A stretch of DNA of 64,000 bases, taken from positions 2,803,217-2,867,216 of the forward strand of contig NZ_BMKQ01000001.1 in assembly GCF_014644415.1 (NCBI RefSeq), in the 5' to 3' direction. The notes under the pieces were generated by a model. It made no database searches. It had not been told where the DNA came from and was given only the letters and a program-made list of their open reading frames with translations. Both the position numbers and the translations under genes were made by a program. This DNA is from Marmoricola endophyticus. GTDB taxonomy: Bacteria; Actinomycetota; Actinomycetes; Propionibacteriales; Nocardioidaceae. The first letter of the stretch is position 1, and every line of letters starts with the position of its first letter. Of this stretch, positions 1 through 64,000 are shown piece by piece.

Positions 1-272
1 GCCGCACGCACCACGGCGTACGACGACCGGCGCAGCGCGCCAGCGATCGCCTCGTGCCCGCGCAGCACCCGGTCGCCGTCGACGAGGTGGATCTCGGCGT
101 GGGCGGCCTCCGGCGTGATGGCGTACGCCGCCAGCTCGTCGAAGTCCTGCCAGGCGACCATCTCGACGTCGCACCCGAGCCGCTGCACCCATCGGGCCGA
201 GCGCACGCAGAAGCCGCAGTCCGCGTCGTGGAGTAGCGCGTGCCGCAGTCCGGGTCCTCGGCTCGTGGTCAT
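1..272 (-). CDS. DUF393 (DCC family) thiol-disulfide oxidoreductase-like protein, partial
   Basis: The gene reads leftwards off the window edge, so only the first ~90 codons are visible. The start ATG is at 272. Near the N-terminus (about residue 16) the protein has the D-x-D-C-G-F-C motif that defines the DUF393 or DCC family, small proteins with a thioredoxin-like CxxC pair. The following segment RSARWVQRL fits the helix after the motif. Substrate and partner are unknown for most members. It is divergent from mshA with a ~120-base gap. The family call is firm; the function is not. Confidence 0.85.
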   Translation of the reverse strand, partial: MTTSRGPGLRHALLHDADCGFCVRSARWVQRLGCDVEMVAWQDFDELAAYAITPEAAHAEIHLVDGDRVLRGHEAIAGALRRSSYAVVRA

Positions 273-392
273 ACGACGACCCTACGCACCCTCGTGCACC
301 CTCCGCCGGGGTGAAGGCCGTCACCTCGGGTCGGAATAGGGTGCCGGAGGCGCGGGTTGACCCGGGCAGCAGTGTGGACAGGAGGCCGGCGG

Positions 393-1682
393 ATGAGTGT
401 CGTGCACGGCGTGGAACGCCCTCTGCGCCGCGTGGCCATGGTCAGCGTGCACACCTCGCCGCTGGACCGTCCCGGCACCGGCGACGCGGGCGGCATGAAC
501 GTGTACGTCGTCGAGCTCGCGCGTCGACTGGCCCGACGCGGCGTCGAGGTCGACGTCTTCACCCGGGCCACCTCCTCGGAGCTGGAGCCGCTGGTGCAGG
601 CCGAGGACGGCGTACGCGTCCAGCACGTCACCGCCGGACCGTTCGAAGGGCTGGACAAGGCGGACCTGCCCGCCCAGCTGTGTGCGTTCTCCCGTGAGGT
701 GCTGCGGACCGAGGCCAGCCACGAGCCCGGCTGGTACGACGCCGTCCACAGCCACTACTGGCTCTCCGGCCAGGTCGGGGCGCTCGCGCGCGATCGCTGG
801 GGCGTCCCGCTCGTGCACTCGATGCACACGATGGCCAAGGTCAAGAACGCCGCGCTGGCCGACGGGGACCCGCCGGAGCCCGCGGTCCGGGTGATCGGCG
901 AGGAGCAGGTCGTCGCCGCGGCCGACCTCCTGATCGCCAACACCGACGACGAGGCGCGCGAGCTGGTCGAGCACTACGGGGCCGAGCCGGACCGCATCGA
1001 GGTCGTCGCACCCGGAGTCGACCTCGAGCTGTTCACGGCGACCGACCGCACCGCCGCGCGCGCCCGCCTCGGTATCGCGCCCGACAAGCACCTGCTCGTC
1101 TTCGTCGGCCGGATCCAGCCGCTCAAGGCTCCCGACATCCTGCTGCGCGCCGCGGCCGAGATGCTTCGGCGCGACCCCACGCTCGCGGGGCGGCTCGAGG
1201 TCGCCGTCGTGGGTGGTCCGTCCGGCAGCGGGCTGGAGCGGCCCACCGCCCTGGTCGACCTCGCGGCCGACCTCGGCCTGGGCGACGCGGTCCGGTTCGT
1301 CCCACCGGTCGAGCGGCGCGAGCTGGTCGACTGGTACGCCGCCGCCGACGCGGTCTGCGTGCCCTCGTACAACGAGTCGTTCGGCCTGGTCGCCGCCGAG
1401 GCGCAGGCGGTGGGGACCCCCGTGGTCGCGGCCGCGGTCGGCGGGCTCCCCACCGTCGTACGACATGAGGAGTCGGGGCTCCTGGTGCCTGGCCACGACC
1501 CGGTCGACTACGCCGCTGCCCTGGGCCGCATCGTCGCCGATCTTGCTTTGCGCGAGCGGCTGGCGGACGGGGCGGTACGCAGTGCTTCCCGGTTCAGCTG
1601 GGACCGTACGGCGGACCGCACGCTGGCGGCGTACCGGACCGCCGCGCTGCGCCGCCGTGAGGACCTGGTGCCTCGTGCCTGA
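393..1682 (+). CDS. mshA: D-inositol-3-phosphate glycosyltransferase (mycothiol biosynthesis, MshA)
   Basis: This 429-residue GT-B, GT4-family enzyme transfers GlcNAc from UDP-GlcNAc to 1-D-myo-inositol 3-phosphate, the first step of mycothiol synthesis in the cytoplasm. The N-terminus has the MshA signature [20 protein letters not shown], and the C-terminal domain has the donor-binding stretch [16 protein letters not shown] with the EX7E glutamates. An in-frame TTG lies at 357, but ATG 393 follows an AGGAGG Shine-Dalgarno sequence at 380-385, so I chose 393. The YbjN gene follows directly, as in mycobacteria. Length is normal for the family. Confidence 0.95.
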
Positions 1683-1692
1683 GGATGGTGCG

Positions 1693-2214
1693 GTGAGCGA
1701 GCCACTGGAGCAGGACCTGCCGGCCGACGCCCTGGCTGCCGCGGAGGTGATCCGGGCGGCGCTGGACCAGGGCGGGATCGACTGGGAGGAGCCGAGCGGC
1801 GGGACGTTCGACGTCGTACTCCCCGGGGAGCGGAAGCTGAAGACCCCGGTCCGGCTCCAGGTCGGCAGCCACGCGCTCGCCGTGCACGCCTTCGTGTGCC
1901 GTCGTCCCGACGAGAACCACGAGGTGGTCTACCGCTGGCTGCTGGAGCGCAACCTGAAGATGTTCGCGATGGCCTTCGCCGTCGACCACCACGGCGACAT
2001 CTTCCTCGACTCCCGCCTCCCGCTCGGCGTCGTCACCCCGGACGAGGTCGACCGGCTGCTCGGCTCGGTGCTGTCGTACGCCGACGAGTCGTTCAACACC
2101 ATCCTCGAGCTCGGCTTCGCGTCCGCGATCCGCAAGGAGTGGGACTGGCGCCGTGCCAACGGCGAGTCCACCGCCAACCTCGAGGCCTTCCGCGGCTGGC
2201 TCGAGACCAGCTGA
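1693..2214 (+). CDS. YbjN domain-containing protein
   Basis: This 173-residue soluble protein is a YbjN-family (type III secretion chaperone-like fold) protein. It resembles the conserved gene next to mshA in mycobacteria. Visible family features are VYRWLLERN and DGDIFL-like strands (here HGDIFLDSRLPL) in the middle and a C-terminal helix containing FNTILELGF. The biochemical role is unknown. Start choice: GTG 1693 has GAGG upstream at 1681-1684, while an earlier in-frame GTG at 1675 would overlap mshA by eight bases. Translational coupling to mshA is likely either way. Confidence 0.85.
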   Translation: MSEPLEQDLPADALAAAEVIRAALDQGGIDWEEPSGGTFDVVLPGERKLKTPVRLQVGSHALAVHAFVCRRPDENHEVVYRWLLERNLKMFAMAFAVDHHGDIFLDSRLPLGVVTPDEVDRLLGSVLSYADESFNTILELGFASAIRKEWDWRRANGESTANLEAFRGWLETS

Positions 2215-2236
2215 CCCGGTCGACGGCAGCGCGCCT

Positions 2237-2370
2237 CACCTGCCCGTCGAGTACTCACTTCTCCTGGCTTGAATGGTGCCTTCCGCCGGTACGAGTGGTC
2301 GGTTCTGCAGGTGCCGATCGCACAACCCACCACTCGACCCGGTGGGAGGCACCACTCAGCGGTGCAGGTG
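2237..2370. repeat. Palindromic intergenic element, copy A
   Basis: The gap between the YbjN gene and the 3' end of regX3 holds a 134-base element ending in CACCTGC (2237-2243) and its complement GCAGGTG (2364-2370). Inside, 2270-2304 and 2324-2358 form an imperfect ~35-bp stem. The first 16 bases (2237-2252) recur exactly, inverted, at 19002-19017 in copy B. The element ends seven bases before the regX3 stop codon. It could work as a bidirectional terminator, but the shared ends point to a dispersed repeat family. Confidence 0.7.
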
Positions 2371-2376
2371 CCGCGC

Positions 2377-3054
2377 TCAGAGTTCGAGCTTGTAGCCCAG
2401 CCCACGGACGGTGACGAGGTACTTCGGCTCGGCGGGGTCGGGCTCGAGCTTGGTACGCAGCCGCTTGACGTGGACGTCGAGGGTCTTGGTGTCCCCGACG
2501 TAGTCGGAGCCCCAGACCCGGTCGATGAGCTGCCCCCGGGTCAGGACCCGGCCCGGGTTCCGCAGGAACATCTCCAGGAGCTCGAACTCCTTGAGCGGCA
2601 GCCTGGTGTCGGTGCCGTTGACGGTCACCACGTGCCGCTCGACGTCCATCCGCACCGGGCCGGCCTCGAGCGCGCTCGGCTCCGGGTCCGGCTCGACGCC
2701 GCGCCGCAGGACCGCGCGGATCCGGGCGACCAGCTCGCGGGGGGAGTACGGCTTGGTGACGTAGTCGTCCGCGCCCAGCTCGAGCCCCACGACCTTGTCC
2801 ACCTCGTCGTCCTTGGCCGACACCATGATCACCGGCACGTTCGAGGTCTGACGGATCTGCCGGCACACCTCGGTGCCGGGTATCCCGGGCAGCATCAGGT
2901 CGAGCAGCACCAGGTCGGCGCCGGCCCGGTCGAACTCCGCTACGGCGTCGGTGCCCGTGACCGCGATCGCGACCTCGAACCCCTCCTTGCGCAGCATATA
3001 GGAGAGGGCGTCGGAGTAGCTCTCCTCGTCCTCCACCACCAGGACTCGCGTCAC
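2377..3054 (-). CDS. regX3: Two-component response regulator RegX3 (OmpR family)
   Basis: This 225-residue protein has a receiver domain with phospho-acceptor Asp52 (LLDLMLPG) and the conserved Lys in YVTKPYSPREL. A C-terminal winged-helix DNA-binding domain ends in RTKLEPDP and VRGLGYKLEL. With SenX3 it controls the phosphate-starvation response. The GTG start at 3054 overlaps the senX3 stop in a GTGA arrangement, so the pair is translationally coupled. Placement beside senX3 and phoU supports RegX3 over MtrA or other OmpR regulators. The gene ends convergently into the palindromic element. Confidence 0.93.
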   Translation of the reverse strand: MTRVLVVEDEESYSDALSYMLRKEGFEVAIAVTGTDAVAEFDRAGADLVLLDLMLPGIPGTEVCRQIRQTSNVPVIMVSAKDDEVDKVVGLELGADDYVTKPYSPRELVARIRAVLRRGVEPDPEPSALEAGPVRMDVERHVVTVNGTDTRLPLKEFELLEMFLRNPGRVLTRGQLIDRVWGSDYVGDTKTLDVHVKRLRTKLEPDPAEPKYLVTVRGLGYKLEL

Positions 3055-4325
3055 CGGCGTTCCTCCTGTCTCGGGCGGCCGGCCACCGTGGCCGGCCGTC
3101 GTTCTTCGGTCTCGGGCAGACCCTCCACGGGCCCGTCCTCGAGGTCCTCGTCGAGGTCGATGTCGTCGTACGACGTGCGCCGTGCGGCCGCCTGCTTGCG
3201 CGGCAGCGTGAGGGTGAACGTCGAGCCGGCCCCCTCGACCGACCACACCTTCACCTCGCCGCCGTGCGAGGCGACGACGTGCTTGACGATCGAGAGCCCC
3301 AGACCCGTGCCGCCGGTGGACCGGTGGCGCGCGGGGTCGACGCGGTAGAACCGCTCGAAGATCCGGTCGATCTCGGGCGCCGGGATGCCGATGCCCTGGT
3401 CGGTGACCGCGATGTCGACGTCGCCGGACCGTGCGGTCACGTGGATGACCACCCGCGAGCTGTCGGGGGAGTAGCCGATCGCGTTGGCGACGAGGTTCCC
3501 GAGCGCGAGGGCGACCTGCTCGGTGTTGCCGAGCAGCGCGACGTCGGCGTCGCCGTCGCGGACCACGGCGATCTGCTTGTCGGCGGCGTCGGTGGCGTTC
3601 TCGTCGATCACCCGGTCGATCACCGCGTCGAGGTCGACGCTGGACAACGCCTCGATGGGGTCGTCGTCCTGCAGCCGGGACAGCTCGATGATCTGCTGCA
3701 CCAGGCGCCCCAGCCGCTGGCTCTCCACACCCATCCGCGAGGCGAACCGCTGCACGGCCTCGGGGTCGTCGGCGGCCTCCTCGACGGCCTCGCTGAGCAG
3801 CCGGATGGCTCCGACCGGAGTCTTCAGCTCGTGGCTGACGTTGGCCACGAAGTCACGCCGGATCGCCTCGACCCGCCGCTCGCGGGTGCGGTCCTCGAGC
3901 AGCACCAGGACCAGACGTACCCCGAGTGGGGCGATCCGGACCGCCAGCGTCCGGGCCGGCCCCTCGCCGGGTCGAGGGTGCTGCAGCTCCAGCTCACGGA
4001 TCTGCCCGTCGCGACGGACGGCGCGGACCTCCTCGCGCAACCTCTCGTCGGCGATCTGGTCGCCCTCGAGCACACCCATCGCGTACGTCGGCGCGGTCGC
4101 CTTCCGCACCCGGTCGTCGCTGTCGACGACCAGAGCGCTGCTGCGCAGGACGGAGAGCACCCCGGTCACCCCCTCGGGGAGCGTGGGAGGGGGCGCGGCC
4201 CGAGCCCGCGCCTGCTGGATCTCACTGATCCGCCACGCGAGCACTGCCGACCCGCCCAGCACCACGCCGAGCAGGACGAGCAGGAAGGAGTGCAGACCGT
4301 CGCCCACACGGGCGATGGTACGCAT
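3051..4325 (-). CDS. senX3: Phosphate-sensing sensor histidine kinase SenX3
   Basis: This 424-residue kinase has one clear N-terminal membrane segment (about 13-31), a PAS-like region (about 55-150), a HisKA box FVANVSHELKTP with phospho-acceptor His165, an N-box NLVANAIGYSP, and glycine boxes DQGIGIP and GGTGLGLSI. The tail after the ATPase domain is acidic (DDIDLDEDLED). In Actinobacteria, SenX3 phosphorylates RegX3 when phosphate is limiting, and PhoU helps pass on the signal. It is first in a senX3-regX3 operon and divergent from phoU across a PHO box at 4369-4386, so autoregulation is likely. Confidence 0.93.
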   Translation of the reverse strand: MRTIARVGDGLHSFLLVLLGVVLGGSAVLAWRISEIQQARARAAPPPTLPEGVTGVLSVLRSSALVVDSDDRVRKATAPTYAMGVLEGDQIADERLREEVRAVRRDGQIRELELQHPRPGEGPARTLAVRIAPLGVRLVLVLLEDRTRERRVEAIRRDFVANVSHELKTPVGAIRLLSEAVEEAADDPEAVQRFASRMGVESQRLGRLVQQIIELSRLQDDDPIEALSSVDLDAVIDRVIDENATDAADKQIAVVRDGDADVALLGNTEQVALALGNLVANAIGYSPDSSRVVIHVTARSGDVDIAVTDQGIGIPAPEIDRIFERFYRVDPARHRSTGGTGLGLSIVKHVVASHGGEVKVWSVEGAGSTFTLTLPRKQAAARRTSYDDIDLDEDLEDGPVEGLPETEERRPATVAGRPRQEERR

Positions 4326-4368
4326 CCGTACAGGTGCTCCTCGCCCGCGACGCTGTTGGTGGCACCGA

Positions 4369-4386
4369 GTTCACCGCGCGTTCACC
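4369..4386 (+). promoter_or_regulatory. PHO box (RegX3/PhoP-type operator)
   Basis: Two perfect GTTCACC heptamers at 4369-4375 and 4380-4386 are spaced by four bases, giving the 11-base direct-repeat period of actinobacterial PHO boxes. The site lies between the divergent senX3 (start 4325) and phoU (start 4430) genes. It is ~32 bases upstream of the phoU -10 hexamer. The heptamers match the consensus exactly; binding by RegX3 is inferred from family knowledge. Confidence 0.85.
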
Positions 4387-4417
4387 GAACGTCGTCCGGG
4401 CGTCACCTCCACGCGCC

Positions 4418-4432
4418 TACGCTGCCCGCATG
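4418..4432 (+). promoter_or_regulatory. phoU leaderless promoter, -10 hexamer
   Basis: TACGCT at 4418-4423 is followed by six bases and then the ATG of phoU at 4430. This TANNNT-N6-start spacing is the actinobacterial signature of a leaderless mRNA. It confirms ATG 4430 over upstream in-frame starts and lies just downstream of the PHO box. Confidence 0.7.
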
Positions 4433-5080
4433 CGCGACGCCTACGCCGATCAGCTCGACTCGATCCGCACCGATCTGGTCTCCATGTCCCGGCTGGTCCT
4501 CGATGCGGTGTCCCGCTCGACCCACGCCCTGCTCGAAGGTGACGCGGCCACGGCCGAGGCCGTCATCTCCGACGACACCAAGGTCGACCAGTTCCGCGAG
4601 GACATCGAGCAGAAGGCCTTCGAGATCCTCTCCCTACAGGCACCGGTCGCCGGCGACCTGCGGATGGTGATCGCCGCGATGCGGATGGTCAGCGAGCTCG
4701 AGCGGATGGGCGACCTGTCCGTGCACGTCGCGAAGATCGCCCGCCTCCGGGTCCCCGAGATCGCGGTGCCGACCCGCGTCGAGCCCACGATCTCGCGGAT
4801 GGCGACGATCGCGGCCGTGATGGTGGGCCAGGTCGAGCGGATCATCGGTGACCGGGACGTCGAGGCCGCGAAGGCGCTCGAGGAGGCCGACGAGGAGATG
4901 GACAAGCTGCGCCGCACGAGCTTCCGCGAGCTCCTCGGCTCGGACTGGAAGGACGGCGTCGAGGCCGCCGTCGACGTCGCCCTTCTCGGCCGCTACTACG
5001 AGCGCATCGCCGACCACGCCGTGTCCATCGCCCGGCGCGTGGTCTTCCTCGTCACCGGCGACATGCCGGCCGCCGTCTGA
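4430..5080 (+). CDS. phoU: Phosphate signalling protein PhoU
   Basis: This 216-residue, all-helical protein has two PhoU three-helix bundles with the family motifs GDLRMVIAAMRMVSELERMGD in the first and LLGRYYERIADHAVSIA in the second; the acidic residues bind metal. PhoU links the Pst phosphate transporter to the SenX3/RegX3-type two-component system. The start at 4430 is set by the -10 hexamer six bases upstream. No pst genes are in the window. The divergent layout with senX3 around a PHO box suggests phosphate-dependent expression. Confidence 0.93.
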   Translation: MRDAYADQLDSIRTDLVSMSRLVLDAVSRSTHALLEGDAATAEAVISDDTKVDQFREDIEQKAFEILSLQAPVAGDLRMVIAAMRMVSELERMGDLSVHVAKIARLRVPEIAVPTRVEPTISRMATIAAVMVGQVERIIGDRDVEAAKALEEADEEMDKLRRTSFRELLGSDWKDGVEAAVDVALLGRYYERIADHAVSIARRVVFLVTGDMPAAV

Positions 5081-5166
5081 GGCTCGCGAGGTCACGACTG
5101 CCCGGGACGTACGCCTGCCGCGTTCGGCTCGCGGGTGGGGTCGGTGTCGCACCAGTGCGTGCTGGG

Positions 5167-5362
5167 GGTTTCGACACGCTCGGTCCCGAGATCGACGGGG
5201 CGAGCGGGCCTTCGTCGAGCTGGCCGGGGTTTCGACACGCTCGGTTCCGACCTCGTTCCTCGGTCGGACTCGCTGCTCAACCACCCTCAGCGAGTCCGCT
5301 GGCGCGGCCTCGCTCGCTGCTCAACCACCACCAGCGAGTCCGCTGGCGCGGCCTCGCTCGCT
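5167..5362. repeat. Cluster of short interspersed repeats downstream of phoU and gpm
   Basis: The 280-base gap between phoU and gpm holds no gene. GGTTTCGACACGCTCGGT occurs at 5167-5184 and again at 5228-5245. A 31-base unit starting CAGCGAGTCCGCTGG occurs at 5288-5318 and 5332-5362, a 44-base period, with CTCAACCACC after the first unit. The second unit runs into the gpm stop codon (5361-5363). The words (TCGACACGCTC, GCTCAACCACC) resemble the repeat duplicated inside moaC at 42.5-42.9 kb, so this is probably one dispersed family. Confidence 0.75.
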
Positions 5363-6104
5363 ACCGTCCCTGGTTGGCCACGGCGGCGGCGGCGTCGGCC
5401 GCGGCCTCGGGGTCCAGGTAGCGGCCGCCCGGCGTCGTGGGCCGCATCTGGTCGTCCAGCTCGTAGACCAGCGGCATGCCGGTGGGGATGTTCAGCCCGG
5501 CGATGTCCTCGTCGCTGATCCCGTCGAGGTGCTTCACGATCGCACGCAGGCTGTTGCCGTGCGCGGCGATCAGGACGACGTTGCCCGCCTGCAGGTCCGG
5601 CACCACGGCCGACTCCCAGTACGGCAGCATCCGCGCGATGACGTCCTTCAGGCACTCGGTGGCCGGCATCTCCGCGCCGAGGTCGGCGTAGCGCGGGTCC
5701 CCGGCCTGGGAGTACTGGTCGTCGGGGTCGATCGGCGGGGGCGGCACGTCGAAGGAGCGGCGCCAGAGCATGAACTGCTCCTCGCCGTACTCGTCCTTCG
5801 TCTGCTTCTTGTCCTTGCCCTGCAGCGCGCCGTAGTGCCGCTCGTTGAGCCGCCAGGAGCGGCGCACCGGGATCCAGTGCCGGTCGGCCTCGTCCAGCGC
5901 GAGGTGGCAGGTCGTGATCGCGCGCCGCAGCAGCGAGGTGTGCACGACGTCGGGCAGGATCCCGGCCTCGACGAGCTGTCGGCCACCGCGGGTCGCCTCG
6001 CTGCGGCCCTGGTCGGTCAGCGCGACGTCCACCCAGCCGGTGAACAGGTTCTTCGCGTTCCACTCGCTCTCGCCGTGGCGGAGCAGGACGAGGGTGTGCG
6101 TCAC
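5361..6104 (-). CDS. gpmA: 2,3-bisphosphoglycerate-dependent phosphoglycerate mutase
   Basis: This 247-residue cytoplasmic glycolytic enzyme interconverts 3- and 2-phosphoglycerate. It has the histidine-phosphatase motif [10 protein letters not shown] (His10 is phosphorylated), the downstream substrate motif [15 protein letters not shown] with the catalytic Glu, and the second catalytic His in [10 protein letters not shown]. Length matches the cofactor-dependent family. The GTG start at 6104 overlaps the stop of the upstream lipoprotein gene by four bases. The gene lies near senX3-regX3, as gpm1 does in mycobacteria. Confidence 0.95.
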
Positions 6105-6727
6105 TGGCCGCCCACCTCCGCGGAGGTCCCGTCGCTGTTGACCGGGTCCTCGTCGGTGGCGGCATCGCCGCCGAAGGCGCCCTGGGAACCGGTCGCGGCG
6201 ACCTCGTCGCCCGCCGAGGACCCGGTACCGCTCTCGGACTGGCCGGGCGCGAGGCCGGCGTACGGGCCGTCCGCGGCGACGACGGGGACGTTGAGGGTCA
6301 CCGCGTCGCTGCCGGAGAAGGAGAAGCGCATCCGCACGTAGTAGCCGGCGTCGACGTCGGCGTTGCTCACGACGATCGGCTGCTCGTCGGAGTCGGCGAG
6401 GTTGGTGAACCCGGCGTTGTACGACGGGATCGCGATGCTGCTCGGACCGGTGATCGACACGTTGCGCCCCGTGATCCCGGTGAGGCTGGCGGGCCGGCCG
6501 CCGCGGTTGACGAAGGTCGCGATCAGCCGACCGCTGCCCTTGGCGTCCGACACGACGACGGCGCCCAGCACGTCCACCTGGCCGACGCGCTCGTTGGAGC
6601 CCTGGGCCGGCTGGTACGCCGCGTCGGTCTGCACGTCGAAGCCGCACCCGGCGGCGACCGGGGCCAGCAGCACCAGGGCGGCCGTGGCCACCCGGCGACG
6701 GAGGGGGAACCGGAGGTGGTGGGGCAC
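6101..6727 (-). CDS. Putative secreted lipoprotein of unknown function
   Basis: This 208-residue protein has a lipoprotein signal peptide: a basic N-terminus ([12 protein letters not shown]), a hydrophobic core and the lipobox APVAAGC, with predicted acylation on the Cys at about 28. The mature part looks beta-rich and resembles the immunoglobulin-like fold of DUF461/PCuAC-type lipoproteins ([10 protein letters not shown], then strands), but I do not see the copper-binding Met/His motif, so no metal role is claimed. The C-terminal ~40 residues are Gly/Ser/Asp-rich and probably disordered. The GTG start has GAGGAG upstream. It is translationally coupled to gpm. Confidence 0.75.
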
Positions 6728-6815
6728 GGCGGGTTCTCCTCGGGGAGTGTCGGCGTCTGGCGCCAGGAGGCGCGGGTCCAGCGTAGGCCACCCGGCCGCG
6801 GTCGGGCCGGTGTGG

Positions 6816-7922
6816 TCAGCGGGTCAGGCCGGCCGAGATCGTGCCCGCCACCAGACCGAGGGTGACCGCACCGGTGAAGACGATGCTGACCAGCAGCAGC
6901 GCCGTCGCGCCGGTGCGTAGCGCGATCCGCAGCGGCAGGTGCCGGAAGCCGGAGCGCCGGTCGGCCACGAGGTCCGGCAGCGCCAGGAGGAAGTGCACGG
7001 CCACCCCGAGCAGGGCCGCGAGCACCGTGACCGACAGCGTCGGCGGACCGCCCTGGACGGAGATGCCCCAGCCGCCGTACGAGAGGTACGCCGGCACCAG
7101 CGCGAAGCTGACCGCCCACGGCAGCCAGGACAACCACGTACGCCGGAACCACAGGTTCGACAGCAGCCCCGAGACGAGGATGCCGGCGAGCGCGGCGGCC
7201 GCGAGGACGCCGTTCTGCAGCGAGAGCGGCACCAGGAGCAGCGTCAGGCAGGCCGCGACGAAGCTGGCGTTGCCCGCGGGCAGCCGCCCGGCCGCGACCG
7301 GCTTGCGGCGGATGCCGTTGGCGTGGTCGCGGTCCTGGTCGCGGACGTCGTTGACCAGCCCGAGGACGGCGGACGTCACCAGCACGCCCGCACCGGCGAC
7401 GACCGCCTCGCGCAGCGGCCGCTCGGAGACGTACGCGAGGACCCCCACGATCAGGCCGCCGACCACCGCGACGCGGGGGTGCAGCGCCCGGACGATGCCG
7501 GCCACCTGGGTCAGGACCTCGCGGACGCTGCCCCCGACGGTGGTCGGCTCGGCAGCGACGCCCGCCTGCCCGCCGAGCACGCCCGGGTGGTGGCCGAGCG
7601 CGGCGAGCCGGGCTCGGCGCTGGTCGTCGGGAGTGACGCGGCGACGCTCCTGGCGCATCGCCACCGCCAGCTCCCGGCGCGCTCGACGGTCGGTGCTGCG
7701 CTGGGAACGCGCCGCCGAGGCGGGCGGCTCCTCCGTTGCGGTCTCCGCGGGCGCCTCGTCGAGCCGCTCCGCGGGCCGGTCGGCGTCGGTCGCGGACACC
7801 TCGGCCCTCCTCCGGCCGAACCGGCGCTTGCGCGGCGCCTTCTCGTCGGGGGCGGGCGGGGGAGTGCTGGATGGGCTCCCCCCGGCATCGACGCCGGGGC
7901 GAGCGTCGGGCTCCTCTGTCAT
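6816..7922 (-). CDS. UbiA-family prenyltransferase-like membrane protein
   Basis: The 368-residue protein starts with ~130 hydrophilic, charged residues (Pro/Glu/Arg-rich), then has a UbiA-type membrane domain of seven to nine helices. The first aspartate motif NDVRDQDRD is present and matches the NDxxDxxxD that binds Mg-prenyl diphosphate. The second motif region reads LPDLVADRRSG, which keeps the Asp residues. Family members prenylate aromatic or other acceptors in the membrane; the substrate here is unknown. The start at 7922 is supported by a -10 hexamer seven bases upstream. The long N-terminal tail is unusual for the family. Confidence 0.8.
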   Translation of the reverse strand: MTEEPDARPGVDAGGSPSSTPPPAPDEKAPRKRRFGRRRAEVSATDADRPAERLDEAPAETATEEPPASAARSQRSTDRRARRELAVAMRQERRRVTPDDQRRARLAALGHHPGVLGGQAGVAAEPTTVGGSVREVLTQVAGIVRALHPRVAVVGGLIVGVLAYVSERPLREAVVAGAGVLVTSAVLGLVNDVRDQDRDHANGIRRKPVAAGRLPAGNASFVAACLTLLLVPLSLQNGVLAAAALAGILVSGLLSNLWFRRTWLSWLPWAVSFALVPAYLSYGGWGISVQGGPPTLSVTVLAALLGVAVHFLLALPDLVADRRSGFRHLPLRIALRTGATALLLVSIVFTGAVTLGLVAGTISAGLTR

Positions 7923-7929
7923 GTCCCGC

Positions 7930-7935
7930 AGTATC
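7930..7935 (-). promoter_or_regulatory. -10 hexamer for UbiA-like gene
   Basis: GATACT on the minus strand lies seven bases before the ATG at 7922, consistent with a leaderless transcript and with this start rather than upstream in-frame ones. Confidence 0.5.
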
Positions 7936-8090
7936 GACCCTGACCCGCCGCCGGACGACCCGATCGACACGCCGGGCGCGGGGGAGGCGGACGTACGAGC
8001 CCGCGAGATGCACACCCGGCGAGGATCTGTCAACCCTCTGCACCCGGTCTGACCTGCGCAAACGCCGCGGGACGACCTCGGGAGCCGTGT

Positions 8091-8113
8091 TAAGATGGTC
8101 ACCTCGAAAGGGG
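8091..8113 (+). promoter_or_regulatory. carD -10 hexamer and ribosome-binding site
   Basis: TAAGAT at 8091-8096 is a good -10 element. AAAGGGG at 8107-8113 is a Shine-Dalgarno sequence 10 bases before the carD ATG (8124). Unlike many genes here, carD therefore has a short leader. I see no convincing -35 hexamer. Confidence 0.6.
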
Positions 8114-8123
8114 TCAACTACAC

Positions 8124-8609
8124 ATGACATTCACCGTAGGCGAGACGGTCGTCTATCCCAATCACGGCGCCGCTGTCATCGAGAACATCGAGATGCGAAA
8201 GATCAAGGGGGAGGACACCCAGTACCTCGTCCTACGGATCGTGGCCCAGCAGGACCTGGTCGTCCGGGTCCCCGCGTGCAACCTCGACCTGGTCGGCGTC
8301 CGCGACGTCGTCGACAAGGAGGGCCTGGACCGCGTCTTCGACGTGCTCCGGCTCGCGCAGGTGGAGGAGCCGACCAACTGGTCGCGCCGCTACAAGGCGA
8401 ACCTCGAGAAGCTGCACTCCGGAGACGTGATGAAGGTGGCCGAGGTCGTCCGCGACCTGTGGCGCCGTGAGCGCGACCGCGGGCTGTCCGCCGGTGAGAA
8501 GCGGATGCTGGCCAAGGCGCGCCAGATCCTCGTCTCCGAGCTGGCCCTGGCCGAGAAGACCAACGAGGACAAGGCCGAGACGATGCTCGACGAGGTCCTC
8601 GCCTCCTGA
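8124..8609 (+). CDS. carD: CarD-family RNA polymerase-binding transcription regulator
   Basis: This 161-residue global regulator binds the RNA polymerase beta subunit and the upstream fork of promoter DNA and stabilises open complexes at rRNA and other promoters. The N-terminal Tudor-like RNAP-interaction domain reads [21 protein letters not shown], and the C-terminal helical DNA-binding domain includes [13 protein letters not shown] and [16 protein letters not shown]. Length matches mycobacterial CarD (162). It sits next to ispD and ispF, the conserved actinobacterial order. A strong hairpin terminator follows. Confidence 0.96.
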
Positions 8610-8625
8610 GCACGTCTTGAGCACG

Positions 8626-8662
8626 AGCACGGGCCCCGACCGTCACGGTCGGGGCCCGTGCT
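8626..8662 (+). terminator. Strong hairpin terminator after carD
   Basis: A perfect 17-bp inverted repeat (8626-8642 with 8646-8662) encloses a three-base TCA loop, 16 bases after the carD stop. No T-tract follows, which is usual in high-GC actinobacteria. It separates carD from the leaderless promoter of the next gene. Confidence 0.85.
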
Positions 8663-8668
8663 GCGTCC

Positions 8669-8683
8669 TAGGCTGGCCCGGTG
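8669..8683 (+). promoter_or_regulatory. Leaderless promoter of the IspD-like gene
   Basis: TAGGCT at 8669-8674 is followed by six bases and GTG at 8681. The hexamer begins only seven bases after the carD terminator, so the IspD-like gene appears to have its own promoter. Confidence 0.7.
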
Positions 8684-9277
8684 ACCGACGGGACCTGGTT
8701 GTACGACGAGACCCCCCGGCCGGCCGGGGTCGTACCGGACACCGGGCGCGGGTCGCTGCCCTTCGCGCTCCTCCACGGGGAGTCCCTGGTGGCGTGCGCC
8801 GCCTGGGCGATGGGTGAGGCCGAGGTGGAGCTCGTGGACCTCACCGTGCCGTGGGAGGACGTACGACACTCCGGTCGCCCGCTGGTCGTCCACGACCCCC
8901 TGTGCCCGCTGACCCCGCCCGCGTTCCTCGCCGAGGCGGCCGCGCTGGCCGCCGCGTCGGGCCGCGTCGTGGTGGCCTACCGGCCCGTGACCGACACCGT
9001 CAAGGAGACCGACGGCGACCGCGTGGTCGGCACCCGCGACCGCGAGGGCCTGCGGCAGGTGGTCTCGCCGCTGGTGCTCCCGGCCGACGTGCTCGCTCAG
9101 CTCGCGGCGCCGGCACCCGGCCGGCCCCTGGACCTCGACGACCTGGCCGCCTCCGCGCTCGCGCTCGGGGCGTCGTACGACGTGGAGTGGCTCGAGGCCC
9201 CGACGACCGCGGCCCGGGTCGCCCGGGTCGAGGACGTCGAGCTGCTGGAGAGCCTCAGCGGCGCACCCGGTCGCTGA
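8681..9277 (+). CDS. IspD-like protein lacking the catalytic loop, retaining the beta-arm
   Basis: This 198-residue protein aligns by eye with IspD (CDP-methylerythritol synthase), but only some motifs are kept. Present: LVVHDPLCPL (the IspD HDAARP region, with the Arg replaced by Cys), PVTDTVK and TRDREGLR, which match the dimer-arm motifs PVxDTxK and T-x-DR-x-x-L. Absent: the N-terminal GxGxR nucleotide loop with its Lys, and the C-terminal NxKVT Lys (here ARVARVEDVELL). It therefore looks catalytically incomplete alone. It converges on the canonical ispD and overlaps its 3' end by 23 bases. A leaderless promoter argues that it is expressed. A degenerate duplicate is the alternative. Confidence 0.7.
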   Translation: MTDGTWLYDETPRPAGVVPDTGRGSLPFALLHGESLVACAAWAMGEAEVELVDLTVPWEDVRHSGRPLVVHDPLCPLTPPAFLAEAAALAAASGRVVVAYRPVTDTVKETDGDRVVGTRDREGLRQVVSPLVLPADVLAQLAAPAPGRPLDLDDLAASALALGASYDVEWLEAPTTAARVARVEDVELLESLSGAPGR

Positions 9278-9971
9278 GCAGCCGGTCGGCGACCGCGAGG
9301 TCCTCGGGCCAGGTGACCTTGAGGTTCGTCGGCTCGCCCGGGACGGTGACGACGGTCAGCCCGGAGTAGGAGGCCACCACCGAGGCGGTGTCGGTGCCGA
9401 CGAACCCGCCCGCGGCGGCGGCGTCGTACGCCTGCAGCAGCTCGCGCGCCAGGAACGCCTGAGGGGTCTGCACGCCGACCAGCGCCGGCAGGGTGGTGGT
9501 GCCGTCGGCCGGAACCAGCCCGGGGAGGTCGAGTGCGGGCAGCGCCCCGCCGTGCTCCGCCGCCGCCGCGAGCACGTGCTCCCACAGTGCCGGCGTCGCG
9601 AGCGGGCGGGCGGTGTCGTGGATCGCGACCAGCTCGACCTCGCCGGTCCCCACGTCGGCGCGCAGCACGTCGAGTGCGGCCTTCTCTGAGTGCTGGCGCT
9701 CCGCGCCGCCGTCGACCAGCCAGACGTCCTGGTCGCCGAGGTGCGGGCCGAGCGCCTCGGCCACGTCCGCACGCTCCTCCGCCCGGCAGACGACCACCAG
9801 GCGGTGCACCGAGGCGAGGTCGAGGACGGTGCGTACCGACCAGGCCAGCGCCGGCCAGCCACCGAGGGGGAGCAGCGCCTTGTTCGTCCCGGAGCCGGTA
9901 CGACGCCCGGACCCGCCGGCGAGCAGGACCGCGGCGGCACGCCGGGTGCCGCCGCGGGCTGCCGAGGTCAT
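9255..9971 (-). CDS. ispD: 2-C-methyl-D-erythritol 4-phosphate cytidylyltransferase (IspD)
   Basis: This 238-residue protein is expected to form CDP-methylerythritol from MEP and CTP. It has the nucleotide loop LLAGGSGRRTGSGTNKALLPLGG, HDTARP, QTPQAF and NLKVTWPEDLAVAD, i.e. the loop Arg/Lys, the metal Asp, the MEP-binding Arg and the C-terminal Lys. Oddly, the beta-arm between HDTARP and QTPQ is about seven residues shorter than in E. coli IspD and lacks the PVxDT and T-x-DR motifs; it reads LDLPGLVPADG and TTTLPALV. Those motifs are present in the convergent IspD-like protein. Position near carD and ispF supports the call. Confidence 0.85.
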   Translation of the reverse strand: MTSAARGGTRRAAAVLLAGGSGRRTGSGTNKALLPLGGWPALAWSVRTVLDLASVHRLVVVCRAEERADVAEALGPHLGDQDVWLVDGGAERQHSEKAALDVLRADVGTGEVELVAIHDTARPLATPALWEHVLAAAAEHGGALPALDLPGLVPADGTTTLPALVGVQTPQAFLARELLQAYDAAAAGGFVGTDTASVVASYSGLTVVTVPGEPTNLKVTWPEDLAVADRLLSDRVRR

Positions 9972-9978
9972 GGCGGCG

Positions 9979-9984
9979 AACCTA
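9979..9984 (-). promoter_or_regulatory. -10 hexamer for ispD
   Basis: TAGGTT on the minus strand is seven bases upstream of the ispD ATG (9971), a leaderless configuration. It overlaps the last codons of the upstream VOC gene (stop at 9982). Confidence 0.65.
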
Positions 9985-10422
9985 CCCGGGCTGCTCGGTC
10001 TGCAGGTCGACGACCCAGACCACGCCGAACCGGTCGGTGAGCATGCCGTAGAGCGGGGAGAACATCGCCGGGCCGAGCGGCGTGCGCACCTCGGCGCCGT
10101 CGCTGAGCCCGTCCCACAGCGCGCGCAGCTCCTGCTCGGAGGTGGCGTGCACCGAGATGAAGAAGGAGTTCTCGCCGCGCTCGAAGGGGCGGGCGGCCGG
10201 CACGTCGAACGCCATGATCCGGAAGCCGCTCTCGGTCGCGACCTGGCCGAAGATCAGCTGGTTCAGCTCGTCCTCGGCGACGTCGCCCGCCAGGGCCGCG
10301 CCGGCGGCCGCGTCGGCGTACGTCACGAGCAGCAGGTCGCCGCCGACGACCTGCTGGTACCAGGTCAGCGCCTCGCGCGCCTGGCCGCGGAAGTTCAGGT
10401 GGGTGGTGGGGATCAGGGCCAT
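9982..10422 (-). CDS. VOC-superfamily (PhnB/3-demethylubiquinone methyltransferase-like) protein
   Basis: This 146-residue protein has the PhnB-type glyoxalase/bleomycin-resistance fold: THLNFRGQAREALTWYQQVVGG at the start, then SGFRIMAFDVP and the C-terminal SPLYGMLTDRFGVVWVVDL. Members are small dimers, many of unknown substrate. The ATG at 10422 has a strong GAGGAGG Shine-Dalgarno sequence. It is divergent from a WYL regulator with a shared palindrome at 10444-10462, a pairing common in actinobacteria that suggests control by that regulator. Enzymatic activity cannot be assigned. Confidence 0.85.
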   Translation of the reverse strand: MALIPTTHLNFRGQAREALTWYQQVVGGDLLLVTYADAAAGAALAGDVAEDELNQLIFGQVATESGFRIMAFDVPAARPFERGENSFFISVHATSEQELRALWDGLSDGAEVRTPLGPAMFSPLYGMLTDRFGVVWVVDLQTEQPG

Positions 10423-10443
10423 GGGTCCTCCTCGGTCCGTGCG

Positions 10444-10462
10444 GTCGACCGACCTGGTCGAC
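10444..10462. promoter_or_regulatory. Candidate operator between VOC and WYL genes
   Basis: GTCGACC at 10444-10450 and its complement GGTCGAC at 10456-10462 flank five bases in the 103-base divergent intergenic region. It is a natural candidate for binding by the WYL regulator encoded to the right. The regulator assignment is inference. Confidence 0.5.
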
Positions 10463-10525
10463 ACGCACCACTGTGGCTGATGAAAAGGCCAGATTCTGTC
10501 CGCTACTCGGAGGACACTCGACCCT

Positions 10526-11485
10526 ATGACCGGACCCACCGGACGCCTGCTGACGCTGCTGTCCCTCCTCCAGGCCAGACGGGACTGGCCCGGCCGTGCG
10601 CTGGCCGAGCGGCTGGGCACCAGCGAGCGCACCGTGCGGCGCGACATGGAGCGGCTGCGCGACCTGGGCTACCCGGTGCGAGCGACCAAGGGCCCCGACG
10701 GGGGCTACCGGCTCGGTGCCGGGTCCTCGCTGCCGCCGCTGCTGCTGGACGACGAGCAGGCCGTCGCCGTCGCCGTGGCCCTGAGGGTCGCGGCCGGCGC
10801 GGGCGCCGGCGTCGAGGAGGCGGCGCTGCGTGCGCTGACCACGCTCGGCCAGGTGCTGCCCGCTCGCCTCAGGCACCGGGTGGAGACACTCGAGGTCGAC
10901 GTGGTCGGTCGCCCGGGTCGGGCCGGTGTCGACCCCGAGGTCCTGGTCTCGCTCTCCGCCGCGGTGCGCGCCCACGAGGTGGTGCGCTTCGACTACGCGA
11001 CGCCGGCGGGACCCGAGGACGCCTCACCGCGGCGCGCGGAGCCGCACCACGTGGTCAGTCGGGCGGGACGGTGGTACCTCGTCGCGTGGGACCTCGACCG
11101 CGCCGCCTGGCGGACCTTCCGGGTCGACCGGATGGCGCTGCGCACCCCGAACGGACCGAGGTTCGTCCCGCGGCGGCTGCCCGGCGACGACGTCGAGACC
11201 TTCGTGAACGCCCACTTCAAGGGCAGCTCGGGGGTGGACCGGTGGCCGTGCTCGGGTGAGGTGCTGCTGTCCTGCCCGGCCGCGGAGGTCGCGCCGTACC
11301 TCCTCGAGGGCGAGGTGGAGGCGTGGGGGCCCGACCGGTGCCGGGTACGCCTCGGTGCCTGGTCGTGGCGGGGCCTGGCCGCCACGCTGGGCCGTTTCGA
11401 CGCCGACGTCGAGGTGGTCGGTCCGCCCGCGCTGCGCGAGGCCTTCGCCGCGCTGGCCCGGCGGTACGCCGCCGCCGGCACCTGA
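10526..11485 (+). CDS. YafY-type helix-turn-helix regulator with WYL domain
   Basis: This 319-residue regulator has an N-terminal HTH_11 domain (ALAERLGTSERTVRRDMERL, about 25-45) with the wing DGGYRLGAG, a central linker, and a WYL ligand-sensing domain. The WYL signature appears as GRWYLVAWDLDRAAWRTFRVDRM. A C-terminal WCX-like segment with strand RVRLGAWSWRGLAATLGRF follows. It probably represses or activates the divergent VOC gene and itself. The ligand is unknown. ATG 10526 is preceded by GGAGGA, though the spacing is long. Confidence 0.9.
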   Translation: MTGPTGRLLTLLSLLQARRDWPGRALAERLGTSERTVRRDMERLRDLGYPVRATKGPDGGYRLGAGSSLPPLLLDDEQAVAVAVALRVAAGAGAGVEEAALRALTTLGQVLPARLRHRVETLEVDVVGRPGRAGVDPEVLVSLSAAVRAHEVVRFDYATPAGPEDASPRRAEPHHVVSRAGRWYLVAWDLDRAAWRTFRVDRMALRTPNGPRFVPRRLPGDDVETFVNAHFKGSSGVDRWPCSGEVLLSCPAAEVAPYLLEGEVEAWGPDRCRVRLGAWSWRGLAATLGRFDADVEVVGPPALREAFAALARRYAAAGT

Positions 11486-11570
11486 GGTCGGCCTCGGTCC
11501 GAACCTGTTTCCTGGCCGAAACACGACCGGCACGCGTGGAACACACAGCGCTCCTAGTTTCGCGAGCGTC

Positions 11571-11912
11571 ATGAGCGATCCGACCTGGGTGGCGGTGTGC
11601 CGCTACGAGGACCTCGACGCCGAGCACGGCGTGGCCGTGCTGGTGCACGGGCGCGGCGTCGCCGTGTTCCGCTCCGCCGAGGGCCGTGTGCTGGCGGTGG
11701 CCAACCGCGACCCGTTCAGCCGCGCCAGTGCGCTGTCGCGCGGTCTGGTCGGGACGTCGGGCGGCGTCACGTACGTCTCCTGCCCGACGCACCTGCAGAC
11801 CTTCGACCTCGACACGGGGGTCTGCCTCGAGGACCCGCAGGTGCGGATCTCGACGTACGACGTCCGGGTGCGCAACGCGATGGTGGAGGTCGGCGCACGC
11901 CGCAGGGGCTGA
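11571..11912 (+). CDS. nirD: NirD-like nitrite reductase small subunit, solitary
   Basis: This 113-residue protein matches the NirD Rieske-like fold: WVAVCRYEDL, GVAVLVHGRGVAVFR, VANRDPFSRASALSRGLVGT and CLEDPQVRISTYDVRV. As in NirD, the four Rieske iron ligands are not conserved (only one Cys, SCPTH). NirD normally partners the large subunit NirB in assimilatory NADH-nitrite reductase, but no nirB lies within tens of kilobases here. It may work with a distant nirB or have another role. A TAGTTT hexamer lies ten bases upstream of the ATG. Confidence 0.8.
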   Translation: MSDPTWVAVCRYEDLDAEHGVAVLVHGRGVAVFRSAEGRVLAVANRDPFSRASALSRGLVGTSGGVTYVSCPTHLQTFDLDTGVCLEDPQVRISTYDVRVRNAMVEVGARRRG

Positions 11913-11930
11913 GCCGGGCGTCGCGCCGAC

Positions 11931-12818
11931 TCAGCCCGCCAGGGGACGGACCAGCCCGAGCAGGGCGTCGGAGACCATCGCGTCGCGCTCCAGCGGCAGC
12001 ATGTGCCCGGCGTCGGGGGCGACGTAGAGCGAGGCCGAGTCGACGTGGTCGACGATGTGGCGGGCCATGCGTACCGGGGTGAGCCGGTCCGCCGCGCCGA
12101 CCAGCACGGTGGTCGGGATCCCGCTCAGGTGCTTGAGGGCGTCGGTGCGCTCGTGGTGGAGCACGATGTCCTCGTAGAAGCCGGCCACGCTGTCGCCGGG
12201 GGAGTTGACCAGCCCGTCGACGGCGAGGGCGACGTCGCGCACCCGCTGGGGCTGGCCGAAGACCAGCCGCGACATGATCTGCCGCTCGATGATCGGCGTG
12301 CGACGTCGTACCCGCTTGGAGAGCGTCTTGGCCCGCAGCGCCAGCAGTCGCGGGATCTGGTTGCGGACGTTGTCCCCGATCTCGGGCAGCCCGAGGTCCA
12401 CGCTGCCCATGTCGCCGGCCGAGGTCGAGGTGAGCAGGACGCCCTGCACCCGCTCGGAGAACAGGTCGGGGCGCTGCTCGGCCAGCGCCATGATCGTCAT
12501 CCCGCCGATCGAGTGACCGGCCAGCACCAGCGGGCCGGTCGGGGCGAAGGTGTCGATGATGTCGGCCATGTCCCGCGCGAGGTTGCCGACGGTGCAGTCG
12601 CGTCGGGGGACGGCCTGCGAGGCGCCGTGCCCGCGGTGGTCCCAGGCGATCGTGCGTACCCGACCAGGGAGCACCTGGGCGAGGTCACGCAGCTGGTAGC
12701 GCCAGTCCTCGGCGTCGGAAGTCCAGCAGTGGGCGAGCAGCACGGTCACCGCGGCGTCCTCGGGGCCGTTGGCGTAGACCGCGACGTCGAGGTCGTCATG
12801 GGTGCGCAGGGTCTCCAT
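11931..12818 (-). CDS. Alpha/beta-fold hydrolase
   Basis: This 295-residue serine hydrolase has a complete triad by motif: nucleophile Ser in the elbow AGHSIGGMT (about residue 102), Asp in LVGAADRLTP and His in DAGHMLPLE. The oxyanion region is LLAHCWTS. No signal peptide is visible, so it is probably cytoplasmic. The substrate is unknown; a lipase or esterase of the class found in mycolic and non-mycolic actinobacteria is plausible. CACAAT lies eight bases upstream of the ATG on the minus strand. It converges with nirD, with an 18-base gap. Confidence 0.88.
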   Translation of the reverse strand: METLRTHDDLDVAVYANGPEDAAVTVLLAHCWTSDAEDWRYQLRDLAQVLPGRVRTIAWDHRGHGASQAVPRRDCTVGNLARDMADIIDTFAPTGPLVLAGHSIGGMTIMALAEQRPDLFSERVQGVLLTSTSAGDMGSVDLGLPEIGDNVRNQIPRLLALRAKTLSKRVRRRTPIIERQIMSRLVFGQPQRVRDVALAVDGLVNSPGDSVAGFYEDIVLHHERTDALKHLSGIPTTVLVGAADRLTPVRMARHIVDHVDSASLYVAPDAGHMLPLERDAMVSDALLGLVRPLAG

Positions 12819-12909
12819 GACCGGCCATTGTGGCCCCGGCGCTCCGCCGGCGTCTCGGGTCGTGCGTGTGAGATCGGTTTGCGTGGCCGTCGCGGCGTCG
12901 ACTGGTGGC

Positions 12910-13383
12910 TCAGCGAGCGGTGACGAGGGCGGTCGCGATCGCGGCGACGCCCTCGCCGCGGCCGGTGAGGCCGAGACCGTCGGTGGTGGTGGCGGTGACG
13001 CTCACCGGGGCGCCGGCCGCGTCCGAGAGCGCGCGTACGGCCTCGTCGCGGCGCGGGCCCAGCCGGGGCACGGTGCCGATCACCTGGACCGCGACGTTGC
13101 CGATCTCGAAGCCGGCCGCACGGACCCGCGACGCGGTCTCGGCGAGCATCATGGTGCCGGCGGCGCCGGCCCACTCGGGGGCGTCGGTGCCGAAGGTGCT
13201 GCCCAGGTCGCCCAGGCCGGCTGCCGAGAGCAGCGCGTCGCAGGCCGCGTGCGCGGCGACGTCGGCGTCGGAGTGGCCCTCGAGCCCGCGGGGCTCCTCC
13301 GGCCAGTCCAGCCCGGCGAGCCGCATCGGGCGGCCCTCGACCAGCCGGTGGACGTCGGTGCCGATCCCCACGCGTGTGCTCAC
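12910..13383 (-). CDS. ispF: 2-C-methyl-D-erythritol 2,4-cyclodiphosphate synthase
   Basis: This 157-residue enzyme, normally trimeric, converts CDP-ME 2-phosphate to MEcPP in the non-mevalonate isoprenoid pathway. It has the metal motif [10 protein letters not shown] (Asp and His ligands), [11 protein letters not shown] with another ligand His, the substrate loop [11 protein letters not shown] and the C-terminal [14 protein letters not shown]. Length is standard. It is not fused to ispD as in some bacteria. The GTG start at 13383 is set by CACAAT seven bases upstream. It is divergent from the Mo-oxidoreductase. Confidence 0.96.
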
Positions 13384-13390
13384 GAGGGCG

Positions 13391-13396
13391 ATTGTG
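13391..13396 (-). promoter_or_regulatory. -10 hexamer for ispF
   Basis: CACAAT on the minus strand lies seven bases before the ispF GTG (13383), supporting a leaderless message and that start codon. Confidence 0.6.
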
Positions 13397-13426
13397 TCCT
13401 CTCTTGGGGCGCGTGTGCCCGCTCGG

Positions 13427-13441
13427 CACACTGGAGGGGTG
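13427..13441 (+). promoter_or_regulatory. -10 hexamer for the Mo-oxidoreductase gene
   Basis: CACACT at 13427-13432 is followed by GGAGGG and then GTG at 13439. The same ACACTGGAGGGGTGA word occurs before tatD at 56703-56717. The GGAGGG is too close to the start to be a normal Shine-Dalgarno sequence, so I read this as a leaderless promoter. Confidence 0.5.
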
Positions 13442-15019
13442 AGCACGTCCCGGCGCGAGCGCCTGCCCCTGGCCGCCGCCGGTGTCGTCACCGGTCTCGC
13501 CGGCCTGGCGGCGAGCCTGCTCGCCGCCGCGCTGCTGCACCTGCCCGGCAACCCGGTCACCGCGGTCGCCTCCGTGGTGCGCGACCTCACCCCCGGCCCG
13601 GTCGCCGAGGCCCTGATCGGGCTCGTCGGTCACGCCGACAAGCCGCTGCTGATCGCCGGTACGACGCTGGTGGTGCTGCTCGTCGCGGGGGCGGCCGGCG
13701 TGCTGCAGGCCCGGTCGGCACCCCTGGCGTACGCCCTGCTCGGGGCGCTCGGTGTCATCGGCTTCATCGCCACCTCGTCCGCGCCGGGCACCGAGACCGG
13801 CGGCGGCACCGGCTCCGGCGGGAGCCCGGCAGCGGCGATCCCGGTCGTCATCGGCTTCGTCGTCTGGGCCCTGGTGCTGCCGATGCTGGTCGGCGTGGCT
13901 CAGCGCTACGTCGAGGTCCGTGCCGCGCCGTCGGCGTCACCGGCCGCCGTCGGCCACTCGCGACGGGTCTTCCTCGAGCGGTCCGCGATCGTCGTGGTGG
14001 GCGCCCTCGTCCTCGGCGGCGCCTCGCGGGCGCTGGCCTCGGGCCGCGACCGGGTCGAGGCGGCTCGGGAGGCCCTCCGGCTGCGCCTCGGCCGGGGTAC
14101 GACTCCGTCGGGCGCCGACCTCGGGGTCGCCGGCCAAGCGTCCTGGCGTACCGCTGACAGCGACTTCTACCTCATCCACACCGCGCTCGCGGTCCCGCAG
14201 GTCGCGCCCGACGACTGGAGCCTGCGCATCCACGGGATGGTCGAGCGCGAGCTGACCATCTCCTTCGCCGAGCTCGCGCGGCGCGAGCGCACCGAGGACT
14301 GGATCACGCTGTGCTGCGTGTCCAACGAGGTCGGCGGGCCGCTGATCGGCAACGCGTACTGGTCCGGGGTGCCGATCCGCAGCCTGCTCGCGGAGGCGGG
14401 CGTGAAGGACGGCGCCGACGCGGTCAAGCAGACCTCCGAGGACGGCTGGACCTGCGGTACCCCGCTGGCGGCCCTCACCGACCCGGACCGCCAGGCGATG
14501 CTTGCGCTGGGGATGAACGGCGAGCCGCTGCCCATCGAGCACGGCTTCCCGGTCCGGATGGTCGTGCCGGGGCTGTACGGCTACGTCTCGGCCACCAAGT
14601 GGCTCGTCGACCTCGAGGTCACCCGGTTCGACGACTTCGCGGCCTACTGGACCGAGCGGGGCTGGGGCGAGAAGGGCCCGGTGAAGACCGAGTCGCGCAT
14701 CGACGTACCGGTCGACGGCGAGGCGGTCGACGCCGGCCGGGTGGCCGTCGCCGGTGTCGCCTGGGCGCAGCACACCGGCATCGACAAGGTCGAGGTCCAG
14801 CTCGACGGCGGGTCCTGGCAGGACGCCCGGCTGGGCACCGTGCCGGGCGTCGACACCTGGGTGCAGTGGGTGCTGGACACCGAGCTCGACGCCGGCGAGC
14901 ACACGGCGGTGGTCCGCGCGACGGACCGCTCGGGATACACGCAGACCGCCGCGCGCGCCGACGTGCTCCCCGACGGGGCCACGGGCTGGCACAGCCGCAC
15001 GTTCACCGTCCAGGGCTGA
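13439..15019 (+). CDS. Membrane-anchored molybdopterin-dependent oxidoreductase (sulfite oxidase family)
   Basis: This 526-residue protein has an N-terminal membrane region of about five helices (up to ~195, with Gly-rich loops), then an extracytoplasmic sulfite-oxidase-type Mo-cofactor domain. The Mo-ligating Cys is in [19 protein letters not shown]. The substrate-domain motif [12 protein letters not shown] and a C-terminal Mo-co dimerisation domain ([19 protein letters not shown]) follow. Family members oxidise sulfite or reduce S- or N-oxides; the actual substrate is unknown. Mo-cofactor genes moeA-moaC-mogA lie ~28 kb away. The GTG start is chosen from the -10 spacing. Confidence 0.9.
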
Positions 15020-15038
15020 GACCCGGCGCTCGTGGGGG

Positions 15039-16277
15039 TCACCAGCGCGGGGCGCTCCCGGCGGGCGGCAGCGGGTGGGCGGCGTCGCGGACGATGTACG
15101 CCGTCCCGTACGAGTGCCCCATCCAGGCCCGCTCCAGCTGGCCGCGGTCGTACGTCCGGCGCACCGAGCCGTTGCTCGGCCCCGCCGGGTCGTTGACGAC
15201 CGGGTTGCCGGCGGCGGTGAAGCCGGAGACGACGACGAGGTGGCCGTTGCTGGCCGAGATCGGTGCGCCGGACAGCTCGCCCTTGCCGAACGACACCGAG
15301 ATCGCCACCGGGATGCCGGCGTGCACCAGCTGCTCGACGTCGCGCAGGCTGGTCAGCCGGGTGACGAAGGCGTCGCCGGCGTACGTCGCGGCGACCGCGG
15401 TGTTGAAGGGCCAGTTGCCGGTGCCCTGGTAGGCGTAGTCGTATGTCATCCGGGCGACGCCGTCGACGTACCGGTCGGCGTCGCCGGCCGCCACCCAGGC
15501 GTACGACGAGGCCGGCGGCAGCCGCTTGTAGTAGCCGAGCAGCATCGCGACGCTGGTGGGGGAGCACCAGGCCTCGCCGCCGTTGCCGTACTGCGGGTAC
15601 TCCCCGCGGTGCGTCATCTGGCTGTACGTCGGCACCGCCAGCGTGCGTGCGCCGTACAGCGGGGCCGAGGTGTGCCCGCTCCAGGGCGTCGGGGTCGAGG
15701 CGACGCCGCCGACCTTGACCACGCTGGGTCCGGGCTTGCCGGCCGGGCGGGTGAGCACGACCCGCATCCGCCAGGCGACGAACCGGGTGCCGGCGTGCGC
15801 CTTGAAGGTGTCGGTGGCGACGGAGGCGGTGTCGTCGGGCTGCGCGCTGGCGGAGGCCCGCCGGACGACGTCGTCCTGCTCGGCCCAGGTCGCGGTGTCG
15901 TCGACGGAGGTGTACGTGCCGGCCGTCGTCTTCGCCTGCAGGCCGATGCGGACGAAGCTGCCCGGCGCGGTGGTCGCCTTCCAGGAGGCGATCAGCTCGG
16001 TGAACGAGGTGCCGGGGGTGACCCAGCCGGAGTACCAGCTCGCGTTCTCCAGCGTCCCTCGCCCGGAGGCGGTGGTGCTGGTGGCGTGGTCGAGCACCAG
16101 CCGCCCGGAGCGGTAGGCGGTGCCGTTGTGCGTGCCACCGGCGAACCCGGCGCCGACGACCGAGGCGTAGCGGGGGCTTCCCGGGGCGGGCGCTGCCGCG
16201 GAGGCCGCGCCCGCGGGGACGGTGAGCGCCGCGGCGCCCAGGAGGAGGGAGGCGACGGCGGCGGGAAGCGGACGCAT
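15039..16277 (-). CDS. Secreted C39-family (papain-like) peptidase domain protein
   Basis: This 412-residue protein carries a signal peptide from ATG 16277 (MRPLPAA, then an Ala/Leu core ending AGAASAAAP). The first half of the mature part is beta-rich ([20 protein letters not shown]), which may be a binding or autoprocessing region. The second half is a peptidase_C39_2 domain with Cys in [14 protein letters not shown], His in [10 protein letters not shown] and Asp in VVNDPAG. It is likely an exported cysteine peptidase or amidase. An upstream GTG at 16313 would add 12 non-signal-like residues. It converges with the Mo-oxidoreductase and diverges from cysS. Confidence 0.85.
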
Positions 16278-16348
16278 GCGCGAAGAGTAAGTCTCAAATG
16301 CCTCATCTGTCACTCACGTCACAGGTCGGGACACGGTCCGGAAGTCGT

Positions 16349-16364
16349 TAGGGTTGACCGCATG
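16349..16364 (+). promoter_or_regulatory. cysS leaderless promoter, -10 hexamer
   Basis: TAGGGT at 16349-16354, seven bases before the cysS ATG at 16362, gives the leaderless spacing and supports this start. Confidence 0.7.
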
Positions 16365-17804
16365 TCCTTGCGCCTGCACGACTCCGCCACCCGGGAGGTG
16401 CGCGACTTCGAGCCGCTCACCGAGGGACGGGTGGGCGTGTACGTCTGTGGGCTCACCGTCCAGGGGGAGCCGCACGTCGGGCATGTGCGCTCCGCGGTCG
16501 CCTTCGACGTGCTGCGCCGCTGGCTCCTGGCCAGCGGCTACGCGGTCGACTTCGTCCGCAACGTCACCGACATCGACGACAAGATCCTCGCCAAGGCCGC
16601 GGCGGCCGGGATGCACTGGTACGAGCTGGCGTACGCGATGACCCGCGTCCTCGACGGCGTGTACGACGACCTCAACGTGCTGCCGCCGACGTACGTCCCG
16701 CTGGCCACCGGCCACGTCCCCGAGATGGTCGAGCTGATCGGCGAGCTCGTCGAGAAGGGCCACGCCTACCCGGCGCCGGACGGCTCCGGCGACGTCTACT
16801 TCGACGTGCGGTCCTGGCCGGAGTACGGCGGCCTCACCGGCCAGCGCACCGAGGACATGGAGGCGGCGGCCGACGCGGACCCCCGAGGCAAGCGTGACCC
16901 GCGGGACTTCGCGCTGTGGAAGGGCCGCCAGCCCGGGTCCGGCGAGCCCGAGTCCGCCTCCTGGGCCTCGCCGTGGGGTCGTGGCCGGCCGGGCTGGCAC
17001 ATCGAGTGCTCCGCGATGGCGGGCAAGTACCTCGGTCCCGCCTTCGACATCCACGGCGGCGGCGTCGACCTGCGCTTCCCGCACCACGAGAACGAGCAGG
17101 CCCAGTCGCGGGCCGCGGGCCGGCCGTTCGCGTCGTACTGGCTGCACAACGCGTGGATCACCACGGCCGGCGAGAAGATGAGCAAGTCGCTGGGCAACTC
17201 GCTGCTGGTGCCGGAGGTGCTGCGCCGGGTGCGCGGCATCGAGCTGCGCTACTACATGGTCGGCGCGCACTACCGCTCCACCGTGGAGTTCTCCTTCGAG
17301 GCGCTGGACGAGGCCGCGGCCGGGTTCCGCCGCATCGAGGGCTTCCTCGCCCGGGCGGTCGACGTGGTCGGCGAGGTGCCGGCCCCTGGCGTCGCCTGCG
17401 CGGAGTTCGTCAACGCGATGGACGACGACCTGGGGACGCCGGCCGCGGTCGGTGCCGTCTTCGACGTGGTGCGCGAGGGCAACAAGCTCCTCGCGGGCGG
17501 CGACTCGCCCGCGCTGCGCGGTGTCGTGGCGTCGGTGCGGGCGATGCTCGACGTGCTCGGGGTCGACCCGTACGACCCCGCGTGGGGAGCCGCGCGCGGC
17601 GGCGACGACGCGCGCGCCGGCCGGCTCACCGAGGCGGTCGACGTGCTGGTGCGCGGGCTGCTCGAGCAGCGCGGCGAGGCGCGCACGGCCAAGGACTTCG
17701 GCACCGCCGACGCGATCCGCGACCGGATCGCGGCCGCGGGCGTCGAGGTCACCGACACCCCGAGCGGCCCCGCATGGTCGCTCGCCCGCCCGGACAAGGA
17801 CTGA
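16362..17804 (+). CDS. cysS: Cysteinyl-tRNA synthetase
   Basis: This 480-residue class I aminoacyl-tRNA synthetase charges tRNA-Cys. It has the zinc Cys and modified HIGH in [18 protein letters not shown], zinc ligands in HIECSAMAG and [11 protein letters not shown], and the KMSKS loop as [10 protein letters not shown]. The anticodon-binding DALR-like helices are C-terminal. Mycobacteria have a close homologue, mshC, that joins Cys to GlcN-Ins; the full C-terminal tRNA-binding region and the location beside rlmB support cysS instead. rlmB follows after three bases, so the two are co-transcribed. Confidence 0.95.
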
Positions 17805-17807
17805 GAC

Positions 17808-18788
17808 ATGGCAGGCAACTCCTCGCGCCGCGGAGCGGTGAGCAAGGGCGGCAAGGGCAACCCGACCGCCGGGTCCGGCGGGCGCGTGCGCCGCGGGCTC
17901 GCGGGCAAGGGGCCGACGCCGAAGGCGGCCGACCGGCCGAACCACAAGGCGTACAAGGCGGCCCAGAAGAAGGGACCGGCGCCGCGGCAGAGCGGCCGCC
18001 GCCCGGTCGGCGGGAAGCGCGGCACCGACTCGGAGTGGGTGGCCGGGCGGAACTCCGTCGTCGAGGCGCTGCGCGCCGAGGCGCCGGTGACGACGCTGTA
18101 CGTCGCCGAGGGAGCCGAGCGCGACGGGCGGCTCCGTGAGGCCTTCGAGATCGCCGCCGAGCGTGGGATCAGCCTGATGGAGGTGCCGCGCCACGAGATG
18201 GACAAGATGACCGCCGGCGCGGTGCACCAGGGGCTGGCCGCCCGGGTGCCGGCGTACGAGTACGCCCACCCCGACGACCTCCTCGACGCCGCCGCCGGCA
18301 GCGGTCACCCCCCGCTCCTCGTGGCGCTGGACTCGGTCACCGACCCCCGCAACCTCGGCGCGGTGGTCCGCAGCGCGGCCGGTTTCGGCGCCCACGGCGT
18401 GCTGATCCCCGAGCGCCGCTCGGCGAGCATGACGGCCAGCGCGTGGAAGACCTCCGCCGGCGCGGCCGCCCGGGTGCCGGTGGCGCAGGCGGTGAACCTG
18501 GTCCGCCAGCTCAAGGCGTACCAGCAGGCCGGCTGCATGGTGGTCGGCCTCGCCGCCGACGGCGAGGTGTCCCTGCCCGACCTCGTCGGTCGCGGCGAGG
18601 GCCAGCTCGACCTCGCCTCCGGCCCCCTGGTGGTCGTCGTCGGCTCCGAGGGCAAGGGCCTGTCCCGCCTGGTCTCCGAGACCTGCGACCACCTGGTCTC
18701 GATCCCGATGAGCAGCACCCTGGAGTCGCTCAACGCCTCCGTGGCCGCCTCGGTCACGCTCTACGCCGTCGCCGCCGAGCGCGCCTGA
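17808..18788 (+). CDS. rlmB: 23S rRNA (guanosine-2'-O)-methyltransferase RlmB (SpoU/TrmH family)
   Basis: This 326-residue SPOUT methyltransferase is expected to methylate G2251 (E. coli numbering) in the peptidyl-transferase region. After a ~75-residue Lys/Arg/Gly-rich extension, probably disordered and RNA-binding, comes the SpoU substrate-binding domain ([12 protein letters not shown]). The catalytic domain has the three motifs: [26 protein letters not shown] and the knot [18 protein letters not shown]. It lies three bases after cysS, an order shared with mycobacteria. A palindromic repeat begins exactly at its stop codon. Confidence 0.95.
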
Positions 18789-19018
18789 CCTGCCCCGTCG
18801 AATCGTCAGTTCTGCAGGCTCGAGTGGTGCGTACTGCAGGCTCGAGTGGTGCGCACTGCAGGGCCGAGCTGCGGGTTCCGCCCGGCGACCGTACGCGCGG
18901 CTCGCGCCGGTGGTCGTACGACGTCGACGGCCGGGCGCTGCCCATGCACGAGGCACCACTCGACCCCGCAGAGCTGACGACTCGGACCTGCAGAGCTGAT
19001 GACTCGACGGGCAGGTGC
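18788..19018. repeat. Palindromic intergenic element, copy B
   Basis: This 231-base gene-free stretch begins at the rlmB stop codon. Its left part (from 18788, ACCTGCCCCGTCGAAT) and right end (ACTCGACGGGCAGGTG at 19002-19017) form ~65-base imperfect inverted arms around a ~100-base centre. The left arm contains a 22-base tandem unit starting CTGCAGGCTCGAGTGGTGCG at 18812-18833 and 18834-18855, plus a partial third. The right end matches the start of copy A (2237-2252) over 16 bases, inverted. The rest of the gap to 19104 holds only the next gene's leader. Confidence 0.75.
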
Positions 19019-19104
19019 CCGGCACTCACCGGCACCCACAGGCGGACCACGGCGCGGGCTGGGTACCGTTGCGCTCGCACACCCGCACACGTCAGGAGTC
19101 CGCG

Positions 19105-19563
19105 ATGGCCGAGTCGTCCGAGCTGGAGCCCCAGGCCCACGAGCCGTCCCACGACCAGACCCTGTCGCTTCGTCCGCAGCCCCCGGTCTCGACCGGGGCG
19201 AACGACGTGCACCCCGCGGTCAGCTGGTCGCCCAAGCGCGGCGGCGGGCTGCTGATCCTGCTCGCGGGCGTGGTGTTCATCGTCTTGAACTTCTTCGAGA
19301 TCTACCCGATCGAGATCTCCGCGGAGCACGCGTCGTGGCGGGAGAACGGCTACAGCATCGTGCTCACCCTCGCGGGTCTCGTGCTCACCTTCTTCGGTCG
19401 CAGCAAGGTCGCCACCGGCGCCGCCATGCTCTGCGGTGTCGTGATGATCGTGGTCGCGGTGCTGGTCGACTACCCGCTCACGCTGCGGATGCTCGACTTC
19501 GGCGCCGGCGTCGCAGCCCTGGTCGGCGGGGTGCTCAGCCTCCCCGGCCCGTCCGACGACTGA
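19105..19563 (+). CDS. Small four-helix membrane protein of unknown function
   Basis: This 152-residue protein has ~45 polar N-terminal residues with many Pro, His and Glu, then four hydrophobic segments at about 49-68, 80-97, 104-120 and 126-144. The second half of the loops is short (DYPLTLR). No domain is recognised. The ATG at 19105 has a good AGGAG at 19094-19098. It lies just beyond the palindromic element, so its promoter must lie in or near that element. Confidence 0.7.
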   Translation: MAESSELEPQAHEPSHDQTLSLRPQPPVSTGANDVHPAVSWSPKRGGGLLILLAGVVFIVLNFFEIYPIEISAEHASWRENGYSIVLTLAGLVLTFFGRSKVATGAAMLCGVVMIVVAVLVDYPLTLRMLDFGAGVAALVGGVLSLPGPSDD

Positions 19564-19658
19564 GGGGCCTGCCGCAGCGTCTTCCGTTCGGGCCTGCCCC
19601 CGGATAATCTCCAGCCGACTCGGCACGGAGCCGGGAACGCACGAGCGCGGAGGATCCC

Positions 19659-20129
19659 GTGGACCAGTCGAAGGTACGACGCAAGCTCGGCGACCGGCTC
19701 GGCGACCGGCTCGGTGCGGAGGAGGAGATCCTCCTCTGCGAGCCCTTCGGCCTGAAGGTGTCGCGGTCCTCCGTCGCTGCCTCGACGGCGGCCGCCTTCG
19801 CGATCGGTGTCGGTGCGGCGCTGGTCACGGGTGGGTCCGCCGTCGCCGGCGTGGTCCTCCCTGCGGGCTGGTGCGTGGTCACCGACCAGCGGATGCTGGT
19901 GTTCACCAAGGTCACCGGCCTGTTCCGCAACCCGTTCGGCACCGCCCTGTTCGAGGCGCCGGTCGCGGCCCTCACCCTGGACGGGCCGACGGGCAAGCTC
20001 AACACGGTGACGGTGCGAGACCGTGGTGAGGGCACCGAGCTGCTCCAGGTGAAGTCCGGGGTCTCGAGCAGGCGGACGCGTGCGCTCGTGGACGCCGTCG
20101 CCTCCGTCCAGCAGCGCCCGCCCTCCTGA
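19659..20129 (+). CDS. Hypothetical protein with possible bacterial PH-like domain
   Basis: This 156-residue protein starts at GTG 19659 with GGAGG at 19649-19653. The N-terminus has a near-duplicated GDRLGDRLG. A Gly/Ala-rich hydrophobic stretch (about 38-70) could be a membrane hairpin. It is followed by VVTDQRMLVFTKVTG, which resembles the core strand pair of bacterial PH domains, and a further set of strands ending RTRALVDAVASV. Function unknown; the PH suggestion is tentative. Confidence 0.65.
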   Translation: MDQSKVRRKLGDRLGDRLGAEEEILLCEPFGLKVSRSSVAASTAAAFAIGVGAALVTGGSAVAGVVLPAGWCVVTDQRMLVFTKVTGLFRNPFGTALFEAPVAALTLDGPTGKLNTVTVRDRGEGTELLQVKSGVSSRRTRALVDAVASVQQRPPS

Positions 20130-20156
20130 ACCCTCGCAGGTAACCTCTGCGGTGGC

Positions 20157-21767
20157 ATGAGCGCACCGCACCCCGTCGTCGTACGTCGACTCCTCCACGT
20201 CGCCGGCGGAGCGCTGGTCTGGCTGGTGGTGGCCGCAGGCGTGGCGCTGCTGCTGTTCCTCAACACCTCGCGCTCGACCGTCCTGGCCAGCCACGACGCC
20301 GTCGTACGCCCCACCCTCGACGGCCGGGCCACCATCCACCTCGGCCCGTTCCTGCCGGACCTGCGCGACTCGACCGGGAGCCGGGTCGGCGCCGACATCA
20401 CGCTGGGCAAGACCGAGGCCTCGTCGCTGCAGGAGCTGGTCCAGCGCTACGGCTTCATCGCCTCCGACCCCGAACCGCAGCTCGCCAAGGCGCGGTCCGC
20501 GATCACCGACGTCGCCTGGCAGTCGGTCGGCCTGGGCGCGGTGGCCGGGCTGGTACCGCTCGGGCTGTGGCTGCTGCTGGGCCGCCGTCGCCGCGCCGAG
20601 GTCGTACGGCACCTGCCCACGCCCCGCGGCGCCGTGCTCGTCGTGGGCACCCTCGTCGTCGTGGTCGCCGCGGGGGTGCTCGTCCGCGAGCCGTGGCGCG
20701 CCGACGCCCCCACCGTCGGGGGTGGCCAGACCTGGCGACCGCTCGCCGCGCTCGCGCCGGGCGTCGACCTGCCGAGCGAGACCCGCGGCATCGAGGTACG
20801 CATGGACCTCGCGACCGCCGGCACCAAGCAGCTGATCGCCAGCGCGCTGGACACCTACGACCGGTCGAAGCGGTTCTACGCCGATGCCCGGGAGGCTGCG
20901 GAGGACCTCGACGGCCTGCACGAGCCGGCCGAGGACCAGAGCGTCGTCCTCGAGGTCAGCGACCGCCACGACAACGTCGGGATGGACGCGGTCGCCCGTG
21001 CCGTGGCCGACCGGGGCGGCGCGAGCGACGTGATCGACGCCGGCGACGACACCTCGACCGGCTCGCAGTGGGAGGCGTTCAGCCTCGACTCCCTCGACCG
21101 CGCCTTCGACACCCCCGACGGGATCGAGCACCGCTGGTCGATCGCCGGCAACCACGACCACGGCGACTTCGTGACCTCGTACCTCGCCGACCTCGGCTGG
21201 ACGCACCTCGACGGGAAGGTCGTCGACGGCCCGGCCGGCACCCCGATGTACGGCATCGACGACCCGCGCTCCAGCGGCCTCGGGCCGTCGCGGGAGGCGG
21301 TCGGGATCTCCTTCGACGAGCAGCGTGAGCAGATCGCCGACGAGGTCTGCCGGGCCGACGAGGAGGGGGAGCGGGTACGCACCCTCGTCGTCCACGACGC
21401 CAACTCCGGCGAGGAGGCGCTGGCCCGCGGCTGCGTCGACCTGGTGCTCGCCGGGCACCTGCACGTGCAGGTCGGTCCGACGAGGGTCGTGGGCAGCAAC
21501 GGCTCGGTCGGCTACAGCTACACCAACGGCACGACCGGCGGCGCGGCGTACGCCATCGCGGTGGGCTCGAAGCTGCGGCGCGAGGCCGGCATGACCCTGG
21601 TGACGTACGACGACGAGCGCCCGGTCGGCGTCCAGCCCGTCGCGCTGCGCACCGACGGGGTGTTCGTCGTCGGCGACTACACCGCCCTCGACTACTCCGC
21701 CGGTGCGGACGAGCCCGCGGCCGGCGCGTCGACGTCGCCCTCGCCGAGCAGCAGCCCCTCGTCCTGA
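20157..21767 (+). CDS. Membrane-anchored metallophosphoesterase
   Basis: This 536-residue protein has an N-terminal membrane helix (about 11-35), a second helical pair near 120-140 and 157-175, and an extracytoplasmic calcineurin-like phosphoesterase domain. The metal motifs are all present: VSDRHDNVG (DxH), DAGDDTSTG (GDxxD-like), GNHDHGD (GNHD), VVHDAN and AGHLHVQVG (GHxH). The tail is Ser/Pro-rich. The substrate is unknown; phosphodiesters of the envelope are possible. Its last 76 bases overlap the convergent DUF4032 gene. A TAACCT hexamer lies ten bases before the ATG. Confidence 0.85.
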   Translation: MSAPHPVVVRRLLHVAGGALVWLVVAAGVALLLFLNTSRSTVLASHDAVVRPTLDGRATIHLGPFLPDLRDSTGSRVGADITLGKTEASSLQELVQRYGFIASDPEPQLAKARSAITDVAWQSVGLGAVAGLVPLGLWLLLGRRRRAEVVRHLPTPRGAVLVVGTLVVVVAAGVLVREPWRADAPTVGGGQTWRPLAALAPGVDLPSETRGIEVRMDLATAGTKQLIASALDTYDRSKRFYADAREAAEDLDGLHEPAEDQSVVLEVSDRHDNVGMDAVARAVADRGGASDVIDAGDDTSTGSQWEAFSLDSLDRAFDTPDGIEHRWSIAGNHDHGDFVTSYLADLGWTHLDGKVVDGPAGTPMYGIDDPRSSGLGPSREAVGISFDEQREQIADEVCRADEEGERVRTLVVHDANSGEEALARGCVDLVLAGHLHVQVGPTRVVGSNGSVGYSYTNGTTGGAAYAIAVGSKLRREAGMTLVTYDDERPVGVQPVALRTDGVFVVGDYTALDYSAGADEPAAGASTSPSPSSSPSS

Positions 21768-22984
21768 CCGCCCGCCTCACCGCCCGGCGCCGGGAGCGCC
21801 TCGTCGGGTCGCCGGGGCAGGACGGTGTCCACGTAGTCCCGCGCGACCTCGAGGATCCCCTGCTCGGCCCCGGCCCGCTCGCTGAGGAACCACCGGTGCT
21901 CGAGGATCTCGTGGAAGATCTCCGGGCCCTCGAGCTTCCCCCGCAGCTCGGGCGGGACCATCGCCAGCACCGGCTCGTACACCTCGTGCAGCCAGGTCGA
22001 CGCGACCACCATCCGGTCCTCGCCCTCCGCGCCGAAGAACGCCGTGAACGCGGCCAGGTCGTTCAGCAGCCGCCGCGCCTGGTTGTCCTCGACGTCGAGG
22101 CCGGTAAGGTCGCGCAGCTCGCGGCAGTGGTGGCCGAGCTCCACGACCCGCGGCTGCACCCGGACCGTCGCGCCGTCCCAGTCGGTGACCACGTCGAGCT
22201 CCTCGACGTCGAAGCCGAGGTCGTTGAGCCGCTCGACACGCTGCTCGATGCGCCACATCTCCGTGACGTCGAACTGCTCGGAGGCGGTCAGCTCGGCCCA
22301 CAGGTCGTCGTACCGCTCACGGATCAGCTCGATCACGTGCCGCTCGTCGGTGTCGTGGTCGACGAGACCGCCGGCCTTGAGGTCCATCAGCTCGGCGAAG
22401 ACGTTCGCGGTGCCGACCTCGAGGTCGTACTCGCGCATCCGGTCGGGCAGCTCGTCGCGCAGCTCGCCGGTCTCGGCGTCGACGAGGTACGCCGCGAACG
22501 CGCCCGCGTTGCGCCGGAACAGCACGTTCGACAGCGACACGTCACCCCAGTAGAAGTCCGCGAGGTGCAGTCGTACGAGCAGCACCACGAGGGCGTCGAC
22601 GACCTGGGGCAGGCTGTCGGCGCGCACCCCGTGCGAGAACAGGGTGCGGTACGGCATCGCGTGCCCGAGGTGGCGGGTGATCAGGACCGCGGGGAGCGGG
22701 TCGCCCTCGTCGTCGACCCGTCCCGTCACCACGCCGTGCGGGACCACCGTCGGGAGGTCCATGCGCCGCAGGTCGCGCAGCGTCGCGTGCTCGCGCCAGG
22801 CGATCGGCTCCTGGGTCTCCTTGAGGGCGTAGACCTCACCACCGAGCCGGATGATGCGTACGACGTGGCGCGAGAGCCCGCGCGGCAGCGCGACCACGTG
22901 CTCGCTCCACTGCTCGAGCGGCAGGTGCCAGGGCAGGGTGTAGAGCCCCGGGTCGGCCCGGCTGGCGACGATCCGCAGCGCCAT
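21692..22984 (-). CDS. DUF4032 protein with lipopolysaccharide-kinase-like N-terminal domain
   Basis: The 430-residue protein starts with a kinase-like lobe: EVYALKETQEPIAWREHATL holds a putative ATP-binding Lys and Glu, and LHLADFYWGDVSLSNVLF matches the catalytic loop (H-x-x-x-x-W-G-D...N) of Kdo/WaaP-like kinases. YLVDAETGE is a DFG-like segment. The C-terminal half is the DUF4032 region typical of actinobacteria. The C-terminal ~40 residues, Gly/Ala/Glu-rich, are encoded across the overlap with the convergent phosphoesterase gene. Phosphate acceptor unknown. A leaderless TAGCGT promoter supports the ATG at 22984. Confidence 0.82.
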   Translation of the reverse strand: MALRIVASRADPGLYTLPWHLPLEQWSEHVVALPRGLSRHVVRIIRLGGEVYALKETQEPIAWREHATLRDLRRMDLPTVVPHGVVTGRVDDEGDPLPAVLITRHLGHAMPYRTLFSHGVRADSLPQVVDALVVLLVRLHLADFYWGDVSLSNVLFRRNAGAFAAYLVDAETGELRDELPDRMREYDLEVGTANVFAELMDLKAGGLVDHDTDERHVIELIRERYDDLWAELTASEQFDVTEMWRIEQRVERLNDLGFDVEELDVVTDWDGATVRVQPRVVELGHHCRELRDLTGLDVEDNQARRLLNDLAAFTAFFGAEGEDRMVVASTWLHEVYEPVLAMVPPELRGKLEGPEIFHEILEHRWFLSERAGAEQGILEVARDYVDTVLPRRPDEALPAPGGEAGGQDEGLLLGEGDVDAPAAGSSAPAE

Positions 22985-22990
22985 GGGCCC

Positions 22991-22996
22991 ACGCTA
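22991..22996 (-). promoter_or_regulatory. -10 hexamer for DUF4032 gene
   Basis: TAGCGT on the minus strand, six bases before the ATG at 22984, is a consensus leaderless promoter. Confidence 0.7.
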
Positions 22997-23047
22997 GTCC
23001 GCTGACCGGGCAGTCAGGTGGGTCGGTCGTGGTGCGCCGCTTGCCAC

Positions 23048-23806
23048 TCAGCGCAGCAGGGCGACGGCCGCGACGACCCCGGCGAGCACCACGAGGCCTC
23101 GGAACAGGGTGGGAGGCAGGCGACGGCCGACGCGGGCGCCGACGTAGCCCCCGACGAGCGAGCCGGCGGAGACCAGGCCGACCGCGGTCCAGTCGAGATC
23201 GGCCACCACGACGAAGACGAGGGAGGCGACGACGTTGCCGGCGAGGATGGCCGTGGTCTTGACGGCGTTGACCACGTGCAGCGGCAGGTCGGTGCCCAGG
23301 CCGAGGACGGCGACCATCATCACGCCGGAACCGGCGCCGAAGTACCCGCCGTACACCCCCGTGACCAGCGCGAAGACCCGCGTGACGGGTCCGAGCGCGA
23401 GCCGCTCCTCCACCGAGCCGCTGCGCCGCCGCAGCCACGCCGAGATGCGAGGCTGGGCACCGACCAGCAGGCAGGTGAAGAGGATCAGCCACGGCACGAC
23501 GGCCTCGAACACGCTCGGCGGCAGTGCGAGGAGCAGCACGGCACCGACGACCGCCCCGAGCCCGCTCGTCACCATCACCACGGCCGTCACCCGCGCGCTG
23601 GCGCGCAGCTCCGCGCGGTAGCCGAAGGCACCGGACAGCCCCGCCGGCACCAGGCCGACGGTGTTGCTCGCGTTGGCCGTCACCGGCGGCAGGCCGACCG
23701 CGAGAAGCACCGGGAAGCTGATCAGGGAGGCGACGCCGACGGTCGCGGTGAGGACGCCGGCCCCGAAGCCGGCACCCAGCACGGCGAGGGCCTCCAAACC
23801 GCTCAC
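23048..23806 (-). CDS. TauE/SafE (TSUP) family membrane permease
   Basis: This 252-residue protein has about eight membrane helices. It carries the duplicated TSUP signature: GAGFGAGVLTATVGVASLISFPVLL in the first half and GVYGGYFGAGSGVMM in the second. Family members export or import small organic anions and sulfur compounds such as sulfite, sulfoacetate or carboxylates. The GTG start at 23806 overlaps the upstream regulator stop (GTGA), so it is in the regulator's operon. Next to a malonate-type carrier, a carboxylate substrate is plausible, but this is inference. Confidence 0.87.
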   Translation of the reverse strand: MSGLEALAVLGAGFGAGVLTATVGVASLISFPVLLAVGLPPVTANASNTVGLVPAGLSGAFGYRAELRASARVTAVVMVTSGLGAVVGAVLLLALPPSVFEAVVPWLILFTCLLVGAQPRISAWLRRRSGSVEERLALGPVTRVFALVTGVYGGYFGAGSGVMMVAVLGLGTDLPLHVVNAVKTTAILAGNVVASLVFVVVADLDWTAVGLVSAGSLVGGYVGARVGRRLPPTLFRGLVVLAGVVAAVALLR

Positions 23807-24522
23807 CGGGGGTCGTCGCGGGTCAGGGCCACGTCGCTGACCAGCTCGACGTGGGCGTGCATGGCCGCGGTGGCCGCGTCGGGGTCGCGGTCCCGGATGG
23901 CGGCGGTGATGGCGCGGTGCCCCGCCAGCGAGTCCTGCGGACGCCCGGGCTGCGAGAGCGACTCCACACGGGTCTCCTTGATCAGCCCGGAGATCTCGCC
24001 CATCAACCGGGCCAGCAGCGCCGAGTGCGCGGCGGCGGTGACCGCACCGTGGAAGGCCTCGTCGCCGGCGAGGCCCCGCCCGCCGGCCTCGACGTCGGCC
24101 GCCATCTGCTCCAGCGCGGCGTCGATGCGCGCGAGGTCCCCCTCGGTATGACGCTGGGCCGCGAGGGCCGCCAGCTTGGACTCCAGCGCGTCGCGCGTGT
24201 CGATGACCTCGCCCAGCCGGTCGGCGTGGGCGCGCACTGCCTCGACGGTACGGCCGGCCGCGGGCCGCTCGGTCACCACGGTGCCGTCGCCGTGGCGCAC
24301 CGTGACCACGCCGACGACCTCCAGGGCGACCAGCGCCTGACTCAGCGTGGCGCGGCTGACGCCGAGCCGCTGGGCGAGCTCGCGCTCCGGCGGGAGACGG
24401 TCGCCGGCGCTCAGGCCGGCGCTGCGGATCCAGCCGGTGATCTGCTCGGCCACCTGTGCGTAGAGCCGGGTGCGTGGCAACGGACCGACGCCCGGGTCGC
24501 CGGCGGGGACAGCGGTGCTCAC
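23803..24522 (-). CDS. FadR/GntR-family regulator with FCD domain (MatR-like position)
   Basis: This 239-residue regulator has a GntR winged helix (LPPERELAQRLGVSRATLSQAL, about 42-65, with GDGTVV wing) and an all-helical FCD ligand domain. Putative metal/ligand residues are in RDALESKLA, DEAFHGAVTAAAHS and GHRAITAAI (two His). FCD regulators usually repress catabolic operons and respond to organic acids or acyl-CoAs. It is divergent from a MatC-like carrier over a palindrome at 24551-24569. In rhizobial mat operons a related regulator, MatR, holds the same place. Confidence 0.88.
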   Translation of the reverse strand: MSTAVPAGDPGVGPLPRTRLYAQVAEQITGWIRSAGLSAGDRLPPERELAQRLGVSRATLSQALVALEVVGVVTVRHGDGTVVTERPAAGRTVEAVRAHADRLGEVIDTRDALESKLAALAAQRHTEGDLARIDAALEQMAADVEAGGRGLAGDEAFHGAVTAAAHSALLARLMGEISGLIKETRVESLSQPGRPQDSLAGHRAITAAIRDRDPDAATAAMHAHVELVSDVALTRDDPR

Positions 24523-24550
24523 GGGCCCAGGATATTGACACCGGGCTCGC

Positions 24551-24569
24551 TGGCCTATTGGCTAGGCCA
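24551..24569. promoter_or_regulatory. Candidate FCD-regulator operator
   Basis: TGGCCTA (24551-24557) and TAGGCCA (24563-24569) form a perfect 7-bp inverted repeat around TTGGC. It lies between the divergent regulator and carrier genes (24522 and 24625). A nearby TGGTCCA (24571-24577) resembles the half-sites of GntR/FCD operators. Binding is inferred from position and symmetry. Confidence 0.6.
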
Positions 24570-24624
24570 CTGGTCCACGTGAGCCCGGTCACATCTCGGG
24601 TCCGCCCGACGGAAGTAGGTCCGC

Positions 24625-25944
24625 ATGGGAGTCGAGCTGGTGGCGATCCTCGCCCTGGTCGCGCTGTTCGTGATCGGCACGGTGCTGCCGATCAACATGG
24701 GAGCGCTGGCGTACGTCGCGGCGTGGCTGGTGGGCATGTACGCCCTCGACCTGGACGAGAAGACGATCCTCGGCGGGGTCTCCGGCGACCTGATCCTCAC
24801 CCTCATCGGGGTCACCTACCTGTTCGCCATCGCCCGCAACAACGGCACGGTCGATCTCATCGTCCAGACCGCCGTCCGCGCGGTCGGGGGACGGGTGGCG
24901 CTGATCCCGTGGGTGATGTTCGCCGTCACGGCGCTGCTCACCGCGATCGGCGCGGCCAGTCCGGCGGCGTGCGCGATCATCGGCCCGATCGCTCTCGGCT
25001 TCGCCGGCCGCTACCGGATCAATCCGCTGCTGATGGGGATGTTCGTGGTCCACGGCGCCCAGGGTGGAGGCTTCTCGCCGATCAGCATCTACGGCACGAT
25101 CACCAGCTCGGTGATGACGGACAGCGGTCTGCCTTCCAGCGAGGTCACCGTCTTCCTGGCCAGCCTGCTGGTGAACCTCGCCATCGCCGCTGTGCTCTTC
25201 TTCGTCCTCGGTGGCCGCGACCTGATGCACCGCCGGATCGAGGCCGACGAGGGCGACCTGGTGGCCGCCGACCTGCACCGCGGCGGACCGCCCGTCCCGG
25301 CGCGCGGCACCGGCACCCTCACCGAGGGCGCCACGACCGCGGTCGGCGTACGCCGCGACCAGGTGCTGACCCTGGTGGCGTTCGTCGCCGTGGCGGTGGT
25401 CTCGCTGGCCTTCGACAAGAACATCGGGTTCGCCGCGATCACCGCCGCGGTCGTCCTGGCCATGCTCAAGCCGCAGGAGCACAAGGACGCGGTCAAGCAG
25501 ATCGCGTGGCCCACGGTGCTGCTCGTGGCGGGAGTCTCGACGTACGCCACCATCCTCACCACCGCCGAGGTCCCGGAGTACGTCGGCGGCTGGGCCGCCG
25601 GCCTCGGCGTGGCCGCGGTGGGCGCGCCGGTCCTCTGCTACGTCGGCGGGGTCGTCTCGGCCTTCGCGAGCTCGACCGCGCTGCTGCCGGTGATCGTGCC
25701 GATCGCGATCCCGCTGATCGCCGAGGGCGGCCTCAACGCGGGCCTGTTCGTGGCGGCGCTGGCGGTCAGCTCGACGATCGTCGACGTGAGCCCGTTCTCC
25801 ACCAACGGCGCCCTGATGCTGGCCAACCGGCCCGACTCAGTCAGCGAGCAGACGTACTACCGCCAGATCCTCACCTACAGCGTGGTCGTGGTCGTCGTCG
25901 GACCGCTCCTGGTGTGGGCCGCGCTCGTGCTCCCGGGATGGTGA
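24625..25944 (+). CDS. matC: MatC-family malonate/dicarboxylate carrier
   Basis: This 439-residue membrane protein has about 11-12 helices. It closely matches my recollection of rhizobial MatC: LPINMGALAYVAAWLVG, GVTYLFAIARNNGT, VHGAQGGGFSPISIYG near the middle, VSAFASSTALLPVIVP and STIVDVSPFSTNGALM near the end. The conserved SPISIYG and SPFSTNG segments are the likely substrate/ion loops. A hydrophilic central loop spans ~205-250. It is predicted to import malonate or a related C3-C4 dicarboxylate. It heads a rightward operon with a CoA-transferase and a carboxyltransferase. No matA or matB is seen. Confidence 0.85.
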   Translation: MGVELVAILALVALFVIGTVLPINMGALAYVAAWLVGMYALDLDEKTILGGVSGDLILTLIGVTYLFAIARNNGTVDLIVQTAVRAVGGRVALIPWVMFAVTALLTAIGAASPAACAIIGPIALGFAGRYRINPLLMGMFVVHGAQGGGFSPISIYGTITSSVMTDSGLPSSEVTVFLASLLVNLAIAAVLFFVLGGRDLMHRRIEADEGDLVAADLHRGGPPVPARGTGTLTEGATTAVGVRRDQVLTLVAFVAVAVVSLAFDKNIGFAAITAAVVLAMLKPQEHKDAVKQIAWPTVLLVAGVSTYATILTTAEVPEYVGGWAAGLGVAAVGAPVLCYVGGVVSAFASSTALLPVIVPIAIPLIAEGGLNAGLFVAALAVSSTIVDVSPFSTNGALMLANRPDSVSEQTYYRQILTYSVVVVVVGPLLVWAALVLPGW

Positions 25945-25988
25945 GCCCCGCGAGCGGCGAAGACCCGACGATGCACGAGGCTGGAGAC

Positions 25989-27182
25989 ATGACGACCCGA
26001 CCCGACGGACCGCTGGCCGACCTTCTCGTCGTCGACCTGACTCGCGCCCTCGCCGGGCCGCACGCGACGATGATGCTCGGCGACCTCGGGGCACGCGTCG
26101 TCAAGGTCGAGGCGCCGGGGCTCGGCGACGACACCCGCGACTGGGGGCCGCCCTTCGTGGGGGAGCCCGACGAGGCCGGTCGCCGGCAGTCGACGTACTT
26201 CCTCTCGGCGAACCGCGACAAGGAGTCGATCGTCCTCGACCTCAAGGACGCGGCCGACCGCGAGGTGCTGCTCGCCCTGGTGGACCGGGCGGACGTGGTG
26301 GTGGAGAACTTCCGGACCGGTGTCCTCGAGCGGCTCGGCCTCGGCCTGGAGGAGCTGTGCGCGCGCAACCCGCGGCTGGTGGCGCTGTCGATCACCGGCT
26401 TCGGGCACGACGGGCCGGAAGGCGGCCGCGCCGGCTACGACCAGATCGCCCAGGGGGAGGCGGGGGTGATGTCGCTGACCGGGACCGACCCCGAGCACCC
26501 GCAGAAGGTGGGCGTACCGGTGGGTGACCTCCTCGCCGGGATGTACGGCGCGTACGGCGTCCTCGCCGCCGTCCACGAGCGCGAGCGCACCGGCCGCGGG
26601 CAGGTGGTGCGCACCTCGCTGCTCGCTGCGCTGGTCGGCACGCACGCCTACCAGGGCACCCGGTGGACCGTGGCCGGCGAGGTCGGCCGGGCGCAGGGCA
26701 ACCACCACCCGTCGATCTCGCCGTACGGGCTGTTCCGCTGCCGCGACGGCGCGGTGCAGATCTCGGTGGGCTCGGAGGGCCTGTGGGCGCGGCTGTGCCG
26801 CGGGTTCGGGATCGACCCGGCGACGCCGGGGCTGGCCACCAACTCCGAGCGGGTGGCGAACCGCGAGCTGGCGATCGAGGTCGTCGAGCGGGCCTTCGCC
26901 GACTGGGCGCCCGAGCCGCTGCTGGCGAGGCTGGCCGAGGTCGGCGTGCCGGCGGGACGCGTGCGCGCGATCGACGAGGTGTACGAGTGGGACCAGACCC
27001 GCAGCCAGGGCCTGCTGATCGACGTCGACCACGCCGCCCTCGGCAACGTCACGCTGCCCGGTCCGCCGCTGCGGTTCTTCGGCCCGGACGGTGAGACCAC
27101 GCGCCGCGACCACCGTCCGCCGCCGCTGCTGGACGAGCACGGCGACGCCATCCGCGCCGAGCTGGCGGGGGAGGACGTGTGA
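25989..27182 (+). CDS. CaiB/BaiF-type (family III) CoA-transferase
   Basis: This 397-residue family III CoA-transferase moves CoA between acyl-CoA and a free carboxylate via a covalent aspartyl intermediate. N-terminal motifs are DLTRALAGPHATMMLGDLGARVVKVE and VENFRTG. The catalytic Asp is probably in GVPVGDLLAGMYGAYG (about 179). The C-terminal part has NHHPSISPYGLFRCRDG. Length matches the family. In this operon it could charge imported malonate with CoA. Start: ATG 25989 is chosen, but ATG 25971 is also possible, and the close GGAG makes the choice uncertain. Its stop overlaps the next start (GTGA). Confidence 0.9.
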   Translation: MTTRPDGPLADLLVVDLTRALAGPHATMMLGDLGARVVKVEAPGLGDDTRDWGPPFVGEPDEAGRRQSTYFLSANRDKESIVLDLKDAADREVLLALVDRADVVVENFRTGVLERLGLGLEELCARNPRLVALSITGFGHDGPEGGRAGYDQIAQGEAGVMSLTGTDPEHPQKVGVPVGDLLAGMYGAYGVLAAVHERERTGRGQVVRTSLLAALVGTHAYQGTRWTVAGEVGRAQGNHHPSISPYGLFRCRDGAVQISVGSEGLWARLCRGFGIDPATPGLATNSERVANRELAIEVVERAFADWAPEPLLARLAEVGVPAGRVRAIDEVYEWDQTRSQGLLIDVDHAALGNVTLPGPPLRFFGPDGETTRRDHRPPPLLDEHGDAIRAELAGEDV

Positions 27183-28621
27183 GCAGGCGCTGGAGCGCCC
27201 GCGAGCTGCTGGAGCTGGTCCTCGACGCGGGCTCCTTCGAGTCCTGGGACGAGCCGATCGACGTCACGGGCCACCCGGAGCACTACCGCACGCAGCTGCT
27301 CGCCGCGGCCGAGAAGGCGGGCACCGACGAGTCCGTCCTGACCGGCCGCGGCCTGGTCCGGGGCCGTCCGGTGGCGGTGGTGGTCAACGAGTTCGGCTTC
27401 CTCGCCGGCTCGATCGGGACCGACGCGGCCCGCCGCATCGAGAGCGCCGTCCGACGGGCGACCGCCGAGCGGCTGCCGGTGCTCGCCTCGACCTCGTCCG
27501 GCGGCACCCGGATGCAGGAGGGCACCGTCGCGTTCGTACGGATGGTGGAGATCTCCCGTGCCCTGATGGAGCACCGCGCGGCGGGGCTGGCGTACCTCGT
27601 CCACCTGCGCCACCCCACCACCGGCGGCGTGTACGCCTCCTGGGGGTCGCTGGGTCACGTCACGGTCGCCGAGCCCGGCGCACTCGTGGGCTTCTTGGGC
27701 CCGAAGGTGTACGAGGCCCTCCACGGCGAGGCGTTCCCCGAGGGCGTGCAGTCGGCGGAGAACCTCGCCGCGAAGGGCGTGATCGACGCGGTCGTGGCGG
27801 CCGAGGAGCTGCCCGGGCTGGTCGACCTCGCGCTCGGCGTGCTCGTCGACGAGCCGACCGAGCCGCGACTGGCCGGTCGCGTGGCGGTCACCAGCGTCGA
27901 GGAGCTGCCGGACGAGCAGCGCACGGCGTGGGAGTCGATCGAGGTCACCCGGCGGGCGGACCGGCCCGGCGTCCGCGAGCTCCTGCGGTACGCCGGCGCC
28001 GGCACCGTACGGCTGCGCGGCACCGACGAGGGGGAGCGGGACGCCGCCATGCTGGTCGCCCTCACCCGGCTCGACGGCCAGCCCTGCGTGCTCGTCGGGC
28101 AGGACCGCGAGCGGCAGAGCGAGTCCTCGCCGATGGGCCCGGGCGCGCTGCGGGAGGCGCGGCGCGCGATGAGCCTGGCCGAGGAGCTCGGGCTGCCGCT
28201 GGTGACCGTCGTCGACACCCCGGGCGCCGAGCTGAGCGTGTCGGCGGAGGAGCGGGCGATCGCCGGCGAGATCGCCCGGTGCATCGCCACGCTGACCACG
28301 ATGACGGTCCCGACGGTCTCGGTGATCCTCGGCCAGGGCTGCGGCGGCGGTGCGCTCGCGCTGGTGCCCGCCCGGGAGACGGTGGCGGTGGAGAACGCCT
28401 GGCTCTCGCCGCTCCCGCCGGAGGGCGCGAGCGTCATCGTCCACGGCGACACCGACCACGCGGCCGAGCTGGCCGAGGCCCAGCACGTCCGGGCCCGCGA
28501 CCTGCTGGCGACCGGCACGGTCGGGCACCTGGTGCCCGAGCCGCTCGACTGCACGCCCGAGGAGCTGGCCGTCGGCGTCGCGGTCGAGGTCGCCCGGCTG
28601 ATCCGCACCCAGCGCCGCTGA
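27179..28621 (+). CDS. Fused beta-alpha carboxyltransferase (AccD-AccA-like)
   Basis: The 480-residue protein joins a beta-type carboxyltransferase half (STSSGGTRMQEGTVAF, VYASWGSLGHVTVAEPGALVGFLGP) to an alpha-type half (PLVTVVDTPGAELSVSAEERAIAGEIARC, VILGQGCGGGALAL). Such folds handle malonyl-CoA-type substrates in acetyl-CoA carboxylase and in malonate decarboxylase. There is no zinc ribbon, biotin domain or biotin carboxylase next to it. Coupled to the CoA-transferase and MatC genes, it might decarboxylate or transcarboxylate malonyl-CoA. That role is inference; a housekeeping acyl-CoA carboxylase beta subunit is the alternative. Confidence 0.85.
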   Translation: MSRRWSARELLELVLDAGSFESWDEPIDVTGHPEHYRTQLLAAAEKAGTDESVLTGRGLVRGRPVAVVVNEFGFLAGSIGTDAARRIESAVRRATAERLPVLASTSSGGTRMQEGTVAFVRMVEISRALMEHRAAGLAYLVHLRHPTTGGVYASWGSLGHVTVAEPGALVGFLGPKVYEALHGEAFPEGVQSAENLAAKGVIDAVVAAEELPGLVDLALGVLVDEPTEPRLAGRVAVTSVEELPDEQRTAWESIEVTRRADRPGVRELLRYAGAGTVRLRGTDEGERDAAMLVALTRLDGQPCVLVGQDRERQSESSPMGPGALREARRAMSLAEELGLPLVTVVDTPGAELSVSAEERAIAGEIARCIATLTTMTVPTVSVILGQGCGGGALALVPARETVAVENAWLSPLPPEGASVIVHGDTDHAAELAEAQHVRARDLLATGTVGHLVPEPLDCTPEELAVGVAVEVARLIRTQRR

Positions 28622-28654
28622 CAGGGGCGTACGGGCGTGCCCCGCCGGTCTCGG

Positions 28655-28660
28655 TAGGGT
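28655..28660 (+). promoter_or_regulatory. -10 hexamer of tRNA-Thr promoter
   Basis: TAGGGT lies 14 bases before the first base of the tRNA-Thr, a fitting position for its -10 element. No clear -35 is visible. Confidence 0.5.
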
Positions 28661-28674
28661 CGCCGGGTCAGCAC

Positions 28675-28746
28675 GCCGCGTTAGCTCAGTGGTAGAGCAC
28701 CCGCCTTGTAAGCGGACGGTCGTCAGTTCAATCCTGACACGCGGCT
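28675..28746 (+). tRNA. tRNA-Thr (TGT anticodon)
   Basis: The 72-base tRNA folds into a standard cloverleaf. The acceptor GCCGCGT (28675-28681) pairs with ACGCGGC (28739-28745). The D stem is GCTC/GAGC, the anticodon loop CTTGTAA carries TGT at 28707-28709, and the T arm GTCAG-TTCAATC-CTGAC is intact. The 3' CCA is not encoded. It reads ACA, and by wobble possibly other Thr codons. Confidence 0.95.
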
Positions 28747-28809
28747 CGAGATGTCGCCGAGCCGCGTGAGGGGCAGCGTGCCGCCCGTGAAGTCGGCGGA
28801 TCCGCTGGC

Positions 28810-28824
28810 TACCCTCGCGCAGTG
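28810..28824 (+). promoter_or_regulatory. Leaderless promoter of the sulfatase gene
   Basis: TACCCT at 28810-28815 is six bases before GTG 28822, supporting this start for the lipoprotein sulfatase. Confidence 0.65.
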
Positions 28825-30564
28825 CGCCTCACCCCCCACGCCCGCCGGCCCCTCGCGGCGACCCTGGCTCTCACGTGCGTGGCGGCCGTCGCCGCCTGCA
28901 GCACCGGCTCGTCGCCGACACCCTCGCAGGAGGCCAAGCGGCGCCCCCCGCTGACGGCGAGCGCGAGCCTGCCGGCCGCGTCGTACCCGGCCGTGGCGAA
29001 GCCGAACATCCTCGTCATCGAGACCGACGACATGCGTGCCGACGACTTCGACGCCATGCCCAACGTGGAGAAGCTGATCGCCGACCGGGGCCTGCGCTTC
29101 CAGAACTCCTACGCCCCGAACCCGCTGTGCTGCCCGTCGCGGGCGTCGTTCCTGAGCGGGAAGTACTCCCACAACCACAAGGTCTACAGCCAGATCGACC
29201 CGTACGGCTTCGGGGCCTTCGACGACCGCACGACGATCGCGACCGTGCTGCAGAAGCAGGGCTACAGCACGGGCCTGATCGGCAAGTACCTCAACGGCTA
29301 CGGCCAGCAGCCCACCCACCTCACCCGCCGCTCGTCGGTGCGGTACGTCCCGCCGGGGTGGGCCTCGTGGCAGGCCGGCCTGGACCACCGGTGGCCCCGG
29401 AGCTCGCCCAACCGGGGCGGCACGTACCACTACTTCGCGATGACGCAGAACGACAACGGTCGCGTCGTCCCGCACCCCGGGGAGTACTCCACCGATCTCA
29501 CCGCCCAGCAGACCCGCGCGACGATCGACCGGTTCGGCGCGGCGCGCACGCCGGCGGGCAGGAGCAAGCCGTGGTTCGTGTGGTGGACCCCCACGGCTCC
29601 CCACTTCGGCGTGCCGGTCGAGCCCGACGACCCGAAGCCGATGAGGCGGACGGACGGGAAGAAGGAGTTCATCGCGACCCCGGCGCGGCCGGACTGGGTC
29701 AAGGGGCTCTTCGACGACCGGATCGACCACCCGCCGGGCATGCCGCCGCACGGCCCGGCCGAGGCCGACATGAGCGACAAGCCCCGCTACCTGCGCTCGG
29801 TCCCGGAGGCGGACGCGCAGGAGAAGCGGGCCGTCACCGAGCTGGCCCGCCAGCGCGCGGAGGCGCTGTACGCCCTCGACCGCCAGATCGGTGCCACCCT
29901 CCAGCGGCTGCGGACGACGGGCCAGCTGGCGCGGACACTGATCGTGTTCACCTCCGACAACGGCTACTTCCTCGGCGAGCACCGCAAGCGGCAGGGCAAG
30001 ACCCTCCCGCACGAGCCGTCGCTGCGGGTGCCGCTGCTGATCGCGGGACCGGGGGTGCCGACCGGCGTGCGGTACGACCCGGCGACCACGATCGACCTCG
30101 CTCCGACGTTCGCCGGGTACGCCGGCACGGCCATGCCGGGCGCCGACGGCCGGGACCTGCGAGCGACCATCGCCGGGCCGGACCGGGGCTGGGACCTGCC
30201 CCTGGTCACCGAGGGGCTGGCCCAGCTGCCGGGCTACGAGTCGCCCTCCGACGTCCCGGGGTTCGACACCGGGCTGAACATCCGCGGGGTGCGCACCGGG
30301 CGCTACAAGTGGGTCGAGTACGCCAGCGGCGAGACCGAGCTGTACGACCTGGCCAAGGACCCGCTGGAGATGGACAGCGTGGCCTCCGACCCGGCGTACG
30401 CCGGTGTGGTCGCCGAGCTGCGCCGGGTGTGGCAGCAGTACAGCAGCTGCGCCCAGGCCCAGTGCCGGGTGCCGCTGCCGGCGGACCTGCGGCTGACGTC
30501 GCAGCAGAACCGTGACCTCACCCTCAACGAGGCCTACCGGACCAACGCCTTCTACCAGAACTGA
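28822..30564 (+). CDS. Secreted lipoprotein sulfatase (formylglycine-dependent)
   Basis: This 580-residue protein has a lipoprotein signal (ATLALTCVAAVAACST, lipobox AVAAC) and an alkaline-phosphatase-superfamily sulfatase domain. The metal motif is IETDDMRADD. The active-site signature NPLCCPSRASFLSGKY contains C-x-P-S-R, whose Cys is converted to formylglycine by an FGE enzyme. The second metal site is FTSDNGYFLGEH. It should hydrolyse sulfate esters outside the cell; the substrate may be a polysaccharide or glycan, as in heparan-type N-sulfatase relatives. No sulfatase-modifying enzyme is in the window. It lies just after tRNA-Thr. Confidence 0.92.
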   Translation: MRLTPHARRPLAATLALTCVAAVAACSTGSSPTPSQEAKRRPPLTASASLPAASYPAVAKPNILVIETDDMRADDFDAMPNVEKLIADRGLRFQNSYAPNPLCCPSRASFLSGKYSHNHKVYSQIDPYGFGAFDDRTTIATVLQKQGYSTGLIGKYLNGYGQQPTHLTRRSSVRYVPPGWASWQAGLDHRWPRSSPNRGGTYHYFAMTQNDNGRVVPHPGEYSTDLTAQQTRATIDRFGAARTPAGRSKPWFVWWTPTAPHFGVPVEPDDPKPMRRTDGKKEFIATPARPDWVKGLFDDRIDHPPGMPPHGPAEADMSDKPRYLRSVPEADAQEKRAVTELARQRAEALYALDRQIGATLQRLRTTGQLARTLIVFTSDNGYFLGEHRKRQGKTLPHEPSLRVPLLIAGPGVPTGVRYDPATTIDLAPTFAGYAGTAMPGADGRDLRATIAGPDRGWDLPLVTEGLAQLPGYESPSDVPGFDTGLNIRGVRTGRYKWVEYASGETELYDLAKDPLEMDSVASDPAYAGVVAELRRVWQQYSSCAQAQCRVPLPADLRLTSQQNRDLTLNEAYRTNAFYQN

Positions 30565-30661
30565 CCCGTCCGGACCGGCGGGAGCGGTCGTCGGTGGCCG
30601 CCGGCGGGGTGCGACTTCCCCGGCCGGACCGTGGAGTGAGTGTGAGCGGGCGCGCCCTCGC

Positions 30662-31528
30662 TCATGCCACGCGCTCGGCGCGGAACTGCATGGCGGGGCT
30701 GGCGAAGTACTCCTGCGCGGCGACCAGCTGCAGCTCCCAGCGACCGCTCTCGTGGGTCAGCCGGAGGAGGTCGAAGACGCTGGAGGCGGTGCGCTCCAGG
30801 GCGTCTCGGACGTCGCCGCTGCTGCGGGTCAGGTGCGTCGTGAACAGCGCCGCGGTCACGTCGCCGGAGCCGTGCGACTTCTCGGGGAGCCGCGGGGTGC
30901 GTACGAGCCACGCCTCGTCGCGGTGGACGGCCAGCATCTCCAGCGTGCCGGCCGGCGCGTCGGGCCGCAGGACGCTGGTGACCAGCACCGTCGCCGGACC
31001 GGCCGCGCGGACGGCGTCCACCGCGGCCAGCGTCTCGCGCAGCGTCCGGGGGTCGCTGCCGGTCAGCATGCCCAGCTCGAACTGGTTGGGCGTCACCAGG
31101 TCCGCGGCCGGCACCATCTGCTCGCGCATCAGCGCGGGGATGGCGGGGCGGACGTACGGCCCGGACTCGGCGTTGCCCATCACCGGGTCGCAGGCGTAGA
31201 CCGCCTCGGGGTTGGCGGCCTTGACCGCGGCGACCGCCTCGAGCACCACCGCGCCGATGTCCTCACCGCCCTGGTAGCCGGAGAGCACCACGTCGACCTC
31301 GGGCAGCACACCGCGCTCCTCGACACCGCGGATCACGGCGCGCACGTCCTCGGCAGGCAGCAGCGGGCCGCGCCAGGCGTCGTACCCGGCGTGGTTGGAG
31401 AAGACCACGGTCGGCACCGGCCAGACCTCCACGCCCAGCCGCTGCACGGGGAAGACCGCGGCGGAGTTGCCGACGTACCCGTAGGCGACGCTGGACTGGA
31501 TGGAGAGGATGCTCACCGGGCCGATCAT
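30662..31528 (-). CDS. pdxY: Pyridoxal kinase PdxY
   Basis: This 288-residue ribokinase-family enzyme phosphorylates pyridoxal with ATP in the B6 salvage pathway. It has the N-terminal ILSIQSSVAYGYVGNSAAVFPVQRLG substrate region, the cofactor motif YACDPVMGN, LVTPNQFELGMLTG, and the catalytic/anion-hole motif EKSHGSGDVTAALFTTHL with the general-base Asp. PdxY is favoured over PdxK by these motifs. It is 33 bases upstream of nothing on its strand except ung to the right, which reads the same way; the two may share a transcript. Confidence 0.93.
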   Translation of the reverse strand: MIGPVSILSIQSSVAYGYVGNSAAVFPVQRLGVEVWPVPTVVFSNHAGYDAWRGPLLPAEDVRAVIRGVEERGVLPEVDVVLSGYQGGEDIGAVVLEAVAAVKAANPEAVYACDPVMGNAESGPYVRPAIPALMREQMVPAADLVTPNQFELGMLTGSDPRTLRETLAAVDAVRAAGPATVLVTSVLRPDAPAGTLEMLAVHRDEAWLVRTPRLPEKSHGSGDVTAALFTTHLTRSSGDVRDALERTASSVFDLLRLTHESGRWELQLVAAQEYFASPAMQFRAERVA

Positions 31529-31561
31529 GCCGCCCGGCCCCGCCGGCAGCGGCGGGGGTCG

Positions 31562-32263
31562 TCAGGGCAGCGCCCAGTCCACCGGCTCCCCGCCCTGCTC
31601 GCTCAGCAGCGCGTCGACCCGGCTGAACGGGCGGGAGCCGAAGAAGCCGCGGTGCGCCGACAGCGGGCTCGGGTGGGTCGAGGTCACGCACGGGACCCCG
31701 CCGAGCATCGGCTCGAGCGACTGCGCGTCGCGGCCCCAGAGGATCGCGGCCAGCGGCCCGCCGCGGGCGGCCAGCGCACGGATCGCCTGCTCGGTGACGG
31801 CCTCCCAGCCCTTGCCGCGGTGGGAGGCCGGCCGGCCGGGGCTGACCGTGAGCGACCGGTTGAGCAGCAGGACCCCGGCGTCGGCCCACGGCGAGAGGTC
31901 GCCGGACGTGGGTCGCGGCACACCGAGGTCCTCGACCAGCTCCGTGTAGATGTTGGCCAGGCTCTTGGGCACCGGCCGGGTCTCCGGCGACACCGAGAAG
32001 CTCAGCCCGACCGGGTGCCCCGGAGTGGGGTACGGGTCCTGCCCGACGATCAGCACCTTCACCTGCGCCATCGGCCGCGCGAAGGCGCGCAGCACCAGGT
32101 CGCCGGCGGGGAGGTAGGACCGGCCGGCGGCCAGCTCCTCGCGCAGGAACACCCCCATCGCGGCGATCGCCCCCTCGACCGGCGCCAGCGCCTGCGCCCA
32201 GTCGGGAGCCACGAGGTCGCGTCGTACGAGTGCCTCCAGGGTGCCGTCGCCGGTGCCGCTCAT
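31562..32263 (-). CDS. ung: Uracil-DNA glycosylase (family 1)
   Basis: This 233-residue base-excision-repair enzyme removes uracil from DNA. The water-activating loop is [18 protein letters not shown], with the catalytic Asp, and the C-terminal DNA-intercalation loop is [18 protein letters not shown], with the catalytic His. [20 protein letters not shown] is also conserved. Length is normal. ATG 32263 is chosen over an earlier GTG that would add 40 residues; GATGAT lies six bases before it, a weak leaderless -10. It reads in the same direction as pdxY, 33 bases upstream of it. Confidence 0.95.
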
Positions 32264-32385
32264 GGACCGATCATCGCGCGGACAGTTGGAGTCGTGCGGG
32301 TCGGCACCGCACAATGGAACGAGTTGCCCGTTCCATCCCTGCGTCGCACTCGCGCGGGACACCACAGACAAGGTCCGCCCCACCC

Positions 32386-33648
32386 GTGAGCGACACCCCT
32401 CCTCCCGAGCCCAAGCAGCCGGGACACCGCGCCCTCCGGCGTGCCGACGCGCGCCGCGAGCAGAAGGTGGCGCGGACGTCGGGGGCGCGCGTGCGCCGCG
32501 TGCTCAAGCGGGTCTCGGTCGTCGTGGTGGTGCTGGCCCTGATCCTCGGCGGGGTCTTCGCGTACTTCTACAAGCACCTCGAGGGCAACATCAACCAGCT
32601 CAGCGTCTCCGACGCCCTGGGCAAGCGCCCGGACAAGGTCGGCAGCGGTGGTCCGCTCAACGTGCTGGTGATGGGGTCGGACACCCGCAAGGGGCAGGGC
32701 AAGGCGGTCAAGGGCTCGACGCCGGGCCTGTCCGACACCACGATCCTGCTGCACCTCTCGGCGAACCGGAAGCGCGCGTACGGCATCTCCATCCCGCGCG
32801 ACGCGATGGTCGAGCGGCCGTCGTGCCAGCGCAAGGACGGCAAGGGCTCCGACCCGGGAGGGCTGACCCAGTTCAACGCCGCCTACGCGGTCGGCGGGCC
32901 GGCGTGCACGATCAAGACGGTCGAGTCGATCTCCGACGTCTACATCGACCACTTCGTGGTGATCGACTTCAACGGCTTCCGCACGATGGTCGACGCGCTC
33001 GGCGGCGTCCAGGTGTGCGTGCCGGAGAAGGTCGACGACGACATCGGCGACATCCATCTGCGCAAGGGCACCTACAACGTCACCGGTGAGCAGGCGCTGG
33101 ACTACGTACGCGTGCGGCACGCGCTGTCGACCAACGGCGACATCGGCCGGATGCGGCGTCAGCAGACCTTCGTGGCGGCGATGATCTCCAAGGCCGTCTC
33201 GGCCGGCACCCTCGCCAACCCGGTGAAGCTGGTCCGGTTCCTCAACGCTGCGACCAACGCGCTCACCACCGACCCCGGCTTCGCCAAGCTCTCCGACCTG
33301 GCCTCGCTCGGCTCGTCGCTGAAGAACATCGGCCTGGGCAACGTGCAGTTCCTGACGGTGCCCTTCCAGGAGTACGCGCCCGACCCCAACCGCGTCGAGC
33401 TCTCGCCCGACGCCGACGAGGTGTTCAAGCGGATCCGCAACGACCAGCCGTTGAGCCGTTCCACCTCCGAGGAGGCGGTCAAGGCGTCGGACTCCACGCC
33501 GTCGACCGGCCGCAAGGGGCCTGCCGTTGGCAAGGCGCGCTCGGCGGTCGACGTGGCCGCCGCGGCCGGACGCGACCGCCTGGAGAAGGTCGAGGAGCAG
33601 ACCCAGCAGAAGCAGCAGCGTGCCGAGGACAACGGCCTGTGCGCCTGA
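32386..33648 (+). CDS. LytR-CpsA-Psr (LCP) family cell-wall glycopolymer ligase
   Basis: This 420-residue protein has a basic cytoplasmic tail (~45 residues, [10 protein letters not shown]), one membrane helix (about 47-68) and an extracytoplasmic LCP domain. Typical motifs are [33 protein letters not shown] and [22 protein letters not shown], which include the polyprenyl-phosphate-binding Arg and Asp residues. LCP enzymes join glycopolymers (teichoic acid, arabinogalactan-type) to peptidoglycan. After the domain come a Ser-rich linker and a Gln/Glu-rich coiled-coil-like tail ending in a single Cys. GTG 32386 is the best start. Confidence 0.93.
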
Positions 33649-33741
33649 GCCGGTGCCCGACCGCCCCGTCGCACCGCGCTGCGGCGGCGGGCAAGGCGCG
33701 CCTGGCTTGCCGTGATCGTTTCGTTATCCGAGACTGAGTCG

Positions 33742-34617
33742 ATGCAGGTCGCCCTCATCGGCGCCTCCGGTCGGATCGGCCGGCGGGCCGTCCCCGCCCT
33801 CCTCGACGCCTCGTACGACGTCGTGGCCGGTGTACGACGCCCGCACGAGGCCGCCCGGGTGCCGACCGGGAGCGACGGGCGAGCGGCGCGGACGGTGGTC
33901 TGCGACGTGCTCGACCCCGACTCGCTGCTGGACCTGGTCCATGGTTGCGACGCGGTCGTGGACCTCGCCTCGCACGAGCCGGACCACTGGCAGATCGCGG
34001 TGCCGGGCTCATGGCGCCGCCAGGACCAGCTGCTCACGCGCGGGGTGGAGAACCTCGTCGCCGCGGCCTACCTCGCGGACGTGCGGCGAGTCGTGCTGCA
34101 GAGCTCCTCGGTGCTGTACGCCGACGGAGGCGAGGGCTGGGTGCGCGAGGGCCACCCGGTCGACGTCACGTCGGCCACCGAGCCGCTCGCGGTCGCCGAG
34201 TCGCAGGTGCTCGACCTGGCCGGGCCGACCCGCGCGGCGGTCGTGCTCAGGCTCGGCCACGTCGTCGGGGGTGGGGAGACCCACCCGGTCGGTCTGGGGA
34301 TCGGCTCGCCGGAGTCCTGGATGCACCTGGTCCACCCCGACGACGCCGCCGAGGCGGTGGTGGCGGCACTGCGAGCGCCGACCGGGACCTACAACGTCGG
34401 GGCGGAGCCGCTGCGACGCAGCGAGGTCGAGACCGGCGTGCTCGGCCGGCCGGGGCTGCTCACCCGCCGGCTGGGGGCAGGACGGCTGGAGCCGCACGCG
34501 CGGTCGCTGCGGGTCTCCTCCGACCACTTCACGGCCACGACCGGCTGGGCGCCGTGGCACCAGCGGTGGAGCCCGGAGTGGCTCGGAGCCTGGGAATCGC
34601 ACCAGGCGCGCTCGTGA
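33742..34617 (+). CDS. NAD(P)-dependent epimerase/dehydratase family protein
   Basis: This 291-residue extended-SDR protein begins QVALIGASGRIGRRAVPALL with the GxxGxxG dinucleotide motif. The active-site region has SSSVLYADGG in place of a typical Ser, and the YxxxK motif is not obvious (AVAESQVLDL instead). It may therefore bind nucleotide without classic SDR catalysis, or act as a sugar-nucleotide sensor. ATG 33742 is preferred; GTG 33712 would add ten residues. The stop overlaps the next small gene. Confidence 0.75.
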   Translation: MQVALIGASGRIGRRAVPALLDASYDVVAGVRRPHEAARVPTGSDGRAARTVVCDVLDPDSLLDLVHGCDAVVDLASHEPDHWQIAVPGSWRRQDQLLTRGVENLVAAAYLADVRRVVLQSSSVLYADGGEGWVREGHPVDVTSATEPLAVAESQVLDLAGPTRAAVVLRLGHVVGGGETHPVGLGIGSPESWMHLVHPDDAAEAVVAALRAPTGTYNVGAEPLRRSEVETGVLGRPGLLTRRLGAGRLEPHARSLRVSSDHFTATTGWAPWHQRWSPEWLGAWESHQARS

Positions 34618-34820
34618 GCGAGGACGTGGCCGACTCCTCGGGCGCGGAGCGTCGGCGCGAGGCGCAGCGGGCGGCCGCTCGGCGCCGTCGCCTCGACGAG
34701 GTCTTCGGTACGACGATGCCCGAGCAGACCAGCGACGACGTCGACGCCACCGGCCCGGACGCCGGGGGGCGCGGCGACACCTGGCTGCGTGAGCAGGTGC
34801 CGCCGCACCACGGGGGCTGA
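34614..34820 (+). CDS. Small highly charged protein of unknown function
   Basis: This 68-residue protein starts at GTG 34614, which overlaps the epimerase stop in a GTGA arrangement, so coupling supports its reality. The N-terminal half is Arg/Ala/Glu-rich (ERRREAQRAAARRRRLDEVFG) and probably one helix; the C-terminal half is acidic and ends WLREQVPPHHGG. Similar small proteins are often annotated as hypothetical in actinobacteria. The stop codon lies inside the following hairpin. Confidence 0.65.
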   Translation: MSEDVADSSGAERRREAQRAAARRRRLDEVFGTTMPEQTSDDVDATGPDAGGRGDTWLREQVPPHHGG

Positions 34821-34840
34821 GCTCAGCCCCGTGGTGCGGT
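34804..34840. terminator. Bidirectional hairpin terminator
   Basis: CCGCACCACGGGG (34804-34816) pairs with CCCCGTGGTGCGG (34828-34840), and the inner CTGAGCTCAG is itself self-complementary, so the stem is nearly perfect. It holds the stop of the small charged gene and lies eight bases beyond the mscL stop, so it can serve both convergent genes. Confidence 0.75.
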
Positions 34841-34847
34841 GCTGAGC

Positions 34848-35213
34848 TCAGCCGCGTGCCGCCAGGGCGTCGCGGATCTCGGTGAGCAGGACGATGTCCT
34901 CGGGGGTGCCCTCCTCGGCGACGGGCTCGGCCGGGAAGAACCGCTCCTTGGCCTTGGTGTACGGCGTGACGATGAGGAAGTAGACGACCGCGGCCAAGAT
35001 CAGGAAGCCGATCACCGCGGTGATCCAGGCGCCGACCGAGACGCCGCCGGGCGTGTACGAGGAGAAGTTCGGCGTGCCGCCGATCTTGCCGATGAGGTCC
35101 ATGATGATCTTCACGGTCGCGTCGACCACGGTGGCGAAAGCGCCGCCCATGATGAACGCGACAGCGAGCTCGACGAGGTTGCCGCGGAGAATGAAAGCCT
35201 TGAAGCCGTCCAT
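34848..35213 (-). CDS. mscL: Large-conductance mechanosensitive channel MscL
   Basis: This 121-residue channel subunit has the amphipathic N-terminal helix MDGFKAFILRGN, TM1 with the gate (VELAVAFIMGGAFATVVDATV), a short loop and TM2 (ITAVIGFLILAAVVYFLIV), then the C-terminal acidic helix. It opens under membrane tension during hypo-osmotic shock. The ATG at 35213 has AAGGAG nine bases upstream, which is preferred over an earlier start at 35240. The gene opens the syntenic block that runs to ispE. Confidence 0.96.
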   Translation of the reverse strand: MDGFKAFILRGNLVELAVAFIMGGAFATVVDATVKIIMDLIGKIGGTPNFSSYTPGGVSVGAWITAVIGFLILAAVVYFLIVTPYTKAKERFFPAEPVAEEGTPEDIVLLTEIRDALAARG

Positions 35214-35279
35214 CTGACGCTCCTTCTGGTGACCGGACACCAGGGCCGGTGCCTCTCAGGGTTGTGTGGGGGCCACAAC

Positions 35280-35936
35280 CTAGCGAGGAAGGGCGACGGT
35301 GAGGAAGCCCGCCACTCCGGCGGCAGACACCTCCGGAGCGGCGGCTGCGTCGACAGCCACCAGGACAATCCCCCCGGAATCCGGACCGTCCGGAACTCCG
35401 ATGGCGGACGGCGTGTCGCGGATCACGCTCAGCACGACCGCCCGCGGGACGAGGAGTGTCGACGGGCCGTCACCTCGCGGGTCCGCCCGCATCAGGTCGA
35501 CCCGGTCACCCGGGTGCAGCAGCTCCGCGACGCCGGGGTCGGCCAGTCGTACGGGCACCGCCGAACGACCGGGGTAGGCCTCCAGCAGTGCGGCGCCCAG
35601 CACCCGGCGGTCGGTCAGCGGCTCGCCGGCGCGGACCGGGCCGGACAGGCGGCGCCCGACCAGCTCCTCCCGCGTGACAGCGCCCGCGGGCGCCGCCGCC
35701 TCGGGGAGTCGTGCGCGACGCAGGTCCGCCCCGGTGAGCGCGCCGCCGCCGTCGAGGTCGCGGGCCGCCACCCAGACCGTCGTGGTCGCCTGCGCCGGGG
35801 CGCGTACGGCACCCACCCCGGCGGCCACGGCGACGGCGAGGAGCAGTGCGGCCAGGCCCCGGCGGTGCAGCAGGACCCGCCGGCGTAGGCCGGCCAGGAG
35901 TCCGCGGAGGCTGTGTGAGGGGTCGTCTGTGGCCAT
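35280..35936 (-). CDS. SAF-domain (CpaB/RcpC-like) membrane-anchored protein
   Basis: This 218-residue protein has one N-terminal membrane helix (about 25-45) and an extracytoplasmic SAF-type domain: VWVAARDLDGGGALTGADLRRARLP, then VGRRLSGPVRAGEPLTDRRV. The second half, with HPGDRVDLM, resembles the RcpC/CpaB region of Flp pilus assembly proteins. No other pilus genes are here, so a role in pilus assembly is not supported by context. It may instead present polymers at the cell surface. Start ATG 35936. Confidence 0.8.
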   Translation of the reverse strand: MATDDPSHSLRGLLAGLRRRVLLHRRGLAALLLAVAVAAGVGAVRAPAQATTTVWVAARDLDGGGALTGADLRRARLPEAAAPAGAVTREELVGRRLSGPVRAGEPLTDRRVLGAALLEAYPGRSAVPVRLADPGVAELLHPGDRVDLMRADPRGDGPSTLLVPRAVVLSVIRDTPSAIGVPDGPDSGGIVLVAVDAAAAPEVSAAGVAGFLTVALPR

Positions 35937-36016
35937 GCCTCGGACGCTAGGCGGTGCGGCTCACGGACGGCCCGGGTTGCCCACAGGCGCGGTGTCGTCC
36001 CAGGTCAGAGGTGCAC

Positions 36017-36400
36017 TCAGCTCGACGACGAGGTGGAGGACGACGAGGACGAGGAGCTCGAGCCGGAGCCGGTGGAGCCTGCGGAGCTGCTCGAGGTCGC
36101 CGAGCTTCCCGAGCCTCCCGAGGAGTCGGAGCTCGAGGTCGAGCCGCCGGAGTCCTTCGAGGATGAGCCCTCGGCGGAGCCGGAGCTCGAGGACGAGCCG
36201 TCGGAGCCCTTCGAGGACGAGTCAGAGCGGCTGTCGTTGCGGTAGAACCCGGAGCCCTTGAAGACGACGCCCACCGCGTTGAAGACCTTCCGCAGCTGCC
36301 CGCCGCAGACCGGGCACTCGGTCAGCGCGTCGTCGGTGAACGCCTGGAACTGCTCGAGGAAGTGGCCGCACTCGGTGCAGCGGTACTGGTAGGTGGGCAC
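36017..36400 (-). CDS. FmdB-family zinc-ribbon protein with serine-rich tail
   Basis: The 127-residue protein starts at GTG 36400 with AAGGAG upstream. Residues 1-50 form an FmdB/CxxC_CxxC zinc ribbon (YQYRCTECGH and ECPVCGGQL) followed by KVFNAVGVVFKGSGFYRND, as in many bacterial FmdB regulators. From about residue 55 the chain is almost only Ser, Gly, Asp, Thr and Lys, ~70 residues, probably disordered. Family function is poorly defined. The tail is far longer than in typical 60-90-residue members. Mirror-strand ORFs here are shadows of the Ser codons. Confidence 0.88.
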   Translation of the reverse strand: MPTYQYRCTECGHFLEQFQAFTDDALTECPVCGGQLRKVFNAVGVVFKGSGFYRNDSRSDSSSKGSDGSSSSSGSAEGSSSKDSGGSTSSSDSSGGSGSSATSSSSAGSTGSGSSSSSSSSSTSSSS

Positions 36401-36534
36401 GTCTCTCCTTGGTTGCGCGGCCGAGCGGGCTGGCACTCCCTGCTGCCGAGTGCCAAGTCTACGCCGTGCCCGGGGGACGTCGGGACCGTCCCGCGGGCGT
36501 CGGTGGCGCCCGGCGGCCCCCGGTGACGACCCGG

Positions 36535-36550
36535 CACAATGTGCCGCGTG
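36535..36550 (+). promoter_or_regulatory. Leaderless promoter of the penicillin-acylase-like gene
   Basis: CACAAT at 36535-36540 is seven bases before GTG 36548. The hexamer overlaps an in-frame ATG at 36539, which would make 36548 the better start. Confidence 0.55.
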
Positions 36551-39115
36551 ACGGTCTCGGGAGGCGTGGGGGAGCGACCCGTGCCCGAGCGGGACCGCTT
36601 CTCCGACTGGCCGGCACCGTTCCGCTGGGCGGTGTACGTGCTGGTCGTGGCGCTGGTGCTCGCTCTGCTGGCCGTCGGCGGGGCCTGGTGGGTCGCGCGC
36701 CGCTCGCTGCCCGAGACCGACGGCGCGCTGCGGCTCGGCACCCTCGACGGGCAGGTCGTCGTACGACGTGACGCCCAGGGGGTGCCGCAGATCTACGCCG
36801 GCACCAGCCACGACCTGTTCGCCGCGCAGGGGTTCGTCCAGGCGCAGGACCGGTTCTGGCAGATGGACCTGCGCCGCCACGCCGCGTCGGGCCAGCTCGC
36901 CGAGATCTTCGGCAGCCGGCTGCTGCGGCAGGACGAGGTCGCGCGCACGCTGGGCTGGCGCCGGACCGCCCAGCGTGAGCTCGCGCTGCTCGACGCGCCG
37001 ACCCGGCAGGCGCTGGAGGCCTTCAGCGACGGCGTAAACGCCTACCTCGACCAGCACATCGGCTCGGACAACTCCTTGGAGTACACCCTCGTGTCGCTCG
37101 ACGGCGACTACCGACCGGGCGACTGGACGCCGGTGGACTCGCTGGCGTACCTGAAGCTGGCGGCCTGGCAGCAGGCAGGAGGGCTGCACGAGGAGGTGCA
37201 GCGCGCCGAGCTGGCCGTCTCCCCGGCGCCGGCGGGCGCGGCGACCCTCTACCCGTCGTACCCCCTGGACGAGCGCGCCGCCGTGACCGGTGGGACCACC
37301 CCGGGCGCCGGTGCCCGGGTGCAGCCCGGCAGCGCCCCGAGCGGAGCCGAGCCCCGGGGCAGGAGTGCCCTGGTGAACGAGCTGGGTGACGGCTTCGCCG
37401 CCGAGGACCCGCTCGTCGCGGCCCGTCCGGGCACCGGTGGCACGGCCTTCGCCGTGGCCGGCCGGTCGACCGTGTCGGGCCGGCCGCTGCTGGCCGCGGT
37501 CCCGGGGCAGCAGGTGGCGCTGCCGGGGTCGGCGTACCAGAGCGGTCTGCACTGCCGACGCGTCTCCGCCGACTGCCCGTACGACGTCTCGGGGTTCGCC
37601 TACGCCGGCCTCCCCGGCATCGTCACCGGCCACAACGACGACGTGTCGTGGGCGGTCACCGCACTGGGCGCCGACACCGTCGACCTGTTCCTGGAGTCCG
37701 TCGCCGGGGGGACGTCGGTGCGGGCCGGGCGCCGCGAACCGCTCGAGACGCGCACCGAGCGGATCCGCGTCGCCGGCGGGTCGACCCGTGAGATCACCGT
37801 GCGCGCGACCGGGCACGGACCGCTGCTCTCCGACGTGTCGGACCGGCTGAGGGAGATCGGCCGGGAGATGCCGGTGCCGTCCGGCGCGCCGCCACGGGGC
37901 GACGGCTACGCCGTGGCCGTGCGGTGGACGGGGAGCACGCCGGGCCGCTCGATGGAGGCGGTGCTCGCGATGGACGCCGCCGGGTCGGTGAGCGACGTCC
38001 GCGCCGCCGCCCGGCGGCTGCGGGCCCCGGCGTCCGGCGTGGTGTACGCCGACCGGAGGTCGATCGGCTACCAGGCCACCGGCGCCATCCCGTCGAGGGT
38101 GCCCGGCGACGGTCTGCGGCCCGCGCCGGGATGGGCGTCGACCCGGCCGCTCGTGCCGGTGCCCGACGACCGGCTGCCGCACGAGGAGGATCCCGCGTCG
38201 GGGATCGTCGTCGCGGCGGGACAACCACCCTCGGCCGACACCACGACCCTCGGGGACTCCTGGTCGTACGCCGCCAAGGCCGACCGCGTGCGCCGGCTCC
38301 TCGCCGCGGCCGGCGGCGACGTCACTGCGACCGACCTCGTACGGGTCGCGACCGACACGCGCAGCCCGACCGCGCCGGCGCTGGTGCCGCACCTGCTCGA
38401 CGTCCCGCTGCGCTCGGCGTACGTCCGGCAGGGGCAGCGGACCCTGCGCGGGTGGGACTACTCGCAACCGACCGGGTCGGCCGCCGCGGCGTACTACAAC
38501 GCCGTGTGGCGCAACCTGCTCAGCGACACCTTCCACGACCAGCTGCCGCCGACGCTGTGGCCCGACGGGGACCCGCGGTGGGACGAGGTGGTCCGCGGAC
38601 TGCTCGACCACCCCGACGACCCGTGGTGGGACGACGCGACCACGCCGAAGCGCGTCGAGAAGCGCGACGACGTGCTCGTCCGGGCGATGCGCGAGGCGCG
38701 CGACGAGATGACCAGGCTGCAGGCGCGCGATCCTCGCGGCTGGAGCTGGGGACACCTGCACCGCCTCGAGCTGCGGAGCCCGGCCCTGTCCGAGCGGTGG
38801 CTGGGACGGGTGCTGTTCGACCGCGACGGGCACGGCGCACCGGGTGGACCGGGCGCGGTGATGGACACGGCGTACGACCCGCGCAGCGGGTACTCCGCGG
38901 ACGCGGCGCCCGCCGGCTGGCTGGTCAGCGACCTCGCCGACCCCGACGGCAGCCGGTGGGCGGTCCTCGGCGGCACCTCGGGCCACGTGTTCGGACCGCA
39001 CCTCCTCGACCAGCTGCCCGCCTGGCGCGACGGCTCCTCGTCGCCCTGGCCCTCGACACCGCACGCCGTCCGCGCCGCCTCGTCCGACACCCTCGTCCTG
39101 CGTCCGACCCGCTGA
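36548..39115 (+). CDS. Penicillin-acylase family (Ntn-hydrolase) protein, possibly inactive
   Basis: This 855-residue protein has a cytoplasmic N-terminus, one membrane helix (about 27-50), an alpha-subunit-like region (VPQIYAGTSHDLFAAQGFVQAQDRFWQMDLRRHAASGQLAE in two blocks) and a beta region. The place of the autocatalytic Ser-Asn at the beta start reads GTGGTAFAVAG, so the nucleophile Ser appears to be missing; the NDPHL segment is also replaced. GHNDDVSWAVT and ATGHGPL are kept, but the catalytic Asn region (TANN in relatives) reads VAAGQ. I therefore suspect a non-processed pseudoenzyme. Start GTG 36548 is set by CACAAT seven bases upstream; ATG 36539 is the alternative. Confidence 0.8.
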   Translation: MTVSGGVGERPVPERDRFSDWPAPFRWAVYVLVVALVLALLAVGGAWWVARRSLPETDGALRLGTLDGQVVVRRDAQGVPQIYAGTSHDLFAAQGFVQAQDRFWQMDLRRHAASGQLAEIFGSRLLRQDEVARTLGWRRTAQRELALLDAPTRQALEAFSDGVNAYLDQHIGSDNSLEYTLVSLDGDYRPGDWTPVDSLAYLKLAAWQQAGGLHEEVQRAELAVSPAPAGAATLYPSYPLDERAAVTGGTTPGAGARVQPGSAPSGAEPRGRSALVNELGDGFAAEDPLVAARPGTGGTAFAVAGRSTVSGRPLLAAVPGQQVALPGSAYQSGLHCRRVSADCPYDVSGFAYAGLPGIVTGHNDDVSWAVTALGADTVDLFLESVAGGTSVRAGRREPLETRTERIRVAGGSTREITVRATGHGPLLSDVSDRLREIGREMPVPSGAPPRGDGYAVAVRWTGSTPGRSMEAVLAMDAAGSVSDVRAAARRLRAPASGVVYADRRSIGYQATGAIPSRVPGDGLRPAPGWASTRPLVPVPDDRLPHEEDPASGIVVAAGQPPSADTTTLGDSWSYAAKADRVRRLLAAAGGDVTATDLVRVATDTRSPTAPALVPHLLDVPLRSAYVRQGQRTLRGWDYSQPTGSAAAAYYNAVWRNLLSDTFHDQLPPTLWPDGDPRWDEVVRGLLDHPDDPWWDDATTPKRVEKRDDVLVRAMREARDEMTRLQARDPRGWSWGHLHRLELRSPALSERWLGRVLFDRDGHGAPGGPGAVMDTAYDPRSGYSADAAPAGWLVSDLADPDGSRWAVLGGTSGHVFGPHLLDQLPAWRDGSSSPWPSTPHAVRAASSDTLVLRPTR

Positions 39116-39167
39116 GGCGTCGCGTCCTGCGCTCACACTCTCCCTTGCGGGAGGCGGCGCCTCAGCG
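39110..39167. terminator. Bidirectional terminator between convergent genes
   Basis: CGCTGAGGCG (39110-39119) and CGCCTCAGCG (39158-39167) are exact complements that include both stop codons, and CTCCC-TTGC-GGGAG (39140-39153) forms a second hairpin in the loop. This fits termination for the acylase-like gene and the convergent cyclo-ligase gene. Confidence 0.6.
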
Positions 39168-39764
39168 CAGCCGCAGCACCCCGTCCTCGGTGGCGACCGC
39201 GGTGACGGGACGGTCGTGGGGGGCGTGGGGTACGTCGTCGAGGATCTCGGCGGCGTCGAGCAGCACGCAGGTGAAGGTGCCGACGGGCACCCGGCCGAGG
39301 GCGCGGTCGTACGACCCTCCGCCGCGGCCGAGCCGTACCCCGGTGCGGTCGACGGCCAGCCCCGGCACGAGGACGACGTCGGCCGTCGCCACCGCGTCCG
39401 CGCCCAGCGGCTCCCCGGCGGGTTCGAGCAGCCCGCGCCCGGCGCGCACCAGCGACTCCGGCCCGCGGTAGACGCCCCAGTCCAGGTCCATGTCCGCCAG
39501 CAGCAGCGGCAGCACGACCCGCTTCCCGGCGGCCACGAGGGCGTCGAGCAGGGGGCCGGTGCCGGGCTCGCGCCCCACCGAGACGTACGCCGCGACGGTG
39601 GCGGCCCGGCGTACCTCCTCGGTCGCCAGCAGGTGCTCCGCCCGCGAGCGTGCGCGCGCCGCGATCACCGCGACGGGCAGGCGCCCACGCGCCGTCAGCA
39701 GCTGGTCGCGCAGCGCGAGCTTGGCCCCCGCGGCCCGATCGTCGGGGAGATGTGCGGCTGCCAC
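39162..39764 (-). CDS. 5-formyltetrahydrofolate cyclo-ligase
   Basis: This 200-residue enzyme uses ATP to convert 5-formyl-THF to 5,10-methenyl-THF. The family motifs VVLPLLLADMDLDW, VPGLAVDRTGVRLGRGGGSYDRAL (ATP/folate loop) and the N-terminal ALRDQLLTARGRLP are present. Length is standard. It is divergent from the UDP-glucose pyrophosphorylase gene with only 23 bases between start codons, and the two -10 hexamers overlap. The order cyclo-ligase, galU, moeA matches mycobacteria. Confidence 0.95.
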   Translation of the reverse strand: MAAAHLPDDRAAGAKLALRDQLLTARGRLPVAVIAARARSRAEHLLATEEVRRAATVAAYVSVGREPGTGPLLDALVAAGKRVVLPLLLADMDLDWGVYRGPESLVRAGRGLLEPAGEPLGADAVATADVVLVPGLAVDRTGVRLGRGGGSYDRALGRVPVGTFTCVLLDAAEILDDVPHAPHDRPVTAVATEDGVLRLR

Positions 39765-39770
39765 GGCCGC

Positions 39771-39776
39771 AGCCTA
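39771..39776 (-). promoter_or_regulatory. -10 hexamer for 5-FCL gene
   Basis: TAGGCT on the minus strand is six bases before the GTG at 39764. It shares two bases (39775-39776) with the TACGAT hexamer of the divergent gene. Confidence 0.7.
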
Positions 39777-39790
39777 CGATCGGTGGCATG
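39775..39790 (+). promoter_or_regulatory. Leaderless promoter of the UDP-glucose pyrophosphorylase gene
   Basis: TACGAT at 39775-39780 is seven bases before ATG 39788. Together with the minus-strand TAGGCT it makes a compact back-to-back promoter. Confidence 0.7.
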
Positions 39791-41218
39791 GGTGACAAGC
39801 GCCAGTCGGCCCCCGGTGACAAGGCGGGCGACAAGGCTCTGAAGCGGTGCAAGCAGAAGATGGCCGACGCCGGGGTCGACCCGGTCGCCATCGACACGTT
39901 CGCGCACTACTGGCGGCTGGTCCAGCACGGCGAGACGGGCATGATCCCGGAGAGCGCGATCGAGCCGGTCGACATGCCGGCGCTGGCCGACGTCGAGGTC
40001 TCCGAGGAGACCGCGAGCGAGGCGATCCGCGCCACCGCCGTCATCAAGCTCAACGGCGGGCTGGGTACCTCGATGGGCATGGACCGTGCGAAGTCGCTGC
40101 TGTGCGTACGCCGGGGGATGTCCTTCCTCGACGTCATCGCCCGACAGGTCCAGCACCTGCGCCGCGAGCACGCCGCGCCGCTCCCGCTGATCCTGATGAA
40201 CTCGTTCCGCACCTCGGCCGACAGCCTGGCCGCCCTCGCGCGGTACGACGACCTCCCCGTCGAGGGGCTGCCGCTGGAGTTCCTGCAGAACAAGGAGCCG
40301 AAGATCCTCGTCGACTCGTTGGAGCCGGTGACCTGGCTCGACGACCCCGACCTCGAGTGGTGTCCGCCCGGCCACGGCGACATCTACACCGCCCTGCGCG
40401 GCACCGGCCTGCTCGACCGGCTGATCGACGCCGGCTACCGCTACGTGTTCTGCTCCAACTCCGACAACCTCGGCGCGGTCCCGGATCCGCGGGTCGCGGG
40501 CTGGTTCGCGCAGTCCGGCGCCTCGTTCGCGATCGAGGCCGTACGCCGCGACGCGAACGACAAGAAGGGCGGGCACTTCGCGCGCCGGCTCAGCGACGGA
40601 CGCCTGGTGCTGCGCGAGACCGCGCAGACGCTGCCCGAGGACAAGGAGGCGCTCGCGGACCTCGACCGGCACCGCTTCGCCTCGACCAACAACGTCTGGA
40701 TCGACCTGCGGGCGCTGCGCGCCGAGCTGGACCGGCGTGACGGCATCCTCGGCCTGCCTCTGATCCGCAACGAGAAGACCGTCGACCCCGCCGACAAGCA
40801 GAGCCCCAAGGTGCTGCAGCTGGAGACGGCGATGGGCGCCGCGATCGAGGTCTTCGAGGACGCCGCGCTGATCGAGGTCGGCCGCGACCGGTTCGTGCCG
40901 GTCAAGAACACCGCCCAGCTGATGCTGCTGCGCTCGGACTGCTACACGGTCGGCGAGGACTTCGTGCTCGACCTCGGCCCCGAGCACACGCCGTACGTCG
41001 ACCTCGACGGGCCGTACTCCCTGGTCAAGGACTTCGACAAGCGCTTCCCGGCCGGCGTGCCGTCGCTGAAGGAGGCCACGTCGCTGGTCGTCCACGGCGA
41101 CTGGGTCTTCGGCGAGGGCGTCCGCGTCCGTGGCGACGTCGAGCTCGACGAGCCCGGCGGCCAGCGCCGCGTCGACGCGGGCACGGTTCTCGGCGAGGAA
41201 GCTCCGGCTCCGGTCTAG
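39788..41218 (+). CDS. UTP-glucose-1-phosphate uridylyltransferase (UGP2/eukaryotic-type)
   Basis: This 476-residue protein belongs to the UDPGP family seen in eukaryotes and some actinobacteria, not to the ~300-residue GalU family. The nucleotide loop is KLNGGLGTSMGMDRAKSLL, and PLILMNSFRTSADS, FLQNKEPKIL, PPGHGDIYTAL and FCSNSDNLGA follow. It makes UDP-glucose for cell-wall glycans and glycogen. The position, beside 5-formyl-THF cyclo-ligase and moeA, is where galU lies in mycobacteria. Its TAG stop overlaps the moeA -10 hexamer. Length fits UGP2-type enzymes. Confidence 0.93.
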   Translation: MGDKRQSAPGDKAGDKALKRCKQKMADAGVDPVAIDTFAHYWRLVQHGETGMIPESAIEPVDMPALADVEVSEETASEAIRATAVIKLNGGLGTSMGMDRAKSLLCVRRGMSFLDVIARQVQHLRREHAAPLPLILMNSFRTSADSLAALARYDDLPVEGLPLEFLQNKEPKILVDSLEPVTWLDDPDLEWCPPGHGDIYTALRGTGLLDRLIDAGYRYVFCSNSDNLGAVPDPRVAGWFAQSGASFAIEAVRRDANDKKGGHFARRLSDGRLVLRETAQTLPEDKEALADLDRHRFASTNNVWIDLRALRAELDRRDGILGLPLIRNEKTVDPADKQSPKVLQLETAMGAAIEVFEDAALIEVGRDRFVPVKNTAQLMLLRSDCYTVGEDFVLDLGPEHTPYVDLDGPYSLVKDFDKRFPAGVPSLKEATSLVVHGDWVFGEGVRVRGDVELDEPGGQRRVDAGTVLGEEAPAPV

Positions 41219-41231
41219 TCTGCGAGGTATG
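41216..41231 (+). promoter_or_regulatory. Leaderless promoter of moeA
   Basis: TAGTCT at 41216-41221 is seven bases before ATG 41229. The TAG of this hexamer is the stop codon of the upstream pyrophosphorylase gene, so promoter and coding end are fused. Confidence 0.65.
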
Positions 41232-42473
41232 CCTGTCTCACCCGGTCTGACCTCGGTCGACGACCAGCTGCGCTCGATCCTCGACGCACTGGAACCACTG
41301 CCGGCCTACGAGCAGCCGCTGCTCGAGGCGATGGGCCTGCCGCTGGCCGAGGACGTCGTCGCCACGAGCGCCCTGCCCGCCTTCGACAACTCCAGCATGG
41401 ACGGGTACGCCGTCCACCACGCCGACGTCGTGACCGCCTCCGACGACCGGCCCGTGCACCTCCCCGTCGTGGGCGAGATCGCCGCCGGCCGGGCCGGCGC
41501 GAAGCCGGTCGCGCTGCAGCCGGGGACCTGCGTACGCATCATGACCGGGGCGCCCGTGCCGCCCGGGTGCGACGCCGTCGTACCCGTCGAGTGGACCGAC
41601 GAGGGCACGGTCGAGGTGCGGATCACGCAGGCGCCGGACGAGGGGCAGCACGTGCGCCGCCGCGGCGAGGACGTCTCGCCCGGGGACGTGATCCTCGAGG
41701 CCGGCCAGATCCTCGGCCCCCGCCAGATCGGGCTGCTGGCCTCGATGGGCCGCCCGGCCGTCAAGGCGCACCCGCGCCCGCGCGTGGTCGTCATCTCCAC
41801 CGGCGACGAGCTGCGCGAGCCGGGTCGCCCGCTCGACGGCGACGCGATCCACGACGGCAACTCGTTCATGCTGGCGGCGGCGGCCCGCTCGCTCGGGGCG
41901 ATCGCGTACCGGGTCGGCATCGTCTCCGACACCGGTGACGACTTCGAGGAGGTCCTCTCCGACCAGCTGGTCCGCGCCGACGTCGTGGTGACCAGCGGCG
42001 GGGTCTCGAAGGGGGCGTACGACGTCGTCAAGGAGGTCCTCACCCGCTCCGGCGGCGTGCAGTTCACCGAGGTGGGCATGCAGCCGGGCAAGCCACAGGG
42101 GTTCGGCTTCGTCGGCGAGGAGCGGGTGCCGATCTTCACGCTCCCGGGCAACCCGGTGTCGTCGTACGTCTCCTTCGAGGTGTTCGTCGTGCCGGCGCTG
42201 CGCAAGCTGATGGGTCGCCGCCGGCTGCAGCGCCCGCTGATGAAGGCGACGACCACCGAGGCGATCGGCTCGATGCTGGGCAAGCGGCAGTTCGTCCGGG
42301 CGAGGTACGACGTCACGCGGACCGGTGCCACGGTCACCCCCGTCGGCGGCCACGGCTCGCACCTGATCGGCGACCTCGCCGTCGCCAACGCGCTCGTCGT
42401 GCTGAACGAGGACCAGTCGGGTGTCGACGCCGGTACGCCCGTCCCCGTGCTCGTCCTCGACCGGGACTTCTGA
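41229..42473 (+). CDS. moeA: MoeA / gephyrin-like protein (Glp type)
   Basis: This 414-residue protein has the MoeA domain order: N-terminal domain I/II with [12 protein letters not shown] and [19 protein letters not shown], catalytic domain III with [34 protein letters not shown] and [16 protein letters not shown], and a beta-barrel domain IV. MoeA inserts molybdate into adenylated molybdopterin. In corynebacteria a MoeA paralogue at this locus, Glp, binds FtsZ and a membrane partner, GlpR. The downstream membrane gene at 44534 fits that partner, so a division role is possible. moaC follows with a TGATG overlap. Confidence 0.92.
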
Positions 42474-43339
42474 TGTCCGGAGACGACCGAGCCCTCGGCG
42501 AGGGACCCGAGGAGGTCTCGACGTCCTCCTTCGCTAGCGCTCAGTCGGGCTCGACCACCTCGGGTGGTCGAGCAGCGAGCGCCAGCGAGCGCGTCGAGAC
42601 CTCCGCACCCGAGGCAGGGCTGCAGCCACCGTCGGTCGAGCCTGTCGAGACCTCCACCCCTGGCGATGATGGGTCAGCTTCGGGGGTCTCGACGTCCCTT
42701 CGACACGACGACCTCGTACCTCGGTCGTCTGCTCAGGACACCGCCTCCTTCGCTAGCGCTCAGTCGGGCTCGACCACCTCGGGTGGTCGAGCAGCGAGCG
42801 CCAGTGAGCGCGTCGAGACCTCCGCACCCGAGGCAGGGCCGCAGCCGCCGTCGGTCGAGGCTGTCGAGACCCCGCACCTCACCCACGTCGACGAGTCCGG
42901 CGCGGCCCGCATGGTCGACGTCTCCGCCAAGGACGTGACGACGCGCGAGGCCACGGCCACCGGGCGCGTGCTGGTGAGCGCCGAGGTCGTGGCGCTGCTG
43001 CGGGCCGGCGACGTGCCCAAGGGCGACGCGCTCGGGGTCGCGCGGGTCGCGGGGATCATGGCTGCCAAGCGCACGCCCGACCTCGTACCCCTCTGCCACC
43101 CGCTGGCCATCTCCGGCGTCACCGTCGACCTCGACGTCCACGACGACCACGTCGCGATCGCGGCGACGGTGCGCACCACGGACCGCACCGGCGTCGAGAT
43201 GGAGGCGCTGACCGCCGTCAGCGTCGCAGCGCTGACGGTGGTCGACATGGTCAAGGCGGTCGACAAGGGCGCGGTGATCGCCGACGTGCGCGTCGAGGCC
43301 AAGTCCGGCGGGCGGAGTGGAGAATGGCGCCGTGAGTGA
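42473..43339 (+). CDS. moaC: Cyclic pyranopterin monophosphate synthase MoaC with repeat-derived N-terminal extension
   Basis: The 288-residue protein has a normal ~150-residue MoaC domain from about residue 140 ([53 protein letters not shown]). MoaC makes cyclic pyranopterin monophosphate. Residues ~17-135 are not found in MoaC and contain two copies of a ~43-residue unit ([15 protein letters not shown]...). These come from a 128-base DNA repeat present twice in frame. No ATG, GTG or TTG lies between the repeats and the domain start, and ATG 42473 is coupled to the moeA stop, so the extension is probably translated. Confidence 0.9.
42525..42652 (+). repeat. Interspersed repeat inside moaC, copy 1
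   Basis: This 128-base segment starting CCTCCTTCGCTAGCGCTCAG is repeated at 42744-42871 with few changes. It contains the perfect palindrome GCTCGACCACC-TCG-GGTGGTCGAGC and ends in GTCGAGACC. The words match the repeat style found at 5167-5362. It is read through by the moaC frame. Confidence 0.85.
42744..42871 (+). repeat. Interspersed repeat inside moaC, copy 2
   Basis: The second copy lies 219 bases after the first. The offset is a multiple of three, so both copies are read in the same frame and give the same peptide. Differences include CCAGTGAGCG instead of CCAGCGAGCG and GAGGCTGTCG instead of GAGCCTGTCG. It ends 18 codons or fewer before the MoaC domain. Confidence 0.85.
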
Positions 43340-43853
43340 GCACCCACCCGAGGACCCCGCCGGCGAAACCTTGCCCGAGGCGCTGACGGCGACCGTGGTG
43401 GTCGCCTCCAACCGCGCCGCGGACAAGGTGTACGACGACACCACCGGCCCGCTGATCGTCGAGGCCCTGGAGGGGCTCGGCTTCGACGTGACCGGTCCGG
43501 ACGTCGTGCACGACGGCGAGCCCGTCGGTCAGGCGATCCGGATCGCGGTGTCGTCCGGCGCGCGCCTGGTCGTCACGACCGGCGGCACGGGCCTGACGCC
43601 CACGGACCGCACCCCGGAGGTGACCCGGGAGCTGCTGGACTTCGAGGTGCCCGGCATCGCCGAGGCGATCCGCCGGTACGGCGTCGACCAGGGCGTGCCG
43701 ACGGCGGCACTCTCGCGCGGGCTCGCCGGGGTGCACCGCGACGCGCTGGTCGTCAACCTCCCCGGCTCGAAGGGCGGGGTGAAGGACGGCCTGGCCGTCC
43801 TCGAGCCGCTGCTGGTCCACGCGGTGGAGCAGGTGCGGGGGAGCGACCACTGA
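43332..43853 (+). CDS. mogA: Molybdopterin adenylyltransferase (MogA/MoaB family)
   Basis: This 173-residue protein adenylylates molybdopterin before MoeA inserts molybdate. It has [21 protein letters not shown] at the start, the nucleotide loop [27 protein letters not shown] and [18 protein letters not shown] 43332 is chosen, preceded by GGAG at 43319-43322, and overlaps the moaC stop by eight bases; GTG 43317 is also possible. The order moeA-moaC-mogA makes a compact Mo-cofactor operon. Confidence 0.92.
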
Positions 43854-44461
43854 CCACGACGTACCCGGTCGACATCTGGCCCGTCGAGCTCCGCGCCGGC
43901 GACCTGCTGCTGCGTCCGGTCCGGCGGCGCGACAAGCGGGCGTGGCACCGGCTGCGCAACCGCAACCGCGACTGGCTGCGGCGCTGGGACGCGACGTCCC
44001 CGGCCGGGGTGAGCGGGCCGCGCAGCTTCGGCGAGATGGTCTCGACCTACCGCCGCCAGGCGCGTGCCGGCCAGACGCTCCCGTTCATGGTGGTCGTCGA
44101 GGGCCAGCTGGCGGGGCAGGTGACGGTCAACAACATCGTGCGCGGGTCGGGGCAGTTCGCCTCGATCGGCTACTGGATCGACGAGGCGTACGCCGGCCGC
44201 GGCCTGACCACGCAGGCGGTCGCGATGGTGATCGACCACTGCTTCTACGCCGCCCGGCTGCACCGGGTCGAGGTGGCGATCCGCCCCGAGAACGCTGCGT
44301 CCCTGCGGGTCGTGGAGAAGCTCGGGATCAAGGAGTACGGCTACGCCCCCCGCTACCTCCACATCGACGGCGACTGGCGCGACCACCGGCTGTTCGCGGT
44401 GACCGTCGAGGAGGTTCCCGGCGGCATGGTGCGGCGACTCCAGAAGGCTCGACCTCAGTAG
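43850..44461 (+). CDS. rimJ: RimJ/RimL-type GNAT N-acetyltransferase (apparent CTG start)
   Basis: This 203-residue GNAT enzyme is expected to acetylate a protein N-terminus or small amine using acetyl-CoA. Motifs: LRAGDLLLRPVRRRDKRAWHRLR at the N-terminus, IGYWIDEAYAGRGLTTQAVAMVIDH (acetyl-CoA loop), and VEVAIRPENAASLRVVEKLGIKEYG. The conserved N-terminal region lies upstream of the first GTG (44009), and no ATG, GTG or TTG precedes it in frame. CTG at 43850 overlaps the mogA stop in CTGA style and has GGGGGAG six bases upstream, so it is the likely start. The order moeA, rimJ, membrane protein matches mycobacteria. Confidence 0.88.
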   Translation: MTTTYPVDIWPVELRAGDLLLRPVRRRDKRAWHRLRNRNRDWLRRWDATSPAGVSGPRSFGEMVSTYRRQARAGQTLPFMVVVEGQLAGQVTVNNIVRGSGQFASIGYWIDEAYAGRGLTTQAVAMVIDHCFYAARLHRVEVAIRPENAASLRVVEKLGIKEYGYAPRYLHIDGDWRDHRLFAVTVEEVPGGMVRRLQKARPQ

Positions 44462-44521
44462 TCACACGAGTTCACAGACGACACACGGGCCGAGAAGCCG
44501 GGTCCGAGCCGCCCGGCTCCT

Positions 44522-44536
44522 TATGGTCGTCGCGTG
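44522..44536 (+). promoter_or_regulatory. Leaderless promoter of the GlpR/SepX-type gene
   Basis: TATGGT at 44522-44527 is six bases before GTG 44534. The membrane gene thus has its own promoter despite following the Mo-cofactor operon. Confidence 0.65.
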
Positions 44537-45328
44537 GACATGTCAGCGCTGATCTTCGTCGCCCTCGCGGTCGGCTGGGCCGCGTACCTGATCCCCCAGG
44601 CGCTGCGCCGCGACCCCGCCGAGGACGTCCCGCTCACCGACTTCGCGGAGTACGTCGACCACGCCGACGCCGCCCGCGTCCTCCCGCGCACCTCCGCGCT
44701 GACCCGTGAGGCGCTCGCCGTCCGGGCCGCCTCCGTCGAGACACCCGTCCCTTCGCCGGCCGCGCGCCGCCGCGCGATCCGCGCTGCCCGAGCCTCCGCT
44801 CGTCGACGTCGCGTCGTCCTCGTCGGCCTGCTGGTCGTGACCGTCGTCGTCGCCACATTGGCCGTGCTCGGCCAGGTCGCCGCGCTGTGGGTGTGGCTGC
44901 CCGGGTTCCTGGTCGCCTGCTGGCTGATCGTGTGCCGCCAGGCGGCACGCACGGCGGCGGCGCGCGTCCCGGCCGCCCCGCCGCTGGTGCACCCCTCCAC
45001 CCAGGCCGAGGACGTCGAGGCCGTCGTCGCCCCCTCGCTCGCCGCGGCTGCGGTCGAGACCGTGGCCAGCGTCCCCGAGCCCGAGGTCGTCGAGCACGCC
45101 GCCGAGGAGCTCGCCGCCGCCCCCGCGCTGTGGGACCCGGTCCCGGTCACGCTCCCGACGTACGTCACCAAGCCCGCCGCGCGGCGCACCGTGCGCACCA
45201 TCGAGCTCACCGGGGAGGGCGTCACGTCCTCGGGCCACGACGCCGCCGACTCGGCCCTCGCGAAGGGCGCCCGGTCGACCGAGACCGACGAGCCGGCCCA
45301 GCCTCAGCGGCGCCAGGCGGCCGGCTGA
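44534..45328 (+). CDS. GlpR/SepX-type actinobacterial division membrane protein
   Basis: This 264-residue protein starts with a membrane helix (ALIFVALAVGWAAYLIPQAL, about 5-24), then a polar region with many Arg, two further helices (about 94-115 and 119-136), and an acidic, Ala/Pro-rich cytoplasmic tail. The N-terminus GWAAYLIPQALRR and the location after moeA and rimJ match the conserved actinobacterial membrane protein called GlpR in corynebacteria and SepX in Streptomyces. Those proteins act in septum formation with the gephyrin-like protein. Assignment is by synteny and layout, not by search. Confidence 0.75.
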   Translation: MDMSALIFVALAVGWAAYLIPQALRRDPAEDVPLTDFAEYVDHADAARVLPRTSALTREALAVRAASVETPVPSPAARRRAIRAARASARRRRVVLVGLLVVTVVVATLAVLGQVAALWVWLPGFLVACWLIVCRQAARTAAARVPAAPPLVHPSTQAEDVEAVVAPSLAAAAVETVASVPEPEVVEHAAEELAAAPALWDPVPVTLPTYVTKPAARRTVRTIELTGEGVTSSGHDAADSALAKGARSTETDEPAQPQRRQAAG

Positions 45329-45358
45329 TCCGATTGGGAGGGCCGCCGGTCCCGGTGG

Positions 45359-45364
45359 TACCTT
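45359..45364 (+). promoter_or_regulatory. -10 hexamer of tRNA-Ala promoter
   Basis: TACCTT lies 24 bases before the tRNA. The spacing is a little long but plausible for a short 5' leader that RNase P removes. Confidence 0.4.
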
Positions 45365-45388
45365 CGTCGTCGCGCCTTCGGGGCGCAT

Positions 45389-45463
<75 letters not shown>

Positions 45464-45538
45464 GATCAGAGGTCCGAAGTATCCACGTCGGGACCGGGCC
45501 GCTCCTCGTGTCGTCGACACGCGAAGGCGCGACGTGAC

Positions 45539-46348
45539 TCAGGGTGATTCCGGGGTGCTCAGGGCACTCGTCGACCGAGCCGTCTCGATGTGCTTGCGGC
45601 GGATCACGAGGAGCGCGCCGGTCACGACATAGGCGAGAATCGCTGCTCCGGACCCGAGGTAGCTTCCTTGGCCGGCGGCGATCGCCGTGCCGGAGATGAC
45701 GGAGAAGTCGAAGAGACCGTGGACGACCGAGTTGACGGCGTTGCCGCGGCTGACTCGGCGGATCAGGTAGAAGAAGTAGCCCGCAAAGCTGACGGCGACA
45801 GCCTGCGGGAGCGCCTTGCTCACTGATCCCGGTCCCAGCGCGTTGGTGAGGTGCACGGCGCCGAACAGGACCGACGACCAGAGCGCGACCTTGCCCTCGC
45901 TGAGCTCGTGGAATCGCAGCGAGACGACGCCGATTCCGCGGAACATGCCTTCCTCGCCCCACCCCACGATCTGGGTGGCGACCAGCAGCGCGAGGACGTA
46001 CCCCAGAGGCTTGGCCGCGAGGTCGCCGTAGTCGATGGCCAGCGCGATGCACGCCACGAAGACCACGGGCACCGCCCACACCCATCGCCGCACCGGCCGG
46101 TCGTCGTGCCACACCGGACGCAACCAGCCGAGCCAGGTGATCACCGCGTAGGTGTAGGCGAGCGCGAGACCCAACGGGAGCCACATGAGGACCACGACGT
46201 CTCGCGCGGTGTAGATCTCGCCGTCCAGGTCCCAGATCGACGCCGCGGCGTAGCCGACGCCCTTGATGATCGTCAGGTAGCCGACGACCACGGCGATCAG
46301 CCCGGGGTACGACAGGTGCCGCGGTCCCTGTCTCGCCGGCGTCGTCAC
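45539..46348 (-). CDS. CPBP-family intramembrane metalloprotease (CAAX-like)
   Basis: This 269-residue membrane protein has about eight helices and the CPBP (Abi) motifs: GWGEEGMFRGIGV (EExxxR glutamates), FGAVHLTNAL with a metal His, and NAVNSVVHGLFDF with Asn and His. Such proteins cleave membrane substrates or prenylated/bacteriocin-like peptides. It lies right after tRNA-Ala but I see no integrase or att repeat. A TAGCCT hexamer six bases before GTG 46348 sets the start. Confidence 0.88.
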   Translation of the reverse strand: MTTPARQGPRHLSYPGLIAVVVGYLTIIKGVGYAAASIWDLDGEIYTARDVVVLMWLPLGLALAYTYAVITWLGWLRPVWHDDRPVRRWVWAVPVVFVACIALAIDYGDLAAKPLGYVLALLVATQIVGWGEEGMFRGIGVVSLRFHELSEGKVALWSSVLFGAVHLTNALGPGSVSKALPQAVAVSFAGYFFYLIRRVSRGNAVNSVVHGLFDFSVISGTAIAAGQGSYLGSGAAILAYVVTGALLVIRRKHIETARSTSALSTPESP

Positions 46349-46354
46349 ACGGAG

Positions 46355-46360
46355 AGGCTA
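46355..46360 (-). promoter_or_regulatory. -10 hexamer for CPBP protease gene
   Basis: TAGCCT on the minus strand, six bases upstream of GTG 46348, is a leaderless promoter match. Confidence 0.65.
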
Positions 46361-46548
46361 CGAGTGAGCCGGCCGAGGTAGTCCGTGCACGGCGTGACGA
46401 CTCGGCGCCGTGTCCGGCTCCCGCGGCCCCACCCTCGAGCAGCCGTACGAGAGCGGCCAGGGGTGCGACGACCGCTTCTCGGTTCGGTCGAGGTCCGAGG
46501 CACCGCTTGCGTGCTGCCGATCGGCTGCGGCGGGACGCCGTGGCTCCG

Positions 46549-46564
46549 TACGCTCCTCCACGTG
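46549..46564 (+). promoter_or_regulatory. Leaderless promoter of small PLDc_N-like gene
   Basis: TACGCT at 46549-46554 lies seven bases before GTG 46562. It selects this start over an upstream in-frame one at 46385. The rest of the gap from 46349 holds no gene I can support. Confidence 0.65.
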
Positions 46565-46777
46565 ACCGAGCTGCCCCCGCTCTTGCCGAGCGTCCCCGAG
46601 ATCGTCGCCAGCCTGCTGGTCGTGCTCGACACGGCCCTCGTGCTGGCGGTGGTCGGCCTCGCGCTGACCGGCCGACTCGGGCGGCTCGGAGCAGCAGGGT
46701 GGTTCCTGGTGCTCTTCCTGCCCGTCCTGGGTCCGCTGCTGGTGCTGGCGGCCGGACGGCGACGTACTCCTGTCTGA
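46562..46777 (+). CDS. Small PLDc_N-like membrane protein
   Basis: This 71-residue protein has two membrane helices, about 13-32 and 41-63. The layout, with WFLVLFLPVLGPLLVLAAGRRR in the second, resembles the PLDc_N (phospholipase D nuclease N-terminal) domain that often occurs alone in actinobacteria. No catalytic part is present. Function unknown. Confidence 0.65.
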   Translation: MTELPPLLPSVPEIVASLLVVLDTALVLAVVGLALTGRLGRLGAAGWFLVLFLPVLGPLLVLAAGRRRTPV

Positions 46778-46805
46778 GGAGCGGGTCGCCCTCGGTTCCG
46801 GGCGC

Positions 46806-47792
46806 TCAGAAGCTCCGTCGCGCCCACTCGGGGTCCTGGGGCATCAGGGTCATGGGGTCGCGGTGCTCACCGGGAAGGTCCTGCTGCGCACGGTCGAGCG
46901 CCCGCTCGATCCCCTCTCGCAGCCCCACCAGGCGGTGATCGGCGGGCAGGAGGTCGCGCACGAACTCGTCGTCGGCGCACACCATGTCGTGGTGCAGGCT
47001 CTCGACGAGCGACTCGACGGTCTGCTTCGGGACGTCGGTGAGCAGTCCGGCCAGGGCGCCCACCAGGCCCGTCGGCAGCAGCGGGACCGGGATCTGCAGC
47101 CGGTGCAGGTCGGCCACCTCGCCGTACGTCGCCACGAGGTCGCCGTACGACAGCACCTCCGTGCCGCCGACGTCCCAGTGCCGTGAGCCGGACTCGACGG
47201 TGAGTGCGCCGACGAGCGCGGCGAGTGCGTCGACGGTGGCGATCGGCTGGACGCGGCAGTCCTTCATCCACGTCGGGATCGGCTGGACGGGCAGCCGGGT
47301 GGAGATCTGACGGATGATCTCGAAGCTGGTCGAGGCGGCGCCGACGAGCACCGCGGCCCGCAGGGTCAGCGCGGTCACGCCGGCCGCGGAGGTGAGGATC
47401 TGCTCCACCTCGAGCCGCGAGTCGATGTGCGCCGACTGGTCCTCGCGAGGGACGTCGGGGACCAGCCCGGAGAGGTAGACGACTCGTCCGACGTCGTTGG
47501 TGACGCACGCGCCGGCGAGGTTCTCCGCAGCCTGCCGGTCGGTGCGCGCGAAGTCGGCGTCGCCGAGGTCGTGGACCAGGTAGTAGACGGCGTCCACCCC
47601 GTCGGTCGCCCGCAGCACGTCGTCGGCGTCCAGGACGTCGGTCCGTGCCACCTCGACGTGGCTCAGCCACCACAGCGTGTCGGGGTCGGGGGAGGAGGTC
47701 GCCGTGATGCGTACGTCGTGGCCGGCGGCGAGGAGCAGCGGGACGAGGCGGGAGCCGACGTACCCGCGGGCGCCGGTGACGAGGACCTTCAT
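46806..47792 (-). CDS. NAD(P)H-binding SDR/NmrA-like oxidoreductase
   Basis: This 328-residue atypical SDR begins VLVTGARGYVGSRLVPLLL (TGxxGxxG), with DVLDADDVLRATDGVDAVYYLVHDLG typical of the NmrA or complex-I-NDUFA9-like group. The active-site Tyr/Lys pair is not clear (SSGL-type segment reads YLSGLVPDV). The C-terminal part includes a GWDVGG-like GSRHWDVGG. Cofactor binding is likely, substrate unknown. Start ATG 47792 has no obvious Shine-Dalgarno sequence. It lies downstream of, and reads the same way as, the TetR operon. Confidence 0.82.
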   Translation of the reverse strand: MKVLVTGARGYVGSRLVPLLLAAGHDVRITATSSPDPDTLWWLSHVEVARTDVLDADDVLRATDGVDAVYYLVHDLGDADFARTDRQAAENLAGACVTNDVGRVVYLSGLVPDVPREDQSAHIDSRLEVEQILTSAAGVTALTLRAAVLVGAASTSFEIIRQISTRLPVQPIPTWMKDCRVQPIATVDALAALVGALTVESGSRHWDVGGTEVLSYGDLVATYGEVADLHRLQIPVPLLPTGLVGALAGLLTDVPKQTVESLVESLHHDMVCADDEFVRDLLPADHRLVGLREGIERALDRAQQDLPGEHRDPMTLMPQDPEWARRSF

Positions 47793-47866
47793 GCGGTCCG
47801 GACAGCTGGGGTCATGGGTCGATCCTTGCAGCCGGACGTCTGCTGCTCACCGTCTCCAGGGGTGGG

Positions 47867-48793
47867 TCACAGGACCAGCGCGACCTTGCCGCCGGGATGA
47901 CCGGTCTGCAGGAAGCGTGCGGCGTCGAGCGCGTCGGCCAGCGGGTAGGTCCGCGCGACCGGGACGACCAGCCGACCCTCGCCAGCCAACCCGATGAGGT
48001 GGGCGCGGACGCCGTCGCGGTACGCCGCGCTCGCCGGGAGCGAGCCGCGCACCCACACGATCCCGTCCGTCTCGGCCCGCCCGGCGTTCGCGATGGTCAC
48101 GATCCGCTCCCGGTCGGCGACGAGAGCCAGCGAGGCGTCGACTGCCTCGTCGGTGCCGACGCAGTCGAGAGCGGCGGCGTACGGGCCCAGCTCGCGGGCC
48201 CGCTGCTCCAGCCCGCTGCCGTACGCGAGGGGCGTACCGCCGAAGCGGCGCACCTCCTCGAACCGGGACTCGCTCGCGGTGCCGACGACGCGCACGCCGA
48301 GCAGGGCCGTCTGCTGCAGCAGGCTCACCCCCACCGCGCCCGAGGCGCCGTGGACGAGGACGGTGTCGCCCTCGCTCACCCCGGTGACGTGCAGCATCTC
48401 GGCGGCGGTGGTGCCGGCGAGGAGCAGGTTGGCGGCCTCGGGGTACGACAGCCCCGCCGGCTTGGCGAAGACGTCGCGGGCGGGGACGACCATCTCCTCC
48501 GCCCACCCGCCGTACACCCGGAAGGCGAGCACCTCCTCGCCCACCGCACCCCCGCCCGAGGCGATCTCGGTGCCCGGCCCGAGTGCGGTGACCACGCCGG
48601 CGATCTCGTAGCCGACCGGCTTGGGGAAGTCGGCCGCGTCGCCGCTCGCGACGTGCTTGTAGTCGGCCGGGTTCATCCCGGCGGCGCGGATCGCGATGCG
48701 GACCTCGCCGGATCCCGGGTCGGGGACCTCGTGGTCCTCGAGCTCGAACACGTCGAGCTCTCCGGGCGAGCGGGCGACCCAGCGCAGCGTCAT
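47867..48793 (-). CDS. Zinc-independent MDR family NADPH:quinone reductase-like oxidoreductase
   Basis: This 308-residue medium-chain dehydrogenase has a catalytic domain beginning RWVARSPGELDVFELED and GMNPADYKHVASG, and a Rossmann domain with VLVHGASGAVGVSLLQ. The zinc ligands of alcohol dehydrogenases are absent, which fits the quinone-oxidoreductase group. The substrate is unknown. Its ATG overlaps the upstream DUF3592 stop (ATGA), making it the third gene of the TetR operon. Confidence 0.87.
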   Translation of the reverse strand: MTLRWVARSPGELDVFELEDHEVPDPGSGEVRIAIRAAGMNPADYKHVASGDAADFPKPVGYEIAGVVTALGPGTEIASGGGAVGEEVLAFRVYGGWAEEMVVPARDVFAKPAGLSYPEAANLLLAGTTAAEMLHVTGVSEGDTVLVHGASGAVGVSLLQQTALLGVRVVGTASESRFEEVRRFGGTPLAYGSGLEQRARELGPYAAALDCVGTDEAVDASLALVADRERIVTIANAGRAETDGIVWVRGSLPASAAYRDGVRAHLIGLAGEGRLVVPVARTYPLADALDAARFLQTGHPGGKVALVL

Positions 48794-49251
48794 GCCCCCA
48801 TCGTGGCACCGGTGCGCCGCTGCCTGCGCTCCCGGACACGGTTGACCAGCCCGGTCGCCAGCACCCCGGCACAGAAGGCGGGGAAGAGCGCGATGAGCCA
48901 GAAGACCCACGACTGCGAGCCCTGCGTGTCGAAGAACGTCGGGTTCTCCGGGTCGTAGTGCACCGTCACCGTCGGGTCCGAGCCGTCCTCGGGGCACGCG
49001 TCCTGGCTCGGTGCCTTGCCGCCGAACTCGGTGCCGTCGACGGTGAAGCTCAGCCGGCCCACACACTTCGGCCCGCCGTCCGTGCTCACCGTGTGGGAGT
49101 CGTTGAGACGACCGGTGGTCGTGCCCGTCTTGGTGTTCTCGGCGAACCCGGCCACGACGAAGAACGCCGCGGCGACGATGCTGACGAGCAGGAGGAGGAC
49201 GGCCCACGGCCAGGCAACCCGGCCACCGGTCGTGTCCGGCTTCTCGCTCAC
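48790..49251 (-). CDS. DUF3592-like two-helix membrane protein
   Basis: This 153-residue protein has two membrane helices (about 14-36 and 119-139) around an extracytoplasmic beta-rich domain with VTVHYDPENPTFFD, the YxPxxP-like motif of DUF3592. Two Cys (PKCVGRL and DACPEDG) in the outer domain may form a disulfide. The GTG start at 49251 and the stop at 48790 overlap the neighbouring TetR and MDR genes by four bases each, so the three are tightly coupled. Function unknown. Confidence 0.75.
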   Translation of the reverse strand: MSEKPDTTGGRVAWPWAVLLLLVSIVAAAFFVVAGFAENTKTGTTTGRLNDSHTVSTDGGPKCVGRLSFTVDGTEFGGKAPSQDACPEDGSDPTVTVHYDPENPTFFDTQGSQSWVFWLIALFPAFCAGVLATGLVNRVRERRQRRTGATMGA

Positions 49252-49907
49252 GACGCGGGCACCAGCGCCGCGTCGGGGTCCAGCGCGACGCCGCCGCGAC
49301 GCAGGATGCCGTCGGCCAGCACCCAGATCCACGCCGACAGGTCCTCGGTCAGCTCCTCGTGGTCGAGCTCGCCGGGCGCCTCCAGCCACCGGGCGGTCGC
49401 CGCCTCGACCAGCCCCACGATGCCGTGGGCCAGCGGGTCGGCGGCGCGGGAGGAGACCTCCAGGGCGTCCAGCCAGGTCCGCATGAAGTCGGCGAGGTGG
49501 CGCCCGATCGCCCGCTGGAGATCGGCGATGCCGGCCGGCGCCTGTCCGGCGAGGTAGCGGTAGAGGTTGCCGTGCGCGGTCAGCCAGGCCACGTGGGCGC
49601 CGACCACGCCCTCGATCATCTGCCGCGGCGACCCGCTGAGGTCGAAGACCGGCGCCAGCTCGGCGGTGAGCATCGCCTCCACCCGCGCGGCCACCGCGCC
49701 GCGCAGGTCCTCGGCGTCGTCGAAGTAGCGGTAGAGCTTGGTGCGCGAGATGCCCAGCCGCTCGGTCACCTGCGCCGGCGTCACGTCCGGCCCCTCGTCG
49801 TCCACCAGCACGAGCACCGCGTCGACGAACTCGGCGCGGCGCCGCTCCCGCTGCCCGGCCCAGCGCGCGGCCCGGCCGTCGGTGGGGATCGCCGCCGAGT
49901 CGCTCAC
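49248..49907 (-). CDS. TetR-family transcriptional regulator
   Basis: This 219-residue regulator has an N-terminal HTH (VTPAQVTERLGISRTKLYRYFDDAEDLRGAV, about 42-70) and a helical C-terminal ligand domain. It leads an operon with a DUF3592 protein and an MDR oxidoreductase and is divergent from an MpaB-type oxygenase. Two palindromes with the same core at 49936-49950 and 49963-49977 are likely operators. The ligand may relate to the oxygenase substrate, but nothing in the sequence names it. Confidence 0.9.
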   Translation of the reverse strand: MSDSAAIPTDGRAARWAGQRERRRAEFVDAVLVLVDDEGPDVTPAQVTERLGISRTKLYRYFDDAEDLRGAVAARVEAMLTAELAPVFDLSGSPRQMIEGVVGAHVAWLTAHGNLYRYLAGQAPAGIADLQRAIGRHLADFMRTWLDALEVSSRAADPLAHGIVGLVEAATARWLEAPGELDHEELTEDLSAWIWVLADGILRRGGVALDPDAALVPAS

Positions 49908-49935
49908 GGCTCGAATCCTACGGAAGCGCTTGCCA

Positions 49936-49950
49936 GTGACGCGACGTCAC
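49936..49950. promoter_or_regulatory. Candidate TetR operator 1
   Basis: GTGACG-CGA-CGTCAC is a perfect 6+3+6 palindrome in the TetR/oxygenase divergent region, 29 bases from the TetR start. Its core matches operator 2. Confidence 0.6.
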
Positions 49951-49962
49951 AGTAACTTGTCC

Positions 49963-49977
49963 GGTACGCGACGTACC
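49963..49977. promoter_or_regulatory. Candidate TetR operator 2
   Basis: GGTACG-CGA-CGTACC has the same layout and the identical ACGCGACGT core as operator 1, 27 bases away centre to centre, and lies 20 bases before the oxygenase ATG. Confidence 0.65.
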
Positions 49978-49997
49978 AGTTGTCGAGAGGACCGATC

Positions 49998-51068
49998 ATG
50001 ACGCTGAGCAGGACGCAGGACCGACCCACGCTGGACCAGATGATCGCCACCCCGGCTGCCGACCACGGCTTCTTCGGCCCGGGCTCGGTGACCTGGCGCG
50101 TCTGGAGCCACCCCGTCTCGGTCAACGTGGGGTTCATGCGCTCGGTCGTCATCCAGCACCTCGACCCCTTCCTCGCCGCGTCGGTCGACGCCAGCGGCCA
50201 GGTCGAGGCGCGCACGGCGCTGCGCTACGACCGGACGATGGAGTACTTCGCCCAGGTCGCCTTCGGGGACGCCGAGACGGCGCTGAGAATGTCGGAGATC
50301 CTGGTCAGGATCCACTCCCGCGCGGTGGGCACCGAGCCGGTGACCGGGCGCCCGTTCGACGCCAACGACCCCGACTCCCAGCTGTGGATCCACGTCACCG
50401 CGTGGCACTCGATCCTCTACTGCTACGAGGTCTTCGGGCCGGGCCGGCTGAGCGCGATCGACGAGGCCGCGTACTGGCAGCAGTGCGCGATCGCCGCCGA
50501 GCTGCAGACCATCGACCCCCGCGACGTGCCGCGCACCCGCGCGGGCGTCCGGGCGTACTTCGAGGACTACCGGCCGCGCCTGGTGACCACGGAGCCCGCC
50601 CTGCGGCTGATGGACTTCCTCCTCGACCTGCAGAGCCACCTGCTGCCGCAGGTGCTCCCCGGGCCGCTGCCGCGGATCGGCAACGCGCTGGTCCGCCACG
50701 CGACCATCGCCACCATGCCGCGCTGGATGCGCCCGCTGGTCGGGGTCGAGCAGTCGCCCGCCGTGGACGCGGCCGCGATCGCCGCGACCCGCACCGCGAT
50801 GAGTGCACTGAAGCGCGACCCGCGCCGGATGCTGGAGGTGCTGGACAGGCTGACCCCGCGCACCACGCCGATCCTCGCGCCGGCGCTGATGGGCACGCCG
50901 AGCGCGAACCCGGTGACCTACACCCCGACGGAGGCACGTCGCGTGTTCGGCCACGAGCAGACCCCCCGGGAGATGTACGACGACATCCTCGCCGCCCGCC
51001 GGGCGGGCGAGGGTCCGGCGCCGTACACGCACGGGCACACCGACGAGCTGCTCAGCTTCACCGGCTGA
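49998..51068 (+). CDS. MpaB/Lcp-type DUF2236 oxygenase-like protein
   Basis: This 356-residue protein belongs to the DUF2236 family (MpaB/rubber oxygenase type, heme-b binding in characterised members). Motifs include HGFFGPGSVTWRVWSHP near the N-terminus, IRIHSRAVGTEP (here LVRIHSRAVGTEP) with the conserved His, and DPDSQLWIHVTAWHSI with another His. Family members cleave polyisoprene or act in terpenoid metabolism; most are uncharacterised. ATG 49998 has AGAGG upstream and is chosen over TTG 49980. The divergent TetR gene probably controls it. Confidence 0.86.
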   Translation: MTLSRTQDRPTLDQMIATPAADHGFFGPGSVTWRVWSHPVSVNVGFMRSVVIQHLDPFLAASVDASGQVEARTALRYDRTMEYFAQVAFGDAETALRMSEILVRIHSRAVGTEPVTGRPFDANDPDSQLWIHVTAWHSILYCYEVFGPGRLSAIDEAAYWQQCAIAAELQTIDPRDVPRTRAGVRAYFEDYRPRLVTTEPALRLMDFLLDLQSHLLPQVLPGPLPRIGNALVRHATIATMPRWMRPLVGVEQSPAVDAAAIAATRTAMSALKRDPRRMLEVLDRLTPRTTPILAPALMGTPSANPVTYTPTEARRVFGHEQTPREMYDDILAARRAGEGPAPYTHGHTDELLSFTG

Positions 51069-51209
51069 CGCCGTCGGCGTCACGCGTGCCATGATCGACT
51101 CGACGCGTGCGGCGTCGCGGCGGTGGGGCCCACCGCACCCAACCTCGGTCGTCTGGCCGACAACGGTCCCTGTCTGAGACCGACGCACGCCCGCAGACAG
51201 GAGACCCCG

Positions 51210-51710
51210 ATGAGCGGCAACCGGACCCTCGTGGTCGGCGTGGAGCCACAGCAGAGCCCGACGGTGGTGCAGGCCGCCGCCGCGCTCGCGGTCCGACTCG
51301 GTGCCCGGCTGGTCTGCGTCCACGCCGACGCCGGGCGCGTCGTGGTCGGCGAGGAGGACGGCACCGAGGTGACTGCGCCGGTCGACCCCGACCTCGAGGA
51401 CACGGGACCGGCAGCGTTCCCCGAGTCGCTGCGCGAGCGCGTCGAGCACGCGCTCGCCGTCGAGGGTGCCGCCGGCGAGGCGCGCGAGGTGGCGGGGGAG
51501 CCGGGGGACGCGCTCGCCCGGGTCGCCGACCTGCTCGACGCGGAGATGATCGTCGTCGGCACGAGACGGCCCGGGATCCGAGGAGCGATCGGGGAGTTCT
51601 TCGAGGGGTCGGTGGCCGTCCACCTCTCGCACCGCCAGCACCGACCGGTGCTGGTCGTGCCGCAGGCCCCGCAGGTCGACGGGCTGCTTCCGTGGCAGGA
51701 GGACCGGTGA
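51210..51710 (+). CDS. Universal stress protein (UspA) family protein
   Basis: This 166-residue protein has a single Usp domain: TLVVGVEPQQSPTVVQAAAALA at the start and the ATP-binding-like C-terminal motif VVGTRRPGIRGAIGEFFEGSVAVHL. The ATG at 51210 has AGGAG upstream. Its stop overlaps the crcB start in a GTGA arrangement, so it leads a three-gene operon with two fluoride channel genes, which suggests a role in stress protection. I looked for a fluoride riboswitch in the 140-base leader and saw none. Confidence 0.85.
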   Translation: MSGNRTLVVGVEPQQSPTVVQAAAALAVRLGARLVCVHADAGRVVVGEEDGTEVTAPVDPDLEDTGPAAFPESLRERVEHALAVEGAAGEAREVAGEPGDALARVADLLDAEMIVVGTRRPGIRGAIGEFFEGSVAVHLSHRQHRPVLVVPQAPQVDGLLPWQEDR

Positions 51711-52174
51711 CCGGCCGCGAGGAGCTGCCCCTCGACAGCGACGTCGAGGTCGAGGAGTCCGCGAACCGGCTGCGGCCGGTGCACCTGAGGCTGCGCTTCG
51801 TGCTGCTCGTCGCTCTCGGGGGCGTCCTCGGCACCGCCGGTCGTGAGGGGCTGGCGCTGCTGCTCCCCACGACGCACGTCCCCTGGGCGACGTTCACCGT
51901 CAACCTCGTCGGCGCCTTCGTGCTCGGCGCCTTGCTGGAGGCGCTGCTGCGTCGCGGCGAGGACCACGCGCACCGCCGCGCGATCCGGCTGAGCGTCGGC
52001 ACCGGGGTGCTGGGCGGCTTCACGACGTACTCCTCGCTGGCGACCGACACCGTGCTGCTGCGCGACGACCCGGGCACGGCGCTGGCCTACGCCCTGGGCA
52101 CCGTCGTGCTCGGTGTCCTCGCCACGGCGGCGGGCGTCGCCGTCGCCAGCCTGGTGCCGGAGGGTGAGCGGTGA
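51707..52174 (+). CDS. crcB: Fluoride channel subunit CrcB/Fluc 1
   Basis: This 155-residue membrane protein has a ~25-residue acidic N-terminal tail and four helices. Fluc motifs are present: LGGVLGTAGREGLALL, WATFTVNLVGAFVLGALLEA (pore Asn) and GVLGGFTTYSSLATDTV (the sodium/polar-track loop). The channel exports fluoride. It pairs with the next crcB gene; actinobacteria often carry two genes whose products form oppositely oriented heterodimers. Both junctions are GTGA overlaps. Confidence 0.92.
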   Translation: MTGREELPLDSDVEVEESANRLRPVHLRLRFVLLVALGGVLGTAGREGLALLLPTTHVPWATFTVNLVGAFVLGALLEALLRRGEDHAHRRAIRLSVGTGVLGGFTTYSSLATDTVLLRDDPGTALAYALGTVVLGVLATAAGVAVASLVPEGER

Positions 52175-52548
52175 CGCCGGCGCTCTTCGTCGGCCTCTGC
52201 CTCGCCGGTGGCGTCGGCGCGGCGCTGCGCTTCGTGGTCGACGGGCTGGTGCGGGAGCGTACGAGCGGCACGTACCCGGTCGGCACGACGCTGATCAACC
52301 TCTCCGGGTCCCTGCTGCTCGGTCTGGTCACCGGTCTCGCCGCCTCGGCCGTGGTCTCCGACGACCTCCGTCTCGTGCTGGGCACGGGGCTCCTCGGCGG
52401 CTACACCACCTTCAGCACCCACTGCGTGGAGACCGTCCGGCTGGCCCAGGAGCGACGCTGGCGGGCCTCGACGCTGAACGCGCTGGGCACGCTGGTGCTC
52501 GGGGTGGCGCTCGCGGGCCTGGGGTACGCCCTCGGCTCCGCCGGGTGA
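52171..52548 (+). CDS. crcB: Fluoride channel subunit CrcB/Fluc 2
   Basis: This 125-residue protein has four helices and the Fluc motifs GGVGAALRFVVDGLV, GTTLINLSGSLLLGLVTG (pore Asn) and GLLGGYTTFSTHCVETV. The positive residues in loops differ from the first subunit, which fits opposite membrane orientation in a heterodimer. It starts at GTG 52171 inside the upstream stop. Co-expression is therefore expected. Confidence 0.92.
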   Translation: MTPALFVGLCLAGGVGAALRFVVDGLVRERTSGTYPVGTTLINLSGSLLLGLVTGLAASAVVSDDLRLVLGTGLLGGYTTFSTHCVETVRLAQERRWRASTLNALGTLVLGVALAGLGYALGSAG

Positions 52549-52549
52549 G

Positions 52550-52565
52550 TAGCGTCTGAGCCGTG
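52550..52565 (+). promoter_or_regulatory. Leaderless promoter of CBS-domain gene
   Basis: TAGCGT at 52550-52555 lies seven bases before GTG 52563. It begins two bases after the second crcB stop, so the CBS gene has its own promoter. Confidence 0.7.
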
Positions 52566-53012
52566 GGCACCGTCGACCTGGGCGCGTACGCCGACCGCAC
52601 GGTCGGTCAGGTCATGGTGCGCTCGCCCAAGGTGCTGGCCGCCGACGCGACCGTCGGCGCGGCTCGCGAGGCGCTGCGCGACGACCACGTCCACCTCGTG
52701 CTCCTCGTCGACCCGGACGGTCGGCTGGTGGGCACCGTGGTGCGCGACGACCTGTCGGGGGTGACCGACGCAGCCCCCGCGATCGGCGCCGGGACCCTGC
52801 GGGGTCGCGTGGTCCGGCCGACGTCAACGGTGCGTGAGGTGCTGCCACTGCTGGAGGGCGCCGTCGCCCGCCGTCTCGCCGTGGTCGACGGGCAGGGCGT
52901 CCTCGTCGGGCTGCTGTGCCTCAAGCGCAGCCGGCGCGGGTTCTGCGACGACGCCGGTGTCGCGGCCCGGGCGGCCGAGCGAGCGGAGACGCGGCTCAGC
53001 CCGGCACGCTGA
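52563..53012 (+). CDS. CBS-domain pair protein
   Basis: This 149-residue protein has two CBS motifs: TVGQVMVRSPKVLAADATVGAAREAL with HLVLLVDPDGRLVGTVVRDDL, and TVREVLPLLEGAVARRLAVVDGQGVLVGLLCL. Paired CBS modules bind adenine nucleotides and often sense energy state. No catalytic domain is attached. The 3' end overlaps the convergent DUF202 gene by 17 bases. The target is unknown. Confidence 0.88.
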   Translation: MGTVDLGAYADRTVGQVMVRSPKVLAADATVGAAREALRDDHVHLVLLVDPDGRLVGTVVRDDLSGVTDAAPAIGAGTLRGRVVRPTSTVREVLPLLEGAVARRLAVVDGQGVLVGLLCLKRSRRGFCDDAGVAARAAERAETRLSPAR

Positions 53013-53340
53013 CCACGACGGCGACCGCCGTGCCCAGGCAGAGCGCGGTCAGCGCCGTGCCGAGCGCCACGACCGCGACCGTGCTCGGGCCGGGACACGT
53101 CGTGGAGCGCCGTACCCGGCGACCCCGGACCGCGGCGTGGGTGCTGGCCGCCGCGGCGATGACGAGGGACGCGGTCAGCAGGGTCAGCCCGACCGGCTGG
53201 GGGAGACCGCCCTCGTGGTGGACCACCGCGAGCACCCCATTGACCAGCAGCGCCAGCGCGGTGCGGTTCCACGCCAGGCTGGTGCGCTCGAGCGCCAGGC
53301 CCGGGTCGCGGTCGAGCAGGTCGCTCGGGACGAGGCCCAC
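52996..53340 (-). CDS. DUF202-family membrane protein (second of pair)
   Basis: This 114-residue protein has three membrane helices and the DUF202 N-terminal motif LALERTSLAWNRTALALLVNG, which is a membrane-proximal helix with conserved Arg and Trp. It follows the other DUF202 gene directly (stop and start adjacent). Family function is uncertain; YidH is the E. coli example. Confidence 0.85.
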   Translation of the reverse strand: MGLVPSDLLDRDPGLALERTSLAWNRTALALLVNGVLAVVHHEGGLPQPVGLTLLTASLVIAAAASTHAAVRGRRVRRSTTCPGPSTVAVVALGTALTALCLGTAVAVVVSVPG

Positions 53341-53676
53341 TCAGGCGATCCTGACGACGGTGACGACGACCACCGCCGCGGCGACCAGCGCGAGGCCCGC
53401 GGCGAGGACGTACGGCGAGCGCCCCTGGCGTAGCGGCGCGCCGGCGCGGATGTCGCGCTCGGCCTGGACCCAGCGTCGTACCCCGGCGACCGCAGAGGCC
53501 GCAGCGAGCAGGGCCAGCACCACCGCGCAGACCTCGCGGAACGGCCGCGACCCCAGGTCCGGCGCGAGCTGGACGACCGCGACCGCGGCTGCGAGCAGCG
53601 CGAGGCAGGTGCGCATCCACGCGAGGAAGGTGCGCTCGTTGGCGAGGGTGAAGCGGTAGTCGGGCTCGTCGCTCAC
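53341..53676 (-). CDS. YidH/DUF202-family membrane protein (first of pair)
   Basis: This 111-residue protein begins SDEPDYRFTLANERTFLAWMRTCLALLAAAVAVVQL, the classic YidH N-terminus (NERTFLAWxRT), followed by two more helices. A TAGCGT hexamer seven bases before GTG 53676 indicates this start rather than GTG 53685, which would add three residues. The pair with the next DUF202 gene suggests a heteromeric membrane complex of unknown role. Confidence 0.87.
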   Translation of the reverse strand: MSDEPDYRFTLANERTFLAWMRTCLALLAAAVAVVQLAPDLGSRPFREVCAVVLALLAAASAVAGVRRWVQAERDIRAGAPLRQGRSPYVLAAGLALVAAAVVVVTVVRIA

Positions 53677-53683
53677 GAGCACC

Positions 53684-53689
53684 ACGCTA
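53684..53689 (-). promoter_or_regulatory. -10 hexamer for YidH/DUF202 gene
   Basis: TAGCGT on the minus strand, seven bases upstream of GTG 53676; this refines the start codon. Confidence 0.65.
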
Positions 53690-53735
53690 GGGCATGGCCT
53701 TCCGGGTGCACGGTGTGAAGGAGACCGGACCGTCG

Positions 53736-53750
53736 TACTGTCGCCACGTG
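53736..53750 (+). promoter_or_regulatory. Leaderless promoter of 97-residue hypothetical gene
   Basis: TACTGT at 53736-53741 is six bases before GTG 53748. It implies translation from 53748, not from the upstream in-frame ATG at 53694. Confidence 0.65.
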
Positions 53751-54041
53751 GAGGGTGAGGCGCTGCGCCGGGCGGTCGACGCCGCGATGGTGCCCATGGT
53801 CGCCTCGCTCGGGGGAGCGGGGGTCCTCGACGCGCACTGGCTGCCCGATCGTGCCGGCGAACCCGTCGTCTGGCTGCGGGTGCGCACCGAGATCCAGCGG
53901 GTCGAGCTCCAGGCCCAGGCCTGGCTGCTGCCGCAGGTGCAGGTGCTGCTCACGCGCCTGTCCGTGCCGTACGCCGTGATTGCGCGGCTGCGCCTGGAGG
54001 TCACCTCCGTCGAGGCCGAGGACGACTTGCTCAACGGCTGA
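53748..54041 (+). CDS. Small hypothetical protein
   Basis: This 97-residue protein, from GTG 53748, has no motif I recognise. It looks soluble, alpha/beta, with the strand pair VVWLRVRTEIQRVELQAQAWLLPQVQ and an acidic C-terminus. The leaderless promoter and GC-rich third positions support coding. The 119 bases after it, up to the pmt stop, hold nothing I can name. Confidence 0.6.
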   Translation: MEGEALRRAVDAAMVPMVASLGGAGVLDAHWLPDRAGEPVVWLRVRTEIQRVELQAQAWLLPQVQVLLTRLSVPYAVIARLRLEVTSVEAEDDLLNG

Positions 54042-54160
54042 CGCTCGCGCCGGAACCGCGTCGTCCTTCCCGCGACGTACCCGCGCTTCCCATGAGTGAT
54101 GACCCGTGGGACCTGCGGGTTCGTCTGCATACCGTGGGCGAACCGCGACCGCCTGCCGCC

Positions 54161-55786
54161 TCAGATCCAGCGCTTGAACCAGATCCGGTCCAGCCAGTCG
54201 GGCGTGGTGATCAGCGCGTCGGTCCAGATCGGCCAGAACCAGCCGAAGAGCAGGACCACGACCAGCACGTACGCCCCTGCCGCGAGTGCACCGACCCGTC
54301 GGCGCACGGCGGACGCCCCTCGCGGACCGAGGACCCGGCCGAGGACGAGCACGAGCCCGAGGATCAGGAACGGCTCGATGACGATCGCGTAGTAGCTGAA
54401 GATCGGCCGGTCGTCGTAGCGCAGCCACGGCAGCCAGGCGGTGAGCGCGCCGACCAGCACGACGCCGTACCTCCAGTCGCGACGGCCGAACCACCCGGCG
54501 ACGGCGTACGCGAGCGCCGCGGTGCCGCCCCACCACACGGCGGGGTTGCCCAGCAGCAGCACCTGGCGCAGGCAGGTGCTGTCGGTCGCTGCGGTGCAGC
54601 CGTCGACGCCGGGCTTGATGTCGAGCTGTGCGTCGACGCCGACCGGACGGCTCAGCAGGGTCCAGCCCAGCGGGTTCGACTGGTACGGGTGCGTCGCCTG
54701 CGCCAGCCCCGGTCCGGTGTGGAAGGAGTAGACGTCGTGGTGGTAGTGCCACAGCGAGCGCAGCGATCGCACCGCCTCGGCGAGGAAGCCGTGCGTGTCC
54801 TGCTGGAGGTAGGAGCCCCAGTACGGGCCGTACTGCGTGTTCGACAGCGCGTCCTCGTAGACCGAGGCGTGCAGCAGCCAGCCGGTCCAGGTGGCCGTGT
54901 AGATGACCACCGGCAGCAGCACCAGCCAGCCGAAGGCCGGGAGCGCGTCGACCAGCGCCGAGCGCAGCCAGGCCTCCCGGACGCCGATCCGCCGGCGCGC
55001 GCCGGCGTCCCAGGCCCACACGAGGAGCCCGAACCCGGCGATGAGGAACACGGTGCTCCACTTGGTCCCGCAGGCCAAGCCGAACCAGACGCCGGCGAGG
55101 ACCCGCCAGGGGCGCAGCAGCATCCGGCGCACGGGCCCGAAGCCGTCGCGTACGCCGTCCGGCGCGAGCTCGGCGAGCCGCGCCCGGCCCCAGTCCCGGT
55201 CGGCGACCAGGCAGGCGACGGCGCAGAGCACGAAGAACGCCTGGAAGATGTCCAGCAGCGCCAGCCGGGAGAGGACCAGCTGCAGCCCGTCGAGGCACAT
55301 CAGCAGACCGCCGACGACGCCGAGCAGCGTGGACCCGGTGATCCGCCGGGCGAGGCGCACCATCACCACCACCATCAGCGTGCCGACGATCGCGGAGGCG
55401 AAGCGCCAGCCGAAGGGGTTCATCCCGAACAGGTGCTCGCCGGCCGCGATCAGCCACTTGCCGACCTCGGGGTGCACCACCATCTCGGGGGTGCCCTTCC
55501 AGATGCCGGTCGTCTGGCCGCCGAGGATCTTGTCGTTGGCGTCGTCGACGTAGTTCTGGGCGTAGCCGAAGTGCAGCAGCGACCAGGCGTCCTTGGCGTA
55601 GTACGTCTCGTCGAACTCGAACGCGTGCGGCCGTCCGAGGTGCCACAGCCGCAGGAACAGCGCGAGGCCACCGACCGCGAACGTGGCCACCCAGCCGGCG
55701 ACGCGGTCGGAGACGGCGAACGGGCCGGGCGCGGCGCCTTCGTCCGGGACGTCGGCACGCGCCGGAGCGAGCGGGGCCTGGGTCAC
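54161..55786 (-). CDS. pmt: Polyprenyl-phosphate-mannose--protein mannosyltransferase (PMT)
   Basis: This 541-residue GT39 (GT-C) enzyme transfers mannose from polyprenyl-phosphate-mannose to Ser/Thr of secreted proteins at the membrane outer face. It has the acidic first-loop motif FEFDETYYAKDAWSLLHFGY with the catalytic Asp-Glu, VHPEVGKWLIAAGE, about ten membrane helices, and a C-terminal PMT_4TMC region (YSFHTGPGLAQATHPYQSNPLGW). GTG 55786 has AGGAG upstream. It is divergent from rsmI, as in mycobacteria (Rv1002c/Rv1003 order). Confidence 0.94.
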   Translation of the reverse strand: MTQAPLAPARADVPDEGAAPGPFAVSDRVAGWVATFAVGGLALFLRLWHLGRPHAFEFDETYYAKDAWSLLHFGYAQNYVDDANDKILGGQTTGIWKGTPEMVVHPEVGKWLIAAGEHLFGMNPFGWRFASAIVGTLMVVVMVRLARRITGSTLLGVVGGLLMCLDGLQLVLSRLALLDIFQAFFVLCAVACLVADRDWGRARLAELAPDGVRDGFGPVRRMLLRPWRVLAGVWFGLACGTKWSTVFLIAGFGLLVWAWDAGARRRIGVREAWLRSALVDALPAFGWLVLLPVVIYTATWTGWLLHASVYEDALSNTQYGPYWGSYLQQDTHGFLAEAVRSLRSLWHYHHDVYSFHTGPGLAQATHPYQSNPLGWTLLSRPVGVDAQLDIKPGVDGCTAATDSTCLRQVLLLGNPAVWWGGTAALAYAVAGWFGRRDWRYGVVLVGALTAWLPWLRYDDRPIFSYYAIVIEPFLILGLVLVLGRVLGPRGASAVRRRVGALAAGAYVLVVVLLFGWFWPIWTDALITTPDWLDRIWFKRWI

Positions 55787-55846
55787 GCGGGTGCTCCTGG
55801 AGGCGGGGGACGGGCTGCGTGCGGGTGGTGCGCGATCATCGTAGGT

Positions 55847-56698
55847 GTGAGCGACCAAGTGACCGGGGCCGCCGGAGTCCTCGTGCTGGCCGGCACGCCG
55901 ATCGGGCAGTACGCCGACGCCCCGCCCCGGCTGGCGGCCGAGCTCGCAGGCGCCGACGTGATCGCCGCCGAGGACACGCGCCGGCTGCAGCGGCTGCTCG
56001 CCGACCTGGGGGTACGCACCGAGGCGCGGGTGCTGTCGTACTTCGAGGGCAACGAGCAGGGGCGGACCCCGCAGCTGCTCGAGGCGCTGCTCGGCGGCGA
56101 GCGGGTGGTGCTGGTGACCGACGCGGGGATGCCGTCGGTGTCCGACCCCGGCTACCGGCTGGTCGCCGCCGCCGTCGAGGAGGGAGTCGCGGTCACCGCC
56201 GTCCCGGGGCCGAGCGCGGTCCTCACGGCGCTGGCGGTCAGCGGCCTGCCGGTCGACCGGTTCTGCTTCGAGGGGTTCGCGCCGCGCAAGGCGGGCGAGC
56301 GCGCCCGTCTGCTGGCGTCCCTGGCCGACGAGCGCCGCACGCTGGTGTTCTTCGAGTCGCCCCACCGCACCGAGCAGACGCTCCTGGCGATGGCCGACGC
56401 GTGGGGTGGCGAGCGGCGCGCGGCGGTCTGTCGCGAGCTGACCAAGACCCACGAGGAGGTCGTGCGCGGGCCGCTCCCGGAGCTGGCGGCCTGGGCTGCC
56501 GAGGGGGTGCGCGGCGAGGTGACCCTCGTCGTCGAGGGCGCGCCCGAGCCCGAGCCGGACGACGACCCGGAGAGCCTGGTCGCGCAGGTCGCCGCCGAGG
56601 AGGCCGCCGGGACCTCCCGCAAGGAGGCGATCGTGGTCGTCGCGCGGCGGGCCGGCGTCCCCAAGCGCCTGGTGTACGACGCCGTGCACAAGCGGTGA
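55847..56698 (+). CDS. rsmI: 16S rRNA (cytidine1402-2'-O)-methyltransferase RsmI
   Basis: This 283-residue SAM-dependent methyltransferase acts with RsmH at C1402 in the ribosomal decoding centre. It has LVLAGTPIGQYADAPPRLAAEL at the start, IAAEDTRRLQRLL, VLVTDAGMPSVSDPGYRLV, VPGPSAVLTALAVSGLP and FFESPHRTEQTL. Length is normal. The GTG start at 55847 is preceded by GATCAT at seven bases. The tatD gene follows directly. Confidence 0.94.
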   Translation: MSDQVTGAAGVLVLAGTPIGQYADAPPRLAAELAGADVIAAEDTRRLQRLLADLGVRTEARVLSYFEGNEQGRTPQLLEALLGGERVVLVTDAGMPSVSDPGYRLVAAAVEEGVAVTAVPGPSAVLTALAVSGLPVDRFCFEGFAPRKAGERARLLASLADERRTLVFFESPHRTEQTLLAMADAWGGERRAAVCRELTKTHEEVVRGPLPELAAWAAEGVRGEVTLVVEGAPEPEPDDDPESLVAQVAAEEAAGTSRKEAIVVVARRAGVPKRLVYDAVHKR

Positions 56699-56712
56699 CC
56701 GACACTGGAGGG

Positions 56713-57597
56713 GTGACCGAACCGCTCGACCAGCCCGTCCGCACCCGCCGAGACACCCGCTCCGCCGAGCGGCCGCCGGCGCCCGACCCGCTGCCGTACC
56801 CGGTCGTCGACAACCACTGCCACCTCGACATGGCGGGCAGCGACGGCGACTGGCTCTCCATCGAGGAAGCCCTGGCCCGGTCCTCGGCGGTCGGCGTACC
56901 GCGAATCGTGCAGATCGGCTGCGAGCTGCCGAGTGCACGGTGGTCCGTGCAGGCCGCCAGGGAGTACGACGCCCTCGTCGCCGGCGTCGCGCTGCACCCG
57001 AATGAGGCGCCGCTGCTGGCGGAGCGCGGCGAGCTGGACGACGCCCTGGCCGAGATCGCCGAGCTGGCCGGCGACGAGCAGGTGCGCGTGGTGGGGGAGA
57101 CCGGGCTGGACTACTTCCGCACCGGTGAGGAGGGGCGCGCGGCGCAGCAGGAGTCGTTCCGGCGGCACGTCGTGCTGGCCAAGGACCTGGACCGCACGCT
57201 GCAGATCCACGACCGCGACGCCCACGACGACGTGCTCCGGATCATCGACGAGGTCGGTGCGCCGGAGCGCTGGGTGATGCACTGCTTCTCCGGCGATGCC
57301 GCGTTCGCGGAGGCGTGCCTCGAGCGCGGGGCGTACCTGTCCTTCTCCGGCACGGTGACGTTCAAGAACGCCGACCCGCTGCGCGAGGCCCTGCGCACGA
57401 CGCCGACCGACAGGGTGCTGGTCGAGACCGACGCGCCCTTCCTCACCCCGACCCCGCACCGCGGCCGGCCGAACGCGTCGTACCTCGTGCCGCTGACGGT
57501 CCGCTCCATGGCCGACACGCTGCAGCACGACCTGGCCGACCTGTGCCGGGCGATCGAGACGAACACGTTCGCGGCGTACGGAGGTCCCTGGGGCTGA
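56713..57597 (+). CDS. tatD: TatD-family metal-dependent hydrolase
   Basis: This 294-residue TIM-barrel hydrolase (3'-5' DNase/D-aminoacyl family) has metal ligands in VVDNHCHLDMAG, GETGLDYFRTGEEG, LQIHDRDAHDD, MHCFSGDAAFA and VLVETDAPFLTP. The first metal motif reads HCHLD where TatD has HxHLD, so the site is complete. Start: GTG 56713 with GACACT six bases before GGAGGG; an alternative GTG at 56695 overlaps the rsmI stop. The extra ~35 N-terminal residues before the barrel are Arg/Pro-rich. Gene order matches rsmI-tatD-rpfB-ksgA-ispE of mycobacteria. Confidence 0.92.
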   Translation: MTEPLDQPVRTRRDTRSAERPPAPDPLPYPVVDNHCHLDMAGSDGDWLSIEEALARSSAVGVPRIVQIGCELPSARWSVQAAREYDALVAGVALHPNEAPLLAERGELDDALAEIAELAGDEQVRVVGETGLDYFRTGEEGRAAQQESFRRHVVLAKDLDRTLQIHDRDAHDDVLRIIDEVGAPERWVMHCFSGDAAFAEACLERGAYLSFSGTVTFKNADPLREALRTTPTDRVLVETDAPFLTPTPHRGRPNASYLVPLTVRSMADTLQHDLADLCRAIETNTFAAYGGPWG

Positions 57598-57656
57598 GAT
57601 CGACCCCCACGGGTGGGCACGACAGAGACGCGCGAGACTGGTGTGACGCATGTGTC

Positions 57657-57670
57657 GTGAGCCCGCTCAC
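57657..57670. promoter_or_regulatory. Palindrome upstream of rpf
   Basis: GTGAGC-CC-GCTCAC is a perfect 14-base palindrome in the 243-base rpf leader region, 17 bases upstream of the proposed -35. It could be a regulator site, but no specific family is indicated. Confidence 0.4.
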
Positions 57671-57686
57671 CGTCCACAGCCAGGGT

Positions 57687-57715
57687 TTGCAGAGCCCGTA
57701 CGTCGTCCGTACGGT
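57687..57715 (+). promoter_or_regulatory. rpf promoter (-35 TTGCAG, -10 TACGGT) with spacer hairpin
   Basis: TTGCAG at 57687-57692 and TACGGT at 57710-57715 have a 17-base spacer, a good vegetative promoter. CCGTACG (57696-57702) and CGTACGG (57708-57714) form a 7-bp inverted repeat that covers most of the spacer and the -10, which could let a repressor compete with polymerase. This gives a ~120-base untranslated leader before GTG 57841. Confidence 0.6.
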
Positions 57716-57813
57716 CGAGGACTTGTTGGCCGGGAACGGACCGCACGACTCTCCCGGCGTGCCTCCACGTCGGGATCCCCTCCCGAGACGGGTGCGCCGG
57801 ATCCCTTCCGTGA

Positions 57814-59007
<1,194 letters not shown>

Positions 59008-59025
59008 TCCGGTGAGCGCCCGGCC

Positions 59026-59781
59026 GTGACCCCTGTCGACGGTCACGGCCGGCGTGCGCACCACCGCGGTGTCGACCGGGTCGCGGCGATCCTCGAGGAG
59101 GTGGCCCGCGCCCCGCGGGGTGCCACGACCGCGGAGCTCGGCCGTGCGCTCGGCGTCCCGGCGAGCACCATCCAGGACCTGGCCAACGGACTGGTCGCGA
59201 CGGGCTTCCTGCTCGAGCACCAGCACCGCTTCCGGCTCGGGCCCGCTTTGCACGTGCTCACGCTGATCGACGGGGTCCCGCTCCCCGCTCTCTCCCAGGA
59301 CGAGCTGAACCGGCTGGGCGCCCTGGCCGGTACGACGCTCCTGCTCGCGGTCCGCGTCGGGGCACAGGCGGTCTACGTCAGTCGCGGCGGCCCCGACGAG
59401 GTGCCCCGGCTGTCGTACGTCGCCGACGAGCACCACCCCCGCTCGTTGCTGCGGACGGCGGCGGGTCGGCTCCTGGTCGCCCTGGCCGACGAGTCGGAGC
59501 GGCGCGACCTGGTCGCCGAGCTCGACCTCGAGGACGCCGAGGCGACCGCCGAGCTGGTCCGTGCGGTGCCGGCGATCCGCGCCTCCCGGGTGGCGCACAG
59601 CGACGGCGCCGCCGACCCCGGGGTCTCCGCCGTCGCGGTGCCCGTCACCCGGGGCGGACGCGTCGTCGCGGCCCTCGTCCTGGTCGGCGAGGGCCGCGGG
59701 GCTTCGGAGCGGGTACGCCTCGACGGTGCCGCCCGGCGCGTCCTGGCCGCCGTCGACGGCCACGACCACGGATATCCGTGA
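59026..59781 (+). CDS. IclR-family transcriptional regulator
   Basis: This 251-residue regulator has a winged helix (ATTAELGRALGVPASTIQDLANGLVATGFL, about 32-60) and an IclR effector domain (TTLLLAVRVGAQAVYVSRGG, ADEHHPRSLLRTAAGRLLVAL, GVSAVAVPVTRGGRVVAALVLVG). IclR members often control catabolic operons. It lies between rpf and a CoA-transferase gene and probably controls the latter. The GTG start is the only good one. This pair interrupts the conserved rpf-rsmA order. Confidence 0.88.
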   Translation: MTPVDGHGRRAHHRGVDRVAAILEEVARAPRGATTAELGRALGVPASTIQDLANGLVATGFLLEHQHRFRLGPALHVLTLIDGVPLPALSQDELNRLGALAGTTLLLAVRVGAQAVYVSRGGPDEVPRLSYVADEHHPRSLLRTAAGRLLVALADESERRDLVAELDLEDAEATAELVRAVPAIRASRVAHSDGAADPGVSAVAVPVTRGGRVVAALVLVGEGRGASERVRLDGAARRVLAAVDGHDHGYP

Positions 59782-59820
59782 TCTCTTCGCCGACTCCTCT
59801 CCTCGCACGAGGGTCGCTGC

Positions 59821-61266
59821 ATGACCACCCACCTCGTACCCGAGACGCCCGCTGCTCCTCCCGCGACCAGTGCCGTCGTACGTGACCTCCTGACGACCCT
59901 CGGCGCGCGCGCTGCCGAGTCCGACAAGGTCAGCGTCGTCGGCGGTGACCCGCTCGTCCCCTCCGTGCACCGGCTCGCCGACGCGATGTCCGCCGCGATC
60001 GGCGTGTTCGCCCAGCAGACCGCCGCGCTGGGGACCGATCGCGGGCGAGCGCCCCGCGCGGTCACCGTCGACGCCGGCGCCGCGATCGACCAGCTGATGG
60101 GCGCCTTCCACACCACCGTCGCCGGGATCCCCGTCCACGGGCTGATGGAGGACCCCCGCCTGCTGGGTGACTGCGACTTCTACCGCACCGCCGACGACAG
60201 GTGGGTGTTCGTCCTGACGTCGTACCCGCACCTGCGCGACGCCGCTTGGTCGGTCCTCGGCGACGCGGGGCCGCTGAGCGACCGCACGGCGATCGCGCGA
60301 GCGGTCGCGCGCTGGCGCGCCCTCGACCTCGAGGGCGCGATCTGCGCTCGCGGCGGCGTCGCGGCGATGGTGCGTGCGGCCGCCGAGTGGGCGGAGCACC
60401 CGGCCGGACGCCACGTCGCGTCGCGGCCGGTGGTGGAGGTCGAGCGGGTCGGCGACGCGCCGCCGGCGCCGCTACCGGTGCTGGGCGAGGACCGCGAGGC
60501 GCTCGACGGCGTACGCGTGCTCGACCACACGCACGTGATCGCCGGCCCGGTCGCGGCCCAGCTGCTCGCGCGCAACGGGGCGGACGTGCTCCACGTCTCG
60601 CGCGCCGACCGGCCCGACCCGAACGGCATGCTCGTCCTGACCGGGGCGGGGAAGCGCAACGCCTTCTGCGACCTGCGCCGGCCCGACGAGCGGGCGGCGT
60701 ACGCCGAGGTGCTCGACGGCGCCGACGTGCTGGTCAACTCCTACCGGCACACCGAGCAGTGGGGCGTGCTCGCCGAGCGGCGCGGCCGGACCGACGGGCC
60801 GGGGCTGGTCGAGCTGGACCTGCACGCCTGGGGCGAGACCGGTCCGTGGGGTGACCGGGGCGGCTTCGACCAGCTGGCCTGCGCAGCGACCGGCTTCGCG
60901 GCGGAGGAGTGGACCGACCGGCCGGCGCTGCCGCCGACGCGCCTGCTCAACGACTACCTCGCCGCCTACCTCGGTGCCGCCGCCGTGGCGTCGGTGCTGC
61001 GCCGCCGCGCGGTCGACGGTGGCTCGTGGCGGATCCGGATCAGCCTGGCCGGGGTGTGCACCTGGGTGCAGCGACTGGGGCTGCTGGACCGCGACACGGT
61101 GCTCGCGCTGCCGCGTCCGTCCGCGCCGCTCGGTGCGTTGGCGTCGTACGACACCACGTTCGGTCGCGTCGTCGAGCCGGCGGCCCCGTACACCCTCGAC
61201 GGACGGGCAGTCCCGGACCCGGGGGACCGGCGTCCGCTGGGGACCTCTGCGCTGTCCTGGTGCTGA
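59821..61266 (+). CDS. CaiB-like family III CoA-transferase, long form
   Basis: This 481-residue protein has a CoA-transferase family III C-terminal half (VRVLDHTHVIAGPVAAQLLARNGADVLHVSR, DLRRPDERAAYAEVLDGADVLVNSYR, LNDYLAAYLGAAAVASVL with the probable catalytic Asp). The N-terminal ~210 residues look like a diverged second module of the same family (FYRTADDRWVFVLTSYPHLRDAAWSVLGD resembles the family C-terminal part), suggesting a circularly arranged or fused form. Substrate unknown. It is 39 bases after the IclR gene; GAGGGT precedes the ATG. Confidence 0.82.
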   Translation: MTTHLVPETPAAPPATSAVVRDLLTTLGARAAESDKVSVVGGDPLVPSVHRLADAMSAAIGVFAQQTAALGTDRGRAPRAVTVDAGAAIDQLMGAFHTTVAGIPVHGLMEDPRLLGDCDFYRTADDRWVFVLTSYPHLRDAAWSVLGDAGPLSDRTAIARAVARWRALDLEGAICARGGVAAMVRAAAEWAEHPAGRHVASRPVVEVERVGDAPPAPLPVLGEDREALDGVRVLDHTHVIAGPVAAQLLARNGADVLHVSRADRPDPNGMLVLTGAGKRNAFCDLRRPDERAAYAEVLDGADVLVNSYRHTEQWGVLAERRGRTDGPGLVELDLHAWGETGPWGDRGGFDQLACAATGFAAEEWTDRPALPPTRLLNDYLAAYLGAAAVASVLRRRAVDGGSWRIRISLAGVCTWVQRLGLLDRDTVLALPRPSAPLGALASYDTTFGRVVEPAAPYTLDGRAVPDPGDRRPLGTSALSWC

Positions 61267-61346
61267 CCGGGTCGGCACGGGCGCGGCGGGCCGGTCCGAC
61301 GGCAGCCCCGGCCCGTGCCGACTGCGCTCGCCAGAATCGGCTCGGT

Positions 61347-61361
61347 TAGCCTCGCGGAATG
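61347..61361 (+). promoter_or_regulatory. Leaderless promoter of rsmA
   Basis: TAGCCT at 61347-61352 is six bases before ATG 61359. It indicates that rsmA-ispE-ABC-F is transcribed separately from the CoA-transferase gene. Confidence 0.7.
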
Positions 61362-62222
61362 CCAGAGCCCGTCCGTCTGCTCGGCCCGGCCGACGTGCGC
61401 GGGCTGGCCGAACGCCTCGACGTGCGCCCGACCAAGCAGCGTGGCCAGAACTTCGTCATCGACGCCAACACGGTCAGGCGCATCGTCCGCGAGGCCGGGG
61501 TGAGCGCCGAGGACGTGGTGCTCGAGGTCGGTCCGGGCCTCGGGTCGCTGACGCTGGCGCTGCTCGAGGTGGCCCACCACGTGACGGCCGTGGAGGTCGA
61601 TCCCGTCCTCGCCGCCGCCCTTCCCGAGACGCTGGCCGAGCGTGCCCCGGGTCGCAGCTGCGAGGTGGTCGAGGACGACGCGATGCGCGTGGTCCACCTG
61701 CCCGGCCCCGCGCCGACGGCACTGGTGGCGAACCTGCCGTACAACGTCGCCGTCCCCGTCCTGCTGCACCTGCTGGCCCTCCTGCCGTCGCTGCGGCGCG
61801 GACTCGTGATGGTGCAGGCCGAGGTGGCCGACCGGCTGGCCGCGGGCCCCGGGTCGAGGACGTACGGCGTCCCCTCGGTCAAGGCGGCCTGGTACGCCGA
61901 CGTGCGCCGCGCCGGCGCCGTCGGCCGCTCCGTCTTCTGGCCCGCACCCAACGTCGACTCCGGCCTGGTGGCCCTCACCCGGCGCGAGCCGCCGGTCACG
62001 ACCGCGAGCCGCGAACGTGTCTTCGCGGTCGTCGACGCCGCCTTCGCCCAGCGGCGCAAGGCGCTGCGACCCGCGCTGCGCGACCTGGCCGGCTCGGCCG
62101 AGGTGGCCGAGGCGGCACTGCGTGGCGCCGGGATCGACCCGATGACGCGCGGCGAGCGGCTCGACGTGACCGAGTTCGCCCGGCTGGCCGAGTCCCTCGA
62201 CGCGACGCTGGACGCGGCATGA
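61359..62222 (+). CDS. rsmA: 16S rRNA (adenine1518/1519-N6)-dimethyltransferase RsmA (KsgA)
   Basis: This 287-residue enzyme dimethylates two adenines in helix 45 during 30S assembly. Motifs: [34 protein letters not shown] (SAM loop), [11 protein letters not shown], and the catalytic [15 protein letters not shown] (NLPY). The C-terminal region has the typical [12 protein letters not shown]. ispE overlaps its stop with ATGA. The gene order rsmA-ispE is conserved in many bacteria. Confidence 0.96.
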
Positions 62223-63120
62223 GCGGCCTGACCGTCCGCGCAGCGGCGAAGATCAACCTCCACCTCGGGGTCGGGAGGGTGCGCGAGGACGGCTTCCACC
62301 CGTTGGCGACGCTCTACCAGGCGGTCGGGATCTACGACGACGTCACCGTCACCGACGCTCCGCGCTGGGACCTCGACGTCCGCTGCCACGAGCGGATCGA
62401 CGGCTCGGAGGTGCCGCGCGGCACCGACAACGTCGCGGTGCGGGCCGGGCGGATGCTGACCGAGCACCACGGCGTGCGCCGCGCCGCGGCGATCCGGATC
62501 GAGAAGCAGATCCCGGTCGCGGCCGGGCTGGCCGGCGGCAGCGCGGACGCCGCCGCGACGCTGCTCGCGCTGGACCGGCTCTGGCAGCTCGAGACCTCCG
62601 ACGAGGACCTGCTCGCGCTCGCCGCGCGGCTGGGCAGCGACGTGCCGTTCGCGCTCGTCGGCGGGAGCGCGACCGGCCACGGTCGCGGCGAGGTCGTCGA
62701 GCGGGTGGAGGACAACGGGACCTGGTGGTGGGTCGCGGTCGAGTCCGACATCGGGCTCTCTACCCCGGCGGTCTACGCGGAGCTCGACCGTGCCGGCGGT
62801 GGGGACCCCGCCCCCGAGGTGCCGGAGCCGCTCCTCGCCGCGCTGCGCTCCGGGGACGCCGACGCGCTGGCCGCGGCGGTCGGCAACGACCTGGCCGCGC
62901 CGGCGCTGCAGCTGCGGCCGGACCTGCGCGAGGTGCTCGACGCCGGCGTCGCGGCCGGCGCGCTGACGGGGCTGCTGTCCGGCTCCGGACCGACCTGCCT
63001 GTTCCTGTGCCGCGACGGCGACCACGCGATCGACGTACGACGCCGGCTGACCGAGGCCGGCCACGAGCGGGTCCAGGCGACGACGGGGCCCGTGGCGGGC
63101 GCGCACGAGGTGTCGTACTG

Positions 63121-63121
<1 letters not shown>
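62219..63121 (+). CDS. ispE: 4-diphosphocytidyl-2-C-methyl-D-erythritol kinase
   Basis: This 300-residue GHMP kinase phosphorylates CDP-methylerythritol in the MEP pathway. It has [22 protein letters not shown] at the N-terminus (catalytic Lys), the ATP loop [21 protein letters not shown] with the GHMP motif, and [21 protein letters not shown]. Start ATG 62219 overlaps the rsmA stop. It acts between IspD and IspF, both encoded elsewhere in the window. The next gene starts in its stop codon (TGATG). Confidence 0.95.

Positions 63122-64000
<879 letters not shown>

Follow-up and report, generated by a model that had tools for sequence, protein, structure and literature searches.

Two convergent genes in the window analysed here, a stretch of 64,000 nucleotides from Marmoricola endophyticus, encode homologues of the MEP cytidylyltransferase IspD. 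According to the open reading frames of the window they lie at 8681-9277 on the plus strand and at 9255-9971 on the minus strand, their 3' ends sharing 23 bp. The products are named small (8681-9277) and big (9255-9971) in the following. Each of them has motifs of IspD that the other lacks, and the locus raises the question whether the two chains make up one enzyme. The first-pass annotation of this DNA had proposed exactly this, in the form of an obligate heterodimer, and had named a degenerate duplicate as the simpler alternative.

In the E. coli IspD structure, the arm residues Thr140 and Arg157 enter the active site of the partner subunit. With an arm acting in trans, a homodimer of big would therefore be devoid of MEP-binding residues and a homodimer of small would be devoid of catalysis, and exactly one complete site would be found in a heterodimer. 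The E. coli arm is described as comprising residues 137-159, and MEP is said there to bond, as it seems, to Arg157 and Lys213 (PMC11770629). A hydrogen bond of Thr140 to the substrate is reported in PMC3111433, along with a loss of 75% of activity in the T141D mutant of the Francisella enzyme and of all activity in T141E. The arm is further described as forming most of the dimer interface of IspD (PMC5099578).

We consider it very probable that big and small constitute a single MEP cytidylyltransferase. The enzyme would be an obligate heterodimer in which a single composite active site replaces the two sites of the usual dimer. From the sequences we infer an active complex with a trans-acting arm and with MEP as its substrate. 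Big would bind CTP and Mg and carry the catalytic lysines, and small would dock at the place of the second IspD subunit, where its beta-arm, bearing the equivalents of Thr140 and Arg157, would enter the site of big and bind MEP.

Two facing genes with complementary IspD motifs

The observation of two convergent IspD homologues with complementary motifs was confirmed. The Pfam family PF01128 matched big over profile positions 2-219 of 221 and small over positions 95-211 only, both above the cut-off of 27 bits (Table 1), and the IspD-family matches of the two chains lie far beyond chance. For the NCBIfam equivalog TIGR00453 (cut-off 181.3 bits), 148.6 bits were obtained with big, 33.5 bits with small and 212.5 bits with a canonical relative (L008). 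Neither chain reaches this cut-off, and the standard IspD equivalog cut-off thus misses both. Big is the sole full-length IspD homologue of the window's genome. The closest solved structure to big is B. subtilis IspD (5ddt, E 1e-24); the solved relatives of small are IspDs of mycobacteria and other organisms, matched over the HD-motif and arm region.

The motif statements of the first-pass annotation proved correct for both chains. Big has the nucleotide loop, HDTARP and NLKVT and is devoid of PVxDT and T-x-DR; small has PVTDTVK and TRDREGLR and is devoid of an intact nucleotide loop, of the Arg of HDAARP and of the C-terminal Lys. In the small chain of the window the loop reads GRGSLPF, HDPLCP replaces HDAARP, and an Arg occupies the Lys213 position. 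The arm of big had been described as about seven residues shorter than that of E. coli IspD, a figure that is true in comparison with canonical relatives, the difference to the E. coli enzyme being nine. The spacing from HDxxRx to xTPQ amounts to 44 residues in big versus 53 in E. coli IspD; the median is 51 (range 51-52) in the canonical IspDs of the family (14/14 measured) and 44 (range 42-61) over 126 big sequences. None of these 126 sequences contains the motif DT[VILM][KRT] in the arm region, and among the least conserved 15-residue windows of big the one at residue 147 ranks 6th of 199.

Between carD and the small gene, at 8626-8662 of the window, lies a perfect 18-nt inverted repeat with a 1-nt spacer.

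Table 1. Positions of genes and motifs in the window.
Feature	Position	Strand	Evidence
carD, upstream of small	8124..8609	+	CarD_C 127.8 bits
small: arm-bearing IspD pseudoenzyme (predicted)	8681..9277	+	198 aa, GTG start; PF01128 38.4 bits
small, eroded nucleotide loop GRGSLPF	8744..8764	+	starts most conserved segment of small
small, HDPLCP (HDAARP in IspD; R109 to Cys)	8891..8908	+	Cys 100%, Asp106 99% of 129 smalls
small, arm strand 1, PVTDTVK (Thr140 equivalent T106)	8984..9004	+	Thr140 98%, Asp139 98%, Lys142 95% of 129 smalls
small, arm strand 2, TRDR (Arg157 equivalent R121)	9032..9043	+	Arg157 98% of 129 smalls
big: catalytic IspD subunit (predicted) without beta-arm	9255..9971	-	238 aa; PF01128 140.6 bits
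big, NLKVT, Lys213 equivalent	9312..9326	-	K213 98%, T215 98% of 126 bigs
big, arm remnant, shortened, poorly conserved	9474..9533	-	T140/R157 lost in alignment; low-conservation window
big, HDTARP, Asp106 and Arg109 equivalents	9603..9620	-	D106, R109 both 100% of 126 bigs
big, nucleotide loop with Arg20 and Lys27 equivalents	9879..9920	-	G16, G18, R20, K27 each 100% of 126 bigs
ispF, co-directional with big and about 2.9 kb upstream	12910..13590	-	PF02542 176.5 bits; TIGR00151 149.2 bits, cut-off 116.45

Complementary residue loss and co-occurrence among relatives

Residues were compared in an alignment of 126 distinct bigs and 129 distinct smalls with E. coli IspD and 14 canonical IspDs of the family, using E. 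coli numbering and counting identical rows once; some genomes may occur twice. Left out were one frame of a split small gene (L142_771_1331_p), the IspD-like protein of L160, whose arm region is longer, and two bigs with untrimmed ORFs (L219, L234); the two-small genomes L272-L274 are outside the 129 small rows. Big has G16, G18, R20, K27, R85, S88, D106, R109 and T165 in 100% and K213 and T215 in 98% of sequences. At its T140 position Leu or Val is found in 99% and Thr in 1%; no big has Arg at the R157 position, where 94% have a gap. Small retains P136, V137, D139, T140, K142, T154, D156 and R157 at 94-98%. No small has Arg at the R20 position (Leu in 95%), K27 is missing from 100%, R109 is replaced by Cys in 100% and K213 by Arg in 99%; retained are Asp106, in 99%, and Gly at the Gly18 position, in 97%. 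The five catalytic residues Arg20, Lys27, Asp106, Arg109 and Lys213 therefore stand together in big, small retaining Asp106 only, and the arm residues Thr140 and Arg157, missing from the big chain, are both present in 98% of smalls. The defining residues of IspD are supplied by the pair jointly and by neither chain alone. The arm pattern was found in 126 of the 129 smalls, the remaining three being armless second small genes. Reciprocal losses are expected of an obligate heterodimer, and the complementary losses claimed for the window are borne out at the E. coli-numbered positions in the 126 bigs and 129 smalls.

The two genes also occur together, as the proposed heterodimer would have it. 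An armless big is present in 74 of 149 family genomes, and an arm-bearing small accompanies it in 74/74 (71 at E <= 1e-12; the weaker matches of G009, G020 and G040 were confirmed by eye). Throughout a sample of 293 genomes of the order, big and small were found in the identical 91 (91/91), counted by gene presence, the arm being inspected in a later subset of loci. This subset comprises 62 loci (L242-L307, some of the genomes already sampled) with 65 small ORFs, of which 63 have the arm and two are armless type-I copies. Family and order combined, the pair occurs in 120 genomes, and small is absent from none of the 120 with big. Among the best 80 of 163 small-relative loci, which belong to Nocardioides, Marmoricola, Nocardioidaceae, one Propionibacteriales and one Actinomycetota bacterium, big shares the locus with small in 78, the other two being at or near a contig end. 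The pair is retained in four genomes (G054, G353, G290, G345) though its genes are 1.8-3.7 kb apart. In one fragmented assembly (G116, 540 contigs) small was found and big was not. Neither gene was matched in five genomes of genus g6 (G099, G260, G264, G273, G339), and G099 has an armed IspD instead, which at 188.7 bits is over the TIGR00453 cut-off. Among the matches listed (E <= 7.7e-38), another full-length IspD-family match was seen by eye in 18 of the 74 pair genomes and in none of the other 56.

Small is under purifying selection. Its median pairwise dN/dS is low, 0.295 (336 pairs), compared to 0.315 for big (491 pairs), as calculated from pairs with dS 0.1-1.5 and enough shared 5-residue words, which are not independent of each other. 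A decaying duplicate, standing beside a big that merely drifted in a non-essential loop, would fit the disappearance of the active site from small and the place of the arm remnant among the least conserved parts of big. The simpler alternative of the first-pass annotation is nevertheless contradicted by the low dN/dS, by the occurrence of the pair in 120 genomes and in several families, and by the conservation of the arm, whose PVTDTVK columns are 86-100% conserved in small; on these grounds it was rejected as having next to no probability. Because of the co-occurrence (74/74 and 91/91) and the complementary residues, the relatives favour complementation over decay. They could have broken the predictions of an obligate heterodimer and did not, and the comparative evidence thus lends support to that proposal.

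In some genomes small is reduced or doubled. The small of G020 has an intact arm in a frame no longer than 141 residues, and the part of it recognised by Pfam, residues 51-106, corresponds to the HD and arm region (profile 101-154). That of G040 is heavily eroded with the arm retained, no Pfam family being recognised in the piece searched; each case is a single genome. Type-I and type-II small genes are found together in six genomes (G033, G117, G132, G293, G297, G327), and in 6/6 the type-I small is armless and the type-II small has the arm, in keeping with the claim that the arm may be lost where two small types coexist. When the arm columns are excluded from the tree, armless small copies fall on at least two separate branches. 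The persistence of armless type-I smalls in six genomes indicates that small probably does more than lend its arm. One draft genome with 4% contamination (G113) has two complete big-small pairs. In G046 (L142), small extends across two frames, with the N-terminal part in one and the arm part in the other, a split that fits a sequencing error and decay alike.

Despite the eroded loop, small is most strongly conserved in the N-terminal segment GRGSLPF...HGESLV (window 8744-8827). The most conserved 24-residue windows begin at residues 22-26, and the window of the arm ranks 27th of 175. The segment is also retained by the type-I small copies without arm. That the arm is not the best conserved part of small, and that armless type-I copies persist, would suit a big acting as a self-sufficient homodimeric IspD without a classical arm, with small as a regulator or assembly factor using its arm otherwise. 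The three genomes outside the family that have an arm-deficient big and no small found nearby point in the same direction. However, the arm Thr and Arg are kept in 98% of smalls while R20, K27, R109 and K213 were lost, small is missing from none of the 120 family and order genomes with big, and the small of G020 is recognisable mainly around the arm. We consider a self-sufficient big unlikely.

Pathway setting and origin of the two chains

A third complete ispD in the genome had been named in the first-pass annotation as refuting its proposal. None was found in the genome of the window, where the sole further PF01128 match is GlmU (680 bits versus a cut-off of 611). IspF is present in 148 of 149 family genomes and DXR in the genome of the window. 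HMG-CoA synthase was matched in 0/149 family genomes, the window's own included, and a mevalonate pathway making IspD dispensable was discarded for this reason. Big and ispF matches lie at most 30 bp apart on the same strand in at least ten genomes (by eye: G124, G098, G140, G082, G120, G111, G142, G122, G095, G067). These data bear on the alternative that the pair is a heterodimeric cytidylyltransferase for a polyol phosphate other than MEP. Big does match the model of ribitol-5-phosphate cytidylyltransferase, albeit with 73.4 bits at a cut-off of 166, it stays below the TIGR00453 cut-off, and carD and ispF were not found beside the pair of family f7 (see below). Against these points stand the presence of IspF and DXR in the window's genome with no match to HMG-CoA synthase and no other IspD, the abutment of big and ispF in at least ten genomes, and the 56 of 74 pair genomes without another full-length IspD-family match among those listed at the E-value given above. 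Another polyol phosphate as substrate thus appears very unlikely, and MEP is retained as the predicted one.

In the trees, the bigs of this and of the other families all group in a single clade (support 97) that excludes the canonical IspDs. The latter are on a common branch with small (96), and small stands in two places, one with the f7 and f46 sequences and one with the rest. An earlier tree of family sequences (big clade 99, small with canonical 89) agrees. A constraint joining big and small in one clade was not rejected (p-AU 0.079), and the placements are provisional because of long branches. Nearest to big in the trees stands an extra IspD-like protein of G030 (L160, E 1.8e-32; not counted as big), in which the arm region is longer and a DR motif is still present.

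Small follows carD, three loci (L331-L333) have an armed ispD flanked by carD and ispF, and in at least ten genomes big abuts ispF. From this arrangement the resident ispD provisionally appears to have turned into the arm donor, with a second IspD taking over catalysis. A second IspD lineage would probably have assumed catalysis beside the resident carD-linked IspD, and each chain would then have shed what only the site of the other chain needed. The resident would have lost catalysis, and the newcomer its arm, since that arm served only the dead site.

Split pairs in other families and likeness to known enzymes

A search of 394 genomes of the class revealed 23 genomes outside the family with a big-like protein at E <= 1e-72, distributed over families f7 (10), f29 (8) and f27, f31, f34, f46 and f48 (one each). 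The arm segment of these bigs, from HDxxRP to QTPQ, measures 42-54 residues, several being near the canonical length; the DT motif occurs in none, and that of L314 still has DR. An arm-bearing small was found close to big in 20/23 (f7 10/10, f29 8/8, f31 and f46). Position 140 is Thr or Ser and position 157 is Arg in all 20 smalls, and none has Lys at 27 or 213; Arg109 is kept in seven and Arg20 in one. The big of L313 was left out of this residue comparison. No arm gene was found near big on the 6.8 kb contig of G391, on the 47 kb contig of G407 and within about 60 kb on either side in G701. A second big-like gene of G407 (L330:2316-3065) is without Lys27, Arg85, Arg109, Lys213 and the arm DT.

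In family f7, carD and ispF were not found in the stretches beside the split pair (L308-L312, L314-L318), and another IspD may therefore exist in these genomes. The ORFs adjoining the pair in L309 and L316 presumably encode Mce-associated proteins.

The first-pass annotation had framed the pair within the Nocardioidaceae. This framing was too narrow, as the split is also present in other families. A confinement to the family, which the order sample had suggested, was overturned by the class-wide search. On a wider reading, which we judge to have an even chance of being right, split IspD would be an ancient alternative form of the enzyme in several families of the class. An armless lineage would have spread that depends on the arm of the resident, and the resident would have decayed to a donor, possibly repeatedly, in places to little but the arm.

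Searches of the open-access full text of PMC, preprints aside, brought up no description of a split IspD. The homodimeric IspDs of known structure (E. coli YgbP 1i52/1ini, B. subtilis 5ddt, M. smegmatis 2xwl) belong to the same sequence family as the pair. Like them, big has the nucleotide loop, Lys27, Asp106, Arg109 and Lys213, and small has the arm motif; whereas both halves are in each chain of the homodimer, here they sit in two genes. A dead paralogue that hetero-oligomerises with a catalytic one and activates it is described for trypanosomatid AdoMetDC-prozyme and deoxyhypusine synthase (PMC5201418, PMC3663545). AdoMetDC is activated by relief of autoinhibition, whereas here the dead chain would donate substrate-binding residues. 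In contrast to the prozyme systems, both chains have lost complementary parts. Small resembles a prozyme-type partner in being apparently a paralogue without catalysis, lacking R20, K27, R109 and K213 and standing among the canonical IspDs in the tree, and in accompanying the catalytic gene (74/74 and 91/91, and 20/23 in other families). The IspDF fusion enzymes, which are named in PMC13001223, catalyse the same reaction in an altered gene architecture, but there IspD itself is unsplit and fused to IspF.

If the proposal is true, one active site of an essential enzyme that is a drug target is divided into complementary halves between the two chains of an obligate heterodimer, and the catalytic gene expressed alone should fail. 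The trans action of the IspD arm would become directly testable by genetics. The pair would also be a natural experiment on the passage from a homomer to an obligate heteromer by reciprocal loss, with examples in several families and with graded stages, the arm subunit being almost complete at one end and, at the other, a remnant identified chiefly by its arm.

TarI (ribitol-5-phosphate cytidylyltransferase) and the cytidylyltransferase-SDR fusions belong to the PF01128 family like the pair, but are separated from big and small by the tree. In this group, a single chain of L025 carries the two arm motifs, and L032, a cytidylyltransferase fused to a short-chain dehydrogenase, keeps DT and an Arg (by eye). 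Eleven family genomes (G131, G127, G008, G125, G021, G141, G037, G018, G001, G005, G013; loci L032, L094-L096, L098-L101, L103-L105) have IspF and, as their sole PF01128 matches, a cytidylyltransferase in a long ORF and an N-terminal GlmU-like match in a second long ORF.
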